A DNA stretch of 64,000 nucleotides from Clostridiales bacterium Firm_16 (GTDB lineage Bacteria > Bacillota > Clostridia > Saccharofermentanales > Saccharofermentanaceae). Shown here piece by piece: positions 1-64,000 of the stretch (positions are counted from its first letter, which is position 1; every line of letters starts with the position of its first letter). The translations under genes and the position numbers were made by a program. The notes under the pieces are model-generated. The model saw nothing but the letters and a program-made list of their open reading frames with translations. It had not been told where the DNA came from and ran no database searches. The DNA is taken from the NCBI GenBank assembly GCA_001604185.1, contig LVAV01000111.1, positions 1 through 64,000 of the forward strand. Reading direction: 5' to 3'.

Positions 1-57
1 GTGGTTTTTTGTTTCGCACGCTTCCTTCCTCGCGTGCTCAACGGAGTCACGACTCCA

Positions 58-110
58 CAATAAAAAGGGAGTGCCCCTCCGTGATTATCATCACTTCTGA
101 GGCACTCCTC
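58..110 (-). terminator. Rho-independent terminator of the PASTA/FN3 gene
   Basis: On the minus strand GGAGTGCC (108-101) pairs perfectly with GGCACTCC (75-68), and a T-run follows at 66-58. It lies about 55 bp past the stop of the gene at 165, so it ends that transcript. Confidence 0.75.
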
Positions 111-164
111 GTATTTCTACTCATTTACAGAATATAGTCTTCTGTCTTCGGGATCGCTCCCTCT

Positions 165-2495
165 TTATTTCTTCGGTGTCGCGTTGACTACGGAACTGTA
201 GTTACTGTAGTACTTCGTTCCGTTGATCTCGACATAAGCACGAACCTTGAAGTAATACTTCGTTCCGGTGGTCAATCCCGGGCAGGCACGGCTGGTGGTC
301 GTCACGGTTCCGAGTTTGGAATAGGTTCCGGTTGCAGATGTCGCACGATAAACCTCGTAGCCTGTTGCTCCGGCAACGGCATTCCAGGAAACCGTTACCT
401 TCGTTGCGGAGGAAACAGTAGCCTTCACACCGCCAGGTGCTGTCGGCTTCGGCATAGCACTGACTACTGAACTGAAAGCACCGTAGATTCTGGTTCCGTT
501 CACTTCCTTGTATGCACGAACCTTATAGTAGTAAGTCGTTCCTGCCGTCAATCCGGTGCTGACACGACTGGTCTCGGTCACAGATCCGATGGCAGTAAAC
601 GTACCGGTAGCGGAGGTGGATCTCAATACCTGATAGCCTGTAACGCCACTTACTGCACTCCAGGAGATCTTGATTCCTGTAGTGGTCTCCGGTACAGCCT
701 TCACATTAGAAGGTGCAGCCGGCTTCGGAGCAGCATTTACAACAGTACTGTAATCGCCATAGACTTTCTTACCGCTTACTTCTTTATACGCACGCACCTT
801 GAAGTAATAGGTCGTTCCTGTGGTAAGACCCGAGCAGACACGGTTTGTTCCGGTAACGGATCCAACTGCAGTGAAAGTACCTGTCGAGGAAGTTCCTCTC
901 CATACCTGATATCCGGCTGCCCCACTTACTGCATTCCAGGAAACATTTACACTGGTGGCAGATTCAGAAACGGCCTTCACACCTGCAGGTTTCGCAAGCA
1001 AGGTCTCTGCACTGACTACTGAACTATAGTCTCCGTAAACCTTCTGACCTTCTACCATCTTATAAGAACGGACTTTGTAATAGTATGTCGTTCCGGCTGT
1101 AAGACCTGTACTTACACGACTGGTCGTTGTCACGGAACCGATAGCTGTAAATGTACCGTTGGCAGAGGTACCTCTCCATACCTGATATCCGGCTGCATCA
1201 CTTACTGCATCCCAGGATACTTTGATGCTGCTGGCAGATTCTGCAACGGCTTTCACATTCTCCGGCTTACCAGGTTTCGCGCTCGTAGGCGAAGGAGTAG
1301 GTGCTTTTTCAGCAACTATTAACTTTACGGTGATCCTTGAATGATTTCCGTACACCGGAGATCCTGCCGTCGGGTTCTGAGAAAGGACAGTGAAGTCTTT
1401 TTGGGAATCGTAATTCTGTACCCACGCAATCTCGATATTAACTTCATCGAAAACAGGGGATTGCAGTTCCTGCCTGATCTTCGTTTCAGCATCCTGATAG
1501 TACATACCGACTACATCTGGCATTGGTACCGCCGGATACGGTGTAGCAGCATGAGTAATGGGCGTCGGAATCGGTGTCCCTGAAATCGGTGTCGGAATCG
1601 GTGTCCCTGAAATCGGTGTCGGCCTCGGTGTCCCTGAAATCGGTGTCGGAATCGGTGTCCCTGAAATCGGCGTCGGCCTCGGGGTATTCATCGACGGAAC
1701 CGGTGTCGCAGGAACGTATTTCAATACTGTGATTTCCCCAACATATTCGGTATCAGGCTGATCTAAGACTGTTCCGGCTTCAGGAAACTGCGAAAGAATT
1801 AAGCCGTCCTTATCAGGAAAGGAAGTCGTAATCTCCTTTAAACCAAGCCCTAGGGAACTATGGTTATCATTCAGTGCTTCCAAAAGTGGATCAAGCACCA
1901 TAAGAGCCTCTTCAATGGTCAAATCAACAATATTCGGCATCACAAAAGATGGATTAAAAACGTATTCCCCTACTTCCAACTTTAAAAAATATTCGGAATC
2001 AAGCTCCATGACTGTTCCGGCTTCAATATCCTGCGAAATAACAATGCCGTCCTGACTTGGATCGTGAGTCTCAACATCATCTATATAAACACGTAAACAG
2101 CCCGAATTATCATACATTGCTAACGCCAATGGATGAAGCACAATAAGAGCCTCTTCAATGGTCAAATCAACAACATTCGGCATCACTACAGTCGATGCAG
2201 GTGTGGGTGTGTACTTGCTTGTCGGTGACGGCGCATGCGGCAGTGTTACCGTCGGAACCGTCGGAGTCGGTGTGTACTTGCTTGTCGGTGACGGCCGATT
2301 CGGCGTAGTCGGTGTAGGTGTTGTTTTGTACAAATTCAGTCCCTGGCCATCATCCGGTGAAACAGTCTCAACGATGGAAGTCTTCTCACTTGCTGCCAGA
2401 ACTTTCCCCTTCGGCATAGACCCAACCGGGAATAGCGTGATCAGAAGTGACAAAACCGTACTGATGCCTATCGTCGACACAAGTCGATTTTTCAT
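165..2495 (-). CDS. Secreted protein with PASTA and fibronectin type III domains
   Basis: The gene encodes 776 residues with an N-terminal signal peptide (about 1-36) and no sortase motif. Pro/Thr-rich linkers (about 60-105 and 265-320) separate three PASTA-like domains with [16 protein letters not shown] and MPDVVGMY cores (about 105-180, 185-260, 322-400). Four fibronectin type III repeats of about 90 residues follow, each with a [12 protein letters not shown]-like core and a [10 protein letters not shown] strand. PASTA domains bind muropeptides or beta-lactams in Ser/Thr kinases and PBPs; here there is no kinase or transpeptidase, so a role in cell-wall attachment or matrix is inferred. 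I chose the ATG at 2495 because GGAGG lies 9 nt upstream; an in-frame TTG at 2501 is too close to it. The gene is followed by a terminator. Confidence 0.85.
1561..1690. repeat. 27 bp tandem repeat coding for a Pro/Thr linker
   Basis: About 4.7 near-identical 27 bp units encode the nonapeptide repeat PTPISGTP(I/R) inside the secreted PASTA/FN3 gene. Units differ mainly in an Ile/Arg codon. Such a repeat can change copy number by slippage without shifting the frame. Confidence 0.85.
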
Positions 2496-2666
2496 GATCA
2501 ATTACCTCCTTAATCCTTTGTTGCCTGAGACCCATCCCAAGCTAACTAACACTTGTATAATAAACTAAATCAGAGAAAATTGTTATAATTATCATGTTTT
2601 TTTGTCTGATTCTTACAAAGAATTGTATCCGCAGGAAACCACTGCTCATCGAAGATACTGATCTCC

Positions 2667-2702
2667 CGAAAAAGAAAAACCCAGGATTGGCAGCCCGGGT
2701 CT
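2667..2702 (-). terminator. Rho-independent terminator
   Basis: On the minus strand ACCCGGG (2700-2694) pairs with CCTGGGT (2685-2679) through one G-T wobble across an 8 nt loop, followed by TTTTTCTTTTT. It sits just past the stop of the small membrane protein gene at 2753. Confidence 0.75.
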
Positions 2703-2752
2703 CTATGGTTGGAGGTAATTAAGATGAAAAAAATATAAAGTAATAAGTTAAG

Positions 2753-2950
2753 TCAGTTCAGACCGTTCTCTTCCGCGTAGGTGTTATATCTCAGAAGAGC
2801 AGATACCAGAAGGCCAGGAATCAGGAAACAGAAACCTACGTTACTGAGCCAGAGCTTGTCCAGCAGGACGGAGGCCAGCACTCCGATCAAACCGAAGATT
2901 GCAAGAAGCAGACTTACGATGCTCCAGATATTTGTCTTTTCTTTCCTCAT
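2753..2950 (-). CDS. Small two-helix membrane protein, unknown function
   Basis: The 65-residue product has two hydrophobic stretches (about 9-29 and 33-52) with a short Lys-containing turn, so it should be a small integral membrane protein. AAGGAG lies 9 nt before the ATG, and a terminator follows the stop, so the gene looks monocistronic. I recognise no family; similar short proteins are common in Clostridia. Nothing in the sequence gives a specific role. Confidence 0.7.
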   Translation of the reverse strand: MRKEKTNIWSIVSLLLAIFGLIGVLASVLLDKLWLSNVGFCFLIPGLLVSALLRYNTYAEENGLN

Positions 2951-3088
2951 GATTCTTCACTCCTTCGTTCAAGCGTTTTCCTTTACTTGATGTCTTCATT
3001 CTACCTGCCAAGGTTTAATACATCGTCAACTGAAGTTAAAGAAATGGCAGGATAAAAGTTAAGATTTGCTTAAGCAGGATTCTTGAGA

Positions 3089-4519
3089 TCATCCGACAAG
3101 ATCCGAAACATCCACCCATACGACCGGGTGACACCACAAAGAGGAATCGTAGGACTGGCCTTCCAGATCGATTTTACCGTTCTGACTAAAGGTCGCCTGA
3201 CATCCTTCTTTCGTGCCCGGTGTACGAAGCCAGCTCGCCTTCTGATCAAGCGTTCCGAACTCGTAGAATTCCATTTTTGCAAAGATATCTTTGTATTTTT
3301 CTGCTTCTTCAGCACTGAGGATAAAGACTTTATCCGAAACAGTCGAACCGTCTTCCATCTTGATCTTCGTAGTCATAATACGCTTCAGATCCTTCTCGTT
3401 CGGAGCTTCGGCATCCTTGAACTCCCAGCTGATAAAGTCTTTGTTTAAGGTCTTACGAACAGAACTGTTCTTCCATGTGCATGAGGTGGTCGAGTCACTG
3501 TATTCACTTGCATTAAATGCCCACGAACTGATCAGAAGCAACGAGTCTTCGGTCTTGTCCAGAACGATCCAGTGCCAGTCTTTGAGATAGTCTCCTCCGA
3601 ATCCGATATCTGCACCGATCTTGAACTCGATAGCAGGTGCTTTCTCTGCTTTCCTGACCATCTCGGAGGAAATGCCGGCCGATTTGATCCACATTACCGG
3701 ACGGATGCCGATAAAATTCGAACTGGCTTCGTATCCTACCTCCCACACCTCTCCGTTATTGGAGATGACCTGCGCCGCCTCCTTCTTCTCCGGCTGCGCT
3801 ACTGAACGCAGCCACCAGAAACAATTTCCATAGCTTTTCTTCAAGAAGTTATAGACCCAGACATTATTCTCCACTGCGTGGTCTGTCGGACGACACATTC
3901 TTTCTTTATCGGCTTTCATATACTTCGAGGCTTCTTCACTGTTGAGGATGAATACCTTATCTTTCGTATTGGCGCCGCTTCCGTCTTTCTCATTATCCAG
4001 TTCTGTTTCGAGGATATAGTTGCGTAATCCTGATGCAAAAGCACTCTCCACGAATTCTTTATTGAGCCATGTGCGGAGGTTACAGGATGCCCAGTCATAA
4101 TCACCGTATTCCTCATTCATGGACTTCTGCTCGATGGCGTATCGCGTCATCAGAAGGAGTGCGTCATCTTTCTTATCCAGAACGATCCACTCCACATCTT
4201 CGCCTTCGTATTGACCCAGAGTTACGATACTTCCGACGCTGACGTTCTCTGTCGAGACAGGATCGGAAACAACATAGGGGGCTTCTGTAGTGGTCGTGGT
4301 AGGTTCTTCCGTCGTTTCTGTCGGAGCCTCGGTAGTTGTAGTTGCTTCTGTCGTGGCAGCTGCTGTAGTAGTGGTCGCCTCCGTGGTAGTCGCGGCGGTC
4401 GTCTGGGATATGGTGGTTACCGATGAACCGGAAGACTCTCCCTTATCACATCCTGAAGTGAACGAAACCAGCATCGCCAATGCCATACAAGCTGCCAGTT
4501 CTTTTGAATACTTCTTCAT
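3089..4519 (-). CDS. Lipoprotein with two DUF6273 domains
   Basis: This 476-residue protein begins with a lipoprotein signal peptide ending SFTSGC (Cys 24) and a Thr/Ala/Glu linker of about 60 residues. Two tandem DUF6273-type modules follow. Each has a WIVLDKxxDxLLL strand, a cysteine-containing SCxxRxxLNKxF stretch and a DKVFILSxEEAxKY strand. DUF6273 is frequent in Firmicutes surface proteins and its role is unknown. The start at 4519 has AGGGGG 7 nt upstream; an in-frame ATG at 4576 lacks a ribosome site. The linker is coded by alternating ACA/ACT/GAA-type repeats. It probably displays the DUF6273 pair outside the wall. Confidence 0.85.
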   Translation of the reverse strand: MKKYSKELAACMALAMLVSFTSGCDKGESSGSSVTTISQTTAATTTEATTTTAAATTEATTTTEAPTETTEEPTTTTTEAPYVVSDPVSTENVSVGSIVTLGQYEGEDVEWIVLDKKDDALLLMTRYAIEQKSMNEEYGDYDWASCNLRTWLNKEFVESAFASGLRNYILETELDNEKDGSGANTKDKVFILNSEEASKYMKADKERMCRPTDHAVENNVWVYNFLKKSYGNCFWWLRSVAQPEKKEAAQVISNNGEVWEVGYEASSNFIGIRPVMWIKSAGISSEMVRKAEKAPAIEFKIGADIGFGGDYLKDWHWIVLDKTEDSLLLISSWAFNASEYSDSTTSCTWKNSSVRKTLNKDFISWEFKDAEAPNEKDLKRIMTTKIKMEDGSTVSDKVFILSAEEAEKYKDIFAKMEFYEFGTLDQKASWLRTPGTKEGCQATFSQNGKIDLEGQSYDSSLWCHPVVWVDVSDLVG

Positions 4520-4631
4520 AGAAAAACCCCCTAACCATAACGCACTTTCTATCGTCATCTTAGCATTCAGGCACATAGCATAAATGACAGTTGCGTCATA
4601 GTAGAGGGTTTTTGTAAAAGATTTTTACTGA

Positions 4632-5102
4632 TCAGATTTTGGCCACGACTTCGCCGATAAACATGTGGTGCAACGCATCGTTCTTATAGAACTGGTCGGC
4701 AACTTCAGAAGGCATATTCTTCGGATCCAGTTCCTGCTTGAAAAGTTTCTTGCAGACGAGCGTGACTTCTGCCTCTTTGAAGCTTATGGACTCACCTGCT
4801 TCCACAGCGGTCAGGCCTTCCGTATGCATCTTGTCGATGTCTCTTCCGGACTTGGAACCTAGGACACCCAGTGTCTTCTTGTACTCCTCCGGATAGAAGC
4901 TGACTGTGAAGTAGTCATTGTTCTCCATGAATTCGTATGTGTAGCGGGATGTTCTGACATAGACGGTTGCCACCGGCTTGCCCCAGATGGTGCCCAGGCC
5001 TCCCCAGGAAATCGTCATGGTATTAAACTTCTCCTTATTGCCTGCTGTCAGCAATGCCCATTTCTTATCAAAGGTCTCGAAAATATCTGTATTAAAGTTC
5101 AT
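4632..5102 (-). CDS. Flavin reductase-like FMN-binding protein
   Basis: At 156 residues this matches the single-domain flavin reductase-like split-barrel family, which binds FMN and reduces flavin or small electron acceptors with NAD(P)H. Visible family features are the N-terminal LLTAGNKEKFNTMTISWGGLG segment (split here over residues 17-37), the VYVRTSRYTYEFMEN strand, and FTVSFYPEE. It lacks Cys clusters. An AAGGAGG stands unusually far (about 20 nt) from the ATG, and no closer in-frame start exists, so initiation may be weak. The gene is divergent from the hydrolase at 5258. Confidence 0.85.
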   Translation of the reverse strand: MNFNTDIFETFDKKWALLTAGNKEKFNTMTISWGGLGTIWGKPVATVYVRTSRYTYEFMENNDYFTVSFYPEEYKKTLGVLGSKSGRDIDKMHTEGLTAVEAGESISFKEAEVTLVCKKLFKQELDPKNMPSEVADQFYKNDALHHMFIGEVVAKI

Positions 5103-5220
5103 ATGGTCACATCTGTCCGATGCCTCCTTCGAGGGTCGGAATACTCCTTTCGTGGTTCAAGTAATACACATAATAACATATCTCAGGCAAGAATACGAAG
5201 TGCCGCATCTCGAGATGAAT

Positions 5221-5229
5221 TGGTATAAT
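5221..5229 (+). promoter_or_regulatory. Extended -10 promoter of the small hydrolase gene
   Basis: TGGTATAAT is a perfect extended -10 element (TGn-TATAAT). It lies 29 bp before the ATG at 5258; the -35 region (5201-5206) is a poor match, as expected for extended -10 promoters. Confidence 0.6.
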
Positions 5230-5257
5230 GTAGGCATGAATTTGAGGAGCTGTGTAT

Positions 5258-5821
5258 ATGAAAAAGTTAGCCGTCATCTTCCCGGGTATGGGATATACAA
5301 AAGATAAACCTCTTCTTTACTATGCCGGGAAGATTCTTGCCAACCTGGATTATGAGATTCTGTATGTTGAGTTCACCAATCTTCCGAAGAAGATCCAGGG
5401 CAATCTGGAGTTGATCCTGAAAGCTGCGGATATGTCTTATGAGCAAGCCATGAAACAACTGAAGGATGTTAACTTCTCAGAGTATGAAATGATCGTTTTT
5501 GTTGGAAAGAGTATCGGCACTATTGTTGCATCGAGATACAATGCCGAACAGGGACTTCAGGCACAGCAGATCTGGTACACTCCTCTTCAGGCCACCTTCG
5601 AACAAGATAATTCTCTCGATTCGAAGAAGGTAGTCGCCTTTATCGGAACAGCAGATCCGTGGTCCGCTGTTCCCGAAGTGCAACGTACTGCAGAAAACCT
5701 CGAAATCGAACTTCATGTTTATGATGACTGCAACCATTCTCTCGAATGCAAAGATGTAGACAGAAATATAGTGATCATTCGAGAAGTTATGGGGATAACG
5801 AAAGGCTTTCTGCAGCAATAA
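5258..5821 (+). CDS. Small alpha/beta hydrolase
   Basis: The product of 187 residues looks like a compact alpha/beta hydrolase. It has an N-terminal VIFPGMGYT strand-turn, a nucleophile elbow GKSIGT with Ser 85, a GTADPW acidic turn near residue 130, and an NHSLE histidine turn near residue 160. Together these give a plausible Ser-Asp-His triad. There is no signal peptide, so it should be cytosolic. Its substrate cannot be told. The ATG at 5258 is preferred to the GTG at 5252 because GAGGAG sits 8 nt before the ATG. An extended -10 promoter lies directly upstream. Confidence 0.75.
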   Translation: MKKLAVIFPGMGYTKDKPLLYYAGKILANLDYEILYVEFTNLPKKIQGNLELILKAADMSYEQAMKQLKDVNFSEYEMIVFVGKSIGTIVASRYNAEQGLQAQQIWYTPLQATFEQDNSLDSKKVVAFIGTADPWSAVPEVQRTAENLEIELHVYDDCNHSLECKDVDRNIVIIREVMGITKGFLQQ

Positions 5822-5867
5822 AATGATCAAAGACGCCGCATGAACTGCTTATTCAGTTAGCGGAGTA

Positions 5868-6461
5868 TTAAAGCGACTCTTTCAGCGCATTATACTCCAT
5901 TCCCTCCCGGAGAGAATCTGCATCACCGCCAAGGAGTTCAACCAGGCGGAACGCAAAAGGTAATGACGTTCCGGGACCGCGGCTTGTGATGATATCGCCG
6001 TCCACTACAACACCCTCTTCTGTCTGGGTGTTATCGTCAACATATTCCGCATCGGAGAAGATCCTCTGAAAATATTCGTCAGGATAACTGGTTACACGGC
6101 GACCGGCAGCCACGCCTGCTTTAGCCAAGACCTGCGGGGCGGCACAGATGGCGGCCACGATCTTGGAAGAATCAGCTGCGAAAGCTTTTACCCAGTTCAC
6201 GACGATGTCGTTATCACGGAGAGTATCCGAACCCGGCTGACCGCCCGGCAGGAATACTGCATCGTAGGAATTCTGCTCAACATTCTCAAGAAGGGTGTCC
6301 GCGATCACACGTACGCCATGAGCTGAACTTACTACCTCTCTTCCCGTAACGGAAACCATATCACATGTGAAACCGGCACGACGAAGAATATCGACAGTAG
6401 ATAACGCTTCAATCTCTTCAAAACCATCCGCTAATAAAGCTGCAATTCTCTTCTTACTCAT
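5868..6461 (-). CDS. DJ-1/PfpI family protein (YajL-like)
   Basis: The 197-residue product has the full DJ-1/ThiJ signature: the GFEEIE motif with the conserved Glu, the PGGQPG loop, and the nucleophile elbow AAICAAP with Cys 106. Members of this family act on protein and nucleotide glycation or serve as oxidative-stress chaperones; which role applies here is not shown. The start at 6461 has AAGGAGG 7 nt upstream, so the in-frame ATG at 6488 is unlikely. It converges with the hydrolase gene at 5258-5821, and no clear shared terminator is visible in the 46 bp between them. Confidence 0.9.
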   Translation of the reverse strand: MSKKRIAALLADGFEEIEALSTVDILRRAGFTCDMVSVTGREVVSSAHGVRVIADTLLENVEQNSYDAVFLPGGQPGSDTLRDNDIVVNWVKAFAADSSKIVAAICAAPQVLAKAGVAAGRRVTSYPDEYFQRIFSDAEYVDDNTQTEEGVVVDGDIITSRGPGTSLPFAFRLVELLGGDADSLREGMEYNALKESL

Positions 6462-6521
6462 TTGTTTTCCTCCTTGTTCGAGTTTCACTCATGGAAATAT
6501 TATATCATGCAGGATCTGTAA

Positions 6522-7472
6522 TCAGAACGTGAGGTTTTCTTCGTAGTAGACATCAACTTTGCTTCCATCATCGAGGGAGACCATATACATGCGTGGCGGG
6601 CCTTCGATCACGTCAATGATCGTGCCTTCCTGTCCGGAGATCAGTACGCGCACATGCATGCCTACGCTAAAAAGTCCCGGGCTGATTGGACCGTCCCCGC
6701 CATTCACTACTTTATTGGCCGCACCCAGGCCGAAAAGTCTTGAAAAGAATCCCGGTTTCTCCCCGGATGTATCGGCATAATCGTAGGATGGATCGTCTTC
6801 GTCGTCCCAGTCATCATCGCCCTCCTCATCGTCGTCATCGAAATAGTGGGTGTTATTCTTTCTGTCCAGTTCGTGAAGCGCGGCGTCATCGATGAGCCCT
6901 TCCAGATCCTCGATATCACTTTTCGAGAAAGATCCATTCCACCGCAGAGCCATCGCCGTCATCGTCTTCTCATCGACCAGACCTTCGAACTCCAGGATCT
7001 GCGCAGGAGTGAATATACCGCCGCCTCTCATATACTGATTGACCATGGCCGCCATCCACATCTCATCCACGAGACTCTCGAATTCCATGATTTGTTCCGG
7101 TTTGAAAACAGCACCTTTCTTCAAGGTGTCATCCAGAAGTGTTTCCAGGGCAGGTTCATCCAGATAGTAGGAAAGATCGTAGAGTTCTTCGTAGGAAAGA
7201 ACATCCCCGTTTCTTAACGCCTGAAGCATTTCTTCCAGAAGCGTATCTTCTGACAGCACCTCGTCTAATTTCGCAATCTGGGATTTAGTAAAAACAGCCC
7301 CGAGTTCATGGGCTTTCTTCACGAACGCATCCCCGATCTCCTGGGATCCGAAGAAGTTCAGAAATTCCTCCACTTCGTCGAAGGGACCGATGTCCTCAAG
7401 AGACGCGATTTTCGAGAGAACGGTTTTCTCCGACCAGTCCTCATAATGCTGCAAAAGTTCTCCCCACTTCAT
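6522..7472 (-). CDS. Unknown protein with helical repeats, Asp-rich linker and SH3/KOW-like tail
   Basis: I do not recognise this 316-residue protein. From about residue 55 to 215 it shows five copies of a roughly 30-residue unit of the form G-x-hydrophobic-F-x(3)-QI-x(3)-E-x-LVDE, which suggests a helical solenoid. An extremely acidic stretch (about 218-238) follows. A compact beta-rich end (about 270-316) with VRVLISGQEGTIIDV then resembles a KOW or SH3-like barrel. There is no signal peptide or membrane segment, so it is cytosolic. GGAGGTG lies 8 nt before the ATG at 7472; the longer reading from 7502 has no ribosome site. The repeat and barrel suggest protein or nucleic acid binding. Confidence 0.7.
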   Translation of the reverse strand: MKWGELLQHYEDWSEKTVLSKIASLEDIGPFDEVEEFLNFFGSQEIGDAFVKKAHELGAVFTKSQIAKLDEVLSEDTLLEEMLQALRNGDVLSYEELYDLSYYLDEPALETLLDDTLKKGAVFKPEQIMEFESLVDEMWMAAMVNQYMRGGGIFTPAQILEFEGLVDEKTMTAMALRWNGSFSKSDIEDLEGLIDDAALHELDRKNNTHYFDDDDEEGDDDWDDEDDPSYDYADTSGEKPGFFSRLFGLGAANKVVNGGDGPISPGLFSVGMHVRVLISGQEGTIIDVIEGPPRMYMVSLDDGSKVDVYYEENLTF

Positions 7473-7812
7473 CTTGTTTCCACCTCCCCATCCATCACCC
7501 ACGGGGGTGCACGTTTCTCTTCTTTTTCAGCATACTGTTTTCACCTGCAAATCGCAAGACTCACACCGTTTCCGGAACGAAGTCCTCCGCACCAACACCA
7601 CCTCTATACTAACGGTATCAGTGCTTTTGCCAAAGACAATGCTATACTTGTAAAACGCCTTTCGGGCAGACCCGGAACCGGTTCTTCACAGGTGCCTTCC
7701 GTCCGTCGCCTGCAAGGATGTCAAAATGGGAATAAAACTAGGCAAAAAACTGCGATTTTTCCATTTTCGAGAGATATACAATTATTTTGTAAGAAGAAAG
7801 AAGGGAGTTTAC
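7473..7812. other. Divergent intergenic region
   Basis: This 340 bp region lies between the leftward unknown gene and the rightward ABC exporter. It holds TATACT at 7651-7656 and an AT-rich stretch near 7775-7795 that could be -10 elements, but no convincing -35 partner. No conserved RNA element or ORF with a ribosome site is seen. Confidence 0.4.
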
Positions 7813-9654
7813 ATGCACAAGAAACGCTTTCCGCGCACCAAGATTCAGTGGATCTGGGATAACATTGCCGGACTCCGAGGGGTATTTATCCTCGCCATGG
7901 TCGGTACGGTAGTTTACAATATCCTGCAGTTGACTGTACCCTTCTTCTCACAGTTGATCGTAGATCGTTTTCTGACCCGAGACGATGCCGCCGCATACTT
8001 CGACGCCAACCGCCGGGAATTCTACATTCTGGTTGCCTCGATGGTGGGGCTGACACTGCTTCGCGCCCTCATCGTCTATCTGGACTGCATGGCTTACGAG
8101 CACGTGTCCCAGCGGGCACTGTACCGCGTCCGTAACTACCTCTTCGAGAAGATCGAGCGGCAGGACATGCATTTCTATAACGAATACCGCACCGGCGATC
8201 TCATGACACGACTCACCGGTGACCTAGATGCCGTGCGTCACAACATCGCATGGGTCGTGCGAATGATCATCGAATGCTTCGCGCTTTTTACCGTGGCATC
8301 GGTCTATTTCTTCTCCATGAACTGGAAGATGGCCCTGTGCATCCTCGCGCTGGCGCCGGTGATCTTCCTCATCGTCTTCACCTTCCGCCGGAAGGTGGCA
8401 CCGATGCATGCACTTCTTCGTGAGAAGCACGCCCAGATGAACACGGCAGCCCAGGAAAATATCTCCGGCAACCGTGTGGTCAAGGCTTTCTCCCGAGAAG
8501 ATTATGAGATCAGCAAGTTCGATGAGAGTAACAGAGATTACGCCGAGACGAATAAGAAGACCCGCCTGGTGTGGATCAAGTTCTTCCCCTTCGTGGAGAC
8601 CTGCGCCAACCTCCTGCCGGTAGTGCTTCTGTGGGTCGGCGGTACCCTTCTCATGAAGGACGATATGACCATGGGTGAGTACGTGGCTTTCTCGGGCCTG
8701 ATGTGGGCCATCGCTAATCCGATGCGCCTTCTGGGAAACATCCTCAACGAGTTCCAGCGCTTCTCCGCTGCCGCGGATAAAGTCATGGAGATCTACTACA
8801 GCGAACCCACCATCGTGGACGCAGAAGACGCCATCGACCATCCTCAGCGCTTCGAGGGCAAGGTGGAATTCCGCAACGTCAGTTTCCAGTACGAAGACGC
8901 CGACCTCCCGGTACTTAAGGACATCAACTTCGTGGCGGAACCCGGCGAGACCGTGGCCATTATGGGAGAGACAGGATGCGGCAAGACGTCTCTGATCCAG
9001 CTGATCCCGAGATTCTACGAACCCACTTCCGGACAGGTCCTGGTAGATGGTCTTGATGTGTCCAAACTCAGGCTCCAACAGCTTCGTACCAGCATCGGTA
9101 TGGCTACCCAGGATGTACTTCTTTACTCGGATACCATTGACGGAAACATCGCTTACGGCGATACGAACATAACCAAGGAAAACGTGATCAAGTTTGCCCG
9201 TTACTCTGCTGCAGACGAATTTATCTCGAAGATGCCGGAAGGCTACGAGACCATCGTCGGCGAGCGCGGCGTCGGACTTTCCGGCGGACAGAAGCAACGT
9301 ATTTCCCTGGCGCGGGCTCTGGCGGTCCGCCCTTCGATCTTGATACTCGACGACACGACCTCGGCGGTAGATATGGAGACAGAAAAACAGATCCAGAAGA
9401 GTCTTACGGAACTGGATTTTCCCTGTACGAAGATCATTATCGCGCAGCGTATCTCCACAACGAAGAAAGCGGACAAGATCCTGATCCTTCAGGACGGCAG
9501 GATCTCGGAAGCCGGAACCCACGAGGAACTCATTGCCAAGAACGGCTATTATGCCGAGCTTGTTAGACTTCAGGCCGGAACGACCGCAGAGGCTGATCTA
9601 TCTGCGGGGCCAACCGAAAAGGCGATCAAGCCTGCCGGAAAGGAGGTGTTTTGA
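7813..9654 (+). CDS. Heterodimeric ABC exporter, degenerate-site subunit
   Basis: This 613-residue half-transporter has a six-helix exporter domain (about 20-310) and a C-terminal nucleotide-binding domain. Walker A is GETGCGKTS (385-393) and the signature LSGGQ (489-493) is canonical. The Walker B catalytic Glu is Asp (LILDD, Asp 514) and the switch His is Gln (IAQRIST, Gln 545). These two changes mark the non-hydrolysing subunit in heterodimeric exporters such as TM287/288 and BmrCD. Its partner starts 1 nt after its stop. The start at 7813 has AGGGAG upstream; an in-frame ATG at 7726 with a weaker AAGGA is possible. The substrate is unknown, probably a drug, peptide or lipid. Confidence 0.93.
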   Translation: MHKKRFPRTKIQWIWDNIAGLRGVFILAMVGTVVYNILQLTVPFFSQLIVDRFLTRDDAAAYFDANRREFYILVASMVGLTLLRALIVYLDCMAYEHVSQRALYRVRNYLFEKIERQDMHFYNEYRTGDLMTRLTGDLDAVRHNIAWVVRMIIECFALFTVASVYFFSMNWKMALCILALAPVIFLIVFTFRRKVAPMHALLREKHAQMNTAAQENISGNRVVKAFSREDYEISKFDESNRDYAETNKKTRLVWIKFFPFVETCANLLPVVLLWVGGTLLMKDDMTMGEYVAFSGLMWAIANPMRLLGNILNEFQRFSAAADKVMEIYYSEPTIVDAEDAIDHPQRFEGKVEFRNVSFQYEDADLPVLKDINFVAEPGETVAIMGETGCGKTSLIQLIPRFYEPTSGQVLVDGLDVSKLRLQQLRTSIGMATQDVLLYSDTIDGNIAYGDTNITKENVIKFARYSAADEFISKMPEGYETIVGERGVGLSGGQKQRISLARALAVRPSILILDDTTSAVDMETEKQIQKSLTELDFPCTKIIIAQRISTTKKADKILILQDGRISEAGTHEELIAKNGYYAELVRLQAGTTAEADLSAGPTEKAIKPAGKEVF

Positions 9655-9655
9655 A

Positions 9656-11518
9656 ATGGCGAAACAGCAACGACAGAATGAAAAACATGAACCTTTAAAT
9701 CACATCCCCCTTGCTGATTTAAAGGAGCAGAAACAACAAAAGCGGAATACCTACCGTGTTGACGAAACGCTGGAAGAGCCCTTTAGTTTCAAGCACCTCC
9801 TCCGTGCCTGGACCTACATCCGGAAATACTCTGCGAAGATGATCCTGGCCCTGATCCTCAGCGCCCTGGGTGCCATGGCGGCCCTCTGCGCGCCGAAGAT
9901 CACGAAGGAAGCGCTGGACGTAGTGATCCCGAACAAGGATACTCCGATGCTCCACCGCTTGATCATCATGCTCGTCGTAGCCTACGGAATCAGTATTCTC
10001 TTCTACACGATCCGGTCCCACATCATGGAGCGGACATCCCAGGATATCGTGTACGACATCCGTAAAGATCTTTTCGCGCATCTGCAGGAACTGCCGTTCC
10101 AGTATTACGACGACAGGCCTCACGGTAAGATCCTGATCCGTGTAGTCAACTACGTCAACTCCGTGTGTGACATGCTTTCCAACGGTCTGATCAACGCGGT
10201 GCTGGAGATCATCAACCTGGTGTTCATCATCGCCTTCATGTTCACCACCGACGTCAAGCTTTCCCTGGTAGTCATCACGGGCGTGCCGGTGCTGGCGGTG
10301 TTCATGTTCTGGGTCAAGACCAAGCAGCGTCGTGCCTGGCGTATGGTGTCCAACAAGAACTCAAACCTGAATGCGTATCTGCAGGAGAATATCGTCGGCG
10401 CCAAGATCACCCAGATCTTCGCCCGTGAAGAAGAAAACAGCGAGATCTTCGAGAAGCTTTCCGACGACTGCCGCACCACCTGGATGGGCGCCCTTCGTTA
10501 CACCAACCTGGTATGGCCGGGCATCGACAGCATCTCCGTCTTCGTCCGCGGCGCCATCTTCGTAGTCGGTCTTCTTCTCTTCGCGCAAGGTCAGGAGACC
10601 CTGGGTGCCATCGTGGCCGTGTCCAGTTACGCCGCCCGTTTCTGGCAGCCCATCATGAACCTGGGTAACATTTTTAACAACTTCATCAATAACATGGCTT
10701 ACCTGGAGCGTATCTTCGAAACCATCGACGAACCTGTCGGTGTGAAGGACAAGGATAACGCCACCGAAATGCCGGACATCAAGGGCGAAGTGGAGTTCCA
10801 GAACGTCTCCTTCTCTTACGAAGAAGGCAAGGAAGTCCTGCACAACGTTTCCTTCAAGGTCGCCCCGGGCCAGAGTATCGCTCTGGTTGGTCCGACCGGC
10901 GCGGGCAAAAGCACCATCGTCAGTCTGATCTCTCGTTTCTACGATCTGGATTCGGGCCGCATTCTGATCGACGGTCAGGACATCTCGGATGTGACGCTGC
11001 ATTCGCTGCGATCCCAGATGGGCATCATGCTGCAGGACAGTTTCATCTTCTCCGGAACCGTAGAAGATAACATCCGCTACGGTAAGCTGGACGCTACTTC
11101 CGAAGAGATCCGGAAAGCCAGTGCCGCGGTATGTGCCGATGCCTTCATCACCAAGATGCCCAACGGCTACGCCACCGAGGTCAAGGAGCGCGGCTCCACA
11201 CTGTCCCAGGGACAGAAGCAGCTGATCTCTTTTGCCAGAACATTGCTCTCCGATCCGGCCCTCCTGGTGCTGGACGAGGCCACATCCAGTATTGATGTGC
11301 AGACGGAAAAAGCTCTACAGAAGGGCCTGGATGCCATGCTGCAAGGCAGGACTTCATTTATCATCGCTCACCGTCTGTCTACCATCAAGAATTGCGACAA
11401 GATCATGTACATCGACCATGGCGGCATAACCGAGGCCGGCTCTCACGAAGAGCTCATGGCGAAGAAAGGCGACTACTACCATCTTTATATCTCACAGATG
11501 GATGACGTTGCCGGCTAA
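9656..11518 (+). CDS. Heterodimeric ABC exporter, catalytic subunit
   Basis: The 620-residue partner has a charged, Gln-rich N-terminus of about 45 residues, six membrane helices, and a nucleotide-binding domain. That domain has Walker A GPTGAGKST (412-420), Walker B LVLDE with the catalytic Glu 541, and switch His 572. Its signature is LSQGQ rather than LSGGQ. This weakened signature would face the degenerate Walker sites of the first subunit, so one ATP site of the pair is inactive and one is competent. AGGAGG lies inside the end of the first gene, and the ATG follows that stop by 1 nt, so the two are co-translated. A strong terminator follows. Confidence 0.93.
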   Translation: MAKQQRQNEKHEPLNHIPLADLKEQKQQKRNTYRVDETLEEPFSFKHLLRAWTYIRKYSAKMILALILSALGAMAALCAPKITKEALDVVIPNKDTPMLHRLIIMLVVAYGISILFYTIRSHIMERTSQDIVYDIRKDLFAHLQELPFQYYDDRPHGKILIRVVNYVNSVCDMLSNGLINAVLEIINLVFIIAFMFTTDVKLSLVVITGVPVLAVFMFWVKTKQRRAWRMVSNKNSNLNAYLQENIVGAKITQIFAREEENSEIFEKLSDDCRTTWMGALRYTNLVWPGIDSISVFVRGAIFVVGLLLFAQGQETLGAIVAVSSYAARFWQPIMNLGNIFNNFINNMAYLERIFETIDEPVGVKDKDNATEMPDIKGEVEFQNVSFSYEEGKEVLHNVSFKVAPGQSIALVGPTGAGKSTIVSLISRFYDLDSGRILIDGQDISDVTLHSLRSQMGIMLQDSFIFSGTVEDNIRYGKLDATSEEIRKASAAVCADAFITKMPNGYATEVKERGSTLSQGQKQLISFARTLLSDPALLVLDEATSSIDVQTEKALQKGLDAMLQGRTSFIIAHRLSTIKNCDKIMYIDHGGITEAGSHEELMAKKGDYYHLYISQMDDVAG

Positions 11519-11549
11519 CAATTGAACAACCTCCCTCATCTAGTCCCGG

Positions 11550-11600
11550 AAACGGGTCTTCGAAGATGCCAGACTTCGGGGACCCGTTTCTTTTTCTTTC
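11550..11600 (+). terminator. Terminator of the ABC exporter operon
   Basis: AAACGGGTC (11550-11558) pairs with GACCCGTTT (11581-11589), with an inner CGAAG/CTTCG stem, followed by CTTTTTCTTTC. It separates the exporter pair from the TetR operon. Confidence 0.85.
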
Positions 11601-11619
11601 AGGGGGTCTTCTCAAAAAT

Positions 11620-11665
11620 GGTCAATGGGGTTTTAATGGTATTAACCGATTCGGTCAATGAACGT
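11620..11665 (+). promoter_or_regulatory. Candidate operator region of the TetR operon
   Basis: GGTCAATG occurs twice (11620-11627 and 11653-11660). Between the copies lie the dyads TTAAT-GGT-ATTAA (11632-11644) and ACCGA-T-TCGGT (11645-11655). A TetR dimer site in front of its own gene is expected here, but which dyad is used cannot be decided by eye. Confidence 0.4.
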
Positions 11666-11746
11666 CACCAACCGGTCGCACACGGCCACGCGACCGCACC
11701 GCGCGGGGTGACACCAAGAAACACAACACCACGAAAGGAGCCGGGC

Positions 11747-12364
11747 ATGAACGATAAATTCTTCGAACTTCCGAAGGAGAAACAGGAACGGATCATCAAC
11801 GCCGGATTCCGTGTCTTCTCCAGAAATTCCTATAAAAAGAGTCCGGTCCAGCAGATTGCGGACGAGGCGGGAATCAGCAAGTCTCTTCTCTTCTTCTACT
11901 TCAAGAATAAGAAAGAACTTTTCCTCTTCCTGATGAAGAAAGTCGAGGAGATCACGACCCAGGCACTGCTGGCTTCCAAGTGCTACGAAGCCCCCAACAT
12001 CTTCGACATGATGTATCTGGGACTGAAGGCGAAAGTGGGCATCATGAAGACCTATCCCGACATCACCAATTTCTCGGTGAAGGCGTACTACGATGACGAC
12101 CCTGACATCCGCGACGACATACGGAAGATCGTGCAGCCTTATACGCAGCTGGATACCAACCGCACCCTTCCTCCGCTGGACCCGAAGGACTTCAAGGAAG
12201 GCATCGATCTGCGCCTGATGTATCGTGACATGTACCTGGCCTCCGAAGGGTATATCTGGCAGATGTCTCAGACCGGCGTCATCGATGTCGACAAGATGCT
12301 GCAAGAGTACAAAGAAATGATCGATTTCTGGCGAGAACTATACGCAAGAAAGGAAAACACATGA
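11747..12364 (+). CDS. TetR/AcrR family regulator
   Basis: This 205-residue protein starts with the typical TetR DNA-binding part: FRVFSRNSYKKSPVQQIADEAGISKSLLFFYFKNKKELFLFL (about residues 20-62), a helix-turn-helix followed by the YFxxKxxL motif. The rest is the variable ligand-binding helical domain. It is first in an operon with an ABC ATPase and permease and shares ATGA with the ATPase gene, so it most likely represses the transporter until a ligand binds. The start at 11747 has AAAGGAG 6 nt upstream. Repeated GGTCAATG and short dyads lie 80-130 bp upstream. Confidence 0.88.
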   Translation: MNDKFFELPKEKQERIINAGFRVFSRNSYKKSPVQQIADEAGISKSLLFFYFKNKKELFLFLMKKVEEITTQALLASKCYEAPNIFDMMYLGLKAKVGIMKTYPDITNFSVKAYYDDDPDIRDDIRKIVQPYTQLDTNRTLPPLDPKDFKEGIDLRLMYRDMYLASEGYIWQMSQTGVIDVDKMLQEYKEMIDFWRELYARKENT

Positions 12365-13260
12365 ACGCAGTTGAGATCAAGAAACTGACTAAGAACTACG
12401 GCAAGGCCCGTGGTATAACAGAGCTGGATCTGCTTGTGAAAGAAGGCGATATCTTCGGCTTCATCGGCCCTAACGGTGCCGGCAAATCCACCACGATCCG
12501 AACTCTCCTGGGACTGATCGCGCCGACCTCCGGCGATGCAAAAGTTCTGGGTTTCGATATCCGTACTCAAACTACCGAGATCCTGGCGGAGACAGGATAT
12601 CTCCCTTCGGAGATCAACTTCTACTCCGGCATGAAGGTCAAGGATGTGCTCCGTTATTCGGCGGATATCAGAAAGAAAAACTGTGACGAGAAGGCCAGGA
12701 AACTGGTGGAGCGTCTGGACCTGGATCTGAATAAGAAAGTCGACGATCTTTCTCTCGGCAACCGCAAGAAAGTGGGCATCATTACTGCGTTGCAGCACAG
12801 CCCGAAGCTCCTGATATTGGATGAGCCAACAAGCGGCCTCGACCCGCTCATGCAGCGAGAGTTTTTCGAGATACTGAAGGAAGAAAACGATAACGGAACC
12901 ACAGTATTCCTCTCTTCTCATGTTCTGTCGGAAGTGCAGACTCACTGCAAGACCGCGGCCTTCATTCGGGACGGCCGGGTCCTGATGCACGATGAGGTTT
13001 CGAAACTGGAAGCCGCCGGTGCCAAAAAGGTCTTCATTAAGATCTCTTCGGATAGTGAAGGCGCGCTGGATGTCCTTAGCCAGATGAAGGGTCTTTCCGA
13101 TATCGAGAAAGGTCGCGGCACTTTGAGTTTCATCTACCAGGGTGATGCGTCGACCCTGATCTGCGAACTGGCCAAATACAAACTTCAGGACGTGAGCATC
13201 ACCGAGCCGTCGCTGGAAGATATCTTTATGCGTTTTTACGAAGGAGGTGAAGAGAAATGA
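12361..13260 (+). CDS. ABC transporter ATP-binding protein (drug/ABC-2 type)
   Basis: The 299-residue protein is a stand-alone ATPase of the CcmA/DrrA type. Walker A is GPNGAGKST (36-44), the signature is LSLGNRKK, and Walker B is LLILDEPTSGLDP, followed by a SSHVLSE switch His. A C-terminal extension of about 80 residues is usual for this type. It powers the ABC-2 permease encoded next. Its ATG overlaps the TetR stop by 4 nt (ATGA), and the same overlap joins it to the permease, so all three proteins are translationally coupled. Family members export antibiotics, lantibiotics or lipids. Confidence 0.93.
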   Translation: MNAVEIKKLTKNYGKARGITELDLLVKEGDIFGFIGPNGAGKSTTIRTLLGLIAPTSGDAKVLGFDIRTQTTEILAETGYLPSEINFYSGMKVKDVLRYSADIRKKNCDEKARKLVERLDLDLNKKVDDLSLGNRKKVGIITALQHSPKLLILDEPTSGLDPLMQREFFEILKEENDNGTTVFLSSHVLSEVQTHCKTAAFIRDGRVLMHDEVSKLEAAGAKKVFIKISSDSEGALDVLSQMKGLSDIEKGRGTLSFIYQGDASTLICELAKYKLQDVSITEPSLEDIFMRFYEGGEEK

Positions 13261-14045
13261 CGATCTTTAAGAACGAATTGAAATACAGTCGCATTTCCCT
13301 CCTGATCTGGAGTCTTTCCATCGGTCTTCTGATCGCGACATGCGTGTTTATGTATCCCAGCATGAAGTCGGAGATGGACTCCGTCAACAAGATCTTCAGC
13401 TCCATGGGCAACTTCAGTTCTGCCTTCGGAATGGATAAACTGAACTTCGGAACTTTGATCGGTTTCTATGCTGTGGAAGGTGGTTCTATTCTTGGCGTAG
13501 GCGGTGCTTTCTTCGCTGCGGTGACCGCCATCGGTGCCCTCATGAAGGAAGAGCGCAACCGCACGGCCGAGTTCCTCATGACACATCCCGTCAGCCGCGC
13601 CCGCGTCATCACCGAGAAGCTGCTGGTAGTTCTGGCCCAGATCACGATCCTGAATCTGATCGCATTGGTCCTGACTGTCGGATCGATTCTCCTGATCGGC
13701 GAGTCCATGGTCTGGAAAGATTTTCTTCTGATCAACCTCTCCTTCTATCTCATGCAGATCGAGATCGCCGGCATCTGCTTCGGCTTCTCTGCTTTCATTA
13801 CGAAAGCCGGCCCCGGTATCGGCATCGGACTTGCCGCTGTCATGTATATTCTTAACATTCTTTCGAATATCTCTTCCGATGCTCAAGCTCTGAAATACAT
13901 CACCGCTTTCGGTTATACTGACGGCTCCACGATCATCAACAACGGCGGTCTCGAGGTGCGTTATCTCATCGTCGGCATGGTATTCTGCGTCATCGGCATT
14001 GTAGTCGCATATGTGAAGTATACGAAGAAAGATCTGAGGGCGTAA
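13257..14045 (+). CDS. ABC-2 type transporter permease
   Basis: This 262-residue protein has six predicted membrane helices, starting near residue 15. It also has the ERNRTAEFLMTHPVSRARVITEK cytosolic loop (about 100-122, read in two parts) typical of ABC-2 permeases paired with CcmA-type ATPases. It shares an ATGA overlap with the ATPase gene at 13257 and ends 2 bp from the stop of a convergent small gene. No terminator is evident between them. Confidence 0.9.
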   Translation: MTIFKNELKYSRISLLIWSLSIGLLIATCVFMYPSMKSEMDSVNKIFSSMGNFSSAFGMDKLNFGTLIGFYAVEGGSILGVGGAFFAAVTAIGALMKEERNRTAEFLMTHPVSRARVITEKLLVVLAQITILNLIALVLTVGSILLIGESMVWKDFLLINLSFYLMQIEIAGICFGFSAFITKAGPGIGIGLAAVMYILNILSNISSDAQALKYITAFGYTDGSTIINNGGLEVRYLIVGMVFCVIGIVVAYVKYTKKDLRA

Positions 14046-14047
14046 GA

Positions 14048-14212
14048 TCAGTGTGTGATCAAGTACATGAAGGCTCCAAAGTATCTGCCTAAATCAAATG
14101 CGGTAAACGCTAAGATCACGACCAGTGCGATAAGCAGGATAATGCACATTTTTCGGTTCTCAAGGATCCTGTCGAACAAGTCTCTGAAATAAAAGTTCAT
14201 ATTGGTCTGCAT
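14048..14212 (-). CDS. 54-residue single-pass membrane protein, unknown
   Basis: A short gene encodes a 54-residue protein starting MQTNMNFYFRDLFD, with one hydrophobic helix (about residues 22-39, MCIILLIALVVILAFTAF) and a second half FGAFMYLI. GGTGGGG lies 7 nt before the ATG. The amphipathic, Arg/Asp-rich N-terminus followed by one helix is a common form for small membrane regulators or toxins. It converges with the ABC permease; the two stops are 2 bp apart. I do not recognise the family. Confidence 0.6.
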   Translation of the reverse strand: MQTNMNFYFRDLFDRILENRKMCIILLIALVVILAFTAFDLGRYFGAFMYLITH

Positions 14213-14370
14213 GGTTATTCCCCACCTTTGGCGATTTAATAGTCAGATCAGACGACGAGCGGCATGCCGCCCGGTTCGTCTGTATCTGATGATTCCATCT
14301 TAACGGGCAGGAATAAAATAACTGTCAAGCAGGGTTTAAGAAAGAATAAAGAAACTTGGGAAACCGGAAA

Positions 14371-14955
14371 TCAGAGGCGAATCTTCTCCATGGCGTCTTT
14401 CAAGATCTGCTCTTCGTCGGCGCCGACGACATCCAGACCAACGGCGGAGACAAGTGAAACTTCGGGTATTCCATAGAAGCTTTGCGCCATGGCACGCACG
14501 TAGCCATAGCCAAATTCCTCCGGACAGAATACCCCGCCTGCTGAGGTAACATAGTACAATTTTGTTGCCTGGCACATCGGCTTCGGCGTACCTTCCGGTG
14601 TATATTCGAATGTAATACCCAGCACATTGATCTGTTCGAAATACTGCTTAAGTGCTGCCGGAAAGGACAGATCCCAGTACGGTGCCGCAATCACAACTTC
14701 GTCCGCTCTTGCGAACTGTCTGGCCAAGTCAAACATGGGGTCATCCCATGCCTGCGCTTCTTCCAGGACTACTCGTCGTGTTATGAACTCCTCATTCGCA
14801 ACGGGAAAAGAAACCTCATCCAAGATGACCTCTTCGACCACAAGATCGCCCGCTCCATCTGACAAGTTCTTCTCACGAAGAAGTCTCAGAAGATGGTCTG
14901 CCAGTTTCTTCGTTCTCGATTCTTTGCGCACACATGCGTTGACAAATAAGATCAT
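14371..14955 (-). CDS. NAD(P)H-dependent FMN oxidoreductase (azoreductase-like)
   Basis: The 194-residue product has the flavodoxin-like fold of FMN-dependent NADH-azoreductases and NAD(P)H quinone reductases. The phosphate-binding N-terminus is NACVRKESRTKKLA, the APYWDLSFPAALKQYFEQ segment (about residue 97) is family-typical, and the YVTSAGG strand closes the flavin site. It would reduce quinones, azo or nitro compounds in the cytosol. The start at 14955 has AAGGGG 7 nt upstream. It lies directly downstream of the GTPase gene on the same strand, with 23 bp between. Confidence 0.88.
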   Translation of the reverse strand: MILFVNACVRKESRTKKLADHLLRLLREKNLSDGAGDLVVEEVILDEVSFPVANEEFITRRVVLEEAQAWDDPMFDLARQFARADEVVIAAPYWDLSFPAALKQYFEQINVLGITFEYTPEGTPKPMCQATKLYYVTSAGGVFCPEEFGYGYVRAMAQSFYGIPEVSLVSAVGLDVVGADEEQILKDAMEKIRL

Positions 14956-14978
14956 ATTCGCGCCCCTTTCCGGAGAGA

Positions 14979-16151
14979 TCACTTCTTATTCTTCTTCAGT
15001 GACTGCTTGAAGAGATCTTTGATCAGGTTCTTACCTTTCTCGGAGGAGATGTCATCCATACTCATCTCACCGTTGAAGACCAGGGTCATGACACCGATAT
15101 AGGCTTCACCCAGAGCCACGGTGATCAGGCCGGCGGTTCCGGCAGAGATGGCACCGCCAACGACTGTTCCGGCACCCGGGATCAGTTTAGCCAGATTCGC
15201 AACCACGGTCTTACCCAGCACCGTGGCGCCTCCGGATCCTACAGTGGATGACACGATGGCCGTAATGACACTCTTATTCACAGGCAGACCGAATATCGCC
15301 GTGATGTTGGCGATCATGGCGATCTGGGTCGGGATCAGAACGATACAATCCGCGAAAGGAATGGGTGCAGCACCTTCCCCGGCGGCGGCAGCTGCGGCTG
15401 CCAGAACGATCTTCTGCGCTCTCTTCTTCTTCTCGGCCAGACAAGCGATCTGCACATTCTGGAGCGTATCTTTCAGCTCATCTGGCAATGCTTCCCCCAT
15501 GACTTTGATCAACGTATCCAGTCCGAAGGATTTCACAGTATATTCTTCGTTGATGACGTAATCTTCCGCCAACACCGGAATGATCTGTACCACGCCCAGA
15601 TTCTCGTCAAGCAGCATCTGGCGCATCTGGTCGGCGTTCTTCTTCGAGATCGACTGGGTTAGTACGATGATGATCGGAACTTTTGCCACACTGTCTTCTC
15701 GCGAAAGCTCTCGGATCCACTCGATCTCTTTCGGTTCTATGCGGTTGGACGCGGTGTTGATGCAGTACCAGATACAGTGGATGACCTTGTTGATGTCATT
15801 TCCGAGAAGCCCTTCCTTGATGGTAGAGACGATCTCCTCCTTGACCTGCATCTGCACTTCTTTACCCAGTTCGAATCCGCGGGTATCGTAGATCGCCAGC
15901 GGCACATCTTCCTTAGTCAGGCGACGCAGGTGATCCGTCACGGGCTTACCGATTCCGGTAGTTGCCAGCTTATCTCTGAACACCGCGTTGATCAGGGTAC
16001 TCTTACCCGTGCCGGTCTTACCCGCCACGATAATGTTCAGTTTATTCAGATTCTTTATCTTCTCAGAGATGGAATCCAGTGTCTTCTGGACCACCGTACT
16101 GATGTTCATTTCCACAGGATTTAAGGGATTAATGGGATTATTCGATTCCAT
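14979..16151 (-). CDS. Membrane-associated GTPase (Era/YfjP-like with hydrophobic C-terminal half)
   Basis: This 390-residue protein has an N-terminal GTPase domain: P-loop GKTGTGKST (44-52), switch Thr 72, G3 motif DTRG (89-92), and a VLTQS stretch where NKxD would be. The second half (about 250-355) carries Ala-rich and Gly-rich hydrophobic segments ending in a basic tail, similar to DUF697-type GTPases that bind membranes. GGGGAGG lies 9 nt before the ATG. Related proteins are annotated as 50S-ribosome-binding GTPase-like. Its target is unknown. It may form a transcription unit with the reductase downstream. Confidence 0.85.
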   Translation of the reverse strand: MESNNPINPLNPVEMNISTVVQKTLDSISEKIKNLNKLNIIVAGKTGTGKSTLINAVFRDKLATTGIGKPVTDHLRRLTKEDVPLAIYDTRGFELGKEVQMQVKEEIVSTIKEGLLGNDINKVIHCIWYCINTASNRIEPKEIEWIRELSREDSVAKVPIIIVLTQSISKKNADQMRQMLLDENLGVVQIIPVLAEDYVINEEYTVKSFGLDTLIKVMGEALPDELKDTLQNVQIACLAEKKKRAQKIVLAAAAAAAGEGAAPIPFADCIVLIPTQIAMIANITAIFGLPVNKSVITAIVSSTVGSGGATVLGKTVVANLAKLIPGAGTVVGGAISAGTAGLITVALGEAYIGVMTLVFNGEMSMDDISSEKGKNLIKDLFKQSLKKNKK

Positions 16152-16264
16152 ATGAAAAAACCTCCCCGCGAGTTCTACCTTCTACATGATCCGTACCAGG
16201 AATCGTTTCCTGCTACAAATTCATTCTACCATAGAAGATATCCCTTGCGGGAAGGTTCGTCATA

Positions 16265-16287
16265 CCTTCGAAGATCCGCTTCGAAGG
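16265..16287 (-). terminator. Stem-loop after the barstar gene
   Basis: CCTTCGAAG and CTTCGAAGG form a perfect 9 bp stem with a 5 nt loop, 16 bp past the barstar stop. No T-run follows on either strand, so it may be a processing hairpin rather than an intrinsic terminator. Confidence 0.4.
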
Positions 16288-16302
16288 ATCGTTTACATAG
16301 GA

Positions 16303-16572
16303 TCAGTCTTTCTCCACCAGCGTGAAGCCGCATTCTTCGGCCGCGTCGCGGAAGCATGCGAGTATTTTTTCGCCGTATTCTTCCAGGCAGAAGCGGAGGT
16401 TTGTCTCGTTAACGATCACGATGCTGGCTTCCTTCGGAAGTTCGCTGAGGCAGTCATACAAAGCATCCAGGTTGTGACCGAAATATTCCGGGAACTGCAG
16501 CTGCTCTTTGATCACGCGGAAAGCCACCTCTCGGCTGGTCATGTCTTTTCCATCAAGAAGATAAACGCTCAT
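16303..16572 (-). CDS. Barstar-family ribonuclease inhibitor
   Basis: This 89-residue protein has the usual barstar length and the key helix YFGHNLDALYDCLSEL (about 30-45). It carries the two acidic residues equivalent to Asp 35 and Asp 39 of barstar, which insert into the barnase active site. There is no signal peptide, so the inhibitor is cytosolic. The gene starts 2 nt after the barnase stop, with GGAGG inside the end of the barnase coding region, so toxin and immunity protein are co-translated. The pairing with a barnase directly upstream makes the function firm. Confidence 0.93.
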   Translation of the reverse strand: MSVYLLDGKDMTSREVAFRVIKEQLQFPEYFGHNLDALYDCLSELPKEASIVIVNETNLRFCLEEYGEKILACFRDAAEECGFTLVEKD

Positions 16573-16574
16573 AG

Positions 16575-17213
16575 TTACTCCTCCCCGTAAAGCAATGTAA
16601 AGGTTTCGTAGTGGTCACCGGTATAGTAGACCAGACCGTCGTTGGAGAATACGATTCGCTTGGCGCCACGGGATTTCTTGCCCTTGGTGTCGATATCGCA
16701 CTCATAGTATGTGCGTCCGCGCTTGCTCGGAAGCAGTCCCTCACGGTTACCAAAAACATCGCCCCCGATGCTGCATCCCGGGAAGAATTCGTCCAGCGAT
16801 CCGCCTTCCCATCCTCTGGCACGCGCATCCTTCTTCGTCACAAAATTGTTCGGCAGATGGCCGTATGTGTGTATGAACAGGGCAACATCGTCTTTGGATG
16901 TATACGCTTCATTCTCCTTGAGCGCGCCGTTCGTGGTTTCCGTAGTCGATTCCGTGGTTGCTTCCGTCGTGGTCTCGGTCGTAGCTTCTGTTGTGGATTC
17001 CGTGGTCGCTTCTGTCGTAGTCTCCGTGGCCGTAGTGGTCTCTTCCGTTGTCGCGGAAGTTTCCTTCGACTCGTCCTTCGAAGCTTCTGTCGTGGTCACC
17101 ATCGTCGTATTCTTCGTCGCGCTGGTTTCGGCCACCAGGCTACAGCCCGCCATGCACACCGTCATGACAAGAACACAGAGCAACGCAAATAATCTCATGA
17201 TTCTGTTTTTCAT
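16575..17213 (-). CDS. Barnase-type ribonuclease displayed as a lipoprotein
   Basis: The 212-residue protein has a lipoprotein signal peptide ending CMAGC (Cys 24), a Thr/Glu/Ser linker (about 28-93) and a complete barnase domain (about 98-212). All known catalytic positions are present: the Lys of VTKK, the Glu of YYECDI (barnase Glu 73), the two Arg of SRGAKR (Arg 83, Arg 87) and the His of GDHYETF (His 102). Barnases are normally freely secreted RNases; here the enzyme seems tethered to the outer face of the membrane. AGAGGG precedes the ATG. The barstar gene follows at once, and a palindrome array begins about 130 bp upstream. Confidence 0.93.
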   Translation of the reverse strand: MKNRIMRLFALLCVLVMTVCMAGCSLVAETSATKNTTMVTTTEASKDESKETSATTEETTTATETTTEATTESTTEATTETTTEATTESTTETTNGALKENEAYTSKDDVALFIHTYGHLPNNFVTKKDARARGWEGGSLDEFFPGCSIGGDVFGNREGLLPSKRGRTYYECDIDTKGKKSRGAKRIVFSNDGLVYYTGDHYETFTLLYGEE

Positions 17214-17344
17214 CGTTTATTCCCTCTTTTCTGGCTCTTCAGAGAATTCCCGGAAATGAGAGCCTTGGTGCTTTCTTGTCGTTCATGCTCCTCGTATGAT
17301 CATTTTGAAAAAGCCGGCATATCGTCTATAACTTATTGCTCATA

Positions 17345-17662
17345 GTAGGACGGAAATCCTGATATCTGCAGATCCGTCCTACGCTTTTAACGACAGTTCA
17401 GTCGAAATCCTGAAATCTGTGATTTAGACTGAAGTTTGGAAGCGACATTTCAGTCAGAATCTTAAAATCTGTGATTTAGACTGAACTTTGAAGGTGGTAT
17501 TTCAGTCTAAAATCCCAAATCGGCTGTTTCGACTGAAATACAAGGCCGATTTTTCAGTCGAAAATTCAAAAATCGTGATTTAGACCGAAAACGGGGCGTG
17601 AAAGTTCGGTCTAAAATGCGAAATCAGCGATTCCGACTGAAACCATACTTAAATCATACGAC
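17345..17662. repeat. Phased palindrome array 1 (six elements, 52 bp period)
   Basis: Six imperfect palindromes start at 17345, 17397, 17449, 17501, 17553 and 17605, exactly 52 bp apart. The first is 38 bp with arms GTAGGACGGA/TCCGTCCTAC. The other five are 37 bp with arms TTC(A/G)GTC and GAC(T/C)GAA around 23 variable bases that often repeat AAATC and GATTT. Spacers are 14-15 bp and unrelated in sequence. A lone ATACGAC arm follows at 17656, in the next phase within 1 bp. No gene with a ribosome site covers it. The arms resemble those of the array at 52064-52260. The function is unknown. Confidence 0.9.
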
Positions 17663-17827
17663 TCCAAATTTTCCGTGAAGAGCCTCCTTTCTTAAGTCCC
17701 GTACATTATAGACCAGTTCCCTACGAACGGCAAACGAGCGTCTGTGATAGGCAACGACGGTTCCGCCCCCTGCCATCACGCCTGCCATCACGCCCGGCAT
17801 CAAGCCCTCCAACATGCCCATCAACAA

Positions 17828-17869
17828 CAAAAACGCGACCTCATCTGAAATTTCAGAGGAGATCGCGCT
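17828..17869 (-). terminator. Terminator downstream of the aldo/keto reductase
   Basis: On the minus strand a long stem built on the palindrome CTGAAATTTCAG is extended by CTC/GAG and CGCGA/TCGCG arms, then TTTTTGTTGTTG. It lies about 150 bp past the reductase stop at 18014. Confidence 0.75.
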
Positions 17870-17889
17870 CTCACGTGATTAATATGTTG

Positions 17890-18005
17890 ATTTGGTCACC
17901 GGGACCGCAGTCGGCTCCCTGCCCGAAGTGGCTCACGGCTCGAAGCGGCTTGCGGTCCAGCGCGGGCTACATTTCGAAGCGGCTCGCGGCCCGAAGCTTC
18001 GGACC
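17890..18005. repeat. GC-rich direct repeats in the reductase 3-prime region
   Basis: Read on the minus strand, three copies of a 16 bp unit close to CCGYRAGCCRCTTCGR lie between the reductase stop and its terminator. Two are adjacent and one is about 18 bp away. The region is much richer in GC than its surroundings and codes for nothing recognisable. Confidence 0.5.
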
Positions 18006-18013
18006 GATTCGGA

Positions 18014-19135
18014 TCACTGTCCCAGGATCTCCGATGCTTCCTTCAGGAGCTCGATGATCGGCAGGTGCTGCGGGCAGACGCCTTCGCACTGGCCACAGCC
18101 GATGCAGTCCGATGCCTTACCGGATCTCTGGATCAGGCCGGAGTAGAAATTCTTCGATCTCCAGTCATCCGGATAACGACGCAACGTGTTGATGGTACGG
18201 AAAACATCCGGGATACTGATGCTCATGGGGCATCCGTCTACGCAATATTTACATGCCGTACAACCGATCTGCGGGATACTAAGGATCTCATCGGTGACTT
18301 CATCGACGATTTTCATCTCATCGTCGGAAAGTGGCTCAAAATCAGTAAATGTAACAATGTTATCTGCCATCTGTTCCTCGTTGGACATACCGGAAAGGAT
18401 GGTCATGACACCCGGAAGGGTACCTACGAAGCGCAGCGCCCAGGAAGCGACCGACTTGTCCGGACGAGCCGCCTTGAACTTAGCCTCGATCTCCGGAGCC
18501 ATGCTGGCCAGCATACCGCCACGGATCGGTTCCATGACAATGATCGGGATCTTTCTCTCGGCCAGGATGTTATAAAGTCTCTCGGACTGGACTACCGGAT
18601 TGGTGCGGTCCAGATAGTTCAACTGGATCTGTACGAACTCCACTTCCGGATGGGCATCCAGGATCTCTTCCAGAAGCTCCGGTGTGCCGTGATAGGAGAA
18701 ACCGAAGTGGCGAATCTTACCTTCTGCCTTCTTCTGCAGTCCCCACTTGAAGCAATCGTACTTCACGTAGGTATCGTAGTTGTTGCCATCCTCGATGGAA
18801 TGCAGCAGATACAGGTCGAAATAATCTACACCTGCGCGCTCCAGCTGCTCATTGAAAAGCCGCTCGACATCGCTTTCCTGCTTGATCTCCCAGGCCGGGA
18901 GCTTTGTTGCGATCATGAAGCTGTCACGCGGATAACGCTTAACCAGCGCTTCTCTCGCTGCGACCTCAGACTTACCGCCGTGGTACACATATGCAGTATC
19001 GAAGTAATTCATGCCCGCCTGCATATACTTATCCACCATACGGCAAACATGTTCAATATCGATTTCTCCGTCCTTCTCAGGAAGACGCATCAGGCCAAAA
19101 CCCAGTTTCGGCATTTTTGTCAGATCAATACTCAT
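18014..19135 (-). CDS. Aldo/keto reductase with two C-terminal [4Fe-4S] motifs
   Basis: The 373-residue enzyme has an aldo/keto reductase barrel (about 1-285) with the NYFDTAYVYHGG segment (active-site Asp and Tyr), the Lys of ATKLP and the His of LYLLHS. Its ferredoxin-like tail carries two cluster motifs, CTACKYCVDGCP and CIGCGQCEGVCP. Such enzymes are common in anaerobes and probably couple NAD(P)H to ferredoxin-type electron transfer on a carbonyl substrate; the substrate is unknown. GAGGAGG precedes the ATG at 19135. A paralogue lies at 58418-59602. Confidence 0.93.
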   Translation of the reverse strand: MSIDLTKMPKLGFGLMRLPEKDGEIDIEHVCRMVDKYMQAGMNYFDTAYVYHGGKSEVAAREALVKRYPRDSFMIATKLPAWEIKQESDVERLFNEQLERAGVDYFDLYLLHSIEDGNNYDTYVKYDCFKWGLQKKAEGKIRHFGFSYHGTPELLEEILDAHPEVEFVQIQLNYLDRTNPVVQSERLYNILAERKIPIIVMEPIRGGMLASMAPEIEAKFKAARPDKSVASWALRFVGTLPGVMTILSGMSNEEQMADNIVTFTDFEPLSDDEMKIVDEVTDEILSIPQIGCTACKYCVDGCPMSISIPDVFRTINTLRRYPDDWRSKNFYSGLIQRSGKASDCIGCGQCEGVCPQHLPIIELLKEASEILGQ

Positions 19136-19271
19136 ACTCGTATCCTCCTCACACAGATATAGACCTACTATAGTTCCATTTTATTCATCGAGGAGAAAAA
19201 AGTATACCAGTCTTTTATCAAATAGTGTCCGGATTTTGTTCAACAGACTTTATGTGAAAAGAACTAAAACC

Positions 19272-20177
19272 TCACTTCCACTCCATTTCCGCGAAGCGCT
19301 CCACAAAGATCCCGTCTTCCTCGTAGGCCAGCACGCTGAAGTTATACATGCCGCGCTCGATGATCTCTCGGCGGACCTTCGTACCGGTCTTTACGGTCAT
19401 CACGATATACGCGCAGTCCGGAAAAGTTTCGTATTTCGCCTTCTCGAAGGTCTCCGCAAAAGTCGCCGCCGTAAACTCCTTCGTAGCCAGAGTTTTTCCA
19501 GAATCATCACATTCCTGAAGCAGGATCCGGTCCGGAAGCGCGCCCTGGTTGAAGGAGATCTTCATCTCGCTGATGTATCCCTTCTTCTCGCCCATGTGGT
19601 CGACTTCCACCTTCGTCGTGTAGGTCGAAAATGCCGTGACATCCTGCTCCGGATCGGTCCCGTCGGAGTTGAGGTTCGCATCGTTCTCGAGCTTGGCATA
19701 GACATCACCGTTCGGCTTCTGGTACACCGAGTTCACGAAGTACTTCACCGAATCTTTATTGCTCACCAGAAGGTTCACATCCGATCCCAGTTTCACCGAC
19801 GACACGCCATCCACATCCGCGATATCCAGGCTGGTCTTCGCCCCCGAGAACTCCGGATCGAGATGCATGTAATAGCAGTTCTCGTAGGTATACTCATAGG
19901 CACCATAGGCTTTGTCGATGTCGAAGACATAATCCTTGTAAGCCGGAAGATCGTCCTGTGCCGGAACGTCGACGCATCTTGCATTTACGATGCCGCCCTC
20001 TTCCTTGGCAAAAGGACCCACATCGGATCTTATCACCAGGTAACCGATCGGGCGGTCCACTTCAGTACCGCTTTCTTCTTTCTCATTCAGGACCGGCTTC
20101 AGAATGCCTGTCGCGCCCAGTGCAAAGGCCGCTGCCACACCGACAGCAAGTATTGTGATCGCAATTTTATTCTTCAT
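19272..20177 (-). CDS. Exported or membrane-anchored protein, unknown
   Basis: This 301-residue protein has an N-terminal hydrophobic segment (about 5-26) that acts as signal or anchor, then a soluble beta-rich domain without recognised motifs. A single Cys lies near residue 68. Its gene starts inside the end of the Xre regulator gene (11 bp overlap), with GGAGG 6 nt before the ATG. It is therefore third in the operon membrane protein - Xre regulator - exported protein. No family is recognised. Confidence 0.75.
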   Translation of the reverse strand: MKNKIAITILAVGVAAAFALGATGILKPVLNEKEESGTEVDRPIGYLVIRSDVGPFAKEEGGIVNARCVDVPAQDDLPAYKDYVFDIDKAYGAYEYTYENCYYMHLDPEFSGAKTSLDIADVDGVSSVKLGSDVNLLVSNKDSVKYFVNSVYQKPNGDVYAKLENDANLNSDGTDPEQDVTAFSTYTTKVEVDHMGEKKGYISEMKISFNQGALPDRILLQECDDSGKTLATKEFTAATFAETFEKAKYETFPDCAYIVMTVKTGTKVRREIIERGMYNFSVLAYEEDGIFVERFAEMEWK

Positions 20178-20394
20178 CTTCTTCCTCCAGATTACCGTCG
20201 AATTTCAGGATATCGCCCACGTCGCAGTCGAGATAGTAACAGATCTTATTCACTGTCCCGAAGCGGATGCCCTTCGCCTTCCCGCTTCGCAGGATCGACA
20301 GGTTCGCCTCCGTGATGCCGATCAAGGCACACAGCTCTTTGGACGTCATATTTCGTTTCTTCAGAACTTCTTCCAGGTATACTCGTATGGCCAT
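20167..20394 (-). CDS. Xre-family helix-turn-helix regulator (Cro/CI, YozG-like)
   Basis: The 75-residue protein is a single Cro/CI-type DNA-binding domain: TSKELCALIGITEANLSILR (about residues 17-36) is the helix-turn-helix, followed by FGTVNKICYYLDCDVGDIL. Short regulators of this form are usually encoded next to polytopic DUF2975-like membrane proteins, as here. It probably binds the two TTATCG dyads in front of the operon and represses it. AGAGGGT precedes the ATG, and the 3-prime end overlaps the next gene by 11 bp. Confidence 0.9.
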   Translation of the reverse strand: MAIRVYLEEVLKKRNMTSKELCALIGITEANLSILRSGKAKGIRFGTVNKICYYLDCDVGDILKFDGNLEEEDEE

Positions 20395-20419
20395 ACTTCT
20401 TACCCTCTTATTTCAGGAT

Positions 20420-21385
20420 TTATACAAACAATTCGTTATCGTCTTTCAGGTCTTTGTTCTCCACGATGAGGTTGCAGACCAGCACCGCAACGACCACGAA
20501 AACACAGCTTAGAACAGGGAGTTCCGTGACGACAGATACGTTCCGGATATTCTTCATGCAAAGCACCTGCACCAGGTTATATCCGACGGACAGGACCAGG
20601 GTAACGCCAAGCAGCGCACAACTGGTTTTTCTCACACTCGCGGCTGCCGTCTTCAGGTCCTTCTGCTCTTCGCTGATATAGATCTGGGCAAGTCGGAAAA
20701 GAAGGACCGCGATCACGGAATCCAGGATATACGGAACGACAGTTTTCAAAGCTTTCAGGAAAGCAACCACGTTCTCGATCTCGGTGGATGCTTCTTCACC
20801 GGATGCAGATTCACGGATGAGGTTTCCCAGAGAAAGCACCGCGCTTCCGACAAAAAGGATGGCGATAATGACTGTGGCGGCCGAGAATCCGTGCATCAGG
20901 CTTCTCGTCTTTCTGGAAGAAAGAAGCCGCATGCCGGTGGTGGCCAGGGTCAGCAGGATCACTGACCAGATCGCCGCACAGGTGGCCTGATCCATGAACT
21001 CATGCTGCGAACGGAAGGCTTCCGGAAGGAAGTTTGTGGGATTCATCATGAGGAATGTGCCGCCTCCCAGAACGATGCCCAGAAGGATCAGGGAAAGTCT
21101 CTCCGAAGTACTCTTCTTACCGCCCAGATCCGAGAGTGCGTAAGCGATGGGAAGGAACGTCAGGAGTGCCAGGATCGCCATGCCGAAGCCCCGCAGTACG
21201 GAACCCTTCAGGCAGAGGCTCTTCACGCCGGATGCGATCTGGGCGAAGGGCACGGTAAAAAGCGAGATTCCGATATTTTCAAATACAGATGTGCATGTCA
21301 TGAGAATGGTGAGGACCACCGCCTCCACCAACAATATACTGATGAAAACAATAAGTTTTGTTTTGCAGTTAATTGGCTTAGTCAT
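20420..21385 (-). CDS. Polytopic membrane protein, unknown
   Basis: The 321-residue product has about eight hydrophobic helices and ends in a short charged tail (ENKDLKDDNELFV). It resembles, in context and topology, the DUF2975-type membrane proteins found beside small Xre regulators, but I cannot assign a family by motif. GGAGG lies 6 nt before the ATG at 21385; the longer reading from 21454 would run through the promoter and operators. The Xre regulator gene begins 25 bp downstream of its stop. Confidence 0.75.
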   Translation of the reverse strand: MTKPINCKTKLIVFISILLVEAVVLTILMTCTSVFENIGISLFTVPFAQIASGVKSLCLKGSVLRGFGMAILALLTFLPIAYALSDLGGKKSTSERLSLILLGIVLGGGTFLMMNPTNFLPEAFRSQHEFMDQATCAAIWSVILLTLATTGMRLLSSRKTRSLMHGFSAATVIIAILFVGSAVLSLGNLIRESASGEEASTEIENVVAFLKALKTVVPYILDSVIAVLLFRLAQIYISEEQKDLKTAAASVRKTSCALLGVTLVLSVGYNLVQVLCMKNIRNVSVVTELPVLSCVFVVVAVLVCNLIVENKDLKDDNELFV

Positions 21386-21401
21386 AGAAAACCTCCGAAA
21401 G

Positions 21402-21460
21402 GAATTATCGTTTTTCGATAATTCGAGTATAGGCATCAAATTATCGTTTGTCAATAATTT
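21402..21460 (-). promoter_or_regulatory. Promoter with two operators for the Xre/membrane operon
   Basis: On the minus strand TTGACA (21454-21449), a 17 bp spacer and TATACT (21431-21426) form a near-consensus promoter. The dyad GAATTATCG-TTTTT-CGATAATTC (21402-21424) covers the start point. A second, imperfect copy (21438-21460) covers the -35 box. The copies are 36 bp apart and fit autorepression by the Xre protein. Confidence 0.85.
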
Positions 21461-21575
21461 CTTTCGAAGTTTTTTCGACAGGATCGGACCACACCCGCAC
21501 GCACTTCGCCGGCGCGGCTCAGTTCCATAGGGGCTTGTCCCCGCCGGCGTTTCAGCGCCGTCGAGCCGCGCGCGG

Positions 21576-22685
21576 TTATTTCGCGGCCTGTTCCAGCAGA
21601 TCCGCGATCTTCTCTCTTACATAAGGAATATCGTCACAGTAGATACTGGTCACCGGAATGACCTCTGTGTCCGGCACCAGCTTTCGAATATCCTCAATGG
21701 TGCTTCCGTATCCTGCGCTCCCCTGGGTCACCACTACGTATAACTTTTTCCCCGAAAGATCACTCTGTTCCAGGAAAGTAGCCACCGGCATAGGGATACT
21801 TCCCCACCACAGTGGGAGAACCAGAATCACGCTTTCGCAATCCGAGACATCGACCGGAAGGATCCCCGGTCTCGCCTGCTCCCGAAGTTCTTTTCCCGCC
21901 TCCACGACGGTAGAAGAATAACTGGAAGAATACTTCTGACCGGTCAATGTAATGGGAATCTGCTCACATCCGATGGCGTCGGTGATCATGTCCGCAAGAA
22001 GTTCGTTGCTGCCCATGAGTTTCCCGTCAGCCAGCAGAAGCGATGCGCCGGAAACGGCATCCACATCTGCCTCAAAATCCGTATTTCCCATTCTCGTGAA
22101 ATACACAAGTTTCGTCGTGCCGCCCTTCCAGTCGATCTTTCTTCCCGTTACCATAGTGGAATACTCCACTTTCACGGTCTTGAAATGACGGTTCAGATAC
22201 GGCACCAATGCCAGCCCGATAGCCAGCGCCGCGATAGCGCCCAGCACGATCAGGACCACTACTTTCTTTTTCTTCTTCGCACGGAAATAACCATGCATGC
22301 CACCGTGGATCACACCCAGCGTCAGCACAGCGGTGGCCAGATAGCGGTGCAGCGCCGGACTGCTGATATAGGTAAACCACGGAAACAGGAACCGTGAGAC
22401 ACCCATACTGCTCAGAGCCAGCGCCAGAATCGCCAGGAGCAGCAATACGATAATGATCTCGGAAAAACGCCTTGCTTTCGAAGGCTTGTTTTCTCTCTTC
22501 AGTACTGCGGCGATCCACTTTCTTTTCAATACGATATGTGTGACGGTGCAGAGCATAAAAGCCATGCCCAGGATCTCATGGATATTGTTTCCCGTAAATA
22601 CGTAGAGCATCTGTGTAAGGAGCAGTCCGTACATCAATATATCGACCACGATGCCGATAGTTCTCTTCTTCGATCGTTCCTTCAT
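21576..22685 (-). CDS. DUF4405-like membrane domain fused to flavodoxin
   Basis: The 369-residue protein starts with a four-helix membrane domain (about 10-160) that carries paired His residues (NNIHEI, VTHIV, ALHRYL, VIHGGMHGY), as in DUF4405/cytochrome b-like heme domains. After a Lys-rich turn and another helix comes a flavodoxin-like domain (about 195-369) with VLPLWWGSIPMPVATFLEQ and VTQGSAGYGS stretches. The fusion suggests transmembrane electron transfer from heme to flavin. The start at 22685 has GGAGG 8 nt upstream. The classical flavodoxin N-terminal phosphate loop is altered (YFTRMGNTDF). Confidence 0.8.
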   Translation of the reverse strand: MKERSKKRTIGIVVDILMYGLLLTQMLYVFTGNNIHEILGMAFMLCTVTHIVLKRKWIAAVLKRENKPSKARRFSEIIIVLLLLAILALALSSMGVSRFLFPWFTYISSPALHRYLATAVLTLGVIHGGMHGYFRAKKKKKVVVLIVLGAIAALAIGLALVPYLNRHFKTVKVEYSTMVTGRKIDWKGGTTKLVYFTRMGNTDFEADVDAVSGASLLLADGKLMGSNELLADMITDAIGCEQIPITLTGQKYSSSYSSTVVEAGKELREQARPGILPVDVSDCESVILVLPLWWGSIPMPVATFLEQSDLSGKKLYVVVTQGSAGYGSTIEDIRKLVPDTEVIPVTSIYCDDIPYVREKIADLLEQAAK

Positions 22686-22750
22686 AAATGCATCCTCCAT
22701 CAAACCGGCCGCGTTCTACGGTATCAACCTTCATCCGGCACTACGTTATA

Positions 22751-24592
22751 TCATACCTCATAAAGCCAGGCTTTGGCACTGAAATCCTGCTCCCCGCTTC
22801 CGAATTCTGCCAGGATGCGGCTGCCCTCCGAGAACTCCGGAGTCCACTTCTCTGACTCGGCAAAACGATGCAGCACCGCAAGTCTTTTTCCCATATATTC
22901 GCGAACCACCAGCTGCTGGCCGTGAGGCTCGAGATAAGTCGTATTCGAACAACGGTGCAGGATGGTCGTTCCCTTCTGGATGATCTCGCTGCACTTGTGA
23001 TAAAAATCCATACCGGCATCCACCACCGCCCACTGTTCGTCGGACAGATCGTAGATCTCTCCGCTCAGGCACATGCGTCCCAGGAAGGTGGCAATAAGGG
23101 AATACTCCAGGCGTTCTTTGCTGTCTGTCGCGCGGAGGACCGACCAGATCTGGCTCTGCTGCGGCAGGATCACCCGCTGGAGATTGGCGGCGATCAGAGG
23201 GATCGCCTTCGTCTCATGGGCATCCGAGAAACTGGCCTGACTGACCAGCTGCATCATGGAAGGCTCCAGACGATGACCACCGCTTGAACAGTTTTCGATC
23301 ACCAGATCCGGGATCTCTTTCCGAAGTTTACGGAAGAAATCCTGGGTCGCCGCCACCTTGCGCCGCAGGGCCTCGCCCATGCTTTCGGCGCCGTCGCAGC
23401 CCATACCCATCGTATCGTTATAGTCCACCTTGATGTAGCCGAAACCGCACTCCTTAAGGAAGCGGATCACCTTCTCCGCCAGATACTCCTGCACCCATGG
23501 ATCCTCCATGTCCCAGAAATGCCGGCCGCCCACGGTCAGCGGTACACCGTCTTTCTTCACCAGATGCTCCGCATCGTTGAAATGCTTACTTCTGCAAGCC
23601 AGGGATTCGAACTCGAACCAGATACCCGGGATCATGCCCTTGGAACGGATATAATCGGCGATAGGCTTCATGCCACCCGGGAAACGATCCTCGTTCACTT
23701 CCCAGTCCCCGATGCATTCCCACCAGGTCTCCGCCCCGTACCAGCCGGAATCGATCACCAGGAACCGGATGTCTTTACCCTCCAGCTTGTCACAGGTCTT
23801 CTTCACGTTTTCGAAAGTCGGATTACCCCAGGTCGTACAATACTCGTTGAAAAGCACTGCCATCTGATCGTCTTTGGGGGAGATGGCGGGATGCTGCGCG
23901 CGCAGAAGTATGTCACACACATCATACAGAGTTTTTCCCTTCGCCAGTACCGCCTCCGGAGAAGTAAAGGTCTCGCCCGGTGCCAGGTGCTTCATCCAAT
24001 GACCGAAATCCCGGTCTCCGATACCGCCTGTGATCGTCAGAGCCGCTTCTTTCTGGCACTGGATCTCCATCTGCCAGGTCGATGCCAGATAAAGCTGCAC
24101 ACCCAGGAATTCTCCACTGCTACTGTCTTCTACCGCCAGGAAAGGAAAGTATTTCCGAATCGGCATAGATCCGCAGTTTCCGAATTTCTCAATACGCAAT
24201 CCGTGATTGGCCCAGGATGGTTCCATATGCATTTCATCGAGCGTCTCACTTCGAAGCTTGCCCTCTGCACTCCAGAAGGTCTGAAGACGATGGATCTTGT
24301 CTGCACATACACCACTGATCACGAAACTTGTCAGCATCTCCATCGTTACCTGTTTCGGACTGTTATTTGTCACCACCGTCTTGACCCGAAGGGCTTCCCC
24401 CTCCTTCGTCTTCACGACCTTCAGGACAAGACCTTCTTTATCTTCGTAGACCGTGGTACCTTCTTCCCAATCCTCGTTTCCTTCTTTCAAAGAAAACCTC
24501 TCCATAGTACCGCTTCCGAGCATGGTCAGTCCGCAGGAATATCCTCCTGCATAACTGTCTCCCGTAAGCTTCAATTCACTGAATATTCTCAT
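22751..24592 (-). CDS. GH36 alpha-galactosidase
   Basis: This 613-residue protein fits the shorter GH36 subgroup of clan GH-D. The barrel carries GYIKVDYND with the predicted nucleophile Asp 390, and SFSDAHE with the predicted acid/base Asp 457. Other conserved segments are DSGWYG (281), WEVNEDRFPGGM and NCSSGGHR. There is no signal peptide, so it acts on alpha-galactosides (melibiose, raffinose-type sugars) after uptake. No transporter or sugar regulator lies beside it. The ribosome site (AGGA, about 7 nt) is weaker than most here. No terminator is seen past its stop. Confidence 0.88.
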   Translation of the reverse strand: MRIFSELKLTGDSYAGGYSCGLTMLGSGTMERFSLKEGNEDWEEGTTVYEDKEGLVLKVVKTKEGEALRVKTVVTNNSPKQVTMEMLTSFVISGVCADKIHRLQTFWSAEGKLRSETLDEMHMEPSWANHGLRIEKFGNCGSMPIRKYFPFLAVEDSSSGEFLGVQLYLASTWQMEIQCQKEAALTITGGIGDRDFGHWMKHLAPGETFTSPEAVLAKGKTLYDVCDILLRAQHPAISPKDDQMAVLFNEYCTTWGNPTFENVKKTCDKLEGKDIRFLVIDSGWYGAETWWECIGDWEVNEDRFPGGMKPIADYIRSKGMIPGIWFEFESLACRSKHFNDAEHLVKKDGVPLTVGGRHFWDMEDPWVQEYLAEKVIRFLKECGFGYIKVDYNDTMGMGCDGAESMGEALRRKVAATQDFFRKLRKEIPDLVIENCSSGGHRLEPSMMQLVSQASFSDAHETKAIPLIAANLQRVILPQQSQIWSVLRATDSKERLEYSLIATFLGRMCLSGEIYDLSDEQWAVVDAGMDFYHKCSEIIQKGTTILHRCSNTTYLEPHGQQLVVREYMGKRLAVLHRFAESEKWTPEFSEGSRILAEFGSGEQDFSAKAWLYEV

Positions 24593-24663
24593 AATAGATC
24601 CTGCTTTACTTTAATCTTTCAGGAGATGGTCTCCCGACCTATTCAGTATAGCAGGAATTGCAT

Positions 24664-24702
24664 GAAAAAGATTCCCGTCAGAGATAACTCCAACGGGAAT
24701 CT
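24664..24702 (-). terminator. Terminator of the blaI-M56 operon
   Basis: On the minus strand AGATTCCCGT (24702-24693) pairs perfectly with ACGGGAATCT (24678-24669), followed by TTTTTC. It lies 40 bp past the stop of the second M56 gene and before the alpha-galactosidase gene. Confidence 0.85.
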
Positions 24703-24741
24703 GCTATCGAGGATTATGTTGAATAAATCAGTTCGCAGGGA

Positions 24742-27531
24742 TTAGTCAAACCATTTCCACACTTCCTGTTCTTCACTCTTTCCGGATACCAGTTTAAGCT
24801 TCGATGACTGTAGTTTCTTCAACATTGTTTCCTGTGTCTCACCTTCAGAATATCTGAAAGAGAATCGTATAACTTCAGGAATATCATCGCGTTCAGAACC
24901 ATCGTCATTCCACTTATACACGAAATCAACACCTACAACATTGGACTTGTAATAACCATAGTTTTTGTCGTAGTCTTCAATGAAACTATGGGTGTTACCC
25001 GAAGCATCTGTGATCTGAAGATCGATAGATACCTTTTCACCGGTTTTAATTCTCTTCCAGTATACCGCGCCACCATTCTCGGAAAGAACGACACGTTCGA
25101 TCTGGTACTCATCCGAATCGCTCTCAACTTTCAGGCCTGTAAGATATTCGACATTTCCAGGTCCGTAGTCCTTCTCCTCGATCTTGTCCGGTGTCAGGAC
25201 ATAGATCTTGGCATCCTCCGCTCTTTGCAGTACAAAACCTCCATAAAGCGAGCTTTCTTCAAAAGAATCGTCCGGACGATGTACAAATACACCAAGAGAC
25301 AGAGTATTCGAAGGAACCGCAGTATATCCGGTTGCCCGATAAAGACGTGTGTTTCCATCCTCTTTGATCAGTTCACATGTTCCAAGAGAACTCACACCCT
25401 CAGACAAATCCAATCCATCGTATTTCAATTCAGAATTACCTACGATGGCCAGTGAAGCTACAGATGTATCATATGTATCTAATCCGGTCTGGCGAGTCTC
25501 ATATTCCACAACAAACTTTGTTCCATCGAAAGAAGCATTCTTCAGTTCTACGGTAAAATCGTCGCAATCAAATTTCCGTTCAACATCATCCGGAAGTGCA
25601 ACAGAATGCGGAAGCGGGGTCGGGGTCGCAACCGGCTCAGAATTCACTTTCGCAAAAGAAGGCATTTTAATATGTGCATCCCGGAGTTTTTTCAACATAG
25701 AGGACTGTGTCTCTCCTTCCGGATAGGTGAAAAACGCACATCTCTCCAGCAGATCATATCTATCTTTGTAGAATATAAATTGATCAGCCGTGCCTTCCGA
25801 TTTAAACAGATTCGCAAAGTTCACATAATCATCAGATCCGATAGCAATCTGAAGATCTCTGTATCCGTATTCGAAATCATAGCCCTGCTGCGGTTGTTGC
25901 TTATAACCCCAGAGAACAGCACATTTACTTTCCGTCAAAATGATCTGGTCGATATAGAAATTCTCGATTTCGCTGACGTAATCACAGTCTGTGATCCATT
26001 CCATTTTTCCGGCTGCTTCCGGATCGATCTGATCTTTCGACTTAGCGGTAAGCGAATAGATCTTCGCATCGGCCGGAGTTTCCAGGGTGATCTTTTTAGA
26101 GGTCATGTCACGCTCATCACAGAAATCCAATTCGATAGAGTCACATGGAGCAAATTCATACAACTGTTTCTCTGTCGCTCTATATGTGCGCGTGATTCCT
26201 CCATCAACGGTTTCAGTATCCAGCAGTTGAGATTCCAAACCAACGTGCATTTCTGCTTCTATGCCATTGATCTTTCCGACACCTTCTCCGTGTATTGACA
26301 GATTACGCTCAATCATCGTGAAGTCCGATACGTTCGCACAGGTGATCATGTACTCGACAGTGACGGTCGATCCATCGGAAGTCGCATTCTTGATCTCAAC
26401 GGAATAGCCGTTAAAATCAAGTTTGGATTCGTTGGGGAGAGCCACATTACGCTTTATGTTTCCACTTTCTTTTTTCTGCGGACTGGTGAGGAAACATCCG
26501 GATATCACTGCGCATGCAGCAATCAAGAGAGCAACAACAACATACTTCGGCTTCTTATATCCCAGTACATTCTTCACGCGCTGTTTCACACCGACTTCAC
26601 CGAAAGCCAGCGGGCAGGCGGCGATAGTCGTTCTTCGGATGCTACAATCCAGCAGCGCCTGGGAGTAGTCGGAAGCGCGATGCTTCTCCATGTCATGGAT
26701 CACTTTCTCATCACAGGCCATCTCAATATCCCGGCACAGAAGAATGTAAGCCACCCAGCTGAGAGGATTAAACCAGTATACTGCCAGGATCAGGTATCCA
26801 AAAGGTTTCCACCAGTGATCGTGACGAGCCAGATGTGCTCTCTCATGCGCCAGCACATATTCCAGGGTCTTCTGGCAGATCGAAGAAGGCACATAGATCT
26901 TCGGACGGAAAATACCGAAAATGAATGGAGATTGTACTTCATCACAAGCCAGGACACCTTCCTCCAATTCGATGGAAGCAGAGATTCTTCTTTTCAGTCT
27001 CCAGGCACTGATCGTCGCATAGCCAAGGATCAGCACTGCGCCGGAGATCCACACGATCATCGAAACCTTCACGATACTCTGCATCGTGATACCGCTTTGC
27101 TGATTTGCATCCGGAGCAGTTGTCATACCCGAGGAAGTTTCCGACAGGTGACGTGCAGTATCGCTGAGATCAACAGTCGTGATACCGGCTGTCTGCGCTG
27201 CCGATGCATCTGAAGATGTCGACCTGGCCGGCGCAGCAACCACTCTTTCGATTACCGGATTGACCACTTGATTGATATATGAGATTCCACTGTCTACCTG
27301 AGGCTTATCCATCGAGACGATCTCCGAAGGGATCGGTTCGCTGCTGGGGAGCAGACTGGTCACGCTCTCGAAGGAGAAAGGTATGATCAGTCGGATGGCT
27401 ACGATCGCCCACAGTGCACATGGAAACCACTTAGGTGCTTTTTTCAGTATTCCTCGGAGGATGATCACTGTCAGGATCAACCAACTTGCAGACAAGCTCA
27501 AATTAATGATTTTGATAAAGACTTCATTCAC
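24742..27531 (-). CDS. BlaR1-like M56 metallopeptidase with two copies of a sensor domain
   Basis: This 929-residue membrane protein has the BlaR1/MecR1 N-terminal fold: helices at about 8-28, 37-55 and 150-172, then the M56 zinc site AHERAH (His 229, Glu 230, His 233), and CDEKVIHDME further on. A fourth hydrophobic segment ends ISGCFLTSP near 350. The outer part is two copies (about 370-635 and 650-925) of one domain. Each starts YSVEIKNATSDG or FTVELKNASFDG and ends with GETQ(S/E)TMLKKL. There is no penicillin-binding SxxK domain. It starts with GTG (AAGGAGG 8 nt upstream) and follows its paralogue by 34 bp. Confidence 0.88.
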   Translation of the reverse strand: MNEVFIKIINLSLSASWLILTVIILRGILKKAPKWFPCALWAIVAIRLIIPFSFESVTSLLPSSEPIPSEIVSMDKPQVDSGISYINQVVNPVIERVVAAPARSTSSDASAAQTAGITTVDLSDTARHLSETSSGMTTAPDANQQSGITMQSIVKVSMIVWISGAVLILGYATISAWRLKRRISASIELEEGVLACDEVQSPFIFGIFRPKIYVPSSICQKTLEYVLAHERAHLARHDHWWKPFGYLILAVYWFNPLSWVAYILLCRDIEMACDEKVIHDMEKHRASDYSQALLDCSIRRTTIAACPLAFGEVGVKQRVKNVLGYKKPKYVVVALLIAACAVISGCFLTSPQKKESGNIKRNVALPNESKLDFNGYSVEIKNATSDGSTVTVEYMITCANVSDFTMIERNLSIHGEGVGKINGIEAEMHVGLESQLLDTETVDGGITRTYRATEKQLYEFAPCDSIELDFCDERDMTSKKITLETPADAKIYSLTAKSKDQIDPEAAGKMEWITDCDYVSEIENFYIDQIILTESKCAVLWGYKQQPQQGYDFEYGYRDLQIAIGSDDYVNFANLFKSEGTADQFIFYKDRYDLLERCAFFTYPEGETQSSMLKKLRDAHIKMPSFAKVNSEPVATPTPLPHSVALPDDVERKFDCDDFTVELKNASFDGTKFVVEYETRQTGLDTYDTSVASLAIVGNSELKYDGLDLSEGVSSLGTCELIKEDGNTRLYRATGYTAVPSNTLSLGVFVHRPDDSFEESSLYGGFVLQRAEDAKIYVLTPDKIEEKDYGPGNVEYLTGLKVESDSDEYQIERVVLSENGGAVYWKRIKTGEKVSIDLQITDASGNTHSFIEDYDKNYGYYKSNVVGVDFVYKWNDDGSERDDIPEVIRFSFRYSEGETQETMLKKLQSSKLKLVSGKSEEQEVWKWFD

Positions 27532-27565
27532 GATCTGTCCCTCCTTCCGTGTTTACTGCTGCGGT

Positions 27566-29428
27566 CTACAGCTTGAACTTTGCATTCTGAAGTTTCTCTA
27601 ACATAGACTCCTGGGTTTCACCATCCGGTATATCGAAAACAATAAGCATCATATAAGGACCAGGCTGGTCTTCTTTCCCAAGAAAAGTTGCATATGAAAG
27701 CCGCGTATTTTCATACTTACCGGAAATTTGCTGGAAATCACTATCTGTATATGCAACCTGAAGTTCCCCTATCTCACCAAGATACGCATCATCGAAAGTA
27801 CTGTTCAAGCAGAAAACACAACAACTGTCCGACAAGATGATACGATCAATGTTAATGCGATCATCCATGCCCTTCATATTCGGGTTGGTAACGTATAAAC
27901 CATGTTTTCCCCAATCCGACGTATCTATCATATCCGGTGTGATCACACTGACCTTGGCATCATCGTTTAATGTGAGAGTATAAGTATGTTTGCTATTGTC
28001 CACAAGATCACTAAAATTCAACTCAACCGACTGAATCGGTTCCTGGGTATGACCCGTCATCCGATACAGACAGGTACTGTCTTTTTTCTCAAGAAGTTCG
28101 CTGGAGCAAAGAAATAGCGAAACCAGATCATTGCCAGCGAGTTTTCCTCTTCCTTCACCGGAGATGGAAAATCGTGTTGCAAATGTATAAAGATCGATCT
28201 TCTCGTCTCGTGTCACTTCGTAGTCAACACTTACCTCTGACCCATCAAAAGATGCGTTCTTCAATTCTACGCTGTAACCATCAAAGTCATACTTTGCCAG
28301 ACTTGCCGCAGAAGCCGTTCCATCCGTGTGCGCCGCCGCTTGCTGTCCGGCATTTACATTTTCCTTCTTCGGACTGGTGAGGAAACATCCGGAAACAACA
28401 CCACAGGCAGCGATCAGGAGCGCAACGAGCACATACTTCGGTTTCTTATAACCAAGCACATTCTTCACGCGTTGTTTCACACCGATCTCTCCGAAAGCCA
28501 GCGGGCATGCCGCTACAGAGAGCTTTCTGACACTGCAGTCCAGCAATGCCTGAGAATACTCTGCGGCACGATTCTTCTCCATGTCACGTACCACTTTCTC
28601 ATCGCAGGCCATCTCAATATCCCGGCAAAGAAGAATGTAGGCTACCCAGCTGAGAGGATTGAACCAGTATACAGCCAGCAAAGCAAATCCCAACGGCTTC
28701 CACAAATGATCCTTACGCGCCAGATGGGCTCTCTCATGTGCAAGAACATAGGATAATGTCTTTGCATTCATGGAAGACGGAACATAGATCATCGGCCGGA
28801 AGATTCCGAAAATGAAAGGAGATTTCACTTCGTCACAGGCGAGGACACCCTCTTCGATCAGGATGGAAGCCGCGATCCTTCTTTTCAATCTCCAGGCACC
28901 GACCAGGGAGTATCCGAGAATAACGACCATTCCGGAAACCCACACGATCATTGCGATCTTCACGATACTCTGCATCGTGATACCACTTTTAGCAGTATCC
29001 TCAGCTGCCTGTCCGGCAACCGCCGCATCATTCGCCGGTCTCTCGGCAGAAGCTGCATCTACTGCGTCGATTCCGTTGTCGTGGGCAACTTTTGCTCCCG
29101 TATTCACAACGGTTCTCTTCTCTACAGGAGAAGCGATCACTTTCTCGATTACCGGGTTGATCATGTCATTGATATAAGTAATTCCACTATTTACCTGGGG
29201 CTTTTCCATGGTAACGATCTCGGAAGGGATCGGCTCACTGCTGGGCAGCACACTGGTGACGCTCTCGAAAGAGAAAGGAACGATCAGACGGATCGCTACG
29301 ATGGCCCATAGTGCACATGGAAACCACTTGGGTGCTTTCTTGAAGATCGCGCGAAGGAGGATCACCGCCAGGATCAGCCAGCTGGCTGACAGACTTAAGT
29401 TGATTACCTTGATAAGTATTTCACTCAT
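27566..29428 (-). CDS. BlaR1-like M56 metallopeptidase with one sensor domain
   Basis: The 620-residue protein is a close paralogue of the next gene. The first 60 residues and the M56 core with HERAH (His 231, Glu 232, His 235) are nearly identical. It ends with one copy (about 370-620) of the outer domain that occurs twice in the paralogue. M56 antirepressors sense an outer signal and cleave a BlaI-type repressor; the cognate blaI gene lies directly upstream. The ATG follows the blaI stop by 3 nt, with AAGGAG inside the blaI end. The lack of a penicillin-binding domain argues that its signal is not a beta-lactam. Confidence 0.9.
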   Translation of the reverse strand: MSEILIKVINLSLSASWLILAVILLRAIFKKAPKWFPCALWAIVAIRLIVPFSFESVTSVLPSSEPIPSEIVTMEKPQVNSGITYINDMINPVIEKVIASPVEKRTVVNTGAKVAHDNGIDAVDAASAERPANDAAVAGQAAEDTAKSGITMQSIVKIAMIVWVSGMVVILGYSLVGAWRLKRRIAASILIEEGVLACDEVKSPFIFGIFRPMIYVPSSMNAKTLSYVLAHERAHLARKDHLWKPLGFALLAVYWFNPLSWVAYILLCRDIEMACDEKVVRDMEKNRAAEYSQALLDCSVRKLSVAACPLAFGEIGVKQRVKNVLGYKKPKYVLVALLIAACGVVSGCFLTSPKKENVNAGQQAAAHTDGTASAASLAKYDFDGYSVELKNASFDGSEVSVDYEVTRDEKIDLYTFATRFSISGEGRGKLAGNDLVSLFLCSSELLEKKDSTCLYRMTGHTQEPIQSVELNFSDLVDNSKHTYTLTLNDDAKVSVITPDMIDTSDWGKHGLYVTNPNMKGMDDRINIDRIILSDSCCVFCLNSTFDDAYLGEIGELQVAYTDSDFQQISGKYENTRLSYATFLGKEDQPGPYMMLIVFDIPDGETQESMLEKLQNAKFKL

Positions 29429-29431
29429 GGC

Positions 29432-29797
29432 TCAACTCTCCTTTCTGAATGCATCGATCATCTTCTGGATCTGGTCTGCCTCCTCCGGAGTCAGTTCTTT
29501 GCGAGAGATAAAGGATGCTACGAACGCCGGGAGAGATCCCTGGTAAGAATCCTCTACGATCTGTTCGCTTCTTGTTGCATAGTATTCATCACGTGGGATC
29601 AGAGACTTCACCACTCCGTTTTCATTCTGGAGAAGGCCCTTCTCACAAAGCTTGCGAAGCACGGTATAGGTTGTCGGCTTCTTCCAGTTCAATTCCTTCT
29701 CACAGATTTTCACCAGATCACCGGAAGCCACCGGCTCGTGTTCCCAAACTATATCTGCAAACCGCAGTTGAACTGCGCCTAATTCCATATCGATCAT
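29432..29797 (-). CDS. BlaI/MecI-family repressor
   Basis: At 121 residues this is a full-length BlaI/MecI protein: a winged helix with LGAVQLRFADIVWE, the KPTTYTVLRKLCEKG recognition helix and the dimerisation tail. It should bind as a dimer to the GTTTATC dyads upstream of its own operon and be removed by cleavage through the two M56 proteins encoded next. AGGAGA lies 9 nt before the ATG at 29797. No beta-lactamase gene is in the window. Confidence 0.93.
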   Translation of the reverse strand: MIDMELGAVQLRFADIVWEHEPVASGDLVKICEKELNWKKPTTYTVLRKLCEKGLLQNENGVVKSLIPRDEYYATRSEQIVEDSYQGSLPAFVASFISRKELTPEEADQIQKMIDAFRKES

Positions 29798-29890
29798 GTT
29801 TATATGTCTCCTATTCCCTGCCGGATTCTCGAGCTGTCCGACAGTTTCTTTATCCGATCACCTGGATGGATCAGGTTCCACTCGGACACG

Positions 29891-29947
29891 GGTTTATCCA
29901 GATAAACCATCTATGGTTAGTTTATTCGGATAAACCAACGATGTCAA
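29891..29947 (-). promoter_or_regulatory. Promoter and two BlaI-type operators
   Basis: On the minus strand TTGACA (29947-29942), a 17 bp spacer and TAAACT (29924-29919) form the promoter of blaI. One dyad, GTTTAT-N4-ATAAAC (29920-29935), lies between -35 and -10. A second, GGTTTATC-CA-GATAAACC (29891-29908), lies just downstream. Their centres are 28 bp apart. Confidence 0.88.
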
Positions 29948-29962
29948 GTCTTTTTTGCAAAA

Positions 29963-30003
29963 AGGAAAAAAAGATTCCCGACAGAGTCATACTCCATCGG
30001 GAA
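29963..30003 (-). terminator. Terminator of the secreted pseudo-hydrolase gene
   Basis: On the minus strand TTCCCGA (30003-29997) pairs with TCGGGAA (29981-29975), with a weaker inner stem, and TCTTTTTTTCC follows. It lies 28 bp past the stop at 30031 and upstream of the blaI promoter. Confidence 0.85.
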
Positions 30004-30030
30004 CCTTCTGTTCTGATATGAGGGGTTATC

Positions 30031-32058
30031 TTATTTGATCACGATACTTACCGGCTCGCCCGCATAATTCGTAGCGGTCTCCTTCAGCCTTACATAGTAG
30101 GTACCCTTCTTCAATCCCGTGATGGTAGAGGATACACAGGATTTGGCATCACTGAAATCCGCAGAGGTTGCGTATTCCATCTTCGTGCTTACATTCTTGA
30201 TCTTACCGTCAGAGGCGCCGGACTTGGAACAGTTCACTGCGACCAGTCCCGTGGGGGCTTCAGGACCATAGTTCTTCTCGATGACGGCCGTGGTCCAGCT
30301 GATACTGCCCAGGTAATTGCCGCTCTTATCGGTGATCACGCATGTCAGTTTCTTACCGATATCGGAAGCCTGGATCCTGTATGTTGCGCTGTTAGCGGCC
30401 GCGATCACAGAGCCGGCGCGCTTCCACTGATACTTGAAACTCGTGGCATTACTGCCCGTAACTTTTGCCGTCAGCGAATAGCCGTATCTTCTCTCACCGG
30501 AGATCGTGACCTTACCGGTGAGCTGTTCTGACGGTAATGCTTCTTCCGAAACTTTCACGACCTTCGCGGAACTTGCTTCGTGGGTCTTGGTCTCTTTGAA
30601 TCTCACATAGTACGTTCCCTTGGAAAGACCGGTGATCTTCTTCCCGGTGCACGCGATGGCATTGCTGAAGTCAGCCTTGGTGGCATATTCCATCGCGGTG
30701 GTTACATTCGTGATCTGACCATCCGCGTTACCCTTGGTACAGGGAACTACCGAAAGGCCCGTCGGCGCCTTCACGCCGGTAGCTTTCTTGATCACGGAAG
30801 AGACTGCCTTGATGCTGCCGGAATAAATACCGGTACTGTTGGTGACCACACAAGTGATAGTATGACCTACATCGGCCGCCTTCAATTCGTAGTACATGGT
30901 CCGCTCGTTAGAGATCAGCGTGTTATCTCGGTACCACTTGTACGCATATGGATTGCAGTTCGACTTGTACTTAGAGGAGACCGTTCCCTCCGCATTGGAA
31001 CCACTGACCTTCACACGCAATGTCTTTCCGAAGACCATATTCGATTCCGTCCCCAGCGAAACGGTTCCGGTAATGGGGCTCTTCTTCACCTTATCTCCGG
31101 GACGCGTCACATTCCGAGTCAGAACTTTTCCAAAGGCTTTCTTCATCACCGAATCAGAAGGTTCCGCCTTGTTCTGCACGTTATAAAGGAAGTAGAAAAG
31201 TTCCACCTTAAATAAGTTCCATCCATGTTCTCCTTCGTCCCAGAGAACACGGGTAAATCCCTTGGACTGACCGAAACCTGTATACGCAACATTGACGATA
31301 TCTCTGTACTGGCAATAATCTTCGACCATACTGGCGGACATATACAGGTAGCGGTCTGCATCGGTAGAAAAAGCCAGGCTCTTGGTATCTTTATCGTTCA
31401 GCAGCCAGTTCTGGGATTTCCACAGTTCACTGCTGGGGTAATAGGCATAAGGAGACGGGCTCAAGGCGCCGACGTATGCAAACTTCTCCCGTAATTTGCT
31501 TCCACCGTAAAGTGCCGCCGCACCACCGAGAGCCCATCCGGAAAGAACAAATTTCTTGGAACAGTCGATCTTTCTGCTGCCGACATTGAAGGTCCCGTTT
31601 TCCATTCGGGAAACTACCGATGCAAGTCCGCCGTCTGCAACGAAATCCTTATGGTCTCCCGTTGCTTCGGTCTGAAGAATGAGCGGGCAAACAATGATCA
31701 TCGGCTTGATCAATCCCTTGCTTACCCAGTCATTTAGGGCTGTCATGACCTGATCCTCTGATACGGACCAGGTTTTACTTGCATGAATAAAGACCCCGCC
31801 CTGGTATGTCCCTGCCTTTTTCGGAACACAGACGATGCCGTAATCCGTCGTACCTTTCGTACCATAGACATAGCTCGTGTAGGTGTCGTTCGAACGGGAC
31901 TTCGTCATAGCTGTTCCGATGGTTCCGTCCGAAATCTCCTCGACACCGGCCGACGATTCCGCAAACACCCTGGCTGCCGGAAGCAGCTGGGGCACCGCGG
32001 CCAGGATCATCACGATGGACAATAAGAAGGCGATTCCTTGCTTTCGTATTCTTTCCAT
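30031..32058 (-). CDS. Secreted esterase-like protein with altered nucleophile and Ig-like repeats
   Basis: The 675-residue protein has a signal peptide (about 1-33) and a hydrolase domain of the feruloyl-esterase or PHB-depolymerase type (about 45-310). The elbow expected to read GxSxGG is GWALGG (174-179), so the nucleophile Ser is Ala 176, while the His motif GEHGW (His 279) is kept. After it come two alternating pairs of outer modules: an Ig-like unit ending DIGKKLTCVIT or DVGHTITCVVT, and an APTGL unit ending TYYVRLKET. It is probably a catalytically dead binding protein. GGAGGAGG precedes the ATG, and a terminator follows. Confidence 0.8.
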   Translation of the reverse strand: MERIRKQGIAFLLSIVMILAAVPQLLPAARVFAESSAGVEEISDGTIGTAMTKSRSNDTYTSYVYGTKGTTDYGIVCVPKKAGTYQGGVFIHASKTWSVSEDQVMTALNDWVSKGLIKPMIIVCPLILQTEATGDHKDFVADGGLASVVSRMENGTFNVGSRKIDCSKKFVLSGWALGGAAALYGGSKLREKFAYVGALSPSPYAYYPSSELWKSQNWLLNDKDTKSLAFSTDADRYLYMSASMVEDYCQYRDIVNVAYTGFGQSKGFTRVLWDEGEHGWNLFKVELFYFLYNVQNKAEPSDSVMKKAFGKVLTRNVTRPGDKVKKSPITGTVSLGTESNMVFGKTLRVKVSGSNAEGTVSSKYKSNCNPYAYKWYRDNTLISNERTMYYELKAADVGHTITCVVTNSTGIYSGSIKAVSSVIKKATGVKAPTGLSVVPCTKGNADGQITNVTTAMEYATKADFSNAIACTGKKITGLSKGTYYVRFKETKTHEASSAKVVKVSEEALPSEQLTGKVTISGERRYGYSLTAKVTGSNATSFKYQWKRAGSVIAAANSATYRIQASDIGKKLTCVITDKSGNYLGSISWTTAVIEKNYGPEAPTGLVAVNCSKSGASDGKIKNVSTKMEYATSADFSDAKSCVSSTITGLKKGTYYVRLKETATNYAGEPVSIVIK

Positions 32059-32472
32059 AATATTATCCTCCTCCTACTTCTAGCCAAGATTGCATACCAC
32101 CGCTCTCATCCAATACGGCACGTGATGATCATTCCTCAAATACGATCATTCCGTGTATGCAATATTTCTTTGTATGGGGAAATAGAAGTCACAGTCCTCA
32201 ACACGTCCGCCCTAAAGACATATCGAGTGTCCAATATGACTCAAAAGAAACCCCCACAATACATGCTAATAAGTAAGCATACTTTATCTTAACATATTTT
32301 TCACAATGTGTACACATTTTTCATAAGATTATGGCAGAAATTTGGCAAGCGAGCAGGGCAGCGCCATCTTTGCTTCACACTTTCTGTTAGGAAGATACAT
32401 CCGGATGAATTGAAGTATAATAGTCTATATTTGTTGCAAAAGAACTATACCAAGGATCGCGGGGGAACATGA
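32059..32472. other. Divergent AT-rich intergenic region
   Basis: This 414 bp gap between the secreted pseudo-hydrolase and the DUF998 gene has no gene with a ribosome site. It holds the dyad ATGCT-N8-AGCAT (32263-32280), the 14 bp palindrome described separately, and a TATAAT at 32416-32421 about 50 bp before the DUF998 start with a poor -35. Confidence 0.5.
32305..32318. promoter_or_regulatory. Perfect 14 bp palindrome, candidate operator
   Basis: AATGTGTACACATT is a perfect palindrome in a T/A-rich stretch of the divergent region. Its form fits a dimeric repressor site. No regulator gene lies next to it. Confidence 0.4.
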
Positions 32473-33111
32473 ATGGAGATGCTGCATAAATACGGTTGGC
32501 ACGCACTGCTGTGCGCGATGGTCGGAGATCTTCTGATCTCTTTTCTGCTTTCTCTGTTCTACAAAGACTACAGCAACATGACCATGTCCATCAGCGCGCT
32601 GGGAAATCCCAGCAGTCCTGTCCGTCTCCCCTTCAACATCTGGATGGTCCTGGAAGGTCTGCTCTTTCTGATCTCGATCCCTGCGCTTTATAAGTTCTAT
32701 CACCCGATCGGGAATGTAACAACGTTACTTACGATCATCTTCATTGCTGTCTTTGCCGTTGGTGCCTGTATCTTCACAGGATTTTTCAGTGTGAATGAAT
32801 CCAAAGATGTGGTCACCACTGCTTCGAAGATCCATGGTGCAGGTTCGGTCATCGGGTTCATGCTGTTTCTGTTCGTCCCGGTACTGACCGCGATCTTATC
32901 TTTCAAGAATTATGAAAGCGCTATCGGCATAATCAGTATCGTCTGTTTTATCGCCGCCCTCGTTTTCTTTACTTTGTTTATCATGTCGGACAAACCGGAA
33001 TTCGCGAATTCCTTTATTCATAAAGAAGGACTCTGGCAGAGGCTGAATCTGATCAGTATGTATTTGCCTCTTGCCATCATTGCCGTAAGGAGGATCACGT
33101 GCCGCTCGTAA
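32473..33111 (+). CDS. DUF998 membrane protein
   Basis: The 212-residue protein has six predicted membrane helices. It also has features of the DUF998 family: a first helix followed by DYSNMTMSISALG, and a TASKIHGAGSVIGF loop before helix four. The family has no assigned function. GGGGGA lies 6 nt before the ATG. Its 3-prime end overlaps the tautomerase gene by 13 bp, so the two are co-transcribed. Confidence 0.82.
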   Translation: MEMLHKYGWHALLCAMVGDLLISFLLSLFYKDYSNMTMSISALGNPSSPVRLPFNIWMVLEGLLFLISIPALYKFYHPIGNVTTLLTIIFIAVFAVGACIFTGFFSVNESKDVVTTASKIHGAGSVIGFMLFLFVPVLTAILSFKNYESAIGIISIVCFIAALVFFTLFIMSDKPEFANSFIHKEGLWQRLNLISMYLPLAIIAVRRITCRS

Positions 33112-33458
33112 GAATCGAAATGCGTAAAGGTCATACGCCCGAATATAAGAAGACATTACTCAACATAGTGCATCAGAGTCTGATGGACACTCTCGGCACA
33201 GAAGACTGGGACCGCTTCCAGCGTATCGTAGAGATCGATCCTTCGGACTTTGAGACGGCTCCCTTCAAGACCGAGAACTTCATGATCATTGAGATCACCC
33301 TTTTCCCCGGTCGGACAAAGGAACAGAAGAAGAATCTCATCGAGACGCTTTCGTCATCCGTTTCAGAGAGTCTTCAGATCGATATAAAAGACATCTTCAT
33401 CGTCATCCACGAACCTGCAAACGAGAACTGGGGATTAGGCGGCGCGCAGCGGCAATAG
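33099..33458 (+). CDS. Tautomerase (4-oxalocrotonate tautomerase-like)
   Basis: The 119-residue protein starts M-P-L-V-R, so removal of Met exposes Pro 1, the catalytic base of the tautomerase superfamily. Two beta-alpha-beta-type halves (the second around FMIIEITLFPGRTKEQKKNLIE) give the doubled length seen in the MIF-like or fused-tautomerase group. The start is GTG, with AAGGAGG 5 nt upstream inside the DUF998 gene. The substrate is unknown. Confidence 0.85.
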   Translation: MPLVRIEMRKGHTPEYKKTLLNIVHQSLMDTLGTEDWDRFQRIVEIDPSDFETAPFKTENFMIIEITLFPGRTKEQKKNLIETLSSSVSESLQIDIKDIFIVIHEPANENWGLGGAQRQ

Positions 33459-33467
33459 CATCTTGTG

Positions 33468-33499
33468 ATCACATCGTATATCGAATCCATCGATGTGAT
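33468..33499. terminator. Stem-loop between convergent genes
   Basis: ATCACATCG (33468-33476) and CGATGTGAT (33491-33499) form a perfect 9 bp stem between the tautomerase and HAD genes. T-runs are poor on both strands, so termination is only probable. Confidence 0.45.
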
Positions 33500-33514
33500 T
33501 TCACGAAGCTTATT

Positions 33515-34177
33515 TCACTTCTCAATAAGGGAAAAAGCCTGGCTCAATTCTGTGATACATTCCACACCTTCCGGAACCGGTTTTCCGAATCGGTTGATCC
33601 AGAGCGTGCGAATACCCAGGGCACTTGCTCCCTTCACATCACTACTGATCGAATCGCCGATATGGATCACTTCATCCGGTGCAAGACCGTTTTTCTGAAG
33701 CGCCATTTCGAAGAGTTCAGGACGTGGTTTATAAGACTTTGCATCTTCTGATGTGAATACACCCGATGGTGTCAGGCCATGAAACGCGATGGCTTTCTCG
33801 ACATCTGCAGTATCAATATTTGAAACAATATAAATGGGGAGCGGACTGTTCTGAAAGAATGCAATTGTATCCTCGAATAAGCCCGGTGCGACCCAGTGGG
33901 CGAAAAGCATATCTGCCAGTTCTACTGCATCCGCGTCGGATTGAAAATGTTCTAAGGTATGTTGGATAGATCGCAACTCGATCTCACGCTGCTTCATAAA
34001 CGTCTCACCGGAAGCATCAGTAAACATACTCTGGAAATCTCGCCACCAGTAGCCGTCTATTTCTGACGTGTTTTCCGCTTTACCGGTATCGTATATGATC
34101 TTGGAAACTTTCTGGACGATCTCTCCATCCTCATGTGCAAGTGTTCCGTAAAAATCGACGAAAAATGCTTTTATCAT
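33515..34177 (-). CDS. HAD-superfamily hydrolase
   Basis: At 220 residues this is a HAD subfamily I phosphatase. Motif I is DFYGTL (8-13, with Tyr in place of the second Asp region found in DxDGT enzymes), motif II is the VSNID strand, the Lys lies in YKPRPELF, and motif IV is HIGDSISSDV. The first Asp nucleophile is present and the third residue is Tyr, as in several DxYGTL members. A cap of about 90 residues lies after motif I. The substrate is unknown. GGAGA precedes the ATG. Confidence 0.88.
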   Translation of the reverse strand: MIKAFFVDFYGTLAHEDGEIVQKVSKIIYDTGKAENTSEIDGYWWRDFQSMFTDASGETFMKQREIELRSIQHTLEHFQSDADAVELADMLFAHWVAPGLFEDTIAFFQNSPLPIYIVSNIDTADVEKAIAFHGLTPSGVFTSEDAKSYKPRPELFEMALQKNGLAPDEVIHIGDSISSDVKGASALGIRTLWINRFGKPVPEGVECITELSQAFSLIEK

Positions 34178-34261
34178 TTCTATTCTCCAGCACGTAAATT
34201 TCTGTCAGGATATCTCCACTCTGCTTTTCTATTATACACTTTTCATCCTTCAACACTACTC

Positions 34262-35272
34262 TCATGCAGTCCGTCTGGAGACAGTCGGTTCCACATATGT
34301 GGGAGGCTCACCGAAAGAAACCGCGTCTTCATAAAATTTCGCATCGAATCCATGGATGCCGTCAGGTACACTGGTGAAATCTCCGGCATTCTCTTTATAC
34401 GAACCGTTCTGGATCTTTATACCACGGATCTGACCATACAAATCCAGATGAATGGCAAGGGTACAGACAGATATTCCGACTGACATTTCATAATAGACGA
34501 TCTGACCGTCATCCACATTCTTGATCCATGTGCGATAGATTTTGCTCTGGTCCTGATTCACCAGGAACCAACCAAGATAATACTTACTTTCAGAAGATAT
34601 TTGGGGCAGTACATCCACTGTGAAATAAAGATCTACATCCGGAATCTTCACGCTACGGTCAAACTTGTATGTTTTCTTATTCGTAAAGTAAGTCAAAAAA
34701 CTGTAGTAGCATCGCTCTGCATGTTCACGTCCCGGGTGAGCGCCCCAGGCGAAGAAAGGCGGCGAAGGAAAACCTATATCTTCCTGGATGCCCATGGCGA
34801 ATACTCCTACAGAGTCGGGATCCGGGTCATAGGTAATAAAATGCTGCCAGTACATCAAATAGTGTTTCCCGTTAGCTGTGAACAGACATTTGGCCTCGAA
34901 ATACCAACTGTCTTGTCTGGGAGTATAATTAACGACATCAGAGAAAGTTGCATAAGAATGCGAAGTAAAAGTAATATCACTTCCTCCAAAGCGTGAGAAA
35001 AGATGCTCGAAAACTGCATCCCAGTCATTACAATTCTCCAAAGCAAACTTCGAGAAGTGTTTCTTGATCCTCTGCGGATCCTTCTCCTTTAACCCAGAGA
35101 AAACATCTTTCTCAAAATCTTCCATGCGACCGGTAACGAGCTCGACCCGGTCGGCGTAGGTCATCGTCTCTCTATGCATGGGAAAAGAACCGAAAGAAAC
35201 ATAAAGGGATATAGCTACCAGGATCAGTAGTACCGCACCGAAGAATATAAGGATTCGTGCATTTGCTTTCAT
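34262..35272 (-). CDS. Membrane-anchored protein with DUF5104-like outer domain
   Basis: This 336-residue protein has an N-terminal membrane anchor (about 6-27) without a lipobox. The outer domain includes FSGLKEKDPQRIKKHFSKFALE and a beta-rich remainder that resemble DUF5104-type proteins of Firmicutes; this assignment is tentative. GGGAGG lies 8 nt before the ATG. The gene stands alone on the minus strand between the HAD and GNAT genes. Confidence 0.7.
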   Translation of the reverse strand: MKANARILIFFGAVLLILVAISLYVSFGSFPMHRETMTYADRVELVTGRMEDFEKDVFSGLKEKDPQRIKKHFSKFALENCNDWDAVFEHLFSRFGGSDITFTSHSYATFSDVVNYTPRQDSWYFEAKCLFTANGKHYLMYWQHFITYDPDPDSVGVFAMGIQEDIGFPSPPFFAWGAHPGREHAERCYYSFLTYFTNKKTYKFDRSVKIPDVDLYFTVDVLPQISSESKYYLGWFLVNQDQSKIYRTWIKNVDDGQIVYYEMSVGISVCTLAIHLDLYGQIRGIKIQNGSYKENAGDFTSVPDGIHGFDAKFYEDAVSFGEPPTYVEPTVSRRTA

Positions 35273-35359
35273 ACGATTTTCCTCCCGCTCTACTTGTGAA
35301 ACAACTCGTGTCTCATTTCGTTACAAGCAAAGAGGGAAATCGTTATAGAAAAACAATCA

Positions 35360-35776
35360 TCAATTTACGGCTTTCCACATGGCACGGTTCTCGACCGTTT
35401 CAAATCCGTATCTGGCATAAAGTGTATGTGCATCACGAGTCATAAGCAGACCACGGAGCGGAGAGAATTCCGGAGAATTCACGACGTGGGAAACCAGTTC
35501 TTTTCCCAGACCCATATGCTGATACTCAACATCTATGATTACATCACAGAGATAGAAAGTCGTCGCCAGATCACTGATCACCCTGGCAAACCCGATGAGC
35601 TTACTGTCCTCATCCAGAACAATTCCATAACAGTAAGAATTCTCCATCGATTTCTTGATGGTCTCGATGGGGCGCTTGTCTGCCCAATACGTCATCTTCA
35701 GAAGTCGCTCGACATCCTCGGCCTTGATCTTCTCACTACCATCTACAATGTGATATTTCAATGAACAACTATTCAT
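35360..35776 (-). CDS. GNAT-family N-acetyltransferase
   Basis: The 138-residue protein has the GNAT core: the DVIIDVEYQHMGLGKELV strand-loop-helix, whose QxxGxG loop binds acetyl-CoA, and a C-terminal YARYGFE segment. I place the start at 35776, where ATG overlaps the TGA of the tautomerase gene (ATGA), so the two are coupled. An in-frame TTG 6 nt further upstream is less likely. The acceptor substrate is unknown. Confidence 0.88.
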   Translation of the reverse strand: MNSCSLKYHIVDGSEKIKAEDVERLLKMTYWADKRPIETIKKSMENSYCYGIVLDEDSKLIGFARVISDLATTFYLCDVIIDVEYQHMGLGKELVSHVVNSPEFSPLRGLLMTRDAHTLYARYGFETVENRAMWKAVN

Positions 35777-36000
35777 TCGCAAGTATACCCCGGCTTCTTA
35801 TAAAGGTTCTCATCCGGTGCGATCTGTACATCCCAGACATCGGATTTCCATTTCTCCTGAGGGATCTCCTTGATCGCAACAGTCACGGAAGATTCATTGC
35901 AGCCCAGCTCCGCAGCTACGACTTTGGACACAGCCTCAGCGCATTTTGCCTTCACTTCTTCTGTTCTTCCCGGGTAACACTTGATCTCTACATGTGGCAT
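35773..36000 (-). CDS. Small tautomerase (4-OT family)
   Basis: The 75-residue protein starts M-P-H-V-E-I, giving the N-terminal catalytic Pro of 4-oxalocrotonate tautomerase-type enzymes. It has the family strand ESSVTVAIKEIP and the RTEEVKAKCAEAVSKVV helix, and it ends PGYTCE. GAGAGGT precedes the ATG. It overlaps the acetyltransferase gene by 4 bp. It is the second tautomerase within 3 kb. Confidence 0.9.
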   Translation of the reverse strand: MPHVEIKCYPGRTEEVKAKCAEAVSKVVAAELGCNESSVTVAIKEIPQEKWKSDVWDVQIAPDENLYKKPGYTCE

Positions 36001-36109
36001 ATTCTTTACCTCTCAATCTTTCTCTTTCAATATGTTTTTCTTCAAGTTATTTCAATGTCTTCTTTTACAACATTCAGTCTTACGATGTTTTCTGTTATAT
36101 CATTCCGTT

Positions 36110-36826
36110 TTATTTCTCGTGCTTTCGAATGATGGAACAAACTTCAACCGCATCTGCAAAATCCGAATCGGTGATTCCGAGTTCCTTCATATCCGATGCC
36201 ACGGCATCCTGAAAGAGAGACAACGCTTCTTTGGCAAATTCATCGAAGATCACATAAGTCCTGGCGTAGTCGAAAATCGCAGGAGCGATGCGTGCGTTCA
36301 TCCAGTCGATGATCGTATACGTATCTATTTCATTCGCACATGGCCGGTCATCTTTCTTTGGAAGCATAATGTTCAGAAAGTGCAGATCCAGGTGGCAAAT
36401 ACACGACGGATATACATCGAATAGATGTTCAATCAACGGTACCATCTTATTTTTCTCTTCATCCGTGACGCCCATATAGGCGGTATCGGTCAGGCGCGGC
36501 ATCCGGATACCGGCTGCTTTCGCAGCGTGAACTTTTCGGTGTGCCGAAGCAAGAATATTGAATCCTTCTAAGTAACCCGTACGTACTCTTTTTTCCAGTT
36601 CTTCGCCATCGATCAGATCCATCTTAATGATGTGCGGATCATCTGTGTCATAGTAACGAACCGGACAGAGTCCCACCTGGTTCACCGTCTTCTGCTGCTG
36701 TTTCTCAAAGCTGATCCATTCTTCCGGATAGGTCGGTTTATACACCTTATATGCGAAGCCCTGATATCGGAAAACCTCTGCCTGTGCACCTCGGCCGATC
36801 AGGATCTGTGTACCATCAAAATCCAT
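36110..36826 (-). CDS. Aminoglycoside phosphotransferase-like kinase
   Basis: This protein of about 238 residues has a protein-kinase-like fold of the APH/choline kinase type: the nucleotide loop IGRGAQAEVF, the ATP-anchoring Lys of AYKVYKP, the catalytic HLDLHFLNIM segment and the metal-binding IIDW. The start is uncertain. ATG 36826 has AGGTGA 5 nt upstream; ATG 36841 and a longer reading to 36922 are open. If 36826 is right, the gene starts 22 bp after the stop of the HExxH protein gene. The acceptor is unknown; resistance cannot be inferred. Confidence 0.8.
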   Translation of the reverse strand: MDFDGTQILIGRGAQAEVFRYQGFAYKVYKPTYPEEWISFEKQQQKTVNQVGLCPVRYYDTDDPHIIKMDLIDGEELEKRVRTGYLEGFNILASAHRKVHAAKAAGIRMPRLTDTAYMGVTDEEKNKMVPLIEHLFDVYPSCICHLDLHFLNIMLPKKDDRPCANEIDTYTIIDWMNARIAPAIFDYARTYVIFDEFAKEALSLFQDAVASDMKELGITDSDFADAVEVCSIIRKHEK

Positions 36827-36848
36827 ACTCTTCACCTGCATTTTCTGC

Positions 36849-37487
36849 TCATTCGAATCTCGCACACTGTACCTCAGGATTGTCCTGAAGTTCAAGTCGG
36901 ATCTGCGGTACATCCACACCAAGTTTCATCAGATTCTCCCGTGCAGATAGCAGGAAGTTCTCTGCGTTCTCAGATGCAATTTCCAGATCGCACTTAGCCA
37001 GTTCTTTTCCCGTATCAATAGAGATACCGATTTCATTCAGGACTGCTTCGAGAGACTTATTATTCTTCAGCGCAAGAAGCACGCTGTTCAGCTGCAGGTA
37101 ACCATATACCATAACATTCATGAGTTGATCTGTGCCCCAGATTCTTTCGTAGAAGCCTGCAAAATCTTCTCCTTCCGGCACCGGAGACGGCATGTTGTTT
37201 ACTGCGTTCTGGATCATGTTCTGCAGTTCCGAAAGACGCTCGTCCTCACCGATCTGTCGATAGTATGCAACGGCCAGTTCGTTGACGTACATTTCTTCCT
37301 TCACATTGGACATCTCCACATCGCATCCGCTCTTGATACAATGTCCCATCTCGTGCACCAGATTATACCAGTGGAAATAAAGATCGAATTTGTATTGGAT
37401 GTTGTCCGCGCCAAGAAGCATGGCAAATCCCATCTGCTGCTCTTCGGTTCCGGTCTCATACTTACCGGACATGATCACATAGCTCAT
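36849..37487 (-). CDS. HExxH putative metalloprotein, unknown family
   Basis: This 212-residue cytosolic protein has a zinc-type motif LVHEMGHCIKSG (about residues 44-55) and a NELAVAYYR helix about 25 residues later that could give a third ligand. No signal peptide or membrane segment is present. I recognise no family; the motif would fit a peptidase or a protease-like regulator. The gene has GAGGTAA before the ATG and is followed closely by the kinase gene, which suggests a shared task. Confidence 0.7.
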   Translation of the reverse strand: MSYVIMSGKYETGTEEQQMGFAMLLGADNIQYKFDLYFHWYNLVHEMGHCIKSGCDVEMSNVKEEMYVNELAVAYYRQIGEDERLSELQNMIQNAVNNMPSPVPEGEDFAGFYERIWGTDQLMNVMVYGYLQLNSVLLALKNNKSLEAVLNEIGISIDTGKELAKCDLEIASENAENFLLSARENLMKLGVDVPQIRLELQDNPEVQCARFE

Positions 37488-37657
37488 CTATTGTTACCTC
37501 GTTTTCCTGTGTTTGTGTTTCTTACAGGTACTCTTCCTGATTCACGATACCATTATACTCTTATGGTCCTTTCTCGGTAAGAGATTGCTAGGCTACATAT
37601 TTGGTGTTTGATTTTCTTCATACAGTCGTTTCTGACGAATACTATTCTTTACTCACA

Positions 37658-40600
37658 CTACTCCAGAATACACTTCAATACTTCGCATAAATGATTGGTG
37701 CTGGTATTCATTGGTATAATGATCTGATCACCTTCCCTCAACTTGATTTCTATACTAATATTGGATTTACCTATCTGCGCAATACTTGCATAGTAGATTT
37801 TTCTGCAGTTCTCCGGGAAAAAACTGCTGCACACGAACACGTTGCCAAAGATATGTCCCTGTATCGTTTTTTTGAACAGTCCCTTCTTTCCGCTGCTCTC
37901 CACTGCCAGCACTTGTTCTTTTTTCACACCTTTAGCATAGGAGTCAATCGCTTCCTGGGCCGAAACAGAGTCATCTTTAGCAAGCTTCAATGCTTCATAT
38001 TGCAACTTCGTTCTAATCTCTTCGACCTTTTTCTCGTCTAACTCAACAGGTTTGGGATCAACAGTTGCATTGATTTCTGCTTTAAGACTTTTAAGGTTAA
38101 TTATACCTGCACATACATCCAACTTATCTATAGGCAGTAATATATTATCAGTCGACAAATTTACAACAAGACCGGAAAACTTGCGAGAAGATTTCACATA
38201 TTCATAGCACTCTATGAAAGGACAGTATCCTCCATCTATTTTACCTTGAAACTTCATCTCAACAAGAAAACGTTGTACAGATAATCTGTCTGTAAAAACT
38301 GGATAATACCGTTCACCTTCTTTAGTTGTAAGACACTTGCTCGCCTTTTCTCCGGTCGCAGGATCGATCAATAAAACCTCCCAGACTTTTGCCGCAAAGA
38401 AAGCAAGTATGTTTTCAGGTTTTAATGCCTTCGTTCCGTTCATTCTGTTCGTTTCAAATGCTTCAAGGATCTTAGAATTGTCAGGGGTATCCTTTGAATG
38501 ACCCAAATTGAGTAATTTTATAATCTGTCCTACAGTATCCTCATCTACTTTTGTCGGATCCGTCGCACGAAGCTTATCATATATACTCATACCCTGATTC
38601 GCGTATTTCTTCCAAAGTGGATTATTGGCATCGATGTCATTGACCACCAATCCGGCTACAGAATATGTATGCGCCAGCATCGAATAAATATCGACACTAT
38701 TGTATTTCTTTGCTGCATTTTCAAGCATCGAAATACATAATTCCAAATAGTCCAGACCCTTAGCATAGTTATAAGGTATGTTAGAGTTATCGAGGAAATA
38801 CTGTATAATCAGACCAAGGACTCTTTCGTATCGAGCAACATCCTTCTCATCTTCCACATCACTGTTCTCTTCTAGAATCTGTTTTACAATAATGCCATAT
38901 TCTTGAGCCACACTCTCGTCAACAGGTTCATTTTCCATTGTAAGCATTTTGTTAACCGGGATAGAGCATGTCTCAAACCATAGTTTCAAGGTCTTATCTT
39001 TGTTTCCATCTATGGCATTTTCCAAACTGACCTTTCGACAGTTATTCAGAATACTCCATGCAACAGTATAATGTTCAGGGAAAGTTGATCGTACAACTGC
39101 AAATGCTATTATGGATGCAATAGTCATGTAATCCTTGCATTTTCTCGAGGATGGTCCTTCTAAATATCGATTCTTCAAAATTTCCATCCACTTTTCATGA
39201 AAACTTTTGTATGAGTCATATTCGGTCCTATTGGAAAACCACACGTATTTCACTATATTCATACATGCATCTGAAAACAATTTATCTTCCTGAGGTAATT
39301 CGGTCGTTGTATATGTAAACAGGAATATATCGAAGGCCCGGTGTGCCCAATTCAACTGGTTCTTCCTCATTTCTTCAGACATCTTTCCATGCAACGCTAA
39401 TTCACCCACAGTAATTGCTCCTAAGTGATACGTTCTGCCGCAGAATGATACATTCTGAATATTATAATAATCAGTACCATGTCTTTTCTGTTCTTCTATA
39501 AGGTGGATTACATCACATGACTGCTCATCAATCTGTATTGCCTTTTGAACATGTTCGTACGCTTTAAGGCAATGCTCAATATCTCCAAATCGTAATTCCG
39601 TCATTGCTATATTATAGTATCCACCAGATGTCATGTGCAGGTTCTCTTTGCTTGGATGCTGTTTATAGAATTCTTCTCTCTTTTGAAGTCCTTCATCATA
39701 CATCTTTAGTGTCATATCCAAGTTTTCAAGGCGCTGATACATCTCACCAATACAATCTACATATGGCAGTGGTTCTGATCGGGAGTAGTATTCTTTCCAA
39801 GATGCCTCGTCCATCATATCAAGACCTTCTTGTCCAATCGAGATGGCTTCCTTTAACGCTTCAGGATCACTCGAACCTTTCATATAAACAAGTGCATTAT
39901 AATAGCATGTATACAATTGCAGTCGTTGCCAAGGATCATTTCCCCAGTCAAACGCTTTCTTGCTTTCTTCTATGTATTTCTTCGCATATTCGAATGCAAC
40001 TTCACGTTCATCTATCGCATCTAAATAAGAACCCAGTCGGTGGTAAAGCGAGATTTTCAATTGGCTCAGGCTTTCTATCTGGGTTTTTTCCTCGTATGCC
40101 TTGATTATTGAATCCCCTTTTTGCAAAACAGGAATCAAGATACTAAAATCCTTCATCGTGGAACTATATGCCTCCGGCAAAATGTCGATCGCGAACTGAA
40201 GAGTTTCCGAACACTTTCCCTTCTCGGCAGCATATTCCAAGGCACCAATCAACCATGTACCATTATCTTTTATGCTTGATTCACGACAGATCTTAGCCGC
40301 GTTCTCAGCATACGCCGAATCACTATTTTGCACGTATTTTCCAAGGAACTCTGTAAAAGTCTCTTTGTCATCGGATTCGATTATATGATGCATCCATTCT
40401 TTTCTACGAACAGGATCTGTTTCATCTAGACCTTTAAGATAGTCACTTATTCTTTTGTTTATTGTGATCCTCTCGTTGTTTTCATTAATCTCGGATAACA
40501 AACCTGCCCTGACACATTTGTGCAGATAATCATACCGGCCATCACTTCGTAACTGGAAGTGTTCTTCCAAGAAGTTTACAAATCTGCTGAAATCCAGCTG

Positions 40601-42211
40601 ACTCCATTCTTCTGCACATAGACTTGCCAAATCTTCAATTCTTAACCCAAATCGACTCGCAGCAATAAGATTGAAAACAGATTCCGCAAGTTTAGGATTG
40701 ATTCGATTTCCCACTTCACGGAAAACATCAACACATAGTTTCTCTACATTTGAAGAACATGTGGAAAGAATATCAATCTGTCGCTGTGCAATAGCTATAT
40801 TAGCATCCACGTTTAAACGATTGATCTCATCGAAATCCTCAGCGCTCATCATCAACAGTCTTGTAACAACAAGGCTTATGTATAACGGATTATCCGCTTC
40901 CTGGGACAGCAGAATGTTCGATACTACCTCCTGAGATAATTCTTTTCCGATATGAGAGCATATTCCATCTATGACCCTGCGCTTGTCGTCATCTTTCAAG
41001 GGCATGAGCACATGAGATGTCCTATAAGGTATCTCGAAATCGTTCGTACATGTCACAAAGAATTTGGAACCTTTTGGTACAACAGCCGGGATAAAGATCA
41101 GATTATCTCTATTATCGTCTGGATATAACTGATCAAGGGCATCTACAAGGAACAGCACATTTCTATTGCCTTGTTCAACTCCTCGCAACAAGTCACTCAA
41201 CCGGGTCTGCAACTCATTGATTTGTTCCTTCGCATTCTTTTTCAAATCGATGGATATATCCGTATTAGGAAGCTTCAGGTAGGTCTCAACAAAATGTATT
41301 TCATTAGTTAACATATCCAGTGCATCATTGGAGTCATCCGAGAGTCCACTGATAAGCGGAAAAACTTCCATATCCATTTTGCGACATTCTTCAGCTACTT
41401 TACTCAGCAAGGTACTCTTACCACTTCCAACCTCACCTTTGCACACAATCACGGATTGATTCGGATCACGGATAAGATTGATACAGGCTTCCAGATCACT
41501 TTGTCTTGCGGCAAACATTCTGCTTTTATTCTCAACGAAATTCCATTGGTGACTTAATTCTCTTTCGACCGGAGACAGTTTATCAAACTGCTCCCACTCC
41601 GGAGCCAACGCTTCTTCCAGATCCTTGATCACCACCCTTGAAAAATCATTAATATCGGATTGTCGTACTTGTCCATCTTCTATGTGGATTTCATAATTCG
41701 TCACAGAACTATTCGTCAGTTTTTCAATCTTCGACTTTAGCTCTGCAAGTTTAACTCCGTACTCCTCATTCTCAGCAAGGTAAATATCTGGAATATTTTC
41801 CCCGACTATGTTCCGAAAGTAGACTAGGGTCTTCCTTTGCTTGAGTATGGCACCATACTCAACTTCAAGGGCTGTTACACTTTTTTCAAGATCATCTAAC
41901 TGTAATTGATGAATCGTATCCGTTTCCTTTATGATCTTCCTGTCTGGAATCCAGCCGTATCTGTTTCCCAGAATGATAATCATAGGTGGATTGCTTCGAT
42001 CAATTTCACGGAAGCAAACATCGAGAACTTTACGTGCTCCGTCATCACTATCCAAATCCTGTGTATTTACTCCCCAACGAAGATCACAGAAATCAATTCT
42101 ATCTCCGTGGCTATATGCTTTTTCATTTATTGTGGGAGCAACAACATCTCGAATGGCGTCTCTTTCCGCCTGCATATCTCTAAACGTACTTGAAACAAAT
42201 ACAGTTCTCAT
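37658..42211 (-). CDS. STAND-type NTPase: DUF4062, P-loop NTPase, TPR-like helices, SseB-like tail
   Basis: The 1517-residue protein starts with a DUF4062 domain (VFVSSTFRDMQAERDAI at 4-20; about 1-200). An NTPase of NACHT/AAA type follows, with Walker A GEVGSGKST (259-267) and Walker B LFLVDALDQL (353-362). After a winged-helix-like part (about 500-600) comes a long helical TPR-like region (about 600-1230). A C-terminal SseB-like domain (about 1290-1370, YYPVFTDRLSVQRFL) is followed by another domain of about 130 residues. There is no signal peptide or membrane helix. GGAGGT precedes the ATG. The DNA is more AT-rich than its neighbours, which suggests transfer. STAND proteins switch on by oligomerising when a repeat sensor binds its trigger. 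Confidence 0.88.
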   Translation of the reverse strand: MRTVFVSSTFRDMQAERDAIRDVVAPTINEKAYSHGDRIDFCDLRWGVNTQDLDSDDGARKVLDVCFREIDRSNPPMIIILGNRYGWIPDRKIIKETDTIHQLQLDDLEKSVTALEVEYGAILKQRKTLVYFRNIVGENIPDIYLAENEEYGVKLAELKSKIEKLTNSSVTNYEIHIEDGQVRQSDINDFSRVVIKDLEEALAPEWEQFDKLSPVERELSHQWNFVENKSRMFAARQSDLEACINLIRDPNQSVIVCKGEVGSGKSTLLSKVAEECRKMDMEVFPLISGLSDDSNDALDMLTNEIHFVETYLKLPNTDISIDLKKNAKEQINELQTRLSDLLRGVEQGNRNVLFLVDALDQLYPDDNRDNLIFIPAVVPKGSKFFVTCTNDFEIPYRTSHVLMPLKDDDKRRVIDGICSHIGKELSQEVVSNILLSQEADNPLYISLVVTRLLMMSAEDFDEINRLNVDANIAIAQRQIDILSTCSSNVEKLCVDVFREVGNRINPKLAESVFNLIAASRFGLRIEDLASLCAEEWSQLDFSRFVNFLEEHFQLRSDGRYDYLHKCVRAGLLSEINENNERITINKRISDYLKGLDETDPVRRKEWMHHIIESDDKETFTEFLGKYVQNSDSAYAENAAKICRESSIKDNGTWLIGALEYAAEKGKCSETLQFAIDILPEAYSSTMKDFSILIPVLQKGDSIIKAYEEKTQIESLSQLKISLYHRLGSYLDAIDEREVAFEYAKKYIEESKKAFDWGNDPWQRLQLYTCYYNALVYMKGSSDPEALKEAISIGQEGLDMMDEASWKEYYSRSEPLPYVDCIGEMYQRLENLDMTLKMYDEGLQKREEFYKQHPSKENLHMTSGGYYNIAMTELRFGDIEHCLKAYEHVQKAIQIDEQSCDVIHLIEEQKRHGTDYYNIQNVSFCGRTYHLGAITVGELALHGKMSEEMRKNQLNWAHRAFDIFLFTYTTTELPQEDKLFSDACMNIVKYVWFSNRTEYDSYKSFHEKWMEILKNRYLEGPSSRKCKDYMTIASIIAFAVVRSTFPEHYTVAWSILNNCRKVSLENAIDGNKDKTLKLWFETCSIPVNKMLTMENEPVDESVAQEYGIIVKQILEENSDVEDEKDVARYERVLGLIIQYFLDNSNIPYNYAKGLDYLELCISMLENAAKKYNSVDIYSMLAHTYSVAGLVVNDIDANNPLWKKYANQGMSIYDKLRATDPTKVDEDTVGQIIKLLNLGHSKDTPDNSKILEAFETNRMNGTKALKPENILAFFAAKVWEVLLIDPATGEKASKCLTTKEGERYYPVFTDRLSVQRFLVEMKFQGKIDGGYCPFIECYEYVKSSRKFSGLVVNLSTDNILLPIDKLDVCAGIINLKSLKAEINATVDPKPVELDEKKVEEIRTKLQYEALKLAKDDSVSAQEAIDSYAKGVKKEQVLAVESSGKKGLFKKTIQGHIFGNVFVCSSFFPENCRKIYYASIAQIGKSNISIEIKLREGDQIIIPMNTSTNHLCEVLKCILE

Positions 42212-42432
42212 AAAGCCACCTCCAAAAGCCAGATATAATATAAACTTATCACAAAGAGTTTGCCATTTTATGACTTTCTTCGCGTTTTTCTCAGATTTTG
42301 GAAATACAAAGTGGGTGCCCGCATTCTTGAATGTATTTCTCTTACATGAGCCCTTAGCACGGCCCTATGCATGAGTATTGGCCAGCTTCTTCCCGTCCGG
42401 AAAAAGGCAACTTAATCCGGGACAGTTCCATT

Positions 42433-43386
42433 TCACCCGTCCTGCAGCACTTTCCGTACATCCGCTTCCAGATAGGGATTCATATGCGAGATAAGACCGG
42501 CGAGTTTCAGCATTTCCGAAAGATCATATCCGATATCTTCCGCCAGCGAGATCACGCGGTCCTTGAAGTTCGGCCGGTTCGGGTGATAGTGCGTGTCCTC
42601 CCAGGCCTCTTTACTGCACGGCAATTCAGCCAGTTCCTGAAGACGTGCACTCAGCTCCCCCACTTCATCCAGATTCTTCAATGCCCGGAATGTCCACTTA
42701 TAGTACGGAGGATAAACGCGTTTCAGAAGGAAAAACAACTCCATCGCCGCTTCCATGCCCTTGGCTTTGCAAAGCGCCGCGGCAACCGTATCGTCACGGG
42801 ACATACAGCGTGCATAGTTCACCTGAAGAGAGGCAGAATAATCGTGCATCTTCTCAGCCAGACGGATGCGCCAGATCCGGTCCGGATAATATCCGAGAAG
42901 GAGATTTCTGAACCTGGTAAAAACTCCCGCGTCGTCTCTGAAAACCTCTCCATTCACTGCGGTCGCCAGACATGCGTGATCCAGCGCCATCCACTGTTGG
43001 TTCGTCATGGTACATCCGCTCGTATCGCAGTCGATACGAAGAATATTGGAATAGAAATCATGGATGCTCATGACACCACGCCGCTCACGAAGTCTGACCG
43101 TATAGAAAGACCTGTCCTTCTCCTCGACCAGCGCACAATAAGCCTGATCCAGTTCTCGTCCGAATCTTGCCATATCTTCATCGGTAAGCCACAGGCAGAC
43201 TCCCGTGCCGAAGTCGTGATCCCGTGAGATGGCATCATCGAAGCCGAAACAGTCCGAGCCTTCGCCCGCCAGTCCGACTGCAATACGAGATTCATATTCT
43301 CCAAATTTCTCACGGATCATCGGCGCCACATGTTCATCGTAGAAACGCCGGTTTTTCTTTATCACATTCGAACCCTGGTCTGCCAT
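42433..43386 (-). CDS. DUF4037 nucleotidyltransferase-like protein
   Basis: The 317-residue protein matches DUF4037. Near residue 42 it has GEGSDCFGFDDAISRDHDF, which combines a GS-type nucleotidyltransferase loop with an acidic DxD-like stretch, followed by a helical domain. The reaction is unknown; relatives resemble kanamycin nucleotidyltransferases. The ATG at 43386 has GGAGG 5 nt upstream; the longer reading from 43419 has none. Confidence 0.85.
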   Translation of the reverse strand: MADQGSNVIKKNRRFYDEHVAPMIREKFGEYESRIAVGLAGEGSDCFGFDDAISRDHDFGTGVCLWLTDEDMARFGRELDQAYCALVEEKDRSFYTVRLRERRGVMSIHDFYSNILRIDCDTSGCTMTNQQWMALDHACLATAVNGEVFRDDAGVFTRFRNLLLGYYPDRIWRIRLAEKMHDYSASLQVNYARCMSRDDTVAAALCKAKGMEAAMELFFLLKRVYPPYYKWTFRALKNLDEVGELSARLQELAELPCSKEAWEDTHYHPNRPNFKDRVISLAEDIGYDLSEMLKLAGLISHMNPYLEADVRKVLQDG

Positions 43387-43477
43387 ATACTCCTCCGTCT
43401 TCCGACTCGTCACACTCATGCTGTATCCGACTTGTCACCCTTGCTTAATCGCTGTATCTACGCCGATCCCCGCGAAC

Positions 43478-43948
43478 TTACAGCGGACACTCGATGGTCT
43501 TCATGGTCTCCGAAAAACCATTACGGTTATAGTACCGCATTCCGTCCGTATTGCCCGGGAATACCTGGGTCCTCAGGAAATCGGCCCCGGTTTCTTTGGC
43601 AAATTCTTTCACCGCGTCCATGATGACGGAACCGATTCCACGGCTTCTGTATTCCGCTGTCACGATCAGATCCTGAAGGTACACGACCTTCTCCGGTTTC
43701 AGGCAAGAGATGGCCTTCGTCTGCAGGATCAGAAGATGTACAAATCCGATGACCTTTCCGTCATCCTCCGCCACCAGCATGGCCTGATTCTCATTATTCA
43801 GGATCTCTTCCACCTGACGGCTTCTGGCCCCTTTCGGGCTCATAAGAAAGTGCTGTGGCTGATAGAAGACCGCATCCTCTTCCAGCTCCGCATACAGTTC
43901 CTCCAGATGTGCTGCATCCTCGATCCTGGCTTTTCGAATATTGATCAT
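43478..43948 (-). CDS. GNAT-family N-acetyltransferase
   Basis: This 156-residue acetyltransferase has the motif A segment VYLQDLIVTAEYRSRGIGSVIMD, in which RSRGIGS binds acetyl-CoA, and a C-terminal YYNRNGF. The start at 43948 has GGGGGT 5 nt upstream; a longer reading to 44152 has no ribosome site and runs through the upstream non-coding DNA. The substrate is unknown. Confidence 0.9.
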   Translation of the reverse strand: MINIRKARIEDAAHLEELYAELEEDAVFYQPQHFLMSPKGARSRQVEEILNNENQAMLVAEDDGKVIGFVHLLILQTKAISCLKPEKVVYLQDLIVTAEYRSRGIGSVIMDAVKEFAKETGADFLRTQVFPGNTDGMRYYNRNGFSETMKTIECPL

Positions 43949-44095
43949 AATTGACCCCCGGAATGGTTTTCTTTCTATTATACCAATCTTCACCCGGGCC
44001 GGCCCGTTCTTATACCAGCGGGACAAAAAGAAGCGTTCGATCCCCGACAGGGTTGTCCGAACTTTATCCCTGTCGCACCTGCCACCTCTACCAGA

Positions 44096-44132
44096 CACAA
44101 CAAAGCCGGCGCGAGCATCGCCCGCACCGGCC
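44096..44132 (-). terminator. Terminator of the M1 peptidase gene
   Basis: On the minus strand GCCGGTGCG pairs with CGCGCCGGC (one mismatch), followed by TTTGTTGTG. It lies 25 bp past the stop at 44157. Confidence 0.7.
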
Positions 44133-44156
44133 CATACATTTATTCGTGGCATCTTG

Positions 44157-45860
44157 TTATGCGAAATTCTTTGCCTGTACGCTCTCGTTGAAATAGGTCT
44201 CGATCACTTCGTTCAGCTTCGCATTATCTGTTCCGGCCAGTTCATAGAGCACCTCGAAGAAGTCCATCTGATCAGCATTCGTAAATGCATTTCTCTGAAT
44301 GTACTCACGGATGATACCATTGACCTCATCGAATCCGAGGATCTTACTCATATCCATCAGGACGATTTTTCCGTTGTTGTATACAGCGGAAACAAAAGTC
44401 ATATCATCAGAAAACTCATAGAAAGAGCGGTTGATCGGAGTAACCCCGTTCTGCTTCAGCATATCTTTCCACTGTGAATCCGGCATGTCTATCGAATACG
44501 TGACAGGCATACGAATCTCCTTATCCGGGTACTTAGCCACATCATATACATACTCGGTATAAGAAGCGAAGGATTCATCAAGCCAAGGCTGCATGCCTGA
44601 ATTACTACCCACGATTCCCATGAACCACTGATGTCCTATTTCATGAGAAACGATCGTATCGCCTACGTGATTGATATAATCGTTCATGTATTCCGTATCA
44701 TTTCCAATACCTTCCGGCAACACCTTAGTAATGATGACCAGATTCGGGTATTCCATTCCGCCCGCATCGATCGGCGCCAGGATTACTTCAAGATCCTTGT
44801 ACGGATACTCACCGAAAGCTTCACCGAAGATTTTAAGAGAATCGATGGCTGCCTCAAGAGACTTGTCCGCCATCTTCTTATCGAAATCCGGGGTCTCTTC
44901 TACGTATGCAACACGGATATGTACATCCTTATAGTCGCCTTCCAGCACGGTAAATTTCTCACTTGCACAGAAGACAAAATCGCGCACGCATTCCGCGTGA
45001 TAGGAGACAGTCTTCTTACCGTCCTTAGTCTCTTCGCCGGTCTCAAGGCCCGTTGTCAGAGGAAGCACTTTCTCCGATACAGTCAACTTCACATCGTAAT
45101 CCGAGATCTCGGAGAAGAAGCATTCACCACAGTTATAGAACTTCTCATGAGACCAGCCGTCTTTCGTATACTCCGCCAGGATCGGATAGAAATTCGTCAC
45201 ACAGAATACACCGTCCTGATAACCGTAACGGTCAGCAACCGTAGGGATCGTCGCGACGAAATCATAAGACAAAGTCATTTTCTCACCCGGTGCCAGTTTC
45301 TGAGAAAGCGGAAGCCATACCACCGAGACATCGTCATCGCGAGTCATCTCGATCTTTTCATTGCTTCTTCCGTCAGTGATATTCTCAATCTTAGTGGTCG
45401 CACCATGGGTCTCCACCGCACCGTCGTAGCCGGCTGTTTTTGCATCGATAAAAAGACTTGAATAATCGCGGAGGCAGAGCTTGTCCCAGTCCGCCTCGGA
45501 ATCGTTGAAGAAGGTCATATCTACATGGCCGCCGATGGTTCTGTTCTCCGAATCCAGCGTCAGATCCATGTCATAGTGATACCGGTCTTCCTGCTTCTTG
45601 AGTTCGATCTTGCAGCCTTTCGCCGCGACCGGAGCTTTAAGATTAAGAACCTCTGTTTCGATCGGCTCAGCTGTCGTCTCTGTTGTTTCTGAAGTTTCCG
45701 TTTCTGAAGCAGTCGCTTCCGTTGTCGTTTCTTGTTGGGTGATCTTTGTCGTTTCGCGGGTCGTAGTTGTCGTCGTTTCCGAAGTCTTCTTGCATGCCGT
45801 TGCAGGAAGCAGCATGGCCACAGTCAGGATCAAGCCTAAAATTCGAATTGGTTTTTTCAT
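44157..45860 (-). CDS. M1-family metallopeptidase lipoprotein
   Basis: The 567-residue protein has a lipobox (LPATAC, Cys 23), a Thr/Glu linker to about residue 68, a beta-rich N-terminal domain and the M1 gluzincin site. GGMEYPN (368-374) is the substrate-amino recognition loop, HEIGH (406-410) holds zinc, and the Glu of WLDES (429) is the third ligand. It should trim N-termini of peptides at the cell surface. AAGGAG lies 6 nt before the ATG. The C-terminal ERAP-like extension is absent, as in other short bacterial M1 enzymes. Confidence 0.92.
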   Translation of the reverse strand: MKKPIRILGLILTVAMLLPATACKKTSETTTTTTRETTKITQQETTTEATASETETSETTETTAEPIETEVLNLKAPVAAKGCKIELKKQEDRYHYDMDLTLDSENRTIGGHVDMTFFNDSEADWDKLCLRDYSSLFIDAKTAGYDGAVETHGATTKIENITDGRSNEKIEMTRDDDVSVVWLPLSQKLAPGEKMTLSYDFVATIPTVADRYGYQDGVFCVTNFYPILAEYTKDGWSHEKFYNCGECFFSEISDYDVKLTVSEKVLPLTTGLETGEETKDGKKTVSYHAECVRDFVFCASEKFTVLEGDYKDVHIRVAYVEETPDFDKKMADKSLEAAIDSLKIFGEAFGEYPYKDLEVILAPIDAGGMEYPNLVIITKVLPEGIGNDTEYMNDYINHVGDTIVSHEIGHQWFMGIVGSNSGMQPWLDESFASYTEYVYDVAKYPDKEIRMPVTYSIDMPDSQWKDMLKQNGVTPINRSFYEFSDDMTFVSAVYNNGKIVLMDMSKILGFDEVNGIIREYIQRNAFTNADQMDFFEVLYELAGTDNAKLNEVIETYFNESVQAKNFA

Positions 45861-45985
45861 GTGTTTCTCCTTAGCTCAACTTAGATGTCATTTTCTTATA
45901 TCGAGAGTATATCGCTATGGAGAATGAGATGCGTGAAAGATTTGTCATCTTTCTTTTATCTTGGCTATATGCTTTTCCCATAATG

Positions 45986-46026
45986 CAAAAAGACTGACGG
46001 AGGATCTTGCGATCGCTCCGTCAGTT
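45986..46026 (-). terminator. Terminator of the alcohol dehydrogenase gene
   Basis: On the minus strand ACTGACGGAG (46025-46016) pairs perfectly with CTCCGTCAGT (46002-45993), followed by CTTTTTG. It lies 45 bp past the stop at 46071. Confidence 0.88.
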
Positions 46027-46070
46027 CTCATCAAATACCAATTCCGCCTATACGGATATCCGGATGGCTG

Positions 46071-47249
46071 TTACACGCTGGCCCGGTAAATTGCAAGCAT
46101 AGCCTCCTCGTTGAGCACCTTGGCAGAACCCATCTCGCCACCGACACCGACAGCACACTTCTTCGCCATCAGTACCAACTCATCTTCAGTCGGTTCGACA
46201 CCCAGTTCACGAAGATTGGTCGGCATATTGATGCTTCTGTAGAAGTCCTCCATCGCTTCGATACCACGCAATGCGATCTCCTCATCCGTACCTTCGTCTG
46301 CTACATCCATAACATTCAGTGCGAATTTCTTAAAGCGCGGGAGACAGTTCAGATAGACATATCTTGCCCAGCTTCCCCAGATCGCAGCCAGACCTGCACC
46401 GTGTGCCACATCGTAGAGGCCGCCAAGTTCATGCTCCAGTTTGTGAGTCATCCAGTCACCGCCGTCATTTCCGCAACCGGTAAGGCCGTTATGTGCCAGA
46501 CTTCCTGCCCACATAACTTCGGCACGGGCATCGTAACTCTTCGGATCATCGCGAAGGATCACGGCATTCTTCTTAACAGTTCGCAGAAGTCCTTCGGCCA
46601 GTGCATCTGTGATCTCCATATTTCCGCCATTCGTGAAATATCTTTCCATGGTATGCATCATGATGTCTGTACATCCGCAGGCTGTCTGGTAATCAGGAAG
46701 CGTCATGGTCAGTTCAGGGTTCATGATGGCGAATCTCGGGCGACCGAAATCACTACTGTATCCGCGCTTTACCAGTCCTTCTTCTTTCGTAATTACGGAA
46801 GAATCACTCATCTCGCTTCCGGTTGCCGCGATGGTAAGTATAACACCTAACGGAATACATCCGTCAGCCGTGCGCTTGTAATCGTAGAAATCCCATACAT
46901 CGCCCTCGTTTGCAAGACCATATCCGATTGCCTTGGCTGAATCGATCGCGCTGCCTCCGCCTACCGCCAGAAGGAAATCCACCTTCTCTTTCTTACAGAG
47001 CTCGATGCCCTCATATACCAGTCCCAGATGCGGATTCGGAACAGCACCGCCGAGAGTTACGTAACTGATACCTGCAGCATCAAGCGTATCCGTCACACGC
47101 TGAAGAAGACCGGAACGCACTACACTTCCTCCACCATAGTGGATCAGGATCTTCGTTCCGCCAAATTCCTTGATCAGTTCTGCGACCTTACTCTCCGTAT
47201 TCTTTCCGAAAACAACTTTAGTAGGGGTATAGTATTTAAAATCAAACAT
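46071..47249 (-). CDS. Iron-containing alcohol dehydrogenase (butanol dehydrogenase-like)
   Basis: The 392-residue enzyme belongs to the group III alcohol dehydrogenases. It has the N-terminal FDFKYYTPTKVVFGK, the cofactor loop GGGSAIDSAKAI, TGSEMSDSSVI, and metal ligands in DIMMHTMERYF and DVAHGAGLAAIWG. It most resembles the YqhD/BdhA type, which reduces aldehydes with NADPH in solvent or ethanol formation. AAGGAG lies 8 nt before ATG 47249; an in-frame GTG at 47258 is too close to that site. Confidence 0.92.
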   Translation of the reverse strand: MFDFKYYTPTKVVFGKNTESKVAELIKEFGGTKILIHYGGGSVVRSGLLQRVTDTLDAAGISYVTLGGAVPNPHLGLVYEGIELCKKEKVDFLLAVGGGSAIDSAKAIGYGLANEGDVWDFYDYKRTADGCIPLGVILTIAATGSEMSDSSVITKEEGLVKRGYSSDFGRPRFAIMNPELTMTLPDYQTACGCTDIMMHTMERYFTNGGNMEITDALAEGLLRTVKKNAVILRDDPKSYDARAEVMWAGSLAHNGLTGCGNDGGDWMTHKLEHELGGLYDVAHGAGLAAIWGSWARYVYLNCLPRFKKFALNVMDVADEGTDEEIALRGIEAMEDFYRSINMPTNLRELGVEPTEDELVLMAKKCAVGVGGEMGSAKVLNEEAMLAIYRASV

Positions 47250-47359
47250 AGGACACACTCCTTCTCTGTTTCATAATCTATCTCTATCCTACTATTGATC
47301 ACATCTCGTGAAAAGCCAAACTCTGTCAAATAATATCATGATTCTGCTCAATCATTCTT

Positions 47360-49582
47360 TTACTGATAATTTTCCTTCACATACAAGCTCAATCGTGAAT
47401 CCAGTGTTTCTGCAATCTGTTCTACTGTTCGATGTTGAGTATAATATGATGATACTTCTTCGTTGATAATATTGTACGCACCCCAATCAGTTGTATAGAT
47501 AGAGTCAATCGATTCAATAAAACTTTGGTAATCCTCGATCACCTTTTCGCTCACTCCCTCGTGTCCAAAAACAAATCTTCGCATATCTTCATCGGATACG
47601 TGCTCTGGGTCACGAGCACTTTGAAGCATCGTTTCAAAAACACCGCTGTTCACAGGAATTGCCCCACCAACTGCAACTCTCTTCTGTGTTTCCGGAAGAA
47701 GCAGATCACGAATGGCTTCCCAACACTTATCAGCATATTTAGTTGATGATGAAATACCAACTATTCCCTCCGGGCGAATCTTATGAACCGAACCTTTTAT
47801 AGAAGGATACCCGACATAAATCACTTGATCATGATAGTTCTTCTCTGCGTCCTCTAATTCAAAAACATCGGTTGGACCGATACTTGCCAGATAACACGAG
47901 CCTTCATAAACATCCTTAAGAGTACAGATGTTTCCCCATGTAACTGAGGGATCCACGCCCAATTCAATAGTTGCAGAAATAAAACTCTCCAATTCCTCTC
48001 TCGTCACTGTTTTCTCACTATTGTACGCTCCCCAAAGTCTCTGGAAACAATATGATAAGGATTCTACGGCTATACACGGTGAGGATTGAATCGCTGTAAA
48101 TTGTCTCTCTGTGCCGCTACACTTTTCCAAAACATCACAAAGGCTAAGCTGATCATTCGAAAAATCGCTTCGCAACCCATAATACCCACGCAAATAAAAA
48201 CCTGGGAATATAGAATAACAGTGTTCTCCGTCTGGTTTGAGCACTGTCTGTATACTGGGAAGGAGATCAGAAAAGTCCATCTCAGAATCTTTCTCAAAGA
48301 AAGGTACAAGATCCAAAACCATACCGGCATTTCCAAAATACTCAAAATCGAAATGATGTCCGTAGAAAATGTCCGGCGCATGCCCTTCACTAAAATACTT
48401 CATCAGTTTCAGTTTTGCCGCCTGCGCCTCTTGCGTTGTAGTATAGGAAAATGCCTCAGAATAATCCTCCAATATCAATCTGTATTCTTTGTTGTTTGTA
48501 TTAAACCTGTACACTGCCCATTTCAGAGCCTCATCAGTATACACATCGTATCCCCCGATGATGATTCTCGTCCGATTTGAATTAACAGACGTGTCATAAG
48601 AGAAAAAACCAATATCACCCGTTCCGTCGCCATATGTATTCTTCGTTACGAAATGCGTATCATCCAACGCCACATATATTGTTGAAGCATCATTTATCTT
48701 TCGAGGACGAATGTCGATCTCATTCCATAAAGCCAGCGTCTGAATCTGCATATTCTTTAAGTCAACCTTATATTCACCTTCATGGCTAAAAAAGTACTTC
48801 CCGGAACATGAGGAAATATCACTACTCAGTTTATCGGTTCCAACAATACGCTCGATTGTTTTGCCAGAGAAATCGATTCTATAGTAGTCTGACACTTGCT
48901 CGTTAACTCCAGCAAGCAGATATGTCACTCCCGTGTCCTCATATACAAAAGTTTCACTCGGATACAATGGAAATTCAGTTTGAATAGTAGACTGCAGTTT
49001 GCCATCAGAAGAGTACTTCGCAATACTCCTGTCTCCTGTAAGGATAAAACCATCTGCAACTGCAAAAACTGCGTCAGCTCGTATTTCCGGATGAATCACT
49101 CGTGTTGTATTCCCTGATTTTTTATCAAAAAAAACCAAATCTGCTTTCAGCTCAGATTGATCTTTTCTTCCTTCCTGAACATCCAACAGGTCTTCATCAG
49201 AATAGGCAAAAAACACATATTCTTTATCAAAAACAGCTCGAACAACTTGAAGTTTGGATATTTGTAATGTGAAAATAACCTTACCACATTCATCAACAGA
49301 AAGGATATCTGTGAGAAAACTACGACTGTTTGTTTTTTCATCATAGAGGCTGTATATTGCTGAAACACAGTAATTACCATTATCAAGGAAGACATCTCCC
49401 AGATCATACAGTTTATATCCTTCTTTGGGTGGGAGGTCCAGATAAGAACCTATGTAACCATAGTTTCCATCCGTTCGTACAGCGGGTTCTTTGCCCGATT
49501 CGTGCTTACATGAAGTAAAAGATACTAATACAGGACATATAAAAAGCAATAAAAGCATTATCCGTTTTCGAATTGGTCTCAT
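47360..49582 (-). CDS. Lipoprotein: propeller-like N-part plus solute-binding-protein-like C-part
   Basis: The 740-residue protein has a lipobox (VSFTSC, about residue 25). Residues 30-350 look like repeated beta strands without a clear motif. The rest resembles a family 1 extracellular solute-binding protein: an EALKWAVYRFNTNN segment, the GHAPDIFYGHHF loop, and a C-terminal EGIVGISSSTKYADKCWEAI part. No permease genes lie nearby, so it is probably a sensor or a scavenging receptor. The ATG at 49582 has GGAG 6 nt upstream. It is the last gene of an AT-rich operon of three exported proteins. Confidence 0.75.
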   Translation of the reverse strand: MRPIRKRIMLLLLFICPVLVSFTSCKHESGKEPAVRTDGNYGYIGSYLDLPPKEGYKLYDLGDVFLDNGNYCVSAIYSLYDEKTNSRSFLTDILSVDECGKVIFTLQISKLQVVRAVFDKEYVFFAYSDEDLLDVQEGRKDQSELKADLVFFDKKSGNTTRVIHPEIRADAVFAVADGFILTGDRSIAKYSSDGKLQSTIQTEFPLYPSETFVYEDTGVTYLLAGVNEQVSDYYRIDFSGKTIERIVGTDKLSSDISSCSGKYFFSHEGEYKVDLKNMQIQTLALWNEIDIRPRKINDASTIYVALDDTHFVTKNTYGDGTGDIGFFSYDTSVNSNRTRIIIGGYDVYTDEALKWAVYRFNTNNKEYRLILEDYSEAFSYTTTQEAQAAKLKLMKYFSEGHAPDIFYGHHFDFEYFGNAGMVLDLVPFFEKDSEMDFSDLLPSIQTVLKPDGEHCYSIFPGFYLRGYYGLRSDFSNDQLSLCDVLEKCSGTERQFTAIQSSPCIAVESLSYCFQRLWGAYNSEKTVTREELESFISATIELGVDPSVTWGNICTLKDVYEGSCYLASIGPTDVFELEDAEKNYHDQVIYVGYPSIKGSVHKIRPEGIVGISSSTKYADKCWEAIRDLLLPETQKRVAVGGAIPVNSGVFETMLQSARDPEHVSDEDMRRFVFGHEGVSEKVIEDYQSFIESIDSIYTTDWGAYNIINEEVSSYYTQHRTVEQIAETLDSRLSLYVKENYQ

Positions 49583-49614
49583 TGTCTGCTCCAACTAAAA
49601 CACTGAATCTTTTT

Positions 49615-50886
49615 CTATATTTCACTGCCGAATATTCTCTTGTCTTGATAAGAATACTCTTTCGAATAGAGAGATTCACCTGTAACCGCATCAATCACCA
49701 AACATCCTGTGCCTATTCCCATACCCATAAAGTTTCCCCTATAGTACACTTTCCATACCGGAATCAGATATGTATGCCCGTTTTCTGCATAGTCAGACGC
49801 ATTTATGTCATAATCACTAAATGGCATATACGCCAACTCAGCTGCGTAATATTTTGCATCTTCATAAAACCCGGATATCATCACATCATAGTCTGACGCG
49901 TTCTGAATACCGCTCAAGCATTCTGTTATTGGCTTAATGACAAGATTTGATTTAACCGTTTTTGTAACGCTAAAACTCTTCGCATTCTTTATTCCAACTA
50001 CTATATCATTATTTCGCAAGTACATTGGACTTCCAAGAATTAGCGCACCTCCTATTGTCGGACCGTCAATAGTATCATATTCATACACATAATCACCACT
50101 ATACGGAGCGATCATATCCATAGTCCCACCAACCGGAATACCATCGATATAATCAGATGCAATTCCAATTAAGTGCATAGTGTCATATTCATTCGGAAGA
50201 TAACCAGTCTCTTTCGGAAAGGATTCGCAATTCAGATCCAAACAAACCACGTCCCAATCAGACTGTATCTGTCCTCTCTTCTGATAAGAAGGTAATTCAT
50301 CCAACTTTCCCAAACTTCCGCCCTTTACTGTATGAATCGTACTCGTTGTCTTCTCTAGAATATCAGAAGGCGGTTGATAGAACGTGTCCTGAGCACGCCC
50401 CGTCTTTTCCCCTTTCTCTGACGGATCATTATCTGTATAGTTGAAAGGGCTTCCAAAAAACCAACCTACCGCCCAATAAAGATTGTATTCAAATTTCCAA
50501 TTAGTCGTATCAATTTCTTCGAAAACGGTTGCTCCAGGATGCGCAGATGCCCAACTGCGAGAACGTCTGAATGGCAGATCCATTTCGATTTCATAGACAT
50601 TTGCAAATCCATTGCTATTATCCATCACCAGAAAATCTTCCACAAACAAGTCTTGCGGAAGATTTAACGGCTTTGTGGGTTCTGGCGGAACGATTGAACT
50701 TTCGGACTCACTTGACAAAGAGGATATGCTTGGAGCTTCTGTTGTAGCGATAGGAGTTATTCCACCGCCTGAAGATTTCTGAGTTCCTTTCTTTGTCGAC
50801 CCACTCTGACATGCAGTGGCTGGCATCAGCATTATAGCTGATGCCAACGCAAGACTACTTTTTAACTTTCCAACTGAGTTTCGCAC
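49615..50886 (-). CDS. Lipoprotein, unknown
   Basis: This 423-residue protein starts with GTG (GAGGA 8 nt upstream). It has a signal peptide ending MPATAC, a Ser/Pro/Glu linker, and a long outer domain without recognised motifs. The end, YLIPVWKVYYRG followed by CLVIDAVTGESLY, resembles the closing part of PepSY or YcdB-like outer domains; this is weak. It is second in the operon, 11 bp after the small exported protein, and 32 bp before the next lipoprotein gene. Confidence 0.7.
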   Translation of the reverse strand: MRNSVGKLKSSLALASAIMLMPATACQSGSTKKGTQKSSGGGITPIATTEAPSISSLSSESESSIVPPEPTKPLNLPQDLFVEDFLVMDNSNGFANVYEIEMDLPFRRSRSWASAHPGATVFEEIDTTNWKFEYNLYWAVGWFFGSPFNYTDNDPSEKGEKTGRAQDTFYQPPSDILEKTTSTIHTVKGGSLGKLDELPSYQKRGQIQSDWDVVCLDLNCESFPKETGYLPNEYDTMHLIGIASDYIDGIPVGGTMDMIAPYSGDYVYEYDTIDGPTIGGALILGSPMYLRNNDIVVGIKNAKSFSVTKTVKSNLVIKPITECLSGIQNASDYDVMISGFYEDAKYYAAELAYMPFSDYDINASDYAENGHTYLIPVWKVYYRGNFMGMGIGTGCLVIDAVTGESLYSKEYSYQDKRIFGSEI

Positions 50887-50897
50887 AAAATCATTCC

Positions 50898-51374
50898 TCA
50901 AGACATAAAAAGGTACCAGTCGCAATATACTACACAAACACTTGAAGACCAATTGGTAATATTCGATTTCATTGCAACTACTTCACCACTATAACCATGG
51001 CCATCCCAAATCCAAGCAGAGTTCGAGTTATTGAGGTTATACAAATATATAACCGAGCCAATATTTGTGTGAGAACTAGAAGTGACTAGCCTGAAATTGA
51101 ACCGAACACTGCTAGTCGGTTTTTCATCTTTAGGGTATCCGCTAAACTGAAAGGATTTCAACTTTACGTTGTACTTGTCATACTGAATAGTTGTTCCTCC
51201 AGTTCCAGTCGGAATTGTCAAATTAGTTGCGGGATTGCCAACATCAGAATAACCAGTTCCTCCTGCCGAAACAGCAATCGAACTTGAAACAGTTGAAGTT
51301 GCGGCAGATACTGGGAAAACGGTCAAACACAGAAATAGAAACATGCTTAAATGAGCGACAAATCCTTTTCTCAT
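50898..51374 (-). CDS. Small secreted protein, unknown
   Basis: The 158-residue product has a clear signal peptide (about 1-25, cut after SAA). A Ser/Thr/Gly/Asn-rich beta-type domain follows, with one Trp-rich end (AWIWDGHGY) and two Cys near the C-terminus. I do not recognise it. AAGGAGG lies 7 nt before ATG 51374. It leads the three-gene operon of exported proteins and has its own promoter with an 18 bp spacer about 85 bp upstream. Confidence 0.75.
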   Translation of the reverse strand: MRKGFVAHLSMFLFLCLTVFPVSAATSTVSSSIAVSAGGTGYSDVGNPATNLTIPTGTGGTTIQYDKYNVKLKSFQFSGYPKDEKPTSSVRFNFRLVTSSSHTNIGSVIYLYNLNNSNSAWIWDGHGYSGEVVAMKSNITNWSSSVCVVYCDWYLFMS

Positions 51375-51457
51375 ACAATAACCTCCTTCTCTAACAATTT
51401 TCACTAAATGATAGCAACAAATATCTTACACCAACAAGGTATCAATAATTCAATACT

Positions 51458-51487
51458 ATTATATACTATGCGCCCGAAGAATGTCGA
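51458..51487 (-). promoter_or_regulatory. Promoter of the exported-protein operon
   Basis: On the minus strand TCGACA (51487-51482), an 18 bp spacer and TATAAT (51463-51458) precede the small secreted protein gene by about 85 bp. Confidence 0.65.
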
Positions 51488-51510
51488 TATATAATTCTTC
51501 TCTTCCAGCA

Positions 51511-51957
51511 TCATTCATACAGCAGCGAAGTACTCAGAGAATCATCCTTTTTCAGATAGAGTTTCCCATCTTTGGAATAAAAGGTCTTGTTCTCATCCGA
51601 GCATTCTGCTTTAAACAGAACTTTGTAGAACGTTACGCTTCCGTCTTCATTCTCTATGGCAATATACTGATTTGTTTGCGAATTTGTGTTGCCATGAACA
51701 CTGGTGATCGAGCTGATGTTCTTGCCTAGTTTCAATGTGAAAGTCACCGTGTCGAAGGATACATCAAAGCTGTATTTCGGCGCATCATCACCCTGATAAA
51801 GTTCATCACAGTTTGTTTCTATACGGAATGCAGTCATTGGTGCATTGGAGCCGATCGGACCACCCAGGCGGTCGATCAAGGTTTTATCGCCATCCGTGTC
51901 CGGAATCTCTATGATAGTATCTTCAAGATCACCACTCCATTTCCAGGACTCGGCCAT
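51511..51957 (-). CDS. Hypothetical protein, possibly a gene remnant
   Basis: A 148-residue reading frame with a beta-rich, acidic sequence and no signal peptide. It opens at an ATG right after in-frame TAA and TGA codons and has no convincing ribosome site, so it may be the 3-prime remnant of a longer gene. It lies between palindrome array 2 and the promoter of the exported-protein operon. No family is recognised. Confidence 0.45.
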   Translation of the reverse strand: MAESWKWSGDLEDTIIEIPDTDGDKTLIDRLGGPIGSNAPMTAFRIETNCDELYQGDDAPKYSFDVSFDTVTFTLKLGKNISSITSVHGNTNSQTNQYIAIENEDGSVTFYKVLFKAECSDENKTFYSKDGKLYLKKDDSLSTSLLYE

Positions 51958-52063
51958 GGCGCGCTTTGCCGTTCATTAAGAACATAGTAACTTAAGAAAC
52001 CACGAGGGGTACAAACTGTTTATTTTGCGTGTCCACACTGAAGGAATTAGTTTTGTCGCGATC

Positions 52064-52260
52064 GTAGGACCAAAACCCCACTTTCTGCAAATCCGTCGTA
52101 CGTTTTTTGCGGTTTTATACGACAGATACGGTGGTTACTGCAAGTTCATCCTATACATTTTAGTATTTAATACGACGGATTAGAGTTCTGAACACGAACT
52201 GTCCTACATTTCAAGAAAAACCGTAGGACAAATGGCGCTTAAACTGAAATTCTGTCGTAT
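52064..52260. repeat. Phased palindrome array 2 (four elements, 53 bp period)
   Basis: Four 38 bp imperfect palindromes start at 52064, 52117, 52170 and 52223, exactly 53 bp apart, with 15 bp AT-rich spacers. The left arms are GTAGGAC, ATACGAC, ATACGAC and GTAGGAC, and the right arms GTCGTAC, ATCCTAT, GTCCTAC and GTCGTAT. In every element one arm carries G and the other the C form at position 4, so the arms mismatch there. Elements 1 and 4 lie in one direction, 2 and 3 in the other. Element 1 closely resembles the first element of array 1. No gene covers it. Confidence 0.9.
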
Positions 52261-52320
52261 GCACCAGCCTGAGCAAGCCATAATACGAACAATCAAGCAC
52301 TCGACAAGCTCAGTTCACTA

Positions 52321-52360
52321 GAAAAACCTGCCGACAAGCAATGGCTTGTCAGCAGGTTTT
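52321..52360 (-). terminator. Terminator of the HerA-like gene
   Basis: AAACCTGC and GCAGGTTT, with the inner GACAAGC/GCTTGTC stem, make a long hairpin with one mismatch, followed on the minus strand by TTTTTC. It lies 100 bp past the stop at 52459. The stem could also work on the plus strand. Confidence 0.85.
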
Positions 52361-52458
52361 GAATTCATTTCGCTATCCACTGCCCCGGCCTTCCACACCA
52401 TGCCGAGAGGGCGATATTTAAGCTGTGAAGGGTATCCTCCGTGGATCCGTTATCCGGA

Positions 52459-54069
52459 TCAGAGAAGCGGTGTATCGTTGTACTGCGTTCTCTCACTCTT
52501 GTTCACGTGGATGAACGTATTGTGCAGGAGATTGACACTGGTGAGGATCACTTCACCTTGATTAAGCTTTCTGACGTGCTTGATGGCATAATCGTCAAGG
52601 TGGCTCGCTACTGCCTGGATCTCATCGTTCAGCATGAGTCTGTGGATCAGCAGAGTACCGATCTGACCGAAAAGAACCGGAGATACGTCCTTCGGGTTCT
52701 GGGAGGTCAGGTAGAGGAATACACCCTTTCTACGGCCTTCTCTTGCGATCAGGGTAAGACCGCCGTGGAATTCCTTATCGGAGTATCTGGACTTGGCATA
52801 TCTGTGTACCTCATCGATAAAGAATACGAAGGGGCAGATATTATCCTGAGCCATAACAAAGTTACTAACAAGGTCGATGACCATACCACCGATACCTTCC
52901 GCAGCACCGAGGGAAGAAGTATCGATATAAAGGCTAACCTCCGGCAGATGTACGAAATCGTCGATAGCATCGAGAAGGTTATACATGCTCGGGTCATTCG
53001 AGAAGAATGTCAGGAATCGTGTATTGGTCATCTGATACTGGATCTTCTGTACGAAGGAAGCATTGGAGTTCGCCTTCAGAGAATCGTAACGATATCTGAA
53101 GTTGTAGTTGTTATCTCTGTCCGGCTCACAGACGGATTCCGCCTGGATCTGCTCAGGGAGAAGTTCGATATTGAAATCGGTGTCATCCTTGGAAACGGAA
53201 GCCAGATTCTCCTGAACTTCGTCGATGTTGGCACCGACCTTGAAATAATAAGAATCGTCGCCGATCTTCTTCATGAAGCGAAGGGATGTGATCGCCTCGG
53301 AAAGAACGGCACCCTGGCTGCTGCTCTCCGTCTCGAACAGTTTCTCCCACTGTTCCATTCTGATCTTACTCGGAGAAATGGTGGTATCTACGCCCAGGGT
53401 CAGCTTCGTGATCTCATCGCTGGAGAAAGCATCTCTGTACTCACCTGTCGGGTCAATGATCAAGGCCTTACGCTTGGTGGAGATGAGCTTATCCAGGATC
53501 GCCAGCGCCGTGGTGGACTTACCACTGTTGGTAGCACCGATACACATCAGGTGGCGGTTAAAAAGTGTGCTAGGTCTCAGCGAAACGCCGGCCTGCTTTC
53601 TGTTGAGGAAGTAACCGAACGAAGGGAGGGACTCTTCATCGTCACGGGAGAACTCCAAGGAGCGCAGGAACAGTTCATAGATCTCATCGGTTGCCAGATA
53701 AACCTTATCGGTGATACCCAGGGTCTTAAATCCGGCCAGTTCGAACTTCTTGGCCTCCGGAGTCATAACTGCGATGGTGTCGATGCAGATATCGTGATCG
53801 TAGTCGCCATCAACGGCATTTTCCAAAACGGCTTTCTTCGTGGAAGCCTTATTCTCGAAAACCTCTCCCAGGAACACGCCTGCTGTGGAGTCAACAACTA
53901 CATAATAGTTGATGGTGTTCGGAAGAGAGGAAACGTTGTATTTACTTCTATCAAGCATCAAGGGAGGATTGTCGACCTTCGCAATACAGTTACTTCTGTA
54001 AACCTGCGTAACTTTTCCAATGTAATAGTCCTGAAGTTTCTTGCCTTTGTATAGTGTTTCAAGTGTCAT
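52459..54069 (-). CDS. HerA-like/DUF87 ATPase
   Basis: The 536-residue protein has the HerA/FtsK-type fold. An N-terminal barrel-like part (about 1-110) comes first, then Walker A GATNSGKST (178-186), the ALIIDPTGEYRD strand, Walker B FVFFIDEVHRY (about 415) and an arginine-finger region near TSQNPKDVSP. HerA hexamers move DNA and usually work with NurA nuclease, or with Sir2 or DUF4297 partners in phage defence. No such partner is next to this gene. GGGAGG lies 6 nt before the ATG. A palindrome array lies about 200 bp past its stop. Confidence 0.9.
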   Translation of the reverse strand: MTLETLYKGKKLQDYYIGKVTQVYRSNCIAKVDNPPLMLDRSKYNVSSLPNTINYYVVVDSTAGVFLGEVFENKASTKKAVLENAVDGDYDHDICIDTIAVMTPEAKKFELAGFKTLGITDKVYLATDEIYELFLRSLEFSRDDEESLPSFGYFLNRKQAGVSLRPSTLFNRHLMCIGATNSGKSTTALAILDKLISTKRKALIIDPTGEYRDAFSSDEITKLTLGVDTTISPSKIRMEQWEKLFETESSSQGAVLSEAITSLRFMKKIGDDSYYFKVGANIDEVQENLASVSKDDTDFNIELLPEQIQAESVCEPDRDNNYNFRYRYDSLKANSNASFVQKIQYQMTNTRFLTFFSNDPSMYNLLDAIDDFVHLPEVSLYIDTSSLGAAEGIGGMVIDLVSNFVMAQDNICPFVFFIDEVHRYAKSRYSDKEFHGGLTLIAREGRRKGVFLYLTSQNPKDVSPVLFGQIGTLLIHRLMLNDEIQAVASHLDDYAIKHVRKLNQGEVILTSVNLLHNTFIHVNKSERTQYNDTPLL

Positions 54070-54189
54070 TTAGAGCCTCCCAAGGTGTATTAAGTACGTC
54101 GGGTCCGAGACAGACCCGTATACATTATACTATAGTATGTCAGATTATGAAATTGGTCAGTATATAAAAAAGTTTATCTCTCTTCCCCG

Positions 54190-54702
54190 TCAGAGTCCGA
54201 TCCGGGCGTAGATTCCCTGAATAAACGGGGTTTTGTGCTCGATATAGCTGTCGATATCGTACGGGAAAAGCTCTGCCCCTTCTTCTTTCACCCGGCTGTA
54301 TTCGCGGACCGCCTCAGGATGTTCCCGCAGATAGTCCCGGAAAGAAACGTGTCTTTTCAGCTCCGAGGAGTCCTGGGCGCAGACGTACAGGTGATGCTTC
54401 CGCAGATGCTCCTTGCCCTCGTACTTGAAGGCCTCTCTTCCCGGGATCCCCTGGTCACCCTCATGCTCATAACCGATCGCGGCAAGAGCTTTTACCGCCG
54501 CTTCCAGCTTCGAGCGGTCTTCGATCACCACGTCGATGTCGATGATCGGCTTCGCCGAAAGTCCCTCTACAGAAGTGCTTCCCACATGCTCGATCCGCAG
54601 AACCAGGTCCCCCATGGCCGCCCGGATCTCGTCCCGGATCGCAATAAAGTCCTGCTTCCACTGCCCGTTATAGGGCTCCACAACTACATGTTTTGCTCCC
54701 AT
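54190..54702 (-). CDS. GrpB/UPF0157 family protein
   Basis: The 170-residue protein matches GrpB-like nucleotidyltransferase-fold proteins. It has VEPYNGQWKQDF, the HVGSTSVEGLSAKPIIDIDV strand-loop with the GST and paired Asp, and HHLYVC later. The family is linked to CoA or dephospho-CoA salvage or to small-molecule modification, without proof. GGAGGAG lies 4-5 nt before the ATG. It precedes the HerA-like gene by 120 bp on the same strand. Confidence 0.9.
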   Translation of the reverse strand: MGAKHVVVEPYNGQWKQDFIAIRDEIRAAMGDLVLRIEHVGSTSVEGLSAKPIIDIDVVIEDRSKLEAAVKALAAIGYEHEGDQGIPGREAFKYEGKEHLRKHHLYVCAQDSSELKRHVSFRDYLREHPEAVREYSRVKEEGAELFPYDIDSYIEHKTPFIQGIYARIGL

Positions 54703-54816
54703 CGTGTCTCCTCCCGGCTTGTGCCCCTATGCCCCGCAGTTGTTGTCGCGGGGCGCTCGTTTCTGATACTACATAATTATCCCGACCTATTATAGCAGAG
54801 TGTGACGAAAACGTAA

Positions 54817-54845
54817 TGCAAAACAGGTTATACCAGTCTTATAAT
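54817..54845 (+). promoter_or_regulatory. Promoter of the transglutaminase-like lipoprotein gene
   Basis: TATAAT (54840-54845) lies 17 bp after TGCAAA (54817-54822), 60 bp before the ATG at 54905. The -10 box is perfect and the -35 weak. Confidence 0.45.
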
Positions 54846-54904
54846 CTACCTGCGATCTCCCCGGGGAACGCATCTCACCCACAGAAAGAAGGCAAACAAA
54901 GATC

Positions 54905-55999
54905 ATGAAGAAAGCATTGTGCATCATCCTGGCAGGAATCCTGCTGTCCACCGGCTGCAATCTGGTCAAAACAGAAGAATCGAAGAGCACCACCCCGGTC
55001 ACCAACCGGGCTGAAACCACGGTCTCATCCGAAACCACCACAGAGACCACCACGGAAGCGACGACCACCGAGTCCACTACGGAGGCAACGACCACTGCGG
55101 CACCGGAGCCCTTCGAGTTCAATCCTCATATTCACTCGGACATGCTCTCGAAAGAATGTGTTAAAGACGAGTGGTGGGATTCCTTCTACAATATGTGTGA
55201 TGCCATCCGTGCCGGTGAAGATTCCTTCCTGTGCTGCGACAAGGATGCCTACGATTTCTGCACCGATATTGTCATGATAGGCGCCCTCATGCCGGCAGCC
55301 TGTACTCTCGTCGAAGGCGCGGGCTACGAAAACGGTGTGGCCAAACTCACCTATAAGATGGACAAAGACAAGTTTCTGGCCAGAGAGAAAGCCTTCGAAG
55401 AAGAAGTCGTCAGAATGCTCAACGAAGCAATCCGTTCCGACTATTCCGAGATCGAGAAGATCACGGGGCTTTATACCTATATCGGGAAACACTTCACCTA
55501 TGATTTCAGTTCCATAGAGAACAGCACCATTGACGATTTCGGCGACTATGCCTGCCTGATGACCAAGACAGGTATCTGTACCGAGATCGCAGGAGCCTAT
55601 GCCTATCTCCTTCTGCAGGTCGGTGTAGATGCTTTGGAAATCGGAGAAAACGACGAGCACCAGTCACATGCCTGGACATACGTCATCTGCAACGGTAAGG
55701 GGTATCACGCAGACGCTACATGGGCGCTCGGTAATGGAGACCCCTCCCAAAAACCGATTATGAACTATTTCATGATGACCGATGACGACCGGGCCAAGGA
55801 TGATTTCATCATGTCCGAAGTCGAACTGTCTCTGGTATCCTGGCGGAAACCGGACTACGACAGAACCGCTTACAAGGCCACCGATCCACAATTCTCGGCT
55901 CTCCACGATTATGGCTTCTTCGTTGAGATGGATACCGAGAATAACATAATCCGCTATGAACATAATGGAGAAATGTGCGAATTAAGCTACGAGGACTAA
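54905..55999 (+). CDS. Transglutaminase-like lipoprotein
   Basis: The 364-residue protein has a lipobox (LLSTGC, Cys 18), a Thr/Glu linker (about 27-67) and a transglutaminase/protease-like domain. Its catalytic residues are Cys 225 (KTGICTEIAG), His 255 (SHAWTYV) and Asp 270 (HADATW). Such bacterial domains mostly cleave peptides or cross-link surface proteins. The ribosome site is weak (AGAAGG 12 nt upstream). The gene stands alone on the plus strand. Confidence 0.88.
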   Translation: MKKALCIILAGILLSTGCNLVKTEESKSTTPVTNRAETTVSSETTTETTTEATTTESTTEATTTAAPEPFEFNPHIHSDMLSKECVKDEWWDSFYNMCDAIRAGEDSFLCCDKDAYDFCTDIVMIGALMPAACTLVEGAGYENGVAKLTYKMDKDKFLAREKAFEEEVVRMLNEAIRSDYSEIEKITGLYTYIGKHFTYDFSSIENSTIDDFGDYACLMTKTGICTEIAGAYAYLLLQVGVDALEIGENDEHQSHAWTYVICNGKGYHADATWALGNGDPSQKPIMNYFMMTDDDRAKDDFIMSEVELSLVSWRKPDYDRTAYKATDPQFSALHDYGFFVEMDTENNIIRYEHNGEMCELSYED

Positions 56000-56215
56000 A
56001 CGCGGCGTCGAACCACATGCCCTTCAAAGCACCACACCAATACAAGTCTTTTTGACGCGGAATCCGCTGACTTAGACTGCCGTATTACTTCTATCTCCCC
56101 GCAAAGACCTGAAATCTCTACATTTTCACTTGATACGCCATCTCAGATGGCTATAATGAGGAAGGATCCGGATGGGCACGGATCTGAAAAGGAAGAGAGT
56201 AAAGGAGAAGGAGAA

Positions 56216-57622
56216 ATGAAGAAGATTATTGCAGGTTTACTATGCTTTTCCATGATCGGTGCTTTCAGCGCATGTTCAAAGAAGGATACCGATGACACTA
56301 AGAAGGAGACCGCCAAGACGACGACGTCTGCCAAGGTCGACGGTGATTCCAAGGCTGAATCCAAGGATACAGAAAAGGCAGAGGATTCCAAAACCTCCGA
56401 ATCTGCGGACGCTTCTGCACAGGAGCCGGCCACAACGATCTGGGAACTGAAGGATATTGACGTCCTGGGCACCTTCCCGGAGCATAAATACGAGGAGATC
56501 ACCGGAGACGATAACAATACCATCAAGGTCGCCAGCGCCGCGATCTGCAATCCGAAGGATGAGGTCATCGCTTCTCTAAAGTCTAACGAATGGCTCAGCA
56601 GCCTCGGAGTAAAGGCTGACATCAAGGGCGAATTCGGTCATTCCAGCGAAAGCCAGCTGGGCAAATGCAGCTGGTATTACACATACGATGACGGTTTTGC
56701 CATCTTCCCGGCCGACAAGGCTGCCAAGGACATGTATGGCGCTGATATCTTCTCTGTCGAATACCACTACAATACACGTGAAAATATCGGCGAGGCTTCT
56801 GTCGCAGTCGAGTTCAACAAGATCGACATGACTGACAAGGCGGTCCAGGAGAAGGTCTTCGCCATCGTCAAGGAGATCTACGGCGAGAGCTTCGGCGAAA
56901 CATTGCTTTTTGCCAAGGAGACGGACGCGGAAAAATACGCGAAGAATCCGGACTGTCTGTACGTACACGAAACCATTGATCAGGTCAACATCAACGTATC
57001 CAGAAACCTCAAGGCCGATTCCATGCGCATCCATGTCAGCTGTAATGCAGAGGGTGCCAAGAAGAACGGCGGCGGTATCGCGGGAGGACATACTCCTTCT
57101 TTCGATAGCTTCAAAGGTCTCCCGAACACGGTCTTTGCCGGAACCATCGGAAGCCAGCAGCTCAACGATACTTCTCTTGCTGATGAATTCCGTGCCGTAA
57201 CTAACTTCAACACAGACAAATCCTACATGATCGAGTACAAGCTTCTGTCCTACAAGGCAGAAAACGGCAAGGAGTATGACACCATTTATATCAAGTACGA
57301 AAAGACCATCGACAGTGCTCTGTGGTTCGAATATGACGTAGCTTTTGATGGTGACATTGTGGATAAGCTGCACATCAAGCATGCACTTTGCCAGTGCGTC
57401 GACCACGGCAAGAGCAACGAAGAGAACCTGAAGTTCCTCAATGCCGGTCTGAGCAAGCTTTTCGGTCAGGATGTCAACATCCAGATGTCGGAGCTTCACG
57501 AGAATACCAACGGAACCTTCAATATCAAGACGCCTCTTGGCAGCGACAAGGAAACTGCCTATTCCGTCCAGGTTACCGTAAACGGCCAGTGCTGGTGGAG
57601 TATCACTTCTCATCTGTACTGA
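56216..57622 (+). CDS. Lipoprotein, unknown
   Basis: This 468-residue protein has a lipobox (GAFSAC, Cys 20) and a Lys/Asp/Ser-rich linker (about 22-75), unlike the Thr/Glu linkers of its neighbours. The outer part may be two related alpha-beta halves, each with an IWEL/VEFNKI-type strand pattern. No family is recognised. AAGGAGAAGGAG precedes the ATG at 56216; an in-frame ATG at 56147 has no ribosome site. A terminator follows. Confidence 0.75.
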   Translation: MKKIIAGLLCFSMIGAFSACSKKDTDDTKKETAKTTTSAKVDGDSKAESKDTEKAEDSKTSESADASAQEPATTIWELKDIDVLGTFPEHKYEEITGDDNNTIKVASAAICNPKDEVIASLKSNEWLSSLGVKADIKGEFGHSSESQLGKCSWYYTYDDGFAIFPADKAAKDMYGADIFSVEYHYNTRENIGEASVAVEFNKIDMTDKAVQEKVFAIVKEIYGESFGETLLFAKETDAEKYAKNPDCLYVHETIDQVNINVSRNLKADSMRIHVSCNAEGAKKNGGGIAGGHTPSFDSFKGLPNTVFAGTIGSQQLNDTSLADEFRAVTNFNTDKSYMIEYKLLSYKAENGKEYDTIYIKYEKTIDSALWFEYDVAFDGDIVDKLHIKHALCQCVDHGKSNEENLKFLNAGLSKLFGQDVNIQMSELHENTNGTFNIKTPLGSDKETAYSVQVTVNGQCWWSITSHLY

Positions 57623-57679
57623 TTATAGCGCCACTGCCGCGGGATCTGACTTCGGCCGAGCGAACATAACGAATAACTT

Positions 57680-57713
57680 AAAGAGCAGGCGATCCACGTC
57701 ACCTGCTCTTTTC
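57680..57713 (+). terminator. Terminator of the unknown lipoprotein gene
   Basis: AAGAGCAGG and CCTGCTCTT form a perfect 9 bp stem with a 12 nt loop, followed by TTC. It lies 60 bp past the stop at 57622 and directly before the next promoter. Confidence 0.8.
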
Positions 57714-57715
57714 AT

Positions 57716-57745
57716 TTGCGAATTCCGGCATATGGTGTTTATAAT
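57716..57745 (+). promoter_or_regulatory. Promoter of the HAD phosphatase gene
   Basis: TTGCGA (57716-57721) and TATAAT (57740-57745) are 18 bp apart, 38 bp before the ATG at 57783. Confidence 0.6.
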
Positions 57746-57782
57746 ATAGCAACTATCATTTCGTTTCACGGAGGCAGAGTGA

Positions 57783-58382
57783 ATGATCAAGAATGTAGTA
57801 CTGGATATGGGAAATGTGCTTTTGGACTACAACCCGGATGCCGTTATAGATAAGTTTTGTTCTTCGGAAGAAGAGAAAGAGATCATCCTCAAAGAGTTGT
57901 TCAACGGGCCGGAGTGGCTCATGGGCGACAAGGGTGAGATCAAGGACAAGGACAGATTCGATCTGGTAAAGGTCAGAGTTCCCGAGGAATACCACGAGGC
58001 ATTACGCAAGTGCTGCGACAACTGGGATTTCTGCATGGTCCCGCTAGAGGGTGCCAGAGAATTCTGCAAGCGGGTCAAGGAGAACGGCTTCGGAATCTAT
58101 ATCCTGTCGAACGCCAGTGATCTTTTCTATACCTACTTTCCCAAGTTCTTACCACTGGATTTCTTCACGGGTGTATTCGTCTCTTCTGATTACCTCATGC
58201 TGAAGCCGGACGTAGAGATCTATAAAACATTCCTTCAAAAGTATAACCTTAAGGGAGAGGAATGCATGTTCTTTGACGACCGCGCAGACAACGTGGAAGG
58301 CGCCCGCCAGGCCGGCATGAACACATTCCAGTTCAAAGGAGATTACGAAGAAGCGTTTGATCAGCTGACAGCAGGAAACTAA
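57783..58382 (+). CDS. HAD-superfamily phosphatase
   Basis: The 199-residue enzyme has HAD motif I DMGNVLLDY (8-16, Asp nucleophile), motif II ILSNAS (about 105), the Lys of LKPDVEIY and motif IV FFDDRADNVEGA. These place it with the YihX/epoxide-hydrolase-N type HAD-IA phosphatases, which act on small sugar phosphates. GGAGG lies 8 nt before the ATG. The aldo/keto reductase gene follows after 35 bp and is probably in the same operon. Confidence 0.9.
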   Translation: MIKNVVLDMGNVLLDYNPDAVIDKFCSSEEEKEIILKELFNGPEWLMGDKGEIKDKDRFDLVKVRVPEEYHEALRKCCDNWDFCMVPLEGAREFCKRVKENGFGIYILSNASDLFYTYFPKFLPLDFFTGVFVSSDYLMLKPDVEIYKTFLQKYNLKGEECMFFDDRADNVEGARQAGMNTFQFKGDYEEAFDQLTAGN

Positions 58383-58417
58383 CACCCACACTTTTCGGGG
58401 GGAAAGGAAGGTGCCCG

Positions 58418-59602
58418 ATGAATACACGTAATGGTTTTCCAATTCTGGGGTTCGGATGTATGCGCTTTGCCACCAAAGGCAGAGGCATCGACTTTGAAAA
58501 AGCAGAGGAACAGATCCTTCGGGCCATCGATCTGGGGATCACCTATCTGGATACTGCCTACATCTATCCGGGCAGTGAAGATACAGTGGGCAAGATCCTG
58601 GAGAAGCATAATCTTCGAGAGAAGATCACCCTGACTACGAAACTTCCCCAGTACCTCGTTAAGAAACGCGAGGATCTGGACAAATATCTGGACGAAGAAC
58701 TGAAGCGTCTTCGCACTACGTACCTCGACTACTATCTCTTCCACCACATGACAGATATCGCACAATGGGAGAAACTCCTGGCGCTGGGAGTTCTTGAGTG
58801 GATCGAAGAAAAGAAAGCTCAGGGCAAGATCCGTCACGTTGGCTTCTCTTTCCACGGCAACACAGAAATGTACCTCAAGATTCTCTCCGCGTATTCCTGG
58901 GAGCTGAGTCTGGTGCAGTATAACTACATGGATGAGAATTCTCAGGCAGGCAAAGACGGTATCACCGCCGCTTATGAGAAAGGTATCCCCGTATTCATTA
59001 TGGAACCTTTGCGCGGCGGGAAACTGGTTGATCTTCTCCCCGAGAAAGCGAAGAAAGAAATTGCTGCCGACCCACATGGATGGACACCAGCAGAATGGGC
59101 CTTCCGCTGGCTCTGGAACCAGAAGGAAGTCACCTGTGTTCTGTCCGGCATGAACTCTCTTTCCATGATCGAAGAGAATGCCCGTATCGCCTCGTCCGTT
59201 GAGGCCGGTGTATGGGGCGAGGAAGAAATGTCCATGATCCAAAAGATCCGTGGCTACATCAACGAGAATACCAAAGTCGGATGTACCGGATGCAAATACT
59301 GTCTTCCCTGCCCGCGTGGTGTGGATATCCCGGGAATCTTCTCCTGCTATAACCATATGTATTCCGAGAAGAAATCCTCCGGAAGAAAAGAATACTATCA
59401 GACCATCGCCCTCCGTCTGGAGCCGGCAGATGCTTCACGATGCGTTGGATGCGGAAAGTGCGAGACACACTGTCCTCAGAACATTCCGATCCGCGAGAAA
59501 CTGAAAGAAGCCAATTCCGCTCTACTGCCACTTCACTACAAGATCGCAGCCAAAATCTCTCGCCGATTCATGGTCGGAAAGAAAAAGAAGAAGTCTTCTT
59601 AA
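58418..59602 (+). CDS. Aldo/keto reductase with two C-terminal [4Fe-4S] motifs
   Basis: This 394-residue enzyme has the aldo/keto reductase barrel with YLDTAYIYPGS, the Lys of TTKLP and the His of YLFHHM. Its ferredoxin-like tail carries CTGCKYCLPCP and CVGCGKCETHCP. The first cluster motif is one residue shorter than usual between the third and fourth Cys. A very basic end (GKKKKKSS) follows. It is a paralogue of the enzyme at 18014-19135. AAGGAAGG precedes the ATG. Confidence 0.92.
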   Translation: MNTRNGFPILGFGCMRFATKGRGIDFEKAEEQILRAIDLGITYLDTAYIYPGSEDTVGKILEKHNLREKITLTTKLPQYLVKKREDLDKYLDEELKRLRTTYLDYYLFHHMTDIAQWEKLLALGVLEWIEEKKAQGKIRHVGFSFHGNTEMYLKILSAYSWELSLVQYNYMDENSQAGKDGITAAYEKGIPVFIMEPLRGGKLVDLLPEKAKKEIAADPHGWTPAEWAFRWLWNQKEVTCVLSGMNSLSMIEENARIASSVEAGVWGEEEMSMIQKIRGYINENTKVGCTGCKYCLPCPRGVDIPGIFSCYNHMYSEKKSSGRKEYYQTIALRLEPADASRCVGCGKCETHCPQNIPIREKLKEANSALLPLHYKIAAKISRRFMVGKKKKKSS

Positions 59603-59605
59603 GTC

Positions 59606-59641
59606 ACTAAAATGGCCACCCGCAGGGGAGGCAGGTGGCCA
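59606..59641 (-). terminator. Terminator between convergent genes
   Basis: GGCCACC (59614-59620) and GGTGGCC (59634-59640) form a 7 bp stem, followed on the minus strand by ATTTTAG. It serves the VWA gene and perhaps the reductase gene. Confidence 0.6.
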
Positions 59642-59684
59642 CATGGCTAAGGAGTATACGAATCACCTAGGAGTAAGGTGTGGA

Positions 59685-61289
59685 TCAGTCGTCAGCGCCA
59701 AGCTTAGCAAGGAGTTCACAGAATTCATTTCTATAACGGTTGTTATTGCTGCCGGACTTGGCAAGCTGCATAGCAGAATCGAGTGTCGCTTCACCCTTGT
59801 ATTCACTTTTACGGAGTACCATGGAAGCTTCGATCACGCCACATACGAAATTGAAATCTTCGCGATTGCTGATACCGTTATTCTTAAGCGGATATTCGAG
59901 CTTGGAGCTCTTGTCCTCGGTCGGAGCCTTATAGCGGACAGATACTGTGCAGAGCTCACCGGAACCGGCCTTATCAGAAAGCTTTGTATCCTGATACTTC
60001 AGCCCGTCTCCGTCCTTCGAATCGGCACCGGTCAGTACCAGTTCGTAGCAGACAGTGATCTGTGCGCCGGCACCGATCTCACCGCCATCTTTGGTATCGT
60101 CGTCGAAATCATCGGCAGACATCTGTCTGTTCTCATAACCGATCTGTCTGTAGGAAACAACCTCTGCAGGATTGAATTCAACCTGGTACTTCACGTCTTT
60201 GGCTACAGTAACAGTGGTCTGCATCAACTTCTCACAGAGAACACGCTCAGCTTCTGCTTCGGAATCGATATAGAAATAGTTTCCGTTTCCGGCATCCGCG
60301 ATGGATTCCATATTGGCATCACTATAGTTTCCGGAACCATAACCCAGAACCGTCAGGAAAACTCCGGACTCTTTCTGCTCTTTGATCAGGTCCACCAGTC
60401 CGCTCTGGCTGGTGATACCAAGATTCATATCGCCGTCAGATGCGATGATCACGCGGTTGTTACCGTTCTTGACGAAATTCTTCTTCGCACATTCATAAGC
60501 AGATACGATTCCGCCGGAACCGTTCGTACAACCGGCTGCACTGATCTTATTGAGTGCATAGCAGATCTCGTCATAATCATTGGAGCCTTCCAGCAATGTC
60601 TCGTAGCTTCCGGAATAGGTCACGATGGATACCCGGTCCTTCGGGCCAAGCATACCGGCCAGAAGCTTGAAGCTCTTCTTTACCAGAGGAAGTTTGTCAT
60701 CCGAAGCCATGGATCCGGATGAATCGATCAGGAATACGAAATTGTTACCTTCGTTCGGAACATTCATCTCACTATTGGCCTGCATCGTCAACATAAGGAG
60801 GTTGTGCTCTTTATTCCACGGACATTCACCTACAGAATACTGAACACTGAATATATCCTCTGAGTTATCCATGCTGTAATCGAAATAATTCAGAATCTCT
60901 TCTGTGCGGATCGCCGAAGATACATTATCCAGACTCCATCCGTCCTGGATCAGTCTGCGGAGGTTGCAGTAAGAACCGGTGTCTACATCTGCTGCGAAGG
61001 TAGAAAGCGGACTTTTCGCTACACTTACGAATCCGTTTTCCTTGATCGTGTTGTACTCTTCTGTGTTGAATTCTTCTTCGTATTGAGAATTCCATTCAAC
61101 GGAACATGTCGTTTCTTCACAATACTCTGCATCTACATATTCTGCTGCCGTCGTCGTTGCATAAGATCTGTCGACTGAAGCATTATGTACACGATTAGTG
61201 GTCGTTGAGTACGAATTGTCTTTTGCTGCACATGCGGTTGCACTTAAAGTGAATATACCCGCCATTATAGTTGCAAGTGCCTTTTTCAT
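59685..61289 (-). CDS. VWA-domain lipoprotein (YfbK-like)
   Basis: The 534-residue protein has a lipobox (LSATAC, Cys 20), a Tyr/Thr/Glu-rich linker and the YfbK-type N-terminal segment (STFAADVDTGSYCNLRRLI). A von Willebrand A domain follows, with the MIDAS motif DSSGSM (189-194), then a C-terminal beta-rich domain of the DUF3520 type. The MIDAS site binds a metal ion and a protein partner, so it is likely an adhesion or assembly factor at the surface. AAGGAAGG precedes ATG 61289. Confidence 0.9.
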   Translation of the reverse strand: MKKALATIMAGIFTLSATACAAKDNSYSTTTNRVHNASVDRSYATTTAAEYVDAEYCEETTCSVEWNSQYEEEFNTEEYNTIKENGFVSVAKSPLSTFAADVDTGSYCNLRRLIQDGWSLDNVSSAIRTEEILNYFDYSMDNSEDIFSVQYSVGECPWNKEHNLLMLTMQANSEMNVPNEGNNFVFLIDSSGSMASDDKLPLVKKSFKLLAGMLGPKDRVSIVTYSGSYETLLEGSNDYDEICYALNKISAAGCTNGSGGIVSAYECAKKNFVKNGNNRVIIASDGDMNLGITSQSGLVDLIKEQKESGVFLTVLGYGSGNYSDANMESIADAGNGNYFYIDSEAEAERVLCEKLMQTTVTVAKDVKYQVEFNPAEVVSYRQIGYENRQMSADDFDDDTKDGGEIGAGAQITVCYELVLTGADSKDGDGLKYQDTKLSDKAGSGELCTVSVRYKAPTEDKSSKLEYPLKNNGISNREDFNFVCGVIEASMVLRKSEYKGEATLDSAMQLAKSGSNNNRYRNEFCELLAKLGADD

Positions 61290-61392
61290 AGGAGCACCTT
61301 CCTTTCTTTCTCTAACTTTCATTTTTCAGTTCCTCAGTTTTTCTAGAAATAACTCTTACGTATATACGACGATGCGTTTTCAAATTCTGTTG

Positions 61393-61428
61393 CAAAAAAT
61401 TTTCACCCCGGAATATCCGAGGTGAAAA
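61393..61428 (-). terminator. Terminator of the TetR-hydrolase operon
   Basis: On the minus strand TTTTCACC (61428-61421) pairs with GGTGAAAA (61407-61400), with inner CGG/CCG, followed by TTTTTTG. It lies 55 bp past the stop at 61483. Confidence 0.85.
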
Positions 61429-61482
61429 AGAATACACGATGACGTGCTGAAGTTCTTTTGAATACGTAATATCAGGGAGATC

Positions 61483-62574
61483 TTAACGCTTCACCAGCGT
61501 GACCTTTTCTTCCTGGATCTTCATGTCGACGTCTTGCCCCTTAAGGTATTTGTCGAAGAACATGAGATGGCATTTGCAAAGATTTGTGTGCATGACTGCC
61601 GGCGGAAGTTTGCCGACAGATACCGGGATCGCAAACTTCAGATCTGTAAAACCTAAGTGCTTCATTTGCTTAAAGACAGCGGAATACACATCAGACTGAA
61701 TATCCAGGAAGCAGCGAGTGACAACTTTGTAGTTTTCTTCGCTGGTGATATTCATAAAGGGATAACGAAGCACTGTATCTCCGAATTCACCGAAAAGACC
61801 GCCGTCGATATTGATGCCGCACTTGTAGTGATCGGTTCTTCTGCATAGTGCATAGGCCGTATCGCCGCCGAAGGAATGGCCCGTGAGCCCGACGCCCGCC
61901 GGCAGGTCGATCATGTCTGCGAAGTTCTGAAGAACATATTCCCGGACGATGTCGGTGTCTTCCGCCCAGGCGTCGAGACGACCGAACATGTAGCTGCTGT
62001 ACTTGTGCTGGAATGCATCGAAATTCCGGAACAGCTCTTCGTCGGTTCCTTTCTTCTTTATCATGCGAAGCATAGCGATCAGACCCGGAATAAAGGGCTG
62101 CGTATTCCGCTTCGTGATCTTCTTATCTTTCTTAAGGACCGTGCCGTCATCGTAGACTGTTACCGAAGCTTCGTAGGGATGCTCAAGGGTCACGACGACA
62201 TATCCGTGGGAAACAAGATCCAGGCACAGGAAAGAGTTCTGCTCTTTGAAAGATGTATATCCGTGATTGTAAATGACCAAAGGAAACTTCCCCTCTGCGG
62301 GCGCCGCATCCGGGTAGCATTCAGAAACATTCTCGCCATTGGCCGTACGCTTCTCGTAGTTCTGCTTCATGGCTTTCGCCTGTTCCCGGTTCATGTACTC
62401 GGCTTTCTTCCGGTTCTTCACATCTTCTGCATCCGCTGGATACCAGATCCGGCAGGACAATCTACGGATCTCGTCGGTATGACCATCCAGGATCTCCTTC
62501 TTTCCCGTATTCACTGTAAAAGTTCTCGTTCCGACTTTATACTCTCCTGTCGGCAATGGACGTGTTGCTTTCAT
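61483..62574 (-). CDS. Alpha/beta hydrolase of the PAF-acetylhydrolase type
   Basis: The 363-residue protein has an oxyanion segment YNHGYTS (about 102) and the nucleophile elbow GHSFGG with Ser 234, followed by the NIDGG strand. This is the layout of plasma/intracellular PAF-acetylhydrolase and dienelactone hydrolase-like enzymes. There is no signal peptide. Its ATG overlaps the TGA of the TetR gene (ATGA), with GGGAGGAG just upstream, so it is the regulated partner of that repressor. The substrate is probably an ester that also affects the regulator. Confidence 0.85.
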   Translation of the reverse strand: MKATRPLPTGEYKVGTRTFTVNTGKKEILDGHTDEIRRLSCRIWYPADAEDVKNRKKAEYMNREQAKAMKQNYEKRTANGENVSECYPDAAPAEGKFPLVIYNHGYTSFKEQNSFLCLDLVSHGYVVVTLEHPYEASVTVYDDGTVLKKDKKITKRNTQPFIPGLIAMLRMIKKKGTDEELFRNFDAFQHKYSSYMFGRLDAWAEDTDIVREYVLQNFADMIDLPAGVGLTGHSFGGDTAYALCRRTDHYKCGINIDGGLFGEFGDTVLRYPFMNITSEENYKVVTRCFLDIQSDVYSAVFKQMKHLGFTDLKFAIPVSVGKLPPAVMHTNLCKCHLMFFDKYLKGQDVDMKIQEEKVTLVKR

Positions 62575-63236
62575 ACTTCTCCTCCCAGTAAAAAGATCAT
62601 GGTCTTGGCATGGACTTCAAATAGTTTTCTCGGATCATACTTTACTTTCATGGGCCCGTGATTATAGCAGGCGCTGATGATACAGTTCATCTCGATTCCT
62701 GAATATACGGAAGCGGAATACTTGAGGATCTCTTCCGGACTCACCCGGGGCTTAAACGCCCCGCTACTAATGGCTTTCTTCATCAGCTCTCCCATCTTCT
62801 TGGTAAGGTGTTCCAGGTTTCCTTCTTCCGTAATGGTTCCTAAGATCTTAGCCACTCTCTCCGGCTCATTGATCGCCAGTACCGACAGGTCGAAATTCAG
62901 TTTCTGGACGGACAAAAGGTTCTCTTCCATATTCCTTCCCAACATGTCGCAGATCGCATAGGCCACCTCGCTGACACTCATCTGATCGACTTTCTCGAAA
63001 ATCCTGTCCGTCTCTTCGGTAATGTTGAAGCGGCTCCGCATCTCCAGGATCACATCTCGCAGGATCTCATCCAGATCTTTATAGAATCTGTAGATCCCGC
63101 CCTGGGAAAGACCGGTCTCTTCGATGACATCCGACATGGTCACCATCTGCACCGGCTTACGAAGACATACGTTATAGCATGCATCCACGATGCTCTTCTT
63201 CTTATTCTTGATATATTCTTCCGTAACCTTCGGCAT
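62571..63236 (-). CDS. TetR/AcrR family regulator
   Basis: The 221-residue regulator has the TetR helix-turn-helix (TMSDVIEETGLSQGGIYRFYKDLDEIL, split over about residues 33-58) and a helical ligand domain. It leads a two-gene operon with a hydrolase. Two identical dyads frame its promoter, which is strong evidence for autoregulation. GGAGAG lies 4 nt before ATG 63236; an in-frame upstream reading to 63296 would start inside the -35 region. Confidence 0.9.
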   Translation of the reverse strand: MPKVTEEYIKNKKKSIVDACYNVCLRKPVQMVTMSDVIEETGLSQGGIYRFYKDLDEILRDVILEMRSRFNITEETDRIFEKVDQMSVSEVAYAICDMLGRNMEENLLSVQKLNFDLSVLAINEPERVAKILGTITEEGNLEHLTKKMGELMKKAISSGAFKPRVSPEEILKYSASVYSGIEMNCIISACYNHGPMKVKYDPRKLFEVHAKTMIFLLGGEV

Positions 63237-63249
63237 ACATCTCTCCGTT

Positions 63250-63323
63250 AAAAATGAATCCGGTTTCATTTTAATTCGTGTCAGGATGCGTGTCAATATA
63301 AAAATGAAGATTGTTTCATTTTT
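63250..63323 (-). promoter_or_regulatory. Promoter with two identical TetR-type operators
   Basis: On the minus strand TTGACA (63296-63291), 17 bp and TAAAAT (63273-63268) form the promoter. The dyad AAAATGAA-N6-TTCATTTT occurs at 63251-63272 over the -10 box and at 63301-63322 upstream of the -35 box, 50 bp apart. Confidence 0.9.
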
Positions 63324-63378
63324 CTTGCATCGACGCAGTTTTAATCTGAATTCCCGAAACCCCTTCCCCGACCGAACA

Positions 63379-63415
63379 ACAAAAAAAGAGAACCGGGTCT
63401 TCTTTCCCGGTTCTC
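63379..63415 (-). terminator. Strong terminator upstream of the TetR operon
   Basis: On the minus strand GAGAACCGGG (63415-63406 read in reverse) pairs perfectly with CCCGGTTCTC over an 8 nt loop, followed by eight T. The nearest gene feeding it is the kinase gene, whose stop is 240 bp away. Confidence 0.85.
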
Positions 63416-63654
63416 CGTGTTAGAGGGTGGTATTATGTTTTTAGAGGGTTATGTAAATGTGTGAGTCACAGCCAATGTCTCGTTACGCTGTGATAATCTG
63501 TGTTCGCTTCCTTTCTTTCTCCTTTTTCTCGAAGCACTTTGTTCGTGCTTCATGGTTATATCTTACCGACAGAAGGTAAAAACATCGTCAAAGGAAGGTT
63601 AAGAAAGGTTAAAGATTTTCCGCTCGCAAAAAGGACCTCACTCCCCTGTAACCC
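63416..63654. other. Long 3-prime region of the kinase gene
   Basis: This 239 bp stretch between the kinase stop and its terminator holds a 7 bp hairpin GAAGCAC/GTGCTTC (63531-63551) and a repeated TTAGAGGG. A 34-codon frame on the minus strand lacks a ribosome site. A small RNA from the 3-prime end is possible but not shown. Confidence 0.4.
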
Positions 63655-64000
63655 TCAGAACAGTTTCTCGAAGATCGCCTGCGCGATTCTCTCCGAAGCT
63701 GCCGCGCTGGTGTCCACCGTCAGATCGTATCCATCCTTCGGGAAAAGATAAGTAAAGGACGCTTCCGCGGAACCGACGCATCGGTCGCCTCGTTCCTGCT
63801 CTCTCTTCTTCAACACCTCAAGCGGACAGGTGATCCGCACTTTGCTTACCACACGCGGAGCCATCCGATCGATGAGCTCGTTAAAGATCCGCTCGCTGGT
63901 GATCACGTGGTCGATGATGATCCCAACCCCCGCGTCATATAGTTCCAGAACCTTGTCGCACATTTCCCCGGAGATCTCGAAGACATCGTCCTCATAGATC
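63655..64000 (-). CDS. Chloramphenicol phosphotransferase-like kinase (partial)
   Basis: The reading frame stays open to the window edge, so the 5-prime part with the P-loop is missing; about 114 residues are seen. They include IIDHVITSERIF, the VRITCPLEVLKKREQERGDR stretch (Arg-rich LID-like segment, split here) and the end GYDLTVDTSAAASERIAQAI. This is the C-terminal pattern of the chloramphenicol phosphotransferase-like P-loop kinases. The true substrate is unknown, and resistance should not be assumed. Confidence 0.75.
   Translation of the reverse strand, partial: IYEDDVFEISGEMCDKVLELYDAGVGIIIDHVITSERIFNELIDRMAPRVVSKVRITCPLEVLKKREQERGDRCVGSAEASFTYLFPKDGYDLTVDTSAAASERIAQAIFEKLF

What the first reader, a model, noticed from the sequence alone, without database searches (positions are those of the whole stretch)
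17345..17641. Array of six palindromes with an exact 52 bp period
Six imperfect palindromes begin at 17345, 17397, 17449, 17501, 17553 and 17605 with no drift. The arms (TTCAGTC/GACTGAA) are conserved, the 23 inner bases and the 15 bp spacers are not. 52 bp equals five helical turns at 10.4 bp per turn, so all sites would face one side of the DNA. Elements E and F carry A-to-G or T-to-C changes only at arm position 4. This fits a phased protein-binding array (partition, nucleoid or copy-control type) or a chain of RNA hairpins. It does not fit CRISPR, because repeats diverge and spacers are only 15 bp.
Basis: seen in the sequence. Interest (0 to 1): 0.88.

Follow-up and report, generated by a model that had tools for sequence, protein, structure and literature searches.

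The report
Transposon remnant with helically phased palindromes
The repeat is the inside of a small, gene-less mobile DNA element in a group of gut and rumen bacteria; its evenly spaced mirror-image sites seem to keep a spacing of whole turns of the DNA helix while their sequence changes from element to element, which hints at an unknown job at the DNA level.

Summary
The array is real, but only five of the six palindromes (17397-17641) carry the TTC(A/G)GTC arms, exactly 52 bp apart; the one at 17345 has other arms. The array is the interior of a 452-bp element, 17233-17684, with terminal inverted repeats and an 8-bp target duplication (7 of 8 match), 19 bp from the start codon of a barnase-like RNase gene. 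Its ends match those of an intact ~1.45-kb ISL3-family insertion sequence in relatives, so it is best read as a non-autonomous MITE; that mover was not found in this MAG. The genome holds three more copies of the array and elements of a sister type. In related Saccharofermentanaceae, elements with these ends carry similar arrays with other arms. Strong unit periods (11 clusters: 52-53, 64, 72-74, 83 bp) lie near whole helical turns; for the six clusters away from five turns P is about 0.001, with caveats on independence. Arms are more conserved than spacers, but neighbouring arms show no pair-specific compensation (30 tests), so selection for an RNA hairpin chain is not shown. Helical phasing gains support; partition or copy control does not. 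New variant of a known kind (MITE with tandem interior, as BOX and BrickBuilt). Function unproven.

The parts
17233..17684 (.). Non-autonomous ISL3-type element (MITE), 452 bp; left part of sister type I, right part of type II
   Evidence: ends found; left part matches C43, C40 and C6, right part C66, C2 and C13
17233..17255 (+). Left terminal inverted repeat, 5 mismatches to the family pattern
17662..17684 (-). Right terminal inverted repeat, 3 mismatches to the 23-base pattern (1 to the 21-base pattern)
17225..17232 (.). Target duplication, left copy TCTTTTCT
   Evidence: 7 of 8 match to the right copy; statistics
17685..17692 (.). Target duplication, right copy TCCTTTCT
17345..17382 (.). 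Palindrome A with foreign arms (type I unit)
17397..17433 (.). Unit B
17449..17485 (.). Unit C
17501..17537 (.). Unit D
17553..17589 (.). Unit E
17605..17641 (.). Unit F
17475..17511 (.). Stem in the alternative register, 11-bp arms
17527..17563 (.). Stem in the alternative register, 12-bp arms
17579..17615 (.). Stem in the alternative register, 11-bp arms, carries the position-4 change on both sides
16575..17213 (-). Barnase-like ribonuclease gene; the element ends 19 bp before its ATG
   Evidence: PF00545, E 3.7e-21

Best explanation
A transposable element without a gene (a MITE moved in trans by an ISL3-family transposase) inserted just upstream of the start codon of a barnase-like gene. 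Its interior is an old tandem array of units, each with two inverted 7-11-bp arms. Shown: ends shared with an intact ISL3 insertion sequence of relatives; 8-bp target duplications; dispersed copies; tandem inverted-arm interiors with other arms in relatives; arms more conserved than spacers. Supported statistically: unit period near whole helical turns (5, 6, 7, 8). Inferred: the arms act as sites on double-stranded DNA kept on one face of the helix, most likely bound or bent together by a trans-acting protein of host or transposon that tolerates drift of the arms; hairpins in read-through RNA, as in BOX elements, are a by-product or a second role.
For: MITE: ends, 7 of 22 two-ended elements with an 8-bp duplication at 7 or more of 8 matches against 0.70 expected, dispersed copies, ISL3 transposase between the same kind of ends in L069, L252 and L254, end pattern in 20 of 115 family genomes. 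Phasing: 11 clusters at 52, 52, 52, 52, 53, 64, 72, 72, 73, 74, 83 bp, P 0.0009-0.0016 for the six off five turns; no indel among 249 positions with 47 substitutions between window and C66. DNA sites rather than stems: arms conserved one by one but no pair-specific complementarity in 30 tests.
Against: No transposase of this IS in the own MAG at E<=1e-80. No binding protein identified. Arms differ between arrays of one genome, also between copies of the same array, which fits badly with one strict sequence reader. Only 37 of 115 scorable ends have a strong period; the 72-74 clusters may share descent; two clusters mix periods (52/62, 53/64); two arrays outside such elements have best lags of 81 and 91. 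One own-genome array (C24, L200) has no such ends within 900 bp. No consistent 10.4-bp A-tract signal.
Confidence: 0.55

Rival explanations
1. A selected chain of RNA hairpins: the element is co-transcribed as leader of the barnase-like gene (or tail of the gene upstream) and its stems tune mRNA stability, termination or translation, as discussed for BOX elements.
For: Both strands fold far better than shuffles (z -6.7 and -7.2); the element lies 19 bp from an ATG with a promoter-like site beyond its far end (2 such sites against 1.7 expected, so weak); the register across 15 nt has 3 pairs with changes on both sides, covariation score reached by 22 of 500 shuffles.
Against: No pair-specific complementarity over 15 arrays in two registers, lowest P 0.085; only four related sequences, and the other register scores 43 of 500; whole-turn periods have no obvious meaning for RNA; no Rfam match at the gathering score.
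Confidence: 0.2
2. A purely selfish MITE whose arms stay alike by template switching between inverted repeats during replication, with no function of the array.
For: Between window and C66 6 of 7 arm differences are the same transition at arm position 4 (about 5e-5 in a simple simulation), although both copies sit in one genome; homogenisation of inverted-repeat arms by template switching is described (PMC8604942, start of abstract seen).
Against: Does not explain whole-turn periods; neighbouring arms are not more alike than distant ones; the shared change could also reflect descent or selection.
Confidence: 0.2
3. A partition, replication-origin or copy-control site bound by a dedicated protein, as first proposed.
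For: Exact 52-bp phase and conserved arms.
Against: Dispersed, TIR-bounded copies with target duplications; neighbours are an aldo/keto reductase, barnase, barstar, a GTPase-like protein and one protein without a match.
Confidence: 0.03

Closest known systems
BOX elements of Streptococcus pneumoniae (PMC3049150, passages seen)
   Same: Small dispersed elements with a tandem interior (boxB copies) between fixed end modules, ends likened to those of an IS (ISSpn2), predicted stem-loops when transcribed.
   Different: Here an ISL3-type end, unit length about 52 bp or other whole-turn values, inverted arms that differ between elements, different bacterial class. No sequence comparison with BOX was made.
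BrickBuilt MITE of Porphyromonas gingivalis (PMC4596501, abstract and outline seen)
   Same: A MITE that contains a minisatellite; intergenic; several copies per genome.
   Different: BrickBuilt repeats are 23-nt head-to-tail copies without spacers; here units hold two inverted arms with diverging spacers.
BIME / palindromic-unit mosaics (mentioned in PMC3049150 passages; details recalled)
   Same: Repeated imperfect palindromes in regular arrangement between genes.
   Different: Here TIRs, target duplications and an ISL3 transposase in relatives; arms are not one genome-wide sequence.
ISL3-family insertion sequences (Pfam PF01610)
   Same: Terminal repeats of L069, L252 and L254 match the element ends; 8-bp duplications, recalled as typical of ISL3, found here.
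   Different: The element has no transposase gene and an unrelated tandem interior.

Membership tests
MITE (non-autonomous transposable element) | Terminal inverted repeats shared with an autonomous IS | tested here: met
   in relatives
MITE (non-autonomous transposable element) | Target-site duplication of fixed length | tested here: met
   8 bp; 7 of 22 elements at 7 or more of 8 against 0.70 expected; window copy 7 of 8
MITE (non-autonomous transposable element) | Short, no transposase gene | tested here: met
   452 bp; no ORF of 80 aa or more lies inside, one (16711-17259 +) overlaps the first 27 bp
MITE (non-autonomous transposable element) | Several dispersed copies | tested here: met
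   own genome C2, C13, C66 and C111 for the array; type I on C43, C6, C40
MITE moved by this ISL3 transposase | The transposase is present in the same genome | tested here: not met
   0 matches in G000 at E<=1e-80; its only ISL3 gene, on C53, is of another kind; the MAG is 97.6% complete and fragmented
BOX elements | boxA, boxB and boxC sequence modules | not tested
   no BOX sequences were compared
CRISPR array | Near-identical repeats with unique spacers of about 25-40 bp | tested here: not met
   repeated arms of 7 bp, linkers of 15 and 23 bp, non-arm unit identity 0.54
Partition or iteron locus | Neighbouring partition or replication gene | tested here: not met
   Pfam on five neighbours, four with matches, none of these families
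Known structured RNA | Match at an Rfam gathering score | tested here: not met
   0 in the window; only four sub-threshold microRNA models at E<=1
Selected RNA hairpin chain | Compensating changes between paired arms | tested here: inconclusive
   no P below 0.085 in 30 tests; weak excess on four copies

The most novel reading that the evidence does not exclude
A class of transposon-borne DNA arrays in which spacing is the conserved feature: inverted arms may take many sequences, alike within an element and different between elements, but the unit length must be a whole number of helical turns. A protein or a mechanical state of DNA that reads phase more than sequence would be selecting them.
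Probability: 0.22. Interest if true: 0.78.

Novelty: new variant of a known kind. Interest (0 to 1): 0.55.

Why it matters
The interior of a gene-less element is easily taken for filler. Here elements with one type of end carry tandem interiors whose arms differ widely while the strong periods sit near whole helical turns. If that holds in a larger sample, the question what such an interior does becomes directly testable, and array copies with different arm versions in one genome give a natural record of how inverted repeats stay alike.

Tried and rejected
CRISPR and decayed gene: rejected (divergent spacers; no ORF of 80 aa or more inside). Rfam: nothing at the gathering score; four sub-threshold microRNA models. 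Hairpin compensation: my first impression that the register across 15 nt was proven by compensation did not survive permutation, though weakly favours it. A-tract curvature: the 10.4-bp harmonic of AA/TT is the strongest of 13 harmonics in 2 of 9 arrays only. Empty site: 11 close orthologues (85-88% identity) of the aldo/keto reductase gene have no barnase or barstar match in the flanks fetched, so no clean empty site could be shown. An apparent case of identical arms with unrelated spacers (L168 against L179) was an orientation error of mine; in the right orientation the arrays are 89% identical over 274 positions. The shared change of type I arms (C43 against C6) is weak evidence because those units are near-identical tandem copies.

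Literature (open-licence full texts only): ISL3 with MITE, 0 papers; Saccharofermentans with palindromic, 2 papers, unrelated by listing; ISL3 non-autonomous, 212 papers of which 15 were listed, none on this by title; tandem palindromes with helical turns, 6 papers, none on this by listing. I saw no description of these elements in these searches. Papers: PMC3049150 and PMC10969869 passages; PMC4596501 abstract and outline; PMC8604942 start of abstract in a listing.

Full report
OBSERVATION. The window holds five copies of TTYRGTC-N23-GACYGAA at 17397, 17449, 17501, 17553 and 17605, exactly 52 bp apart; 100 dinucleotide shuffles of the 64 kb give none. The sixth palindrome of the finding (17345-17382) is real but has other arms, GTAGGACGGA/TCCGTCCTAC, and belongs to another repeat.

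THE ELEMENT. A search of the own MAG (3.72 Mb, 117 contigs) finds the array part again on C66, C2 and C13 at 81-82% identity, and the left part with palindrome A on C43, C40 and C6 at 77-91%. The last set are elements of a sister type I; the window element joins a type I left part to a type II right part, with the junction between two units and the 52-bp step kept. The flanks show shared ends, GGCTCTTCACGGAANNCTTGG and its inverse: 15 matches in the own genome with up to 3 mismatches, against 1 for the reversed control; at least two (L037, L038) look like chance matches in coding DNA. In the window the ends are 17233 and 17684. The 8 bases outside are TCTTTTCT and TCCTTTCT. Over 22 two-ended elements (the 24 pairs less two nested ones), 7 match at 7 or more of 8 bases against 0.70 expected from shuffled pairings, none of 3000 shuffles reaching 7; the mean match also peaks at length 8 (z 4.9; 3.3 at 9, 2.7 or less elsewhere). 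Fifteen of the 22 show no clear duplication.

THE MOVER. In relative G019 a 1452-bp unit with the same kind of ends holds a 460-aa ISL3 transposase (PF01610, E 1.7e-57). Relatives of it at E<=1e-80 occur in 9 of 115 family genomes, and two more are bounded on both sides by these ends (L252 and L254, 0 and 3 mismatches; the L252 protein was confirmed). None is in the own MAG; its one ISL3 gene (C53) is of another kind and I saw no such ends near it. The MITE is therefore filed by its ends and target duplications, not by a mover in the same genome.

DISTRIBUTION. The end pattern occurs in 20 of 115 family genomes with up to one mismatch (control 0) and in 29 of 115 with up to two (control 1), in 2 of 5 genera. 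Named records with a slightly different pattern gave 62 stretches, titled Clostridiales, Clostridia, Saccharofermentans, Mageeibacillus, Candidatus Scatonaster, one Lachnospiraceae and one Ruminococcaceae; where the title names a sample it is sheep or goat omasum, yak rumen or horse faeces. Candidatus Scatonaster is placed in the Saccharofermentanaceae. The exact arms of the finding in tandem occur in 1 of 59 genomes searched, the own one.

OTHER ARRAYS. A blind search for 7-mers repeated in both orientations shows that elements with these ends elsewhere hold arrays with other arms: AGGCCTA (52 bp), GTCAACAGA (51-53), ACCACAGA (53 and 64 alternating), GCATTAC (53), AGTCAGAC (52), AATTCCG (73), TATACCA (52), ACGGACA (74) and others. 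The lists also hold irregular chance-like hits. In 20 sampled 20-kb stretches of three genomes four weak hits appeared, against 1-3 per 400 kb in five simulations of a third-order random model; none is a regular alternating array, though one has a 52-bp step. An own-genome array on C24 (L200, 13 arms, 52-53 bp) has no such ends within 900 bp, so arrays are not strictly confined to these elements.

PHASE. Of 146 distinct ends, 115 could be scored and 37 had a unit period with z of 4.5 or more; these fall into 11 clusters by sequence similarity with median periods 52, 52, 52, 52, 53, 64, 72, 72, 73, 74 and 83 bp. The mean cosine at 10.4 bp is 0.90. For the six clusters away from five turns P is 0.0009 at 10.5 bp and 0.0016 with the pitch free between 10.2 and 10.7. 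An earlier hand-listed set gave P 0.0016 for five families. In 40 further stretches fetched after that, the eight loci with z of 4.5 or more had 52, 52, 53, 72, 72, 74, 74 and 83 bp. Cautions: the 72-74 clusters may share descent; the first cluster joins types I and II (52/53), another mixes 52 and 62, another 53 and 64; some scored stretches had one end only and may run past the element; 78 of 115 ends have no strong period; two arrays outside such elements have best lags of 81 and 91; single steps of 48 and 50 bp occur.

ARMS. Window and C66 arrays differ at 47 of 249 positions without an indel: 7 of 70 arm positions, 40 of 179 others (P 0.030; 5e-5 if arm position 4 is set aside). Six of the seven arm differences are the same transition at arm position 4. 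Against C2 the alignment has gaps, one a 4-base deletion. Unit-to-unit identity is 0.94 in arms and 0.54 outside in the window array, 0.91 and 0.52 in C66; in four arrays of G132 it is 1.00/0.84, 1.00/0.86, 0.87/0.48 and 0.92/0.65. Yet adjacent arms complement each other no better than distant ones: 15 arrays in two registers (2 of the 17 arrays had too few pairs), no P below 0.085. On the four own copies the 15-nt register has 89% paired cells and a covariation score reached by 22 of 500 shuffles, the 23-nt register 85% and 43 of 500: too few sequences to decide. By eye, arms of the own genome's array kinds share a CNGTC core; this was not tested and may be common descent.

CONTEXT. The element ends 19 bp before the ATG of a barnase-like ribonuclease gene (16575-17213, minus strand) with a barstar gene behind it. 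The inner copy of the target duplication is part of the purine run before that ATG, and a promoter-like site (10 of 12 matches; no more such sites than chance) lies just beyond the far end, 17733-17705. If used, the element would form the leader of that mRNA. This is inference; no expression data were available.

JUDGEMENT. Identity as an ISL3-end MITE is well supported. How the interior works is open. Whole-turn spacing and independent arm conservation point to double-stranded DNA and a bound protein; arm differences within one genome argue against one strict sequence reader; template switching could explain a shared arm change but not the phase; RNA hairpins form in prediction (z -6.7 and -7.2) but selection for them is not shown.

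Noticed in passing
L111 750-952, L077 1270-1460, L093 125-230, L079 about 1520-1600, L134 4580-4830: Other inverted-arm repeats lie just outside ends of the ISL3 insertion sequence in G007, G019 and G034, as if it inserts beside such arrays. No control was run.
   Followed up: partly
window 16303-17213 (-): A secreted-looking barnase-like ribonuclease with a Thr-rich linker (PF00545) followed by a barstar-like gene (PF01337) directly downstream of the element; absent beside the aldo/keto reductase gene in 11 of 11 close orthologous loci examined.
   Followed up: partly
L003 about 1365-1408 (own genome C2): The left target copy of this element lies in the T-run of a terminator-like hairpin; several other target duplications are runs of T or A.
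   Followed up: no
L172 and L170 (G132): Arrays with ACCACAGA arms alternate unit lengths of 53 and 64 bp, a difference of about one helical turn.
   Followed up: partly
L205 1650-2060 (own genome C96): A type I-like array with a large internal duplication and no close terminal repeats.
   Followed up: no
window 1557-1676: A 27-bp tandem repeat, 4.4 copies, 92% matches, inside the large minus-strand ORF 165-2501.
   Followed up: no
L036 about 750-1500 (own genome C98): A long degenerate short-period repeat (GTCGGTGT... and GCCTTCTTCGTC...) close to a contig end, next to a terminal-repeat match.
   Followed up: no
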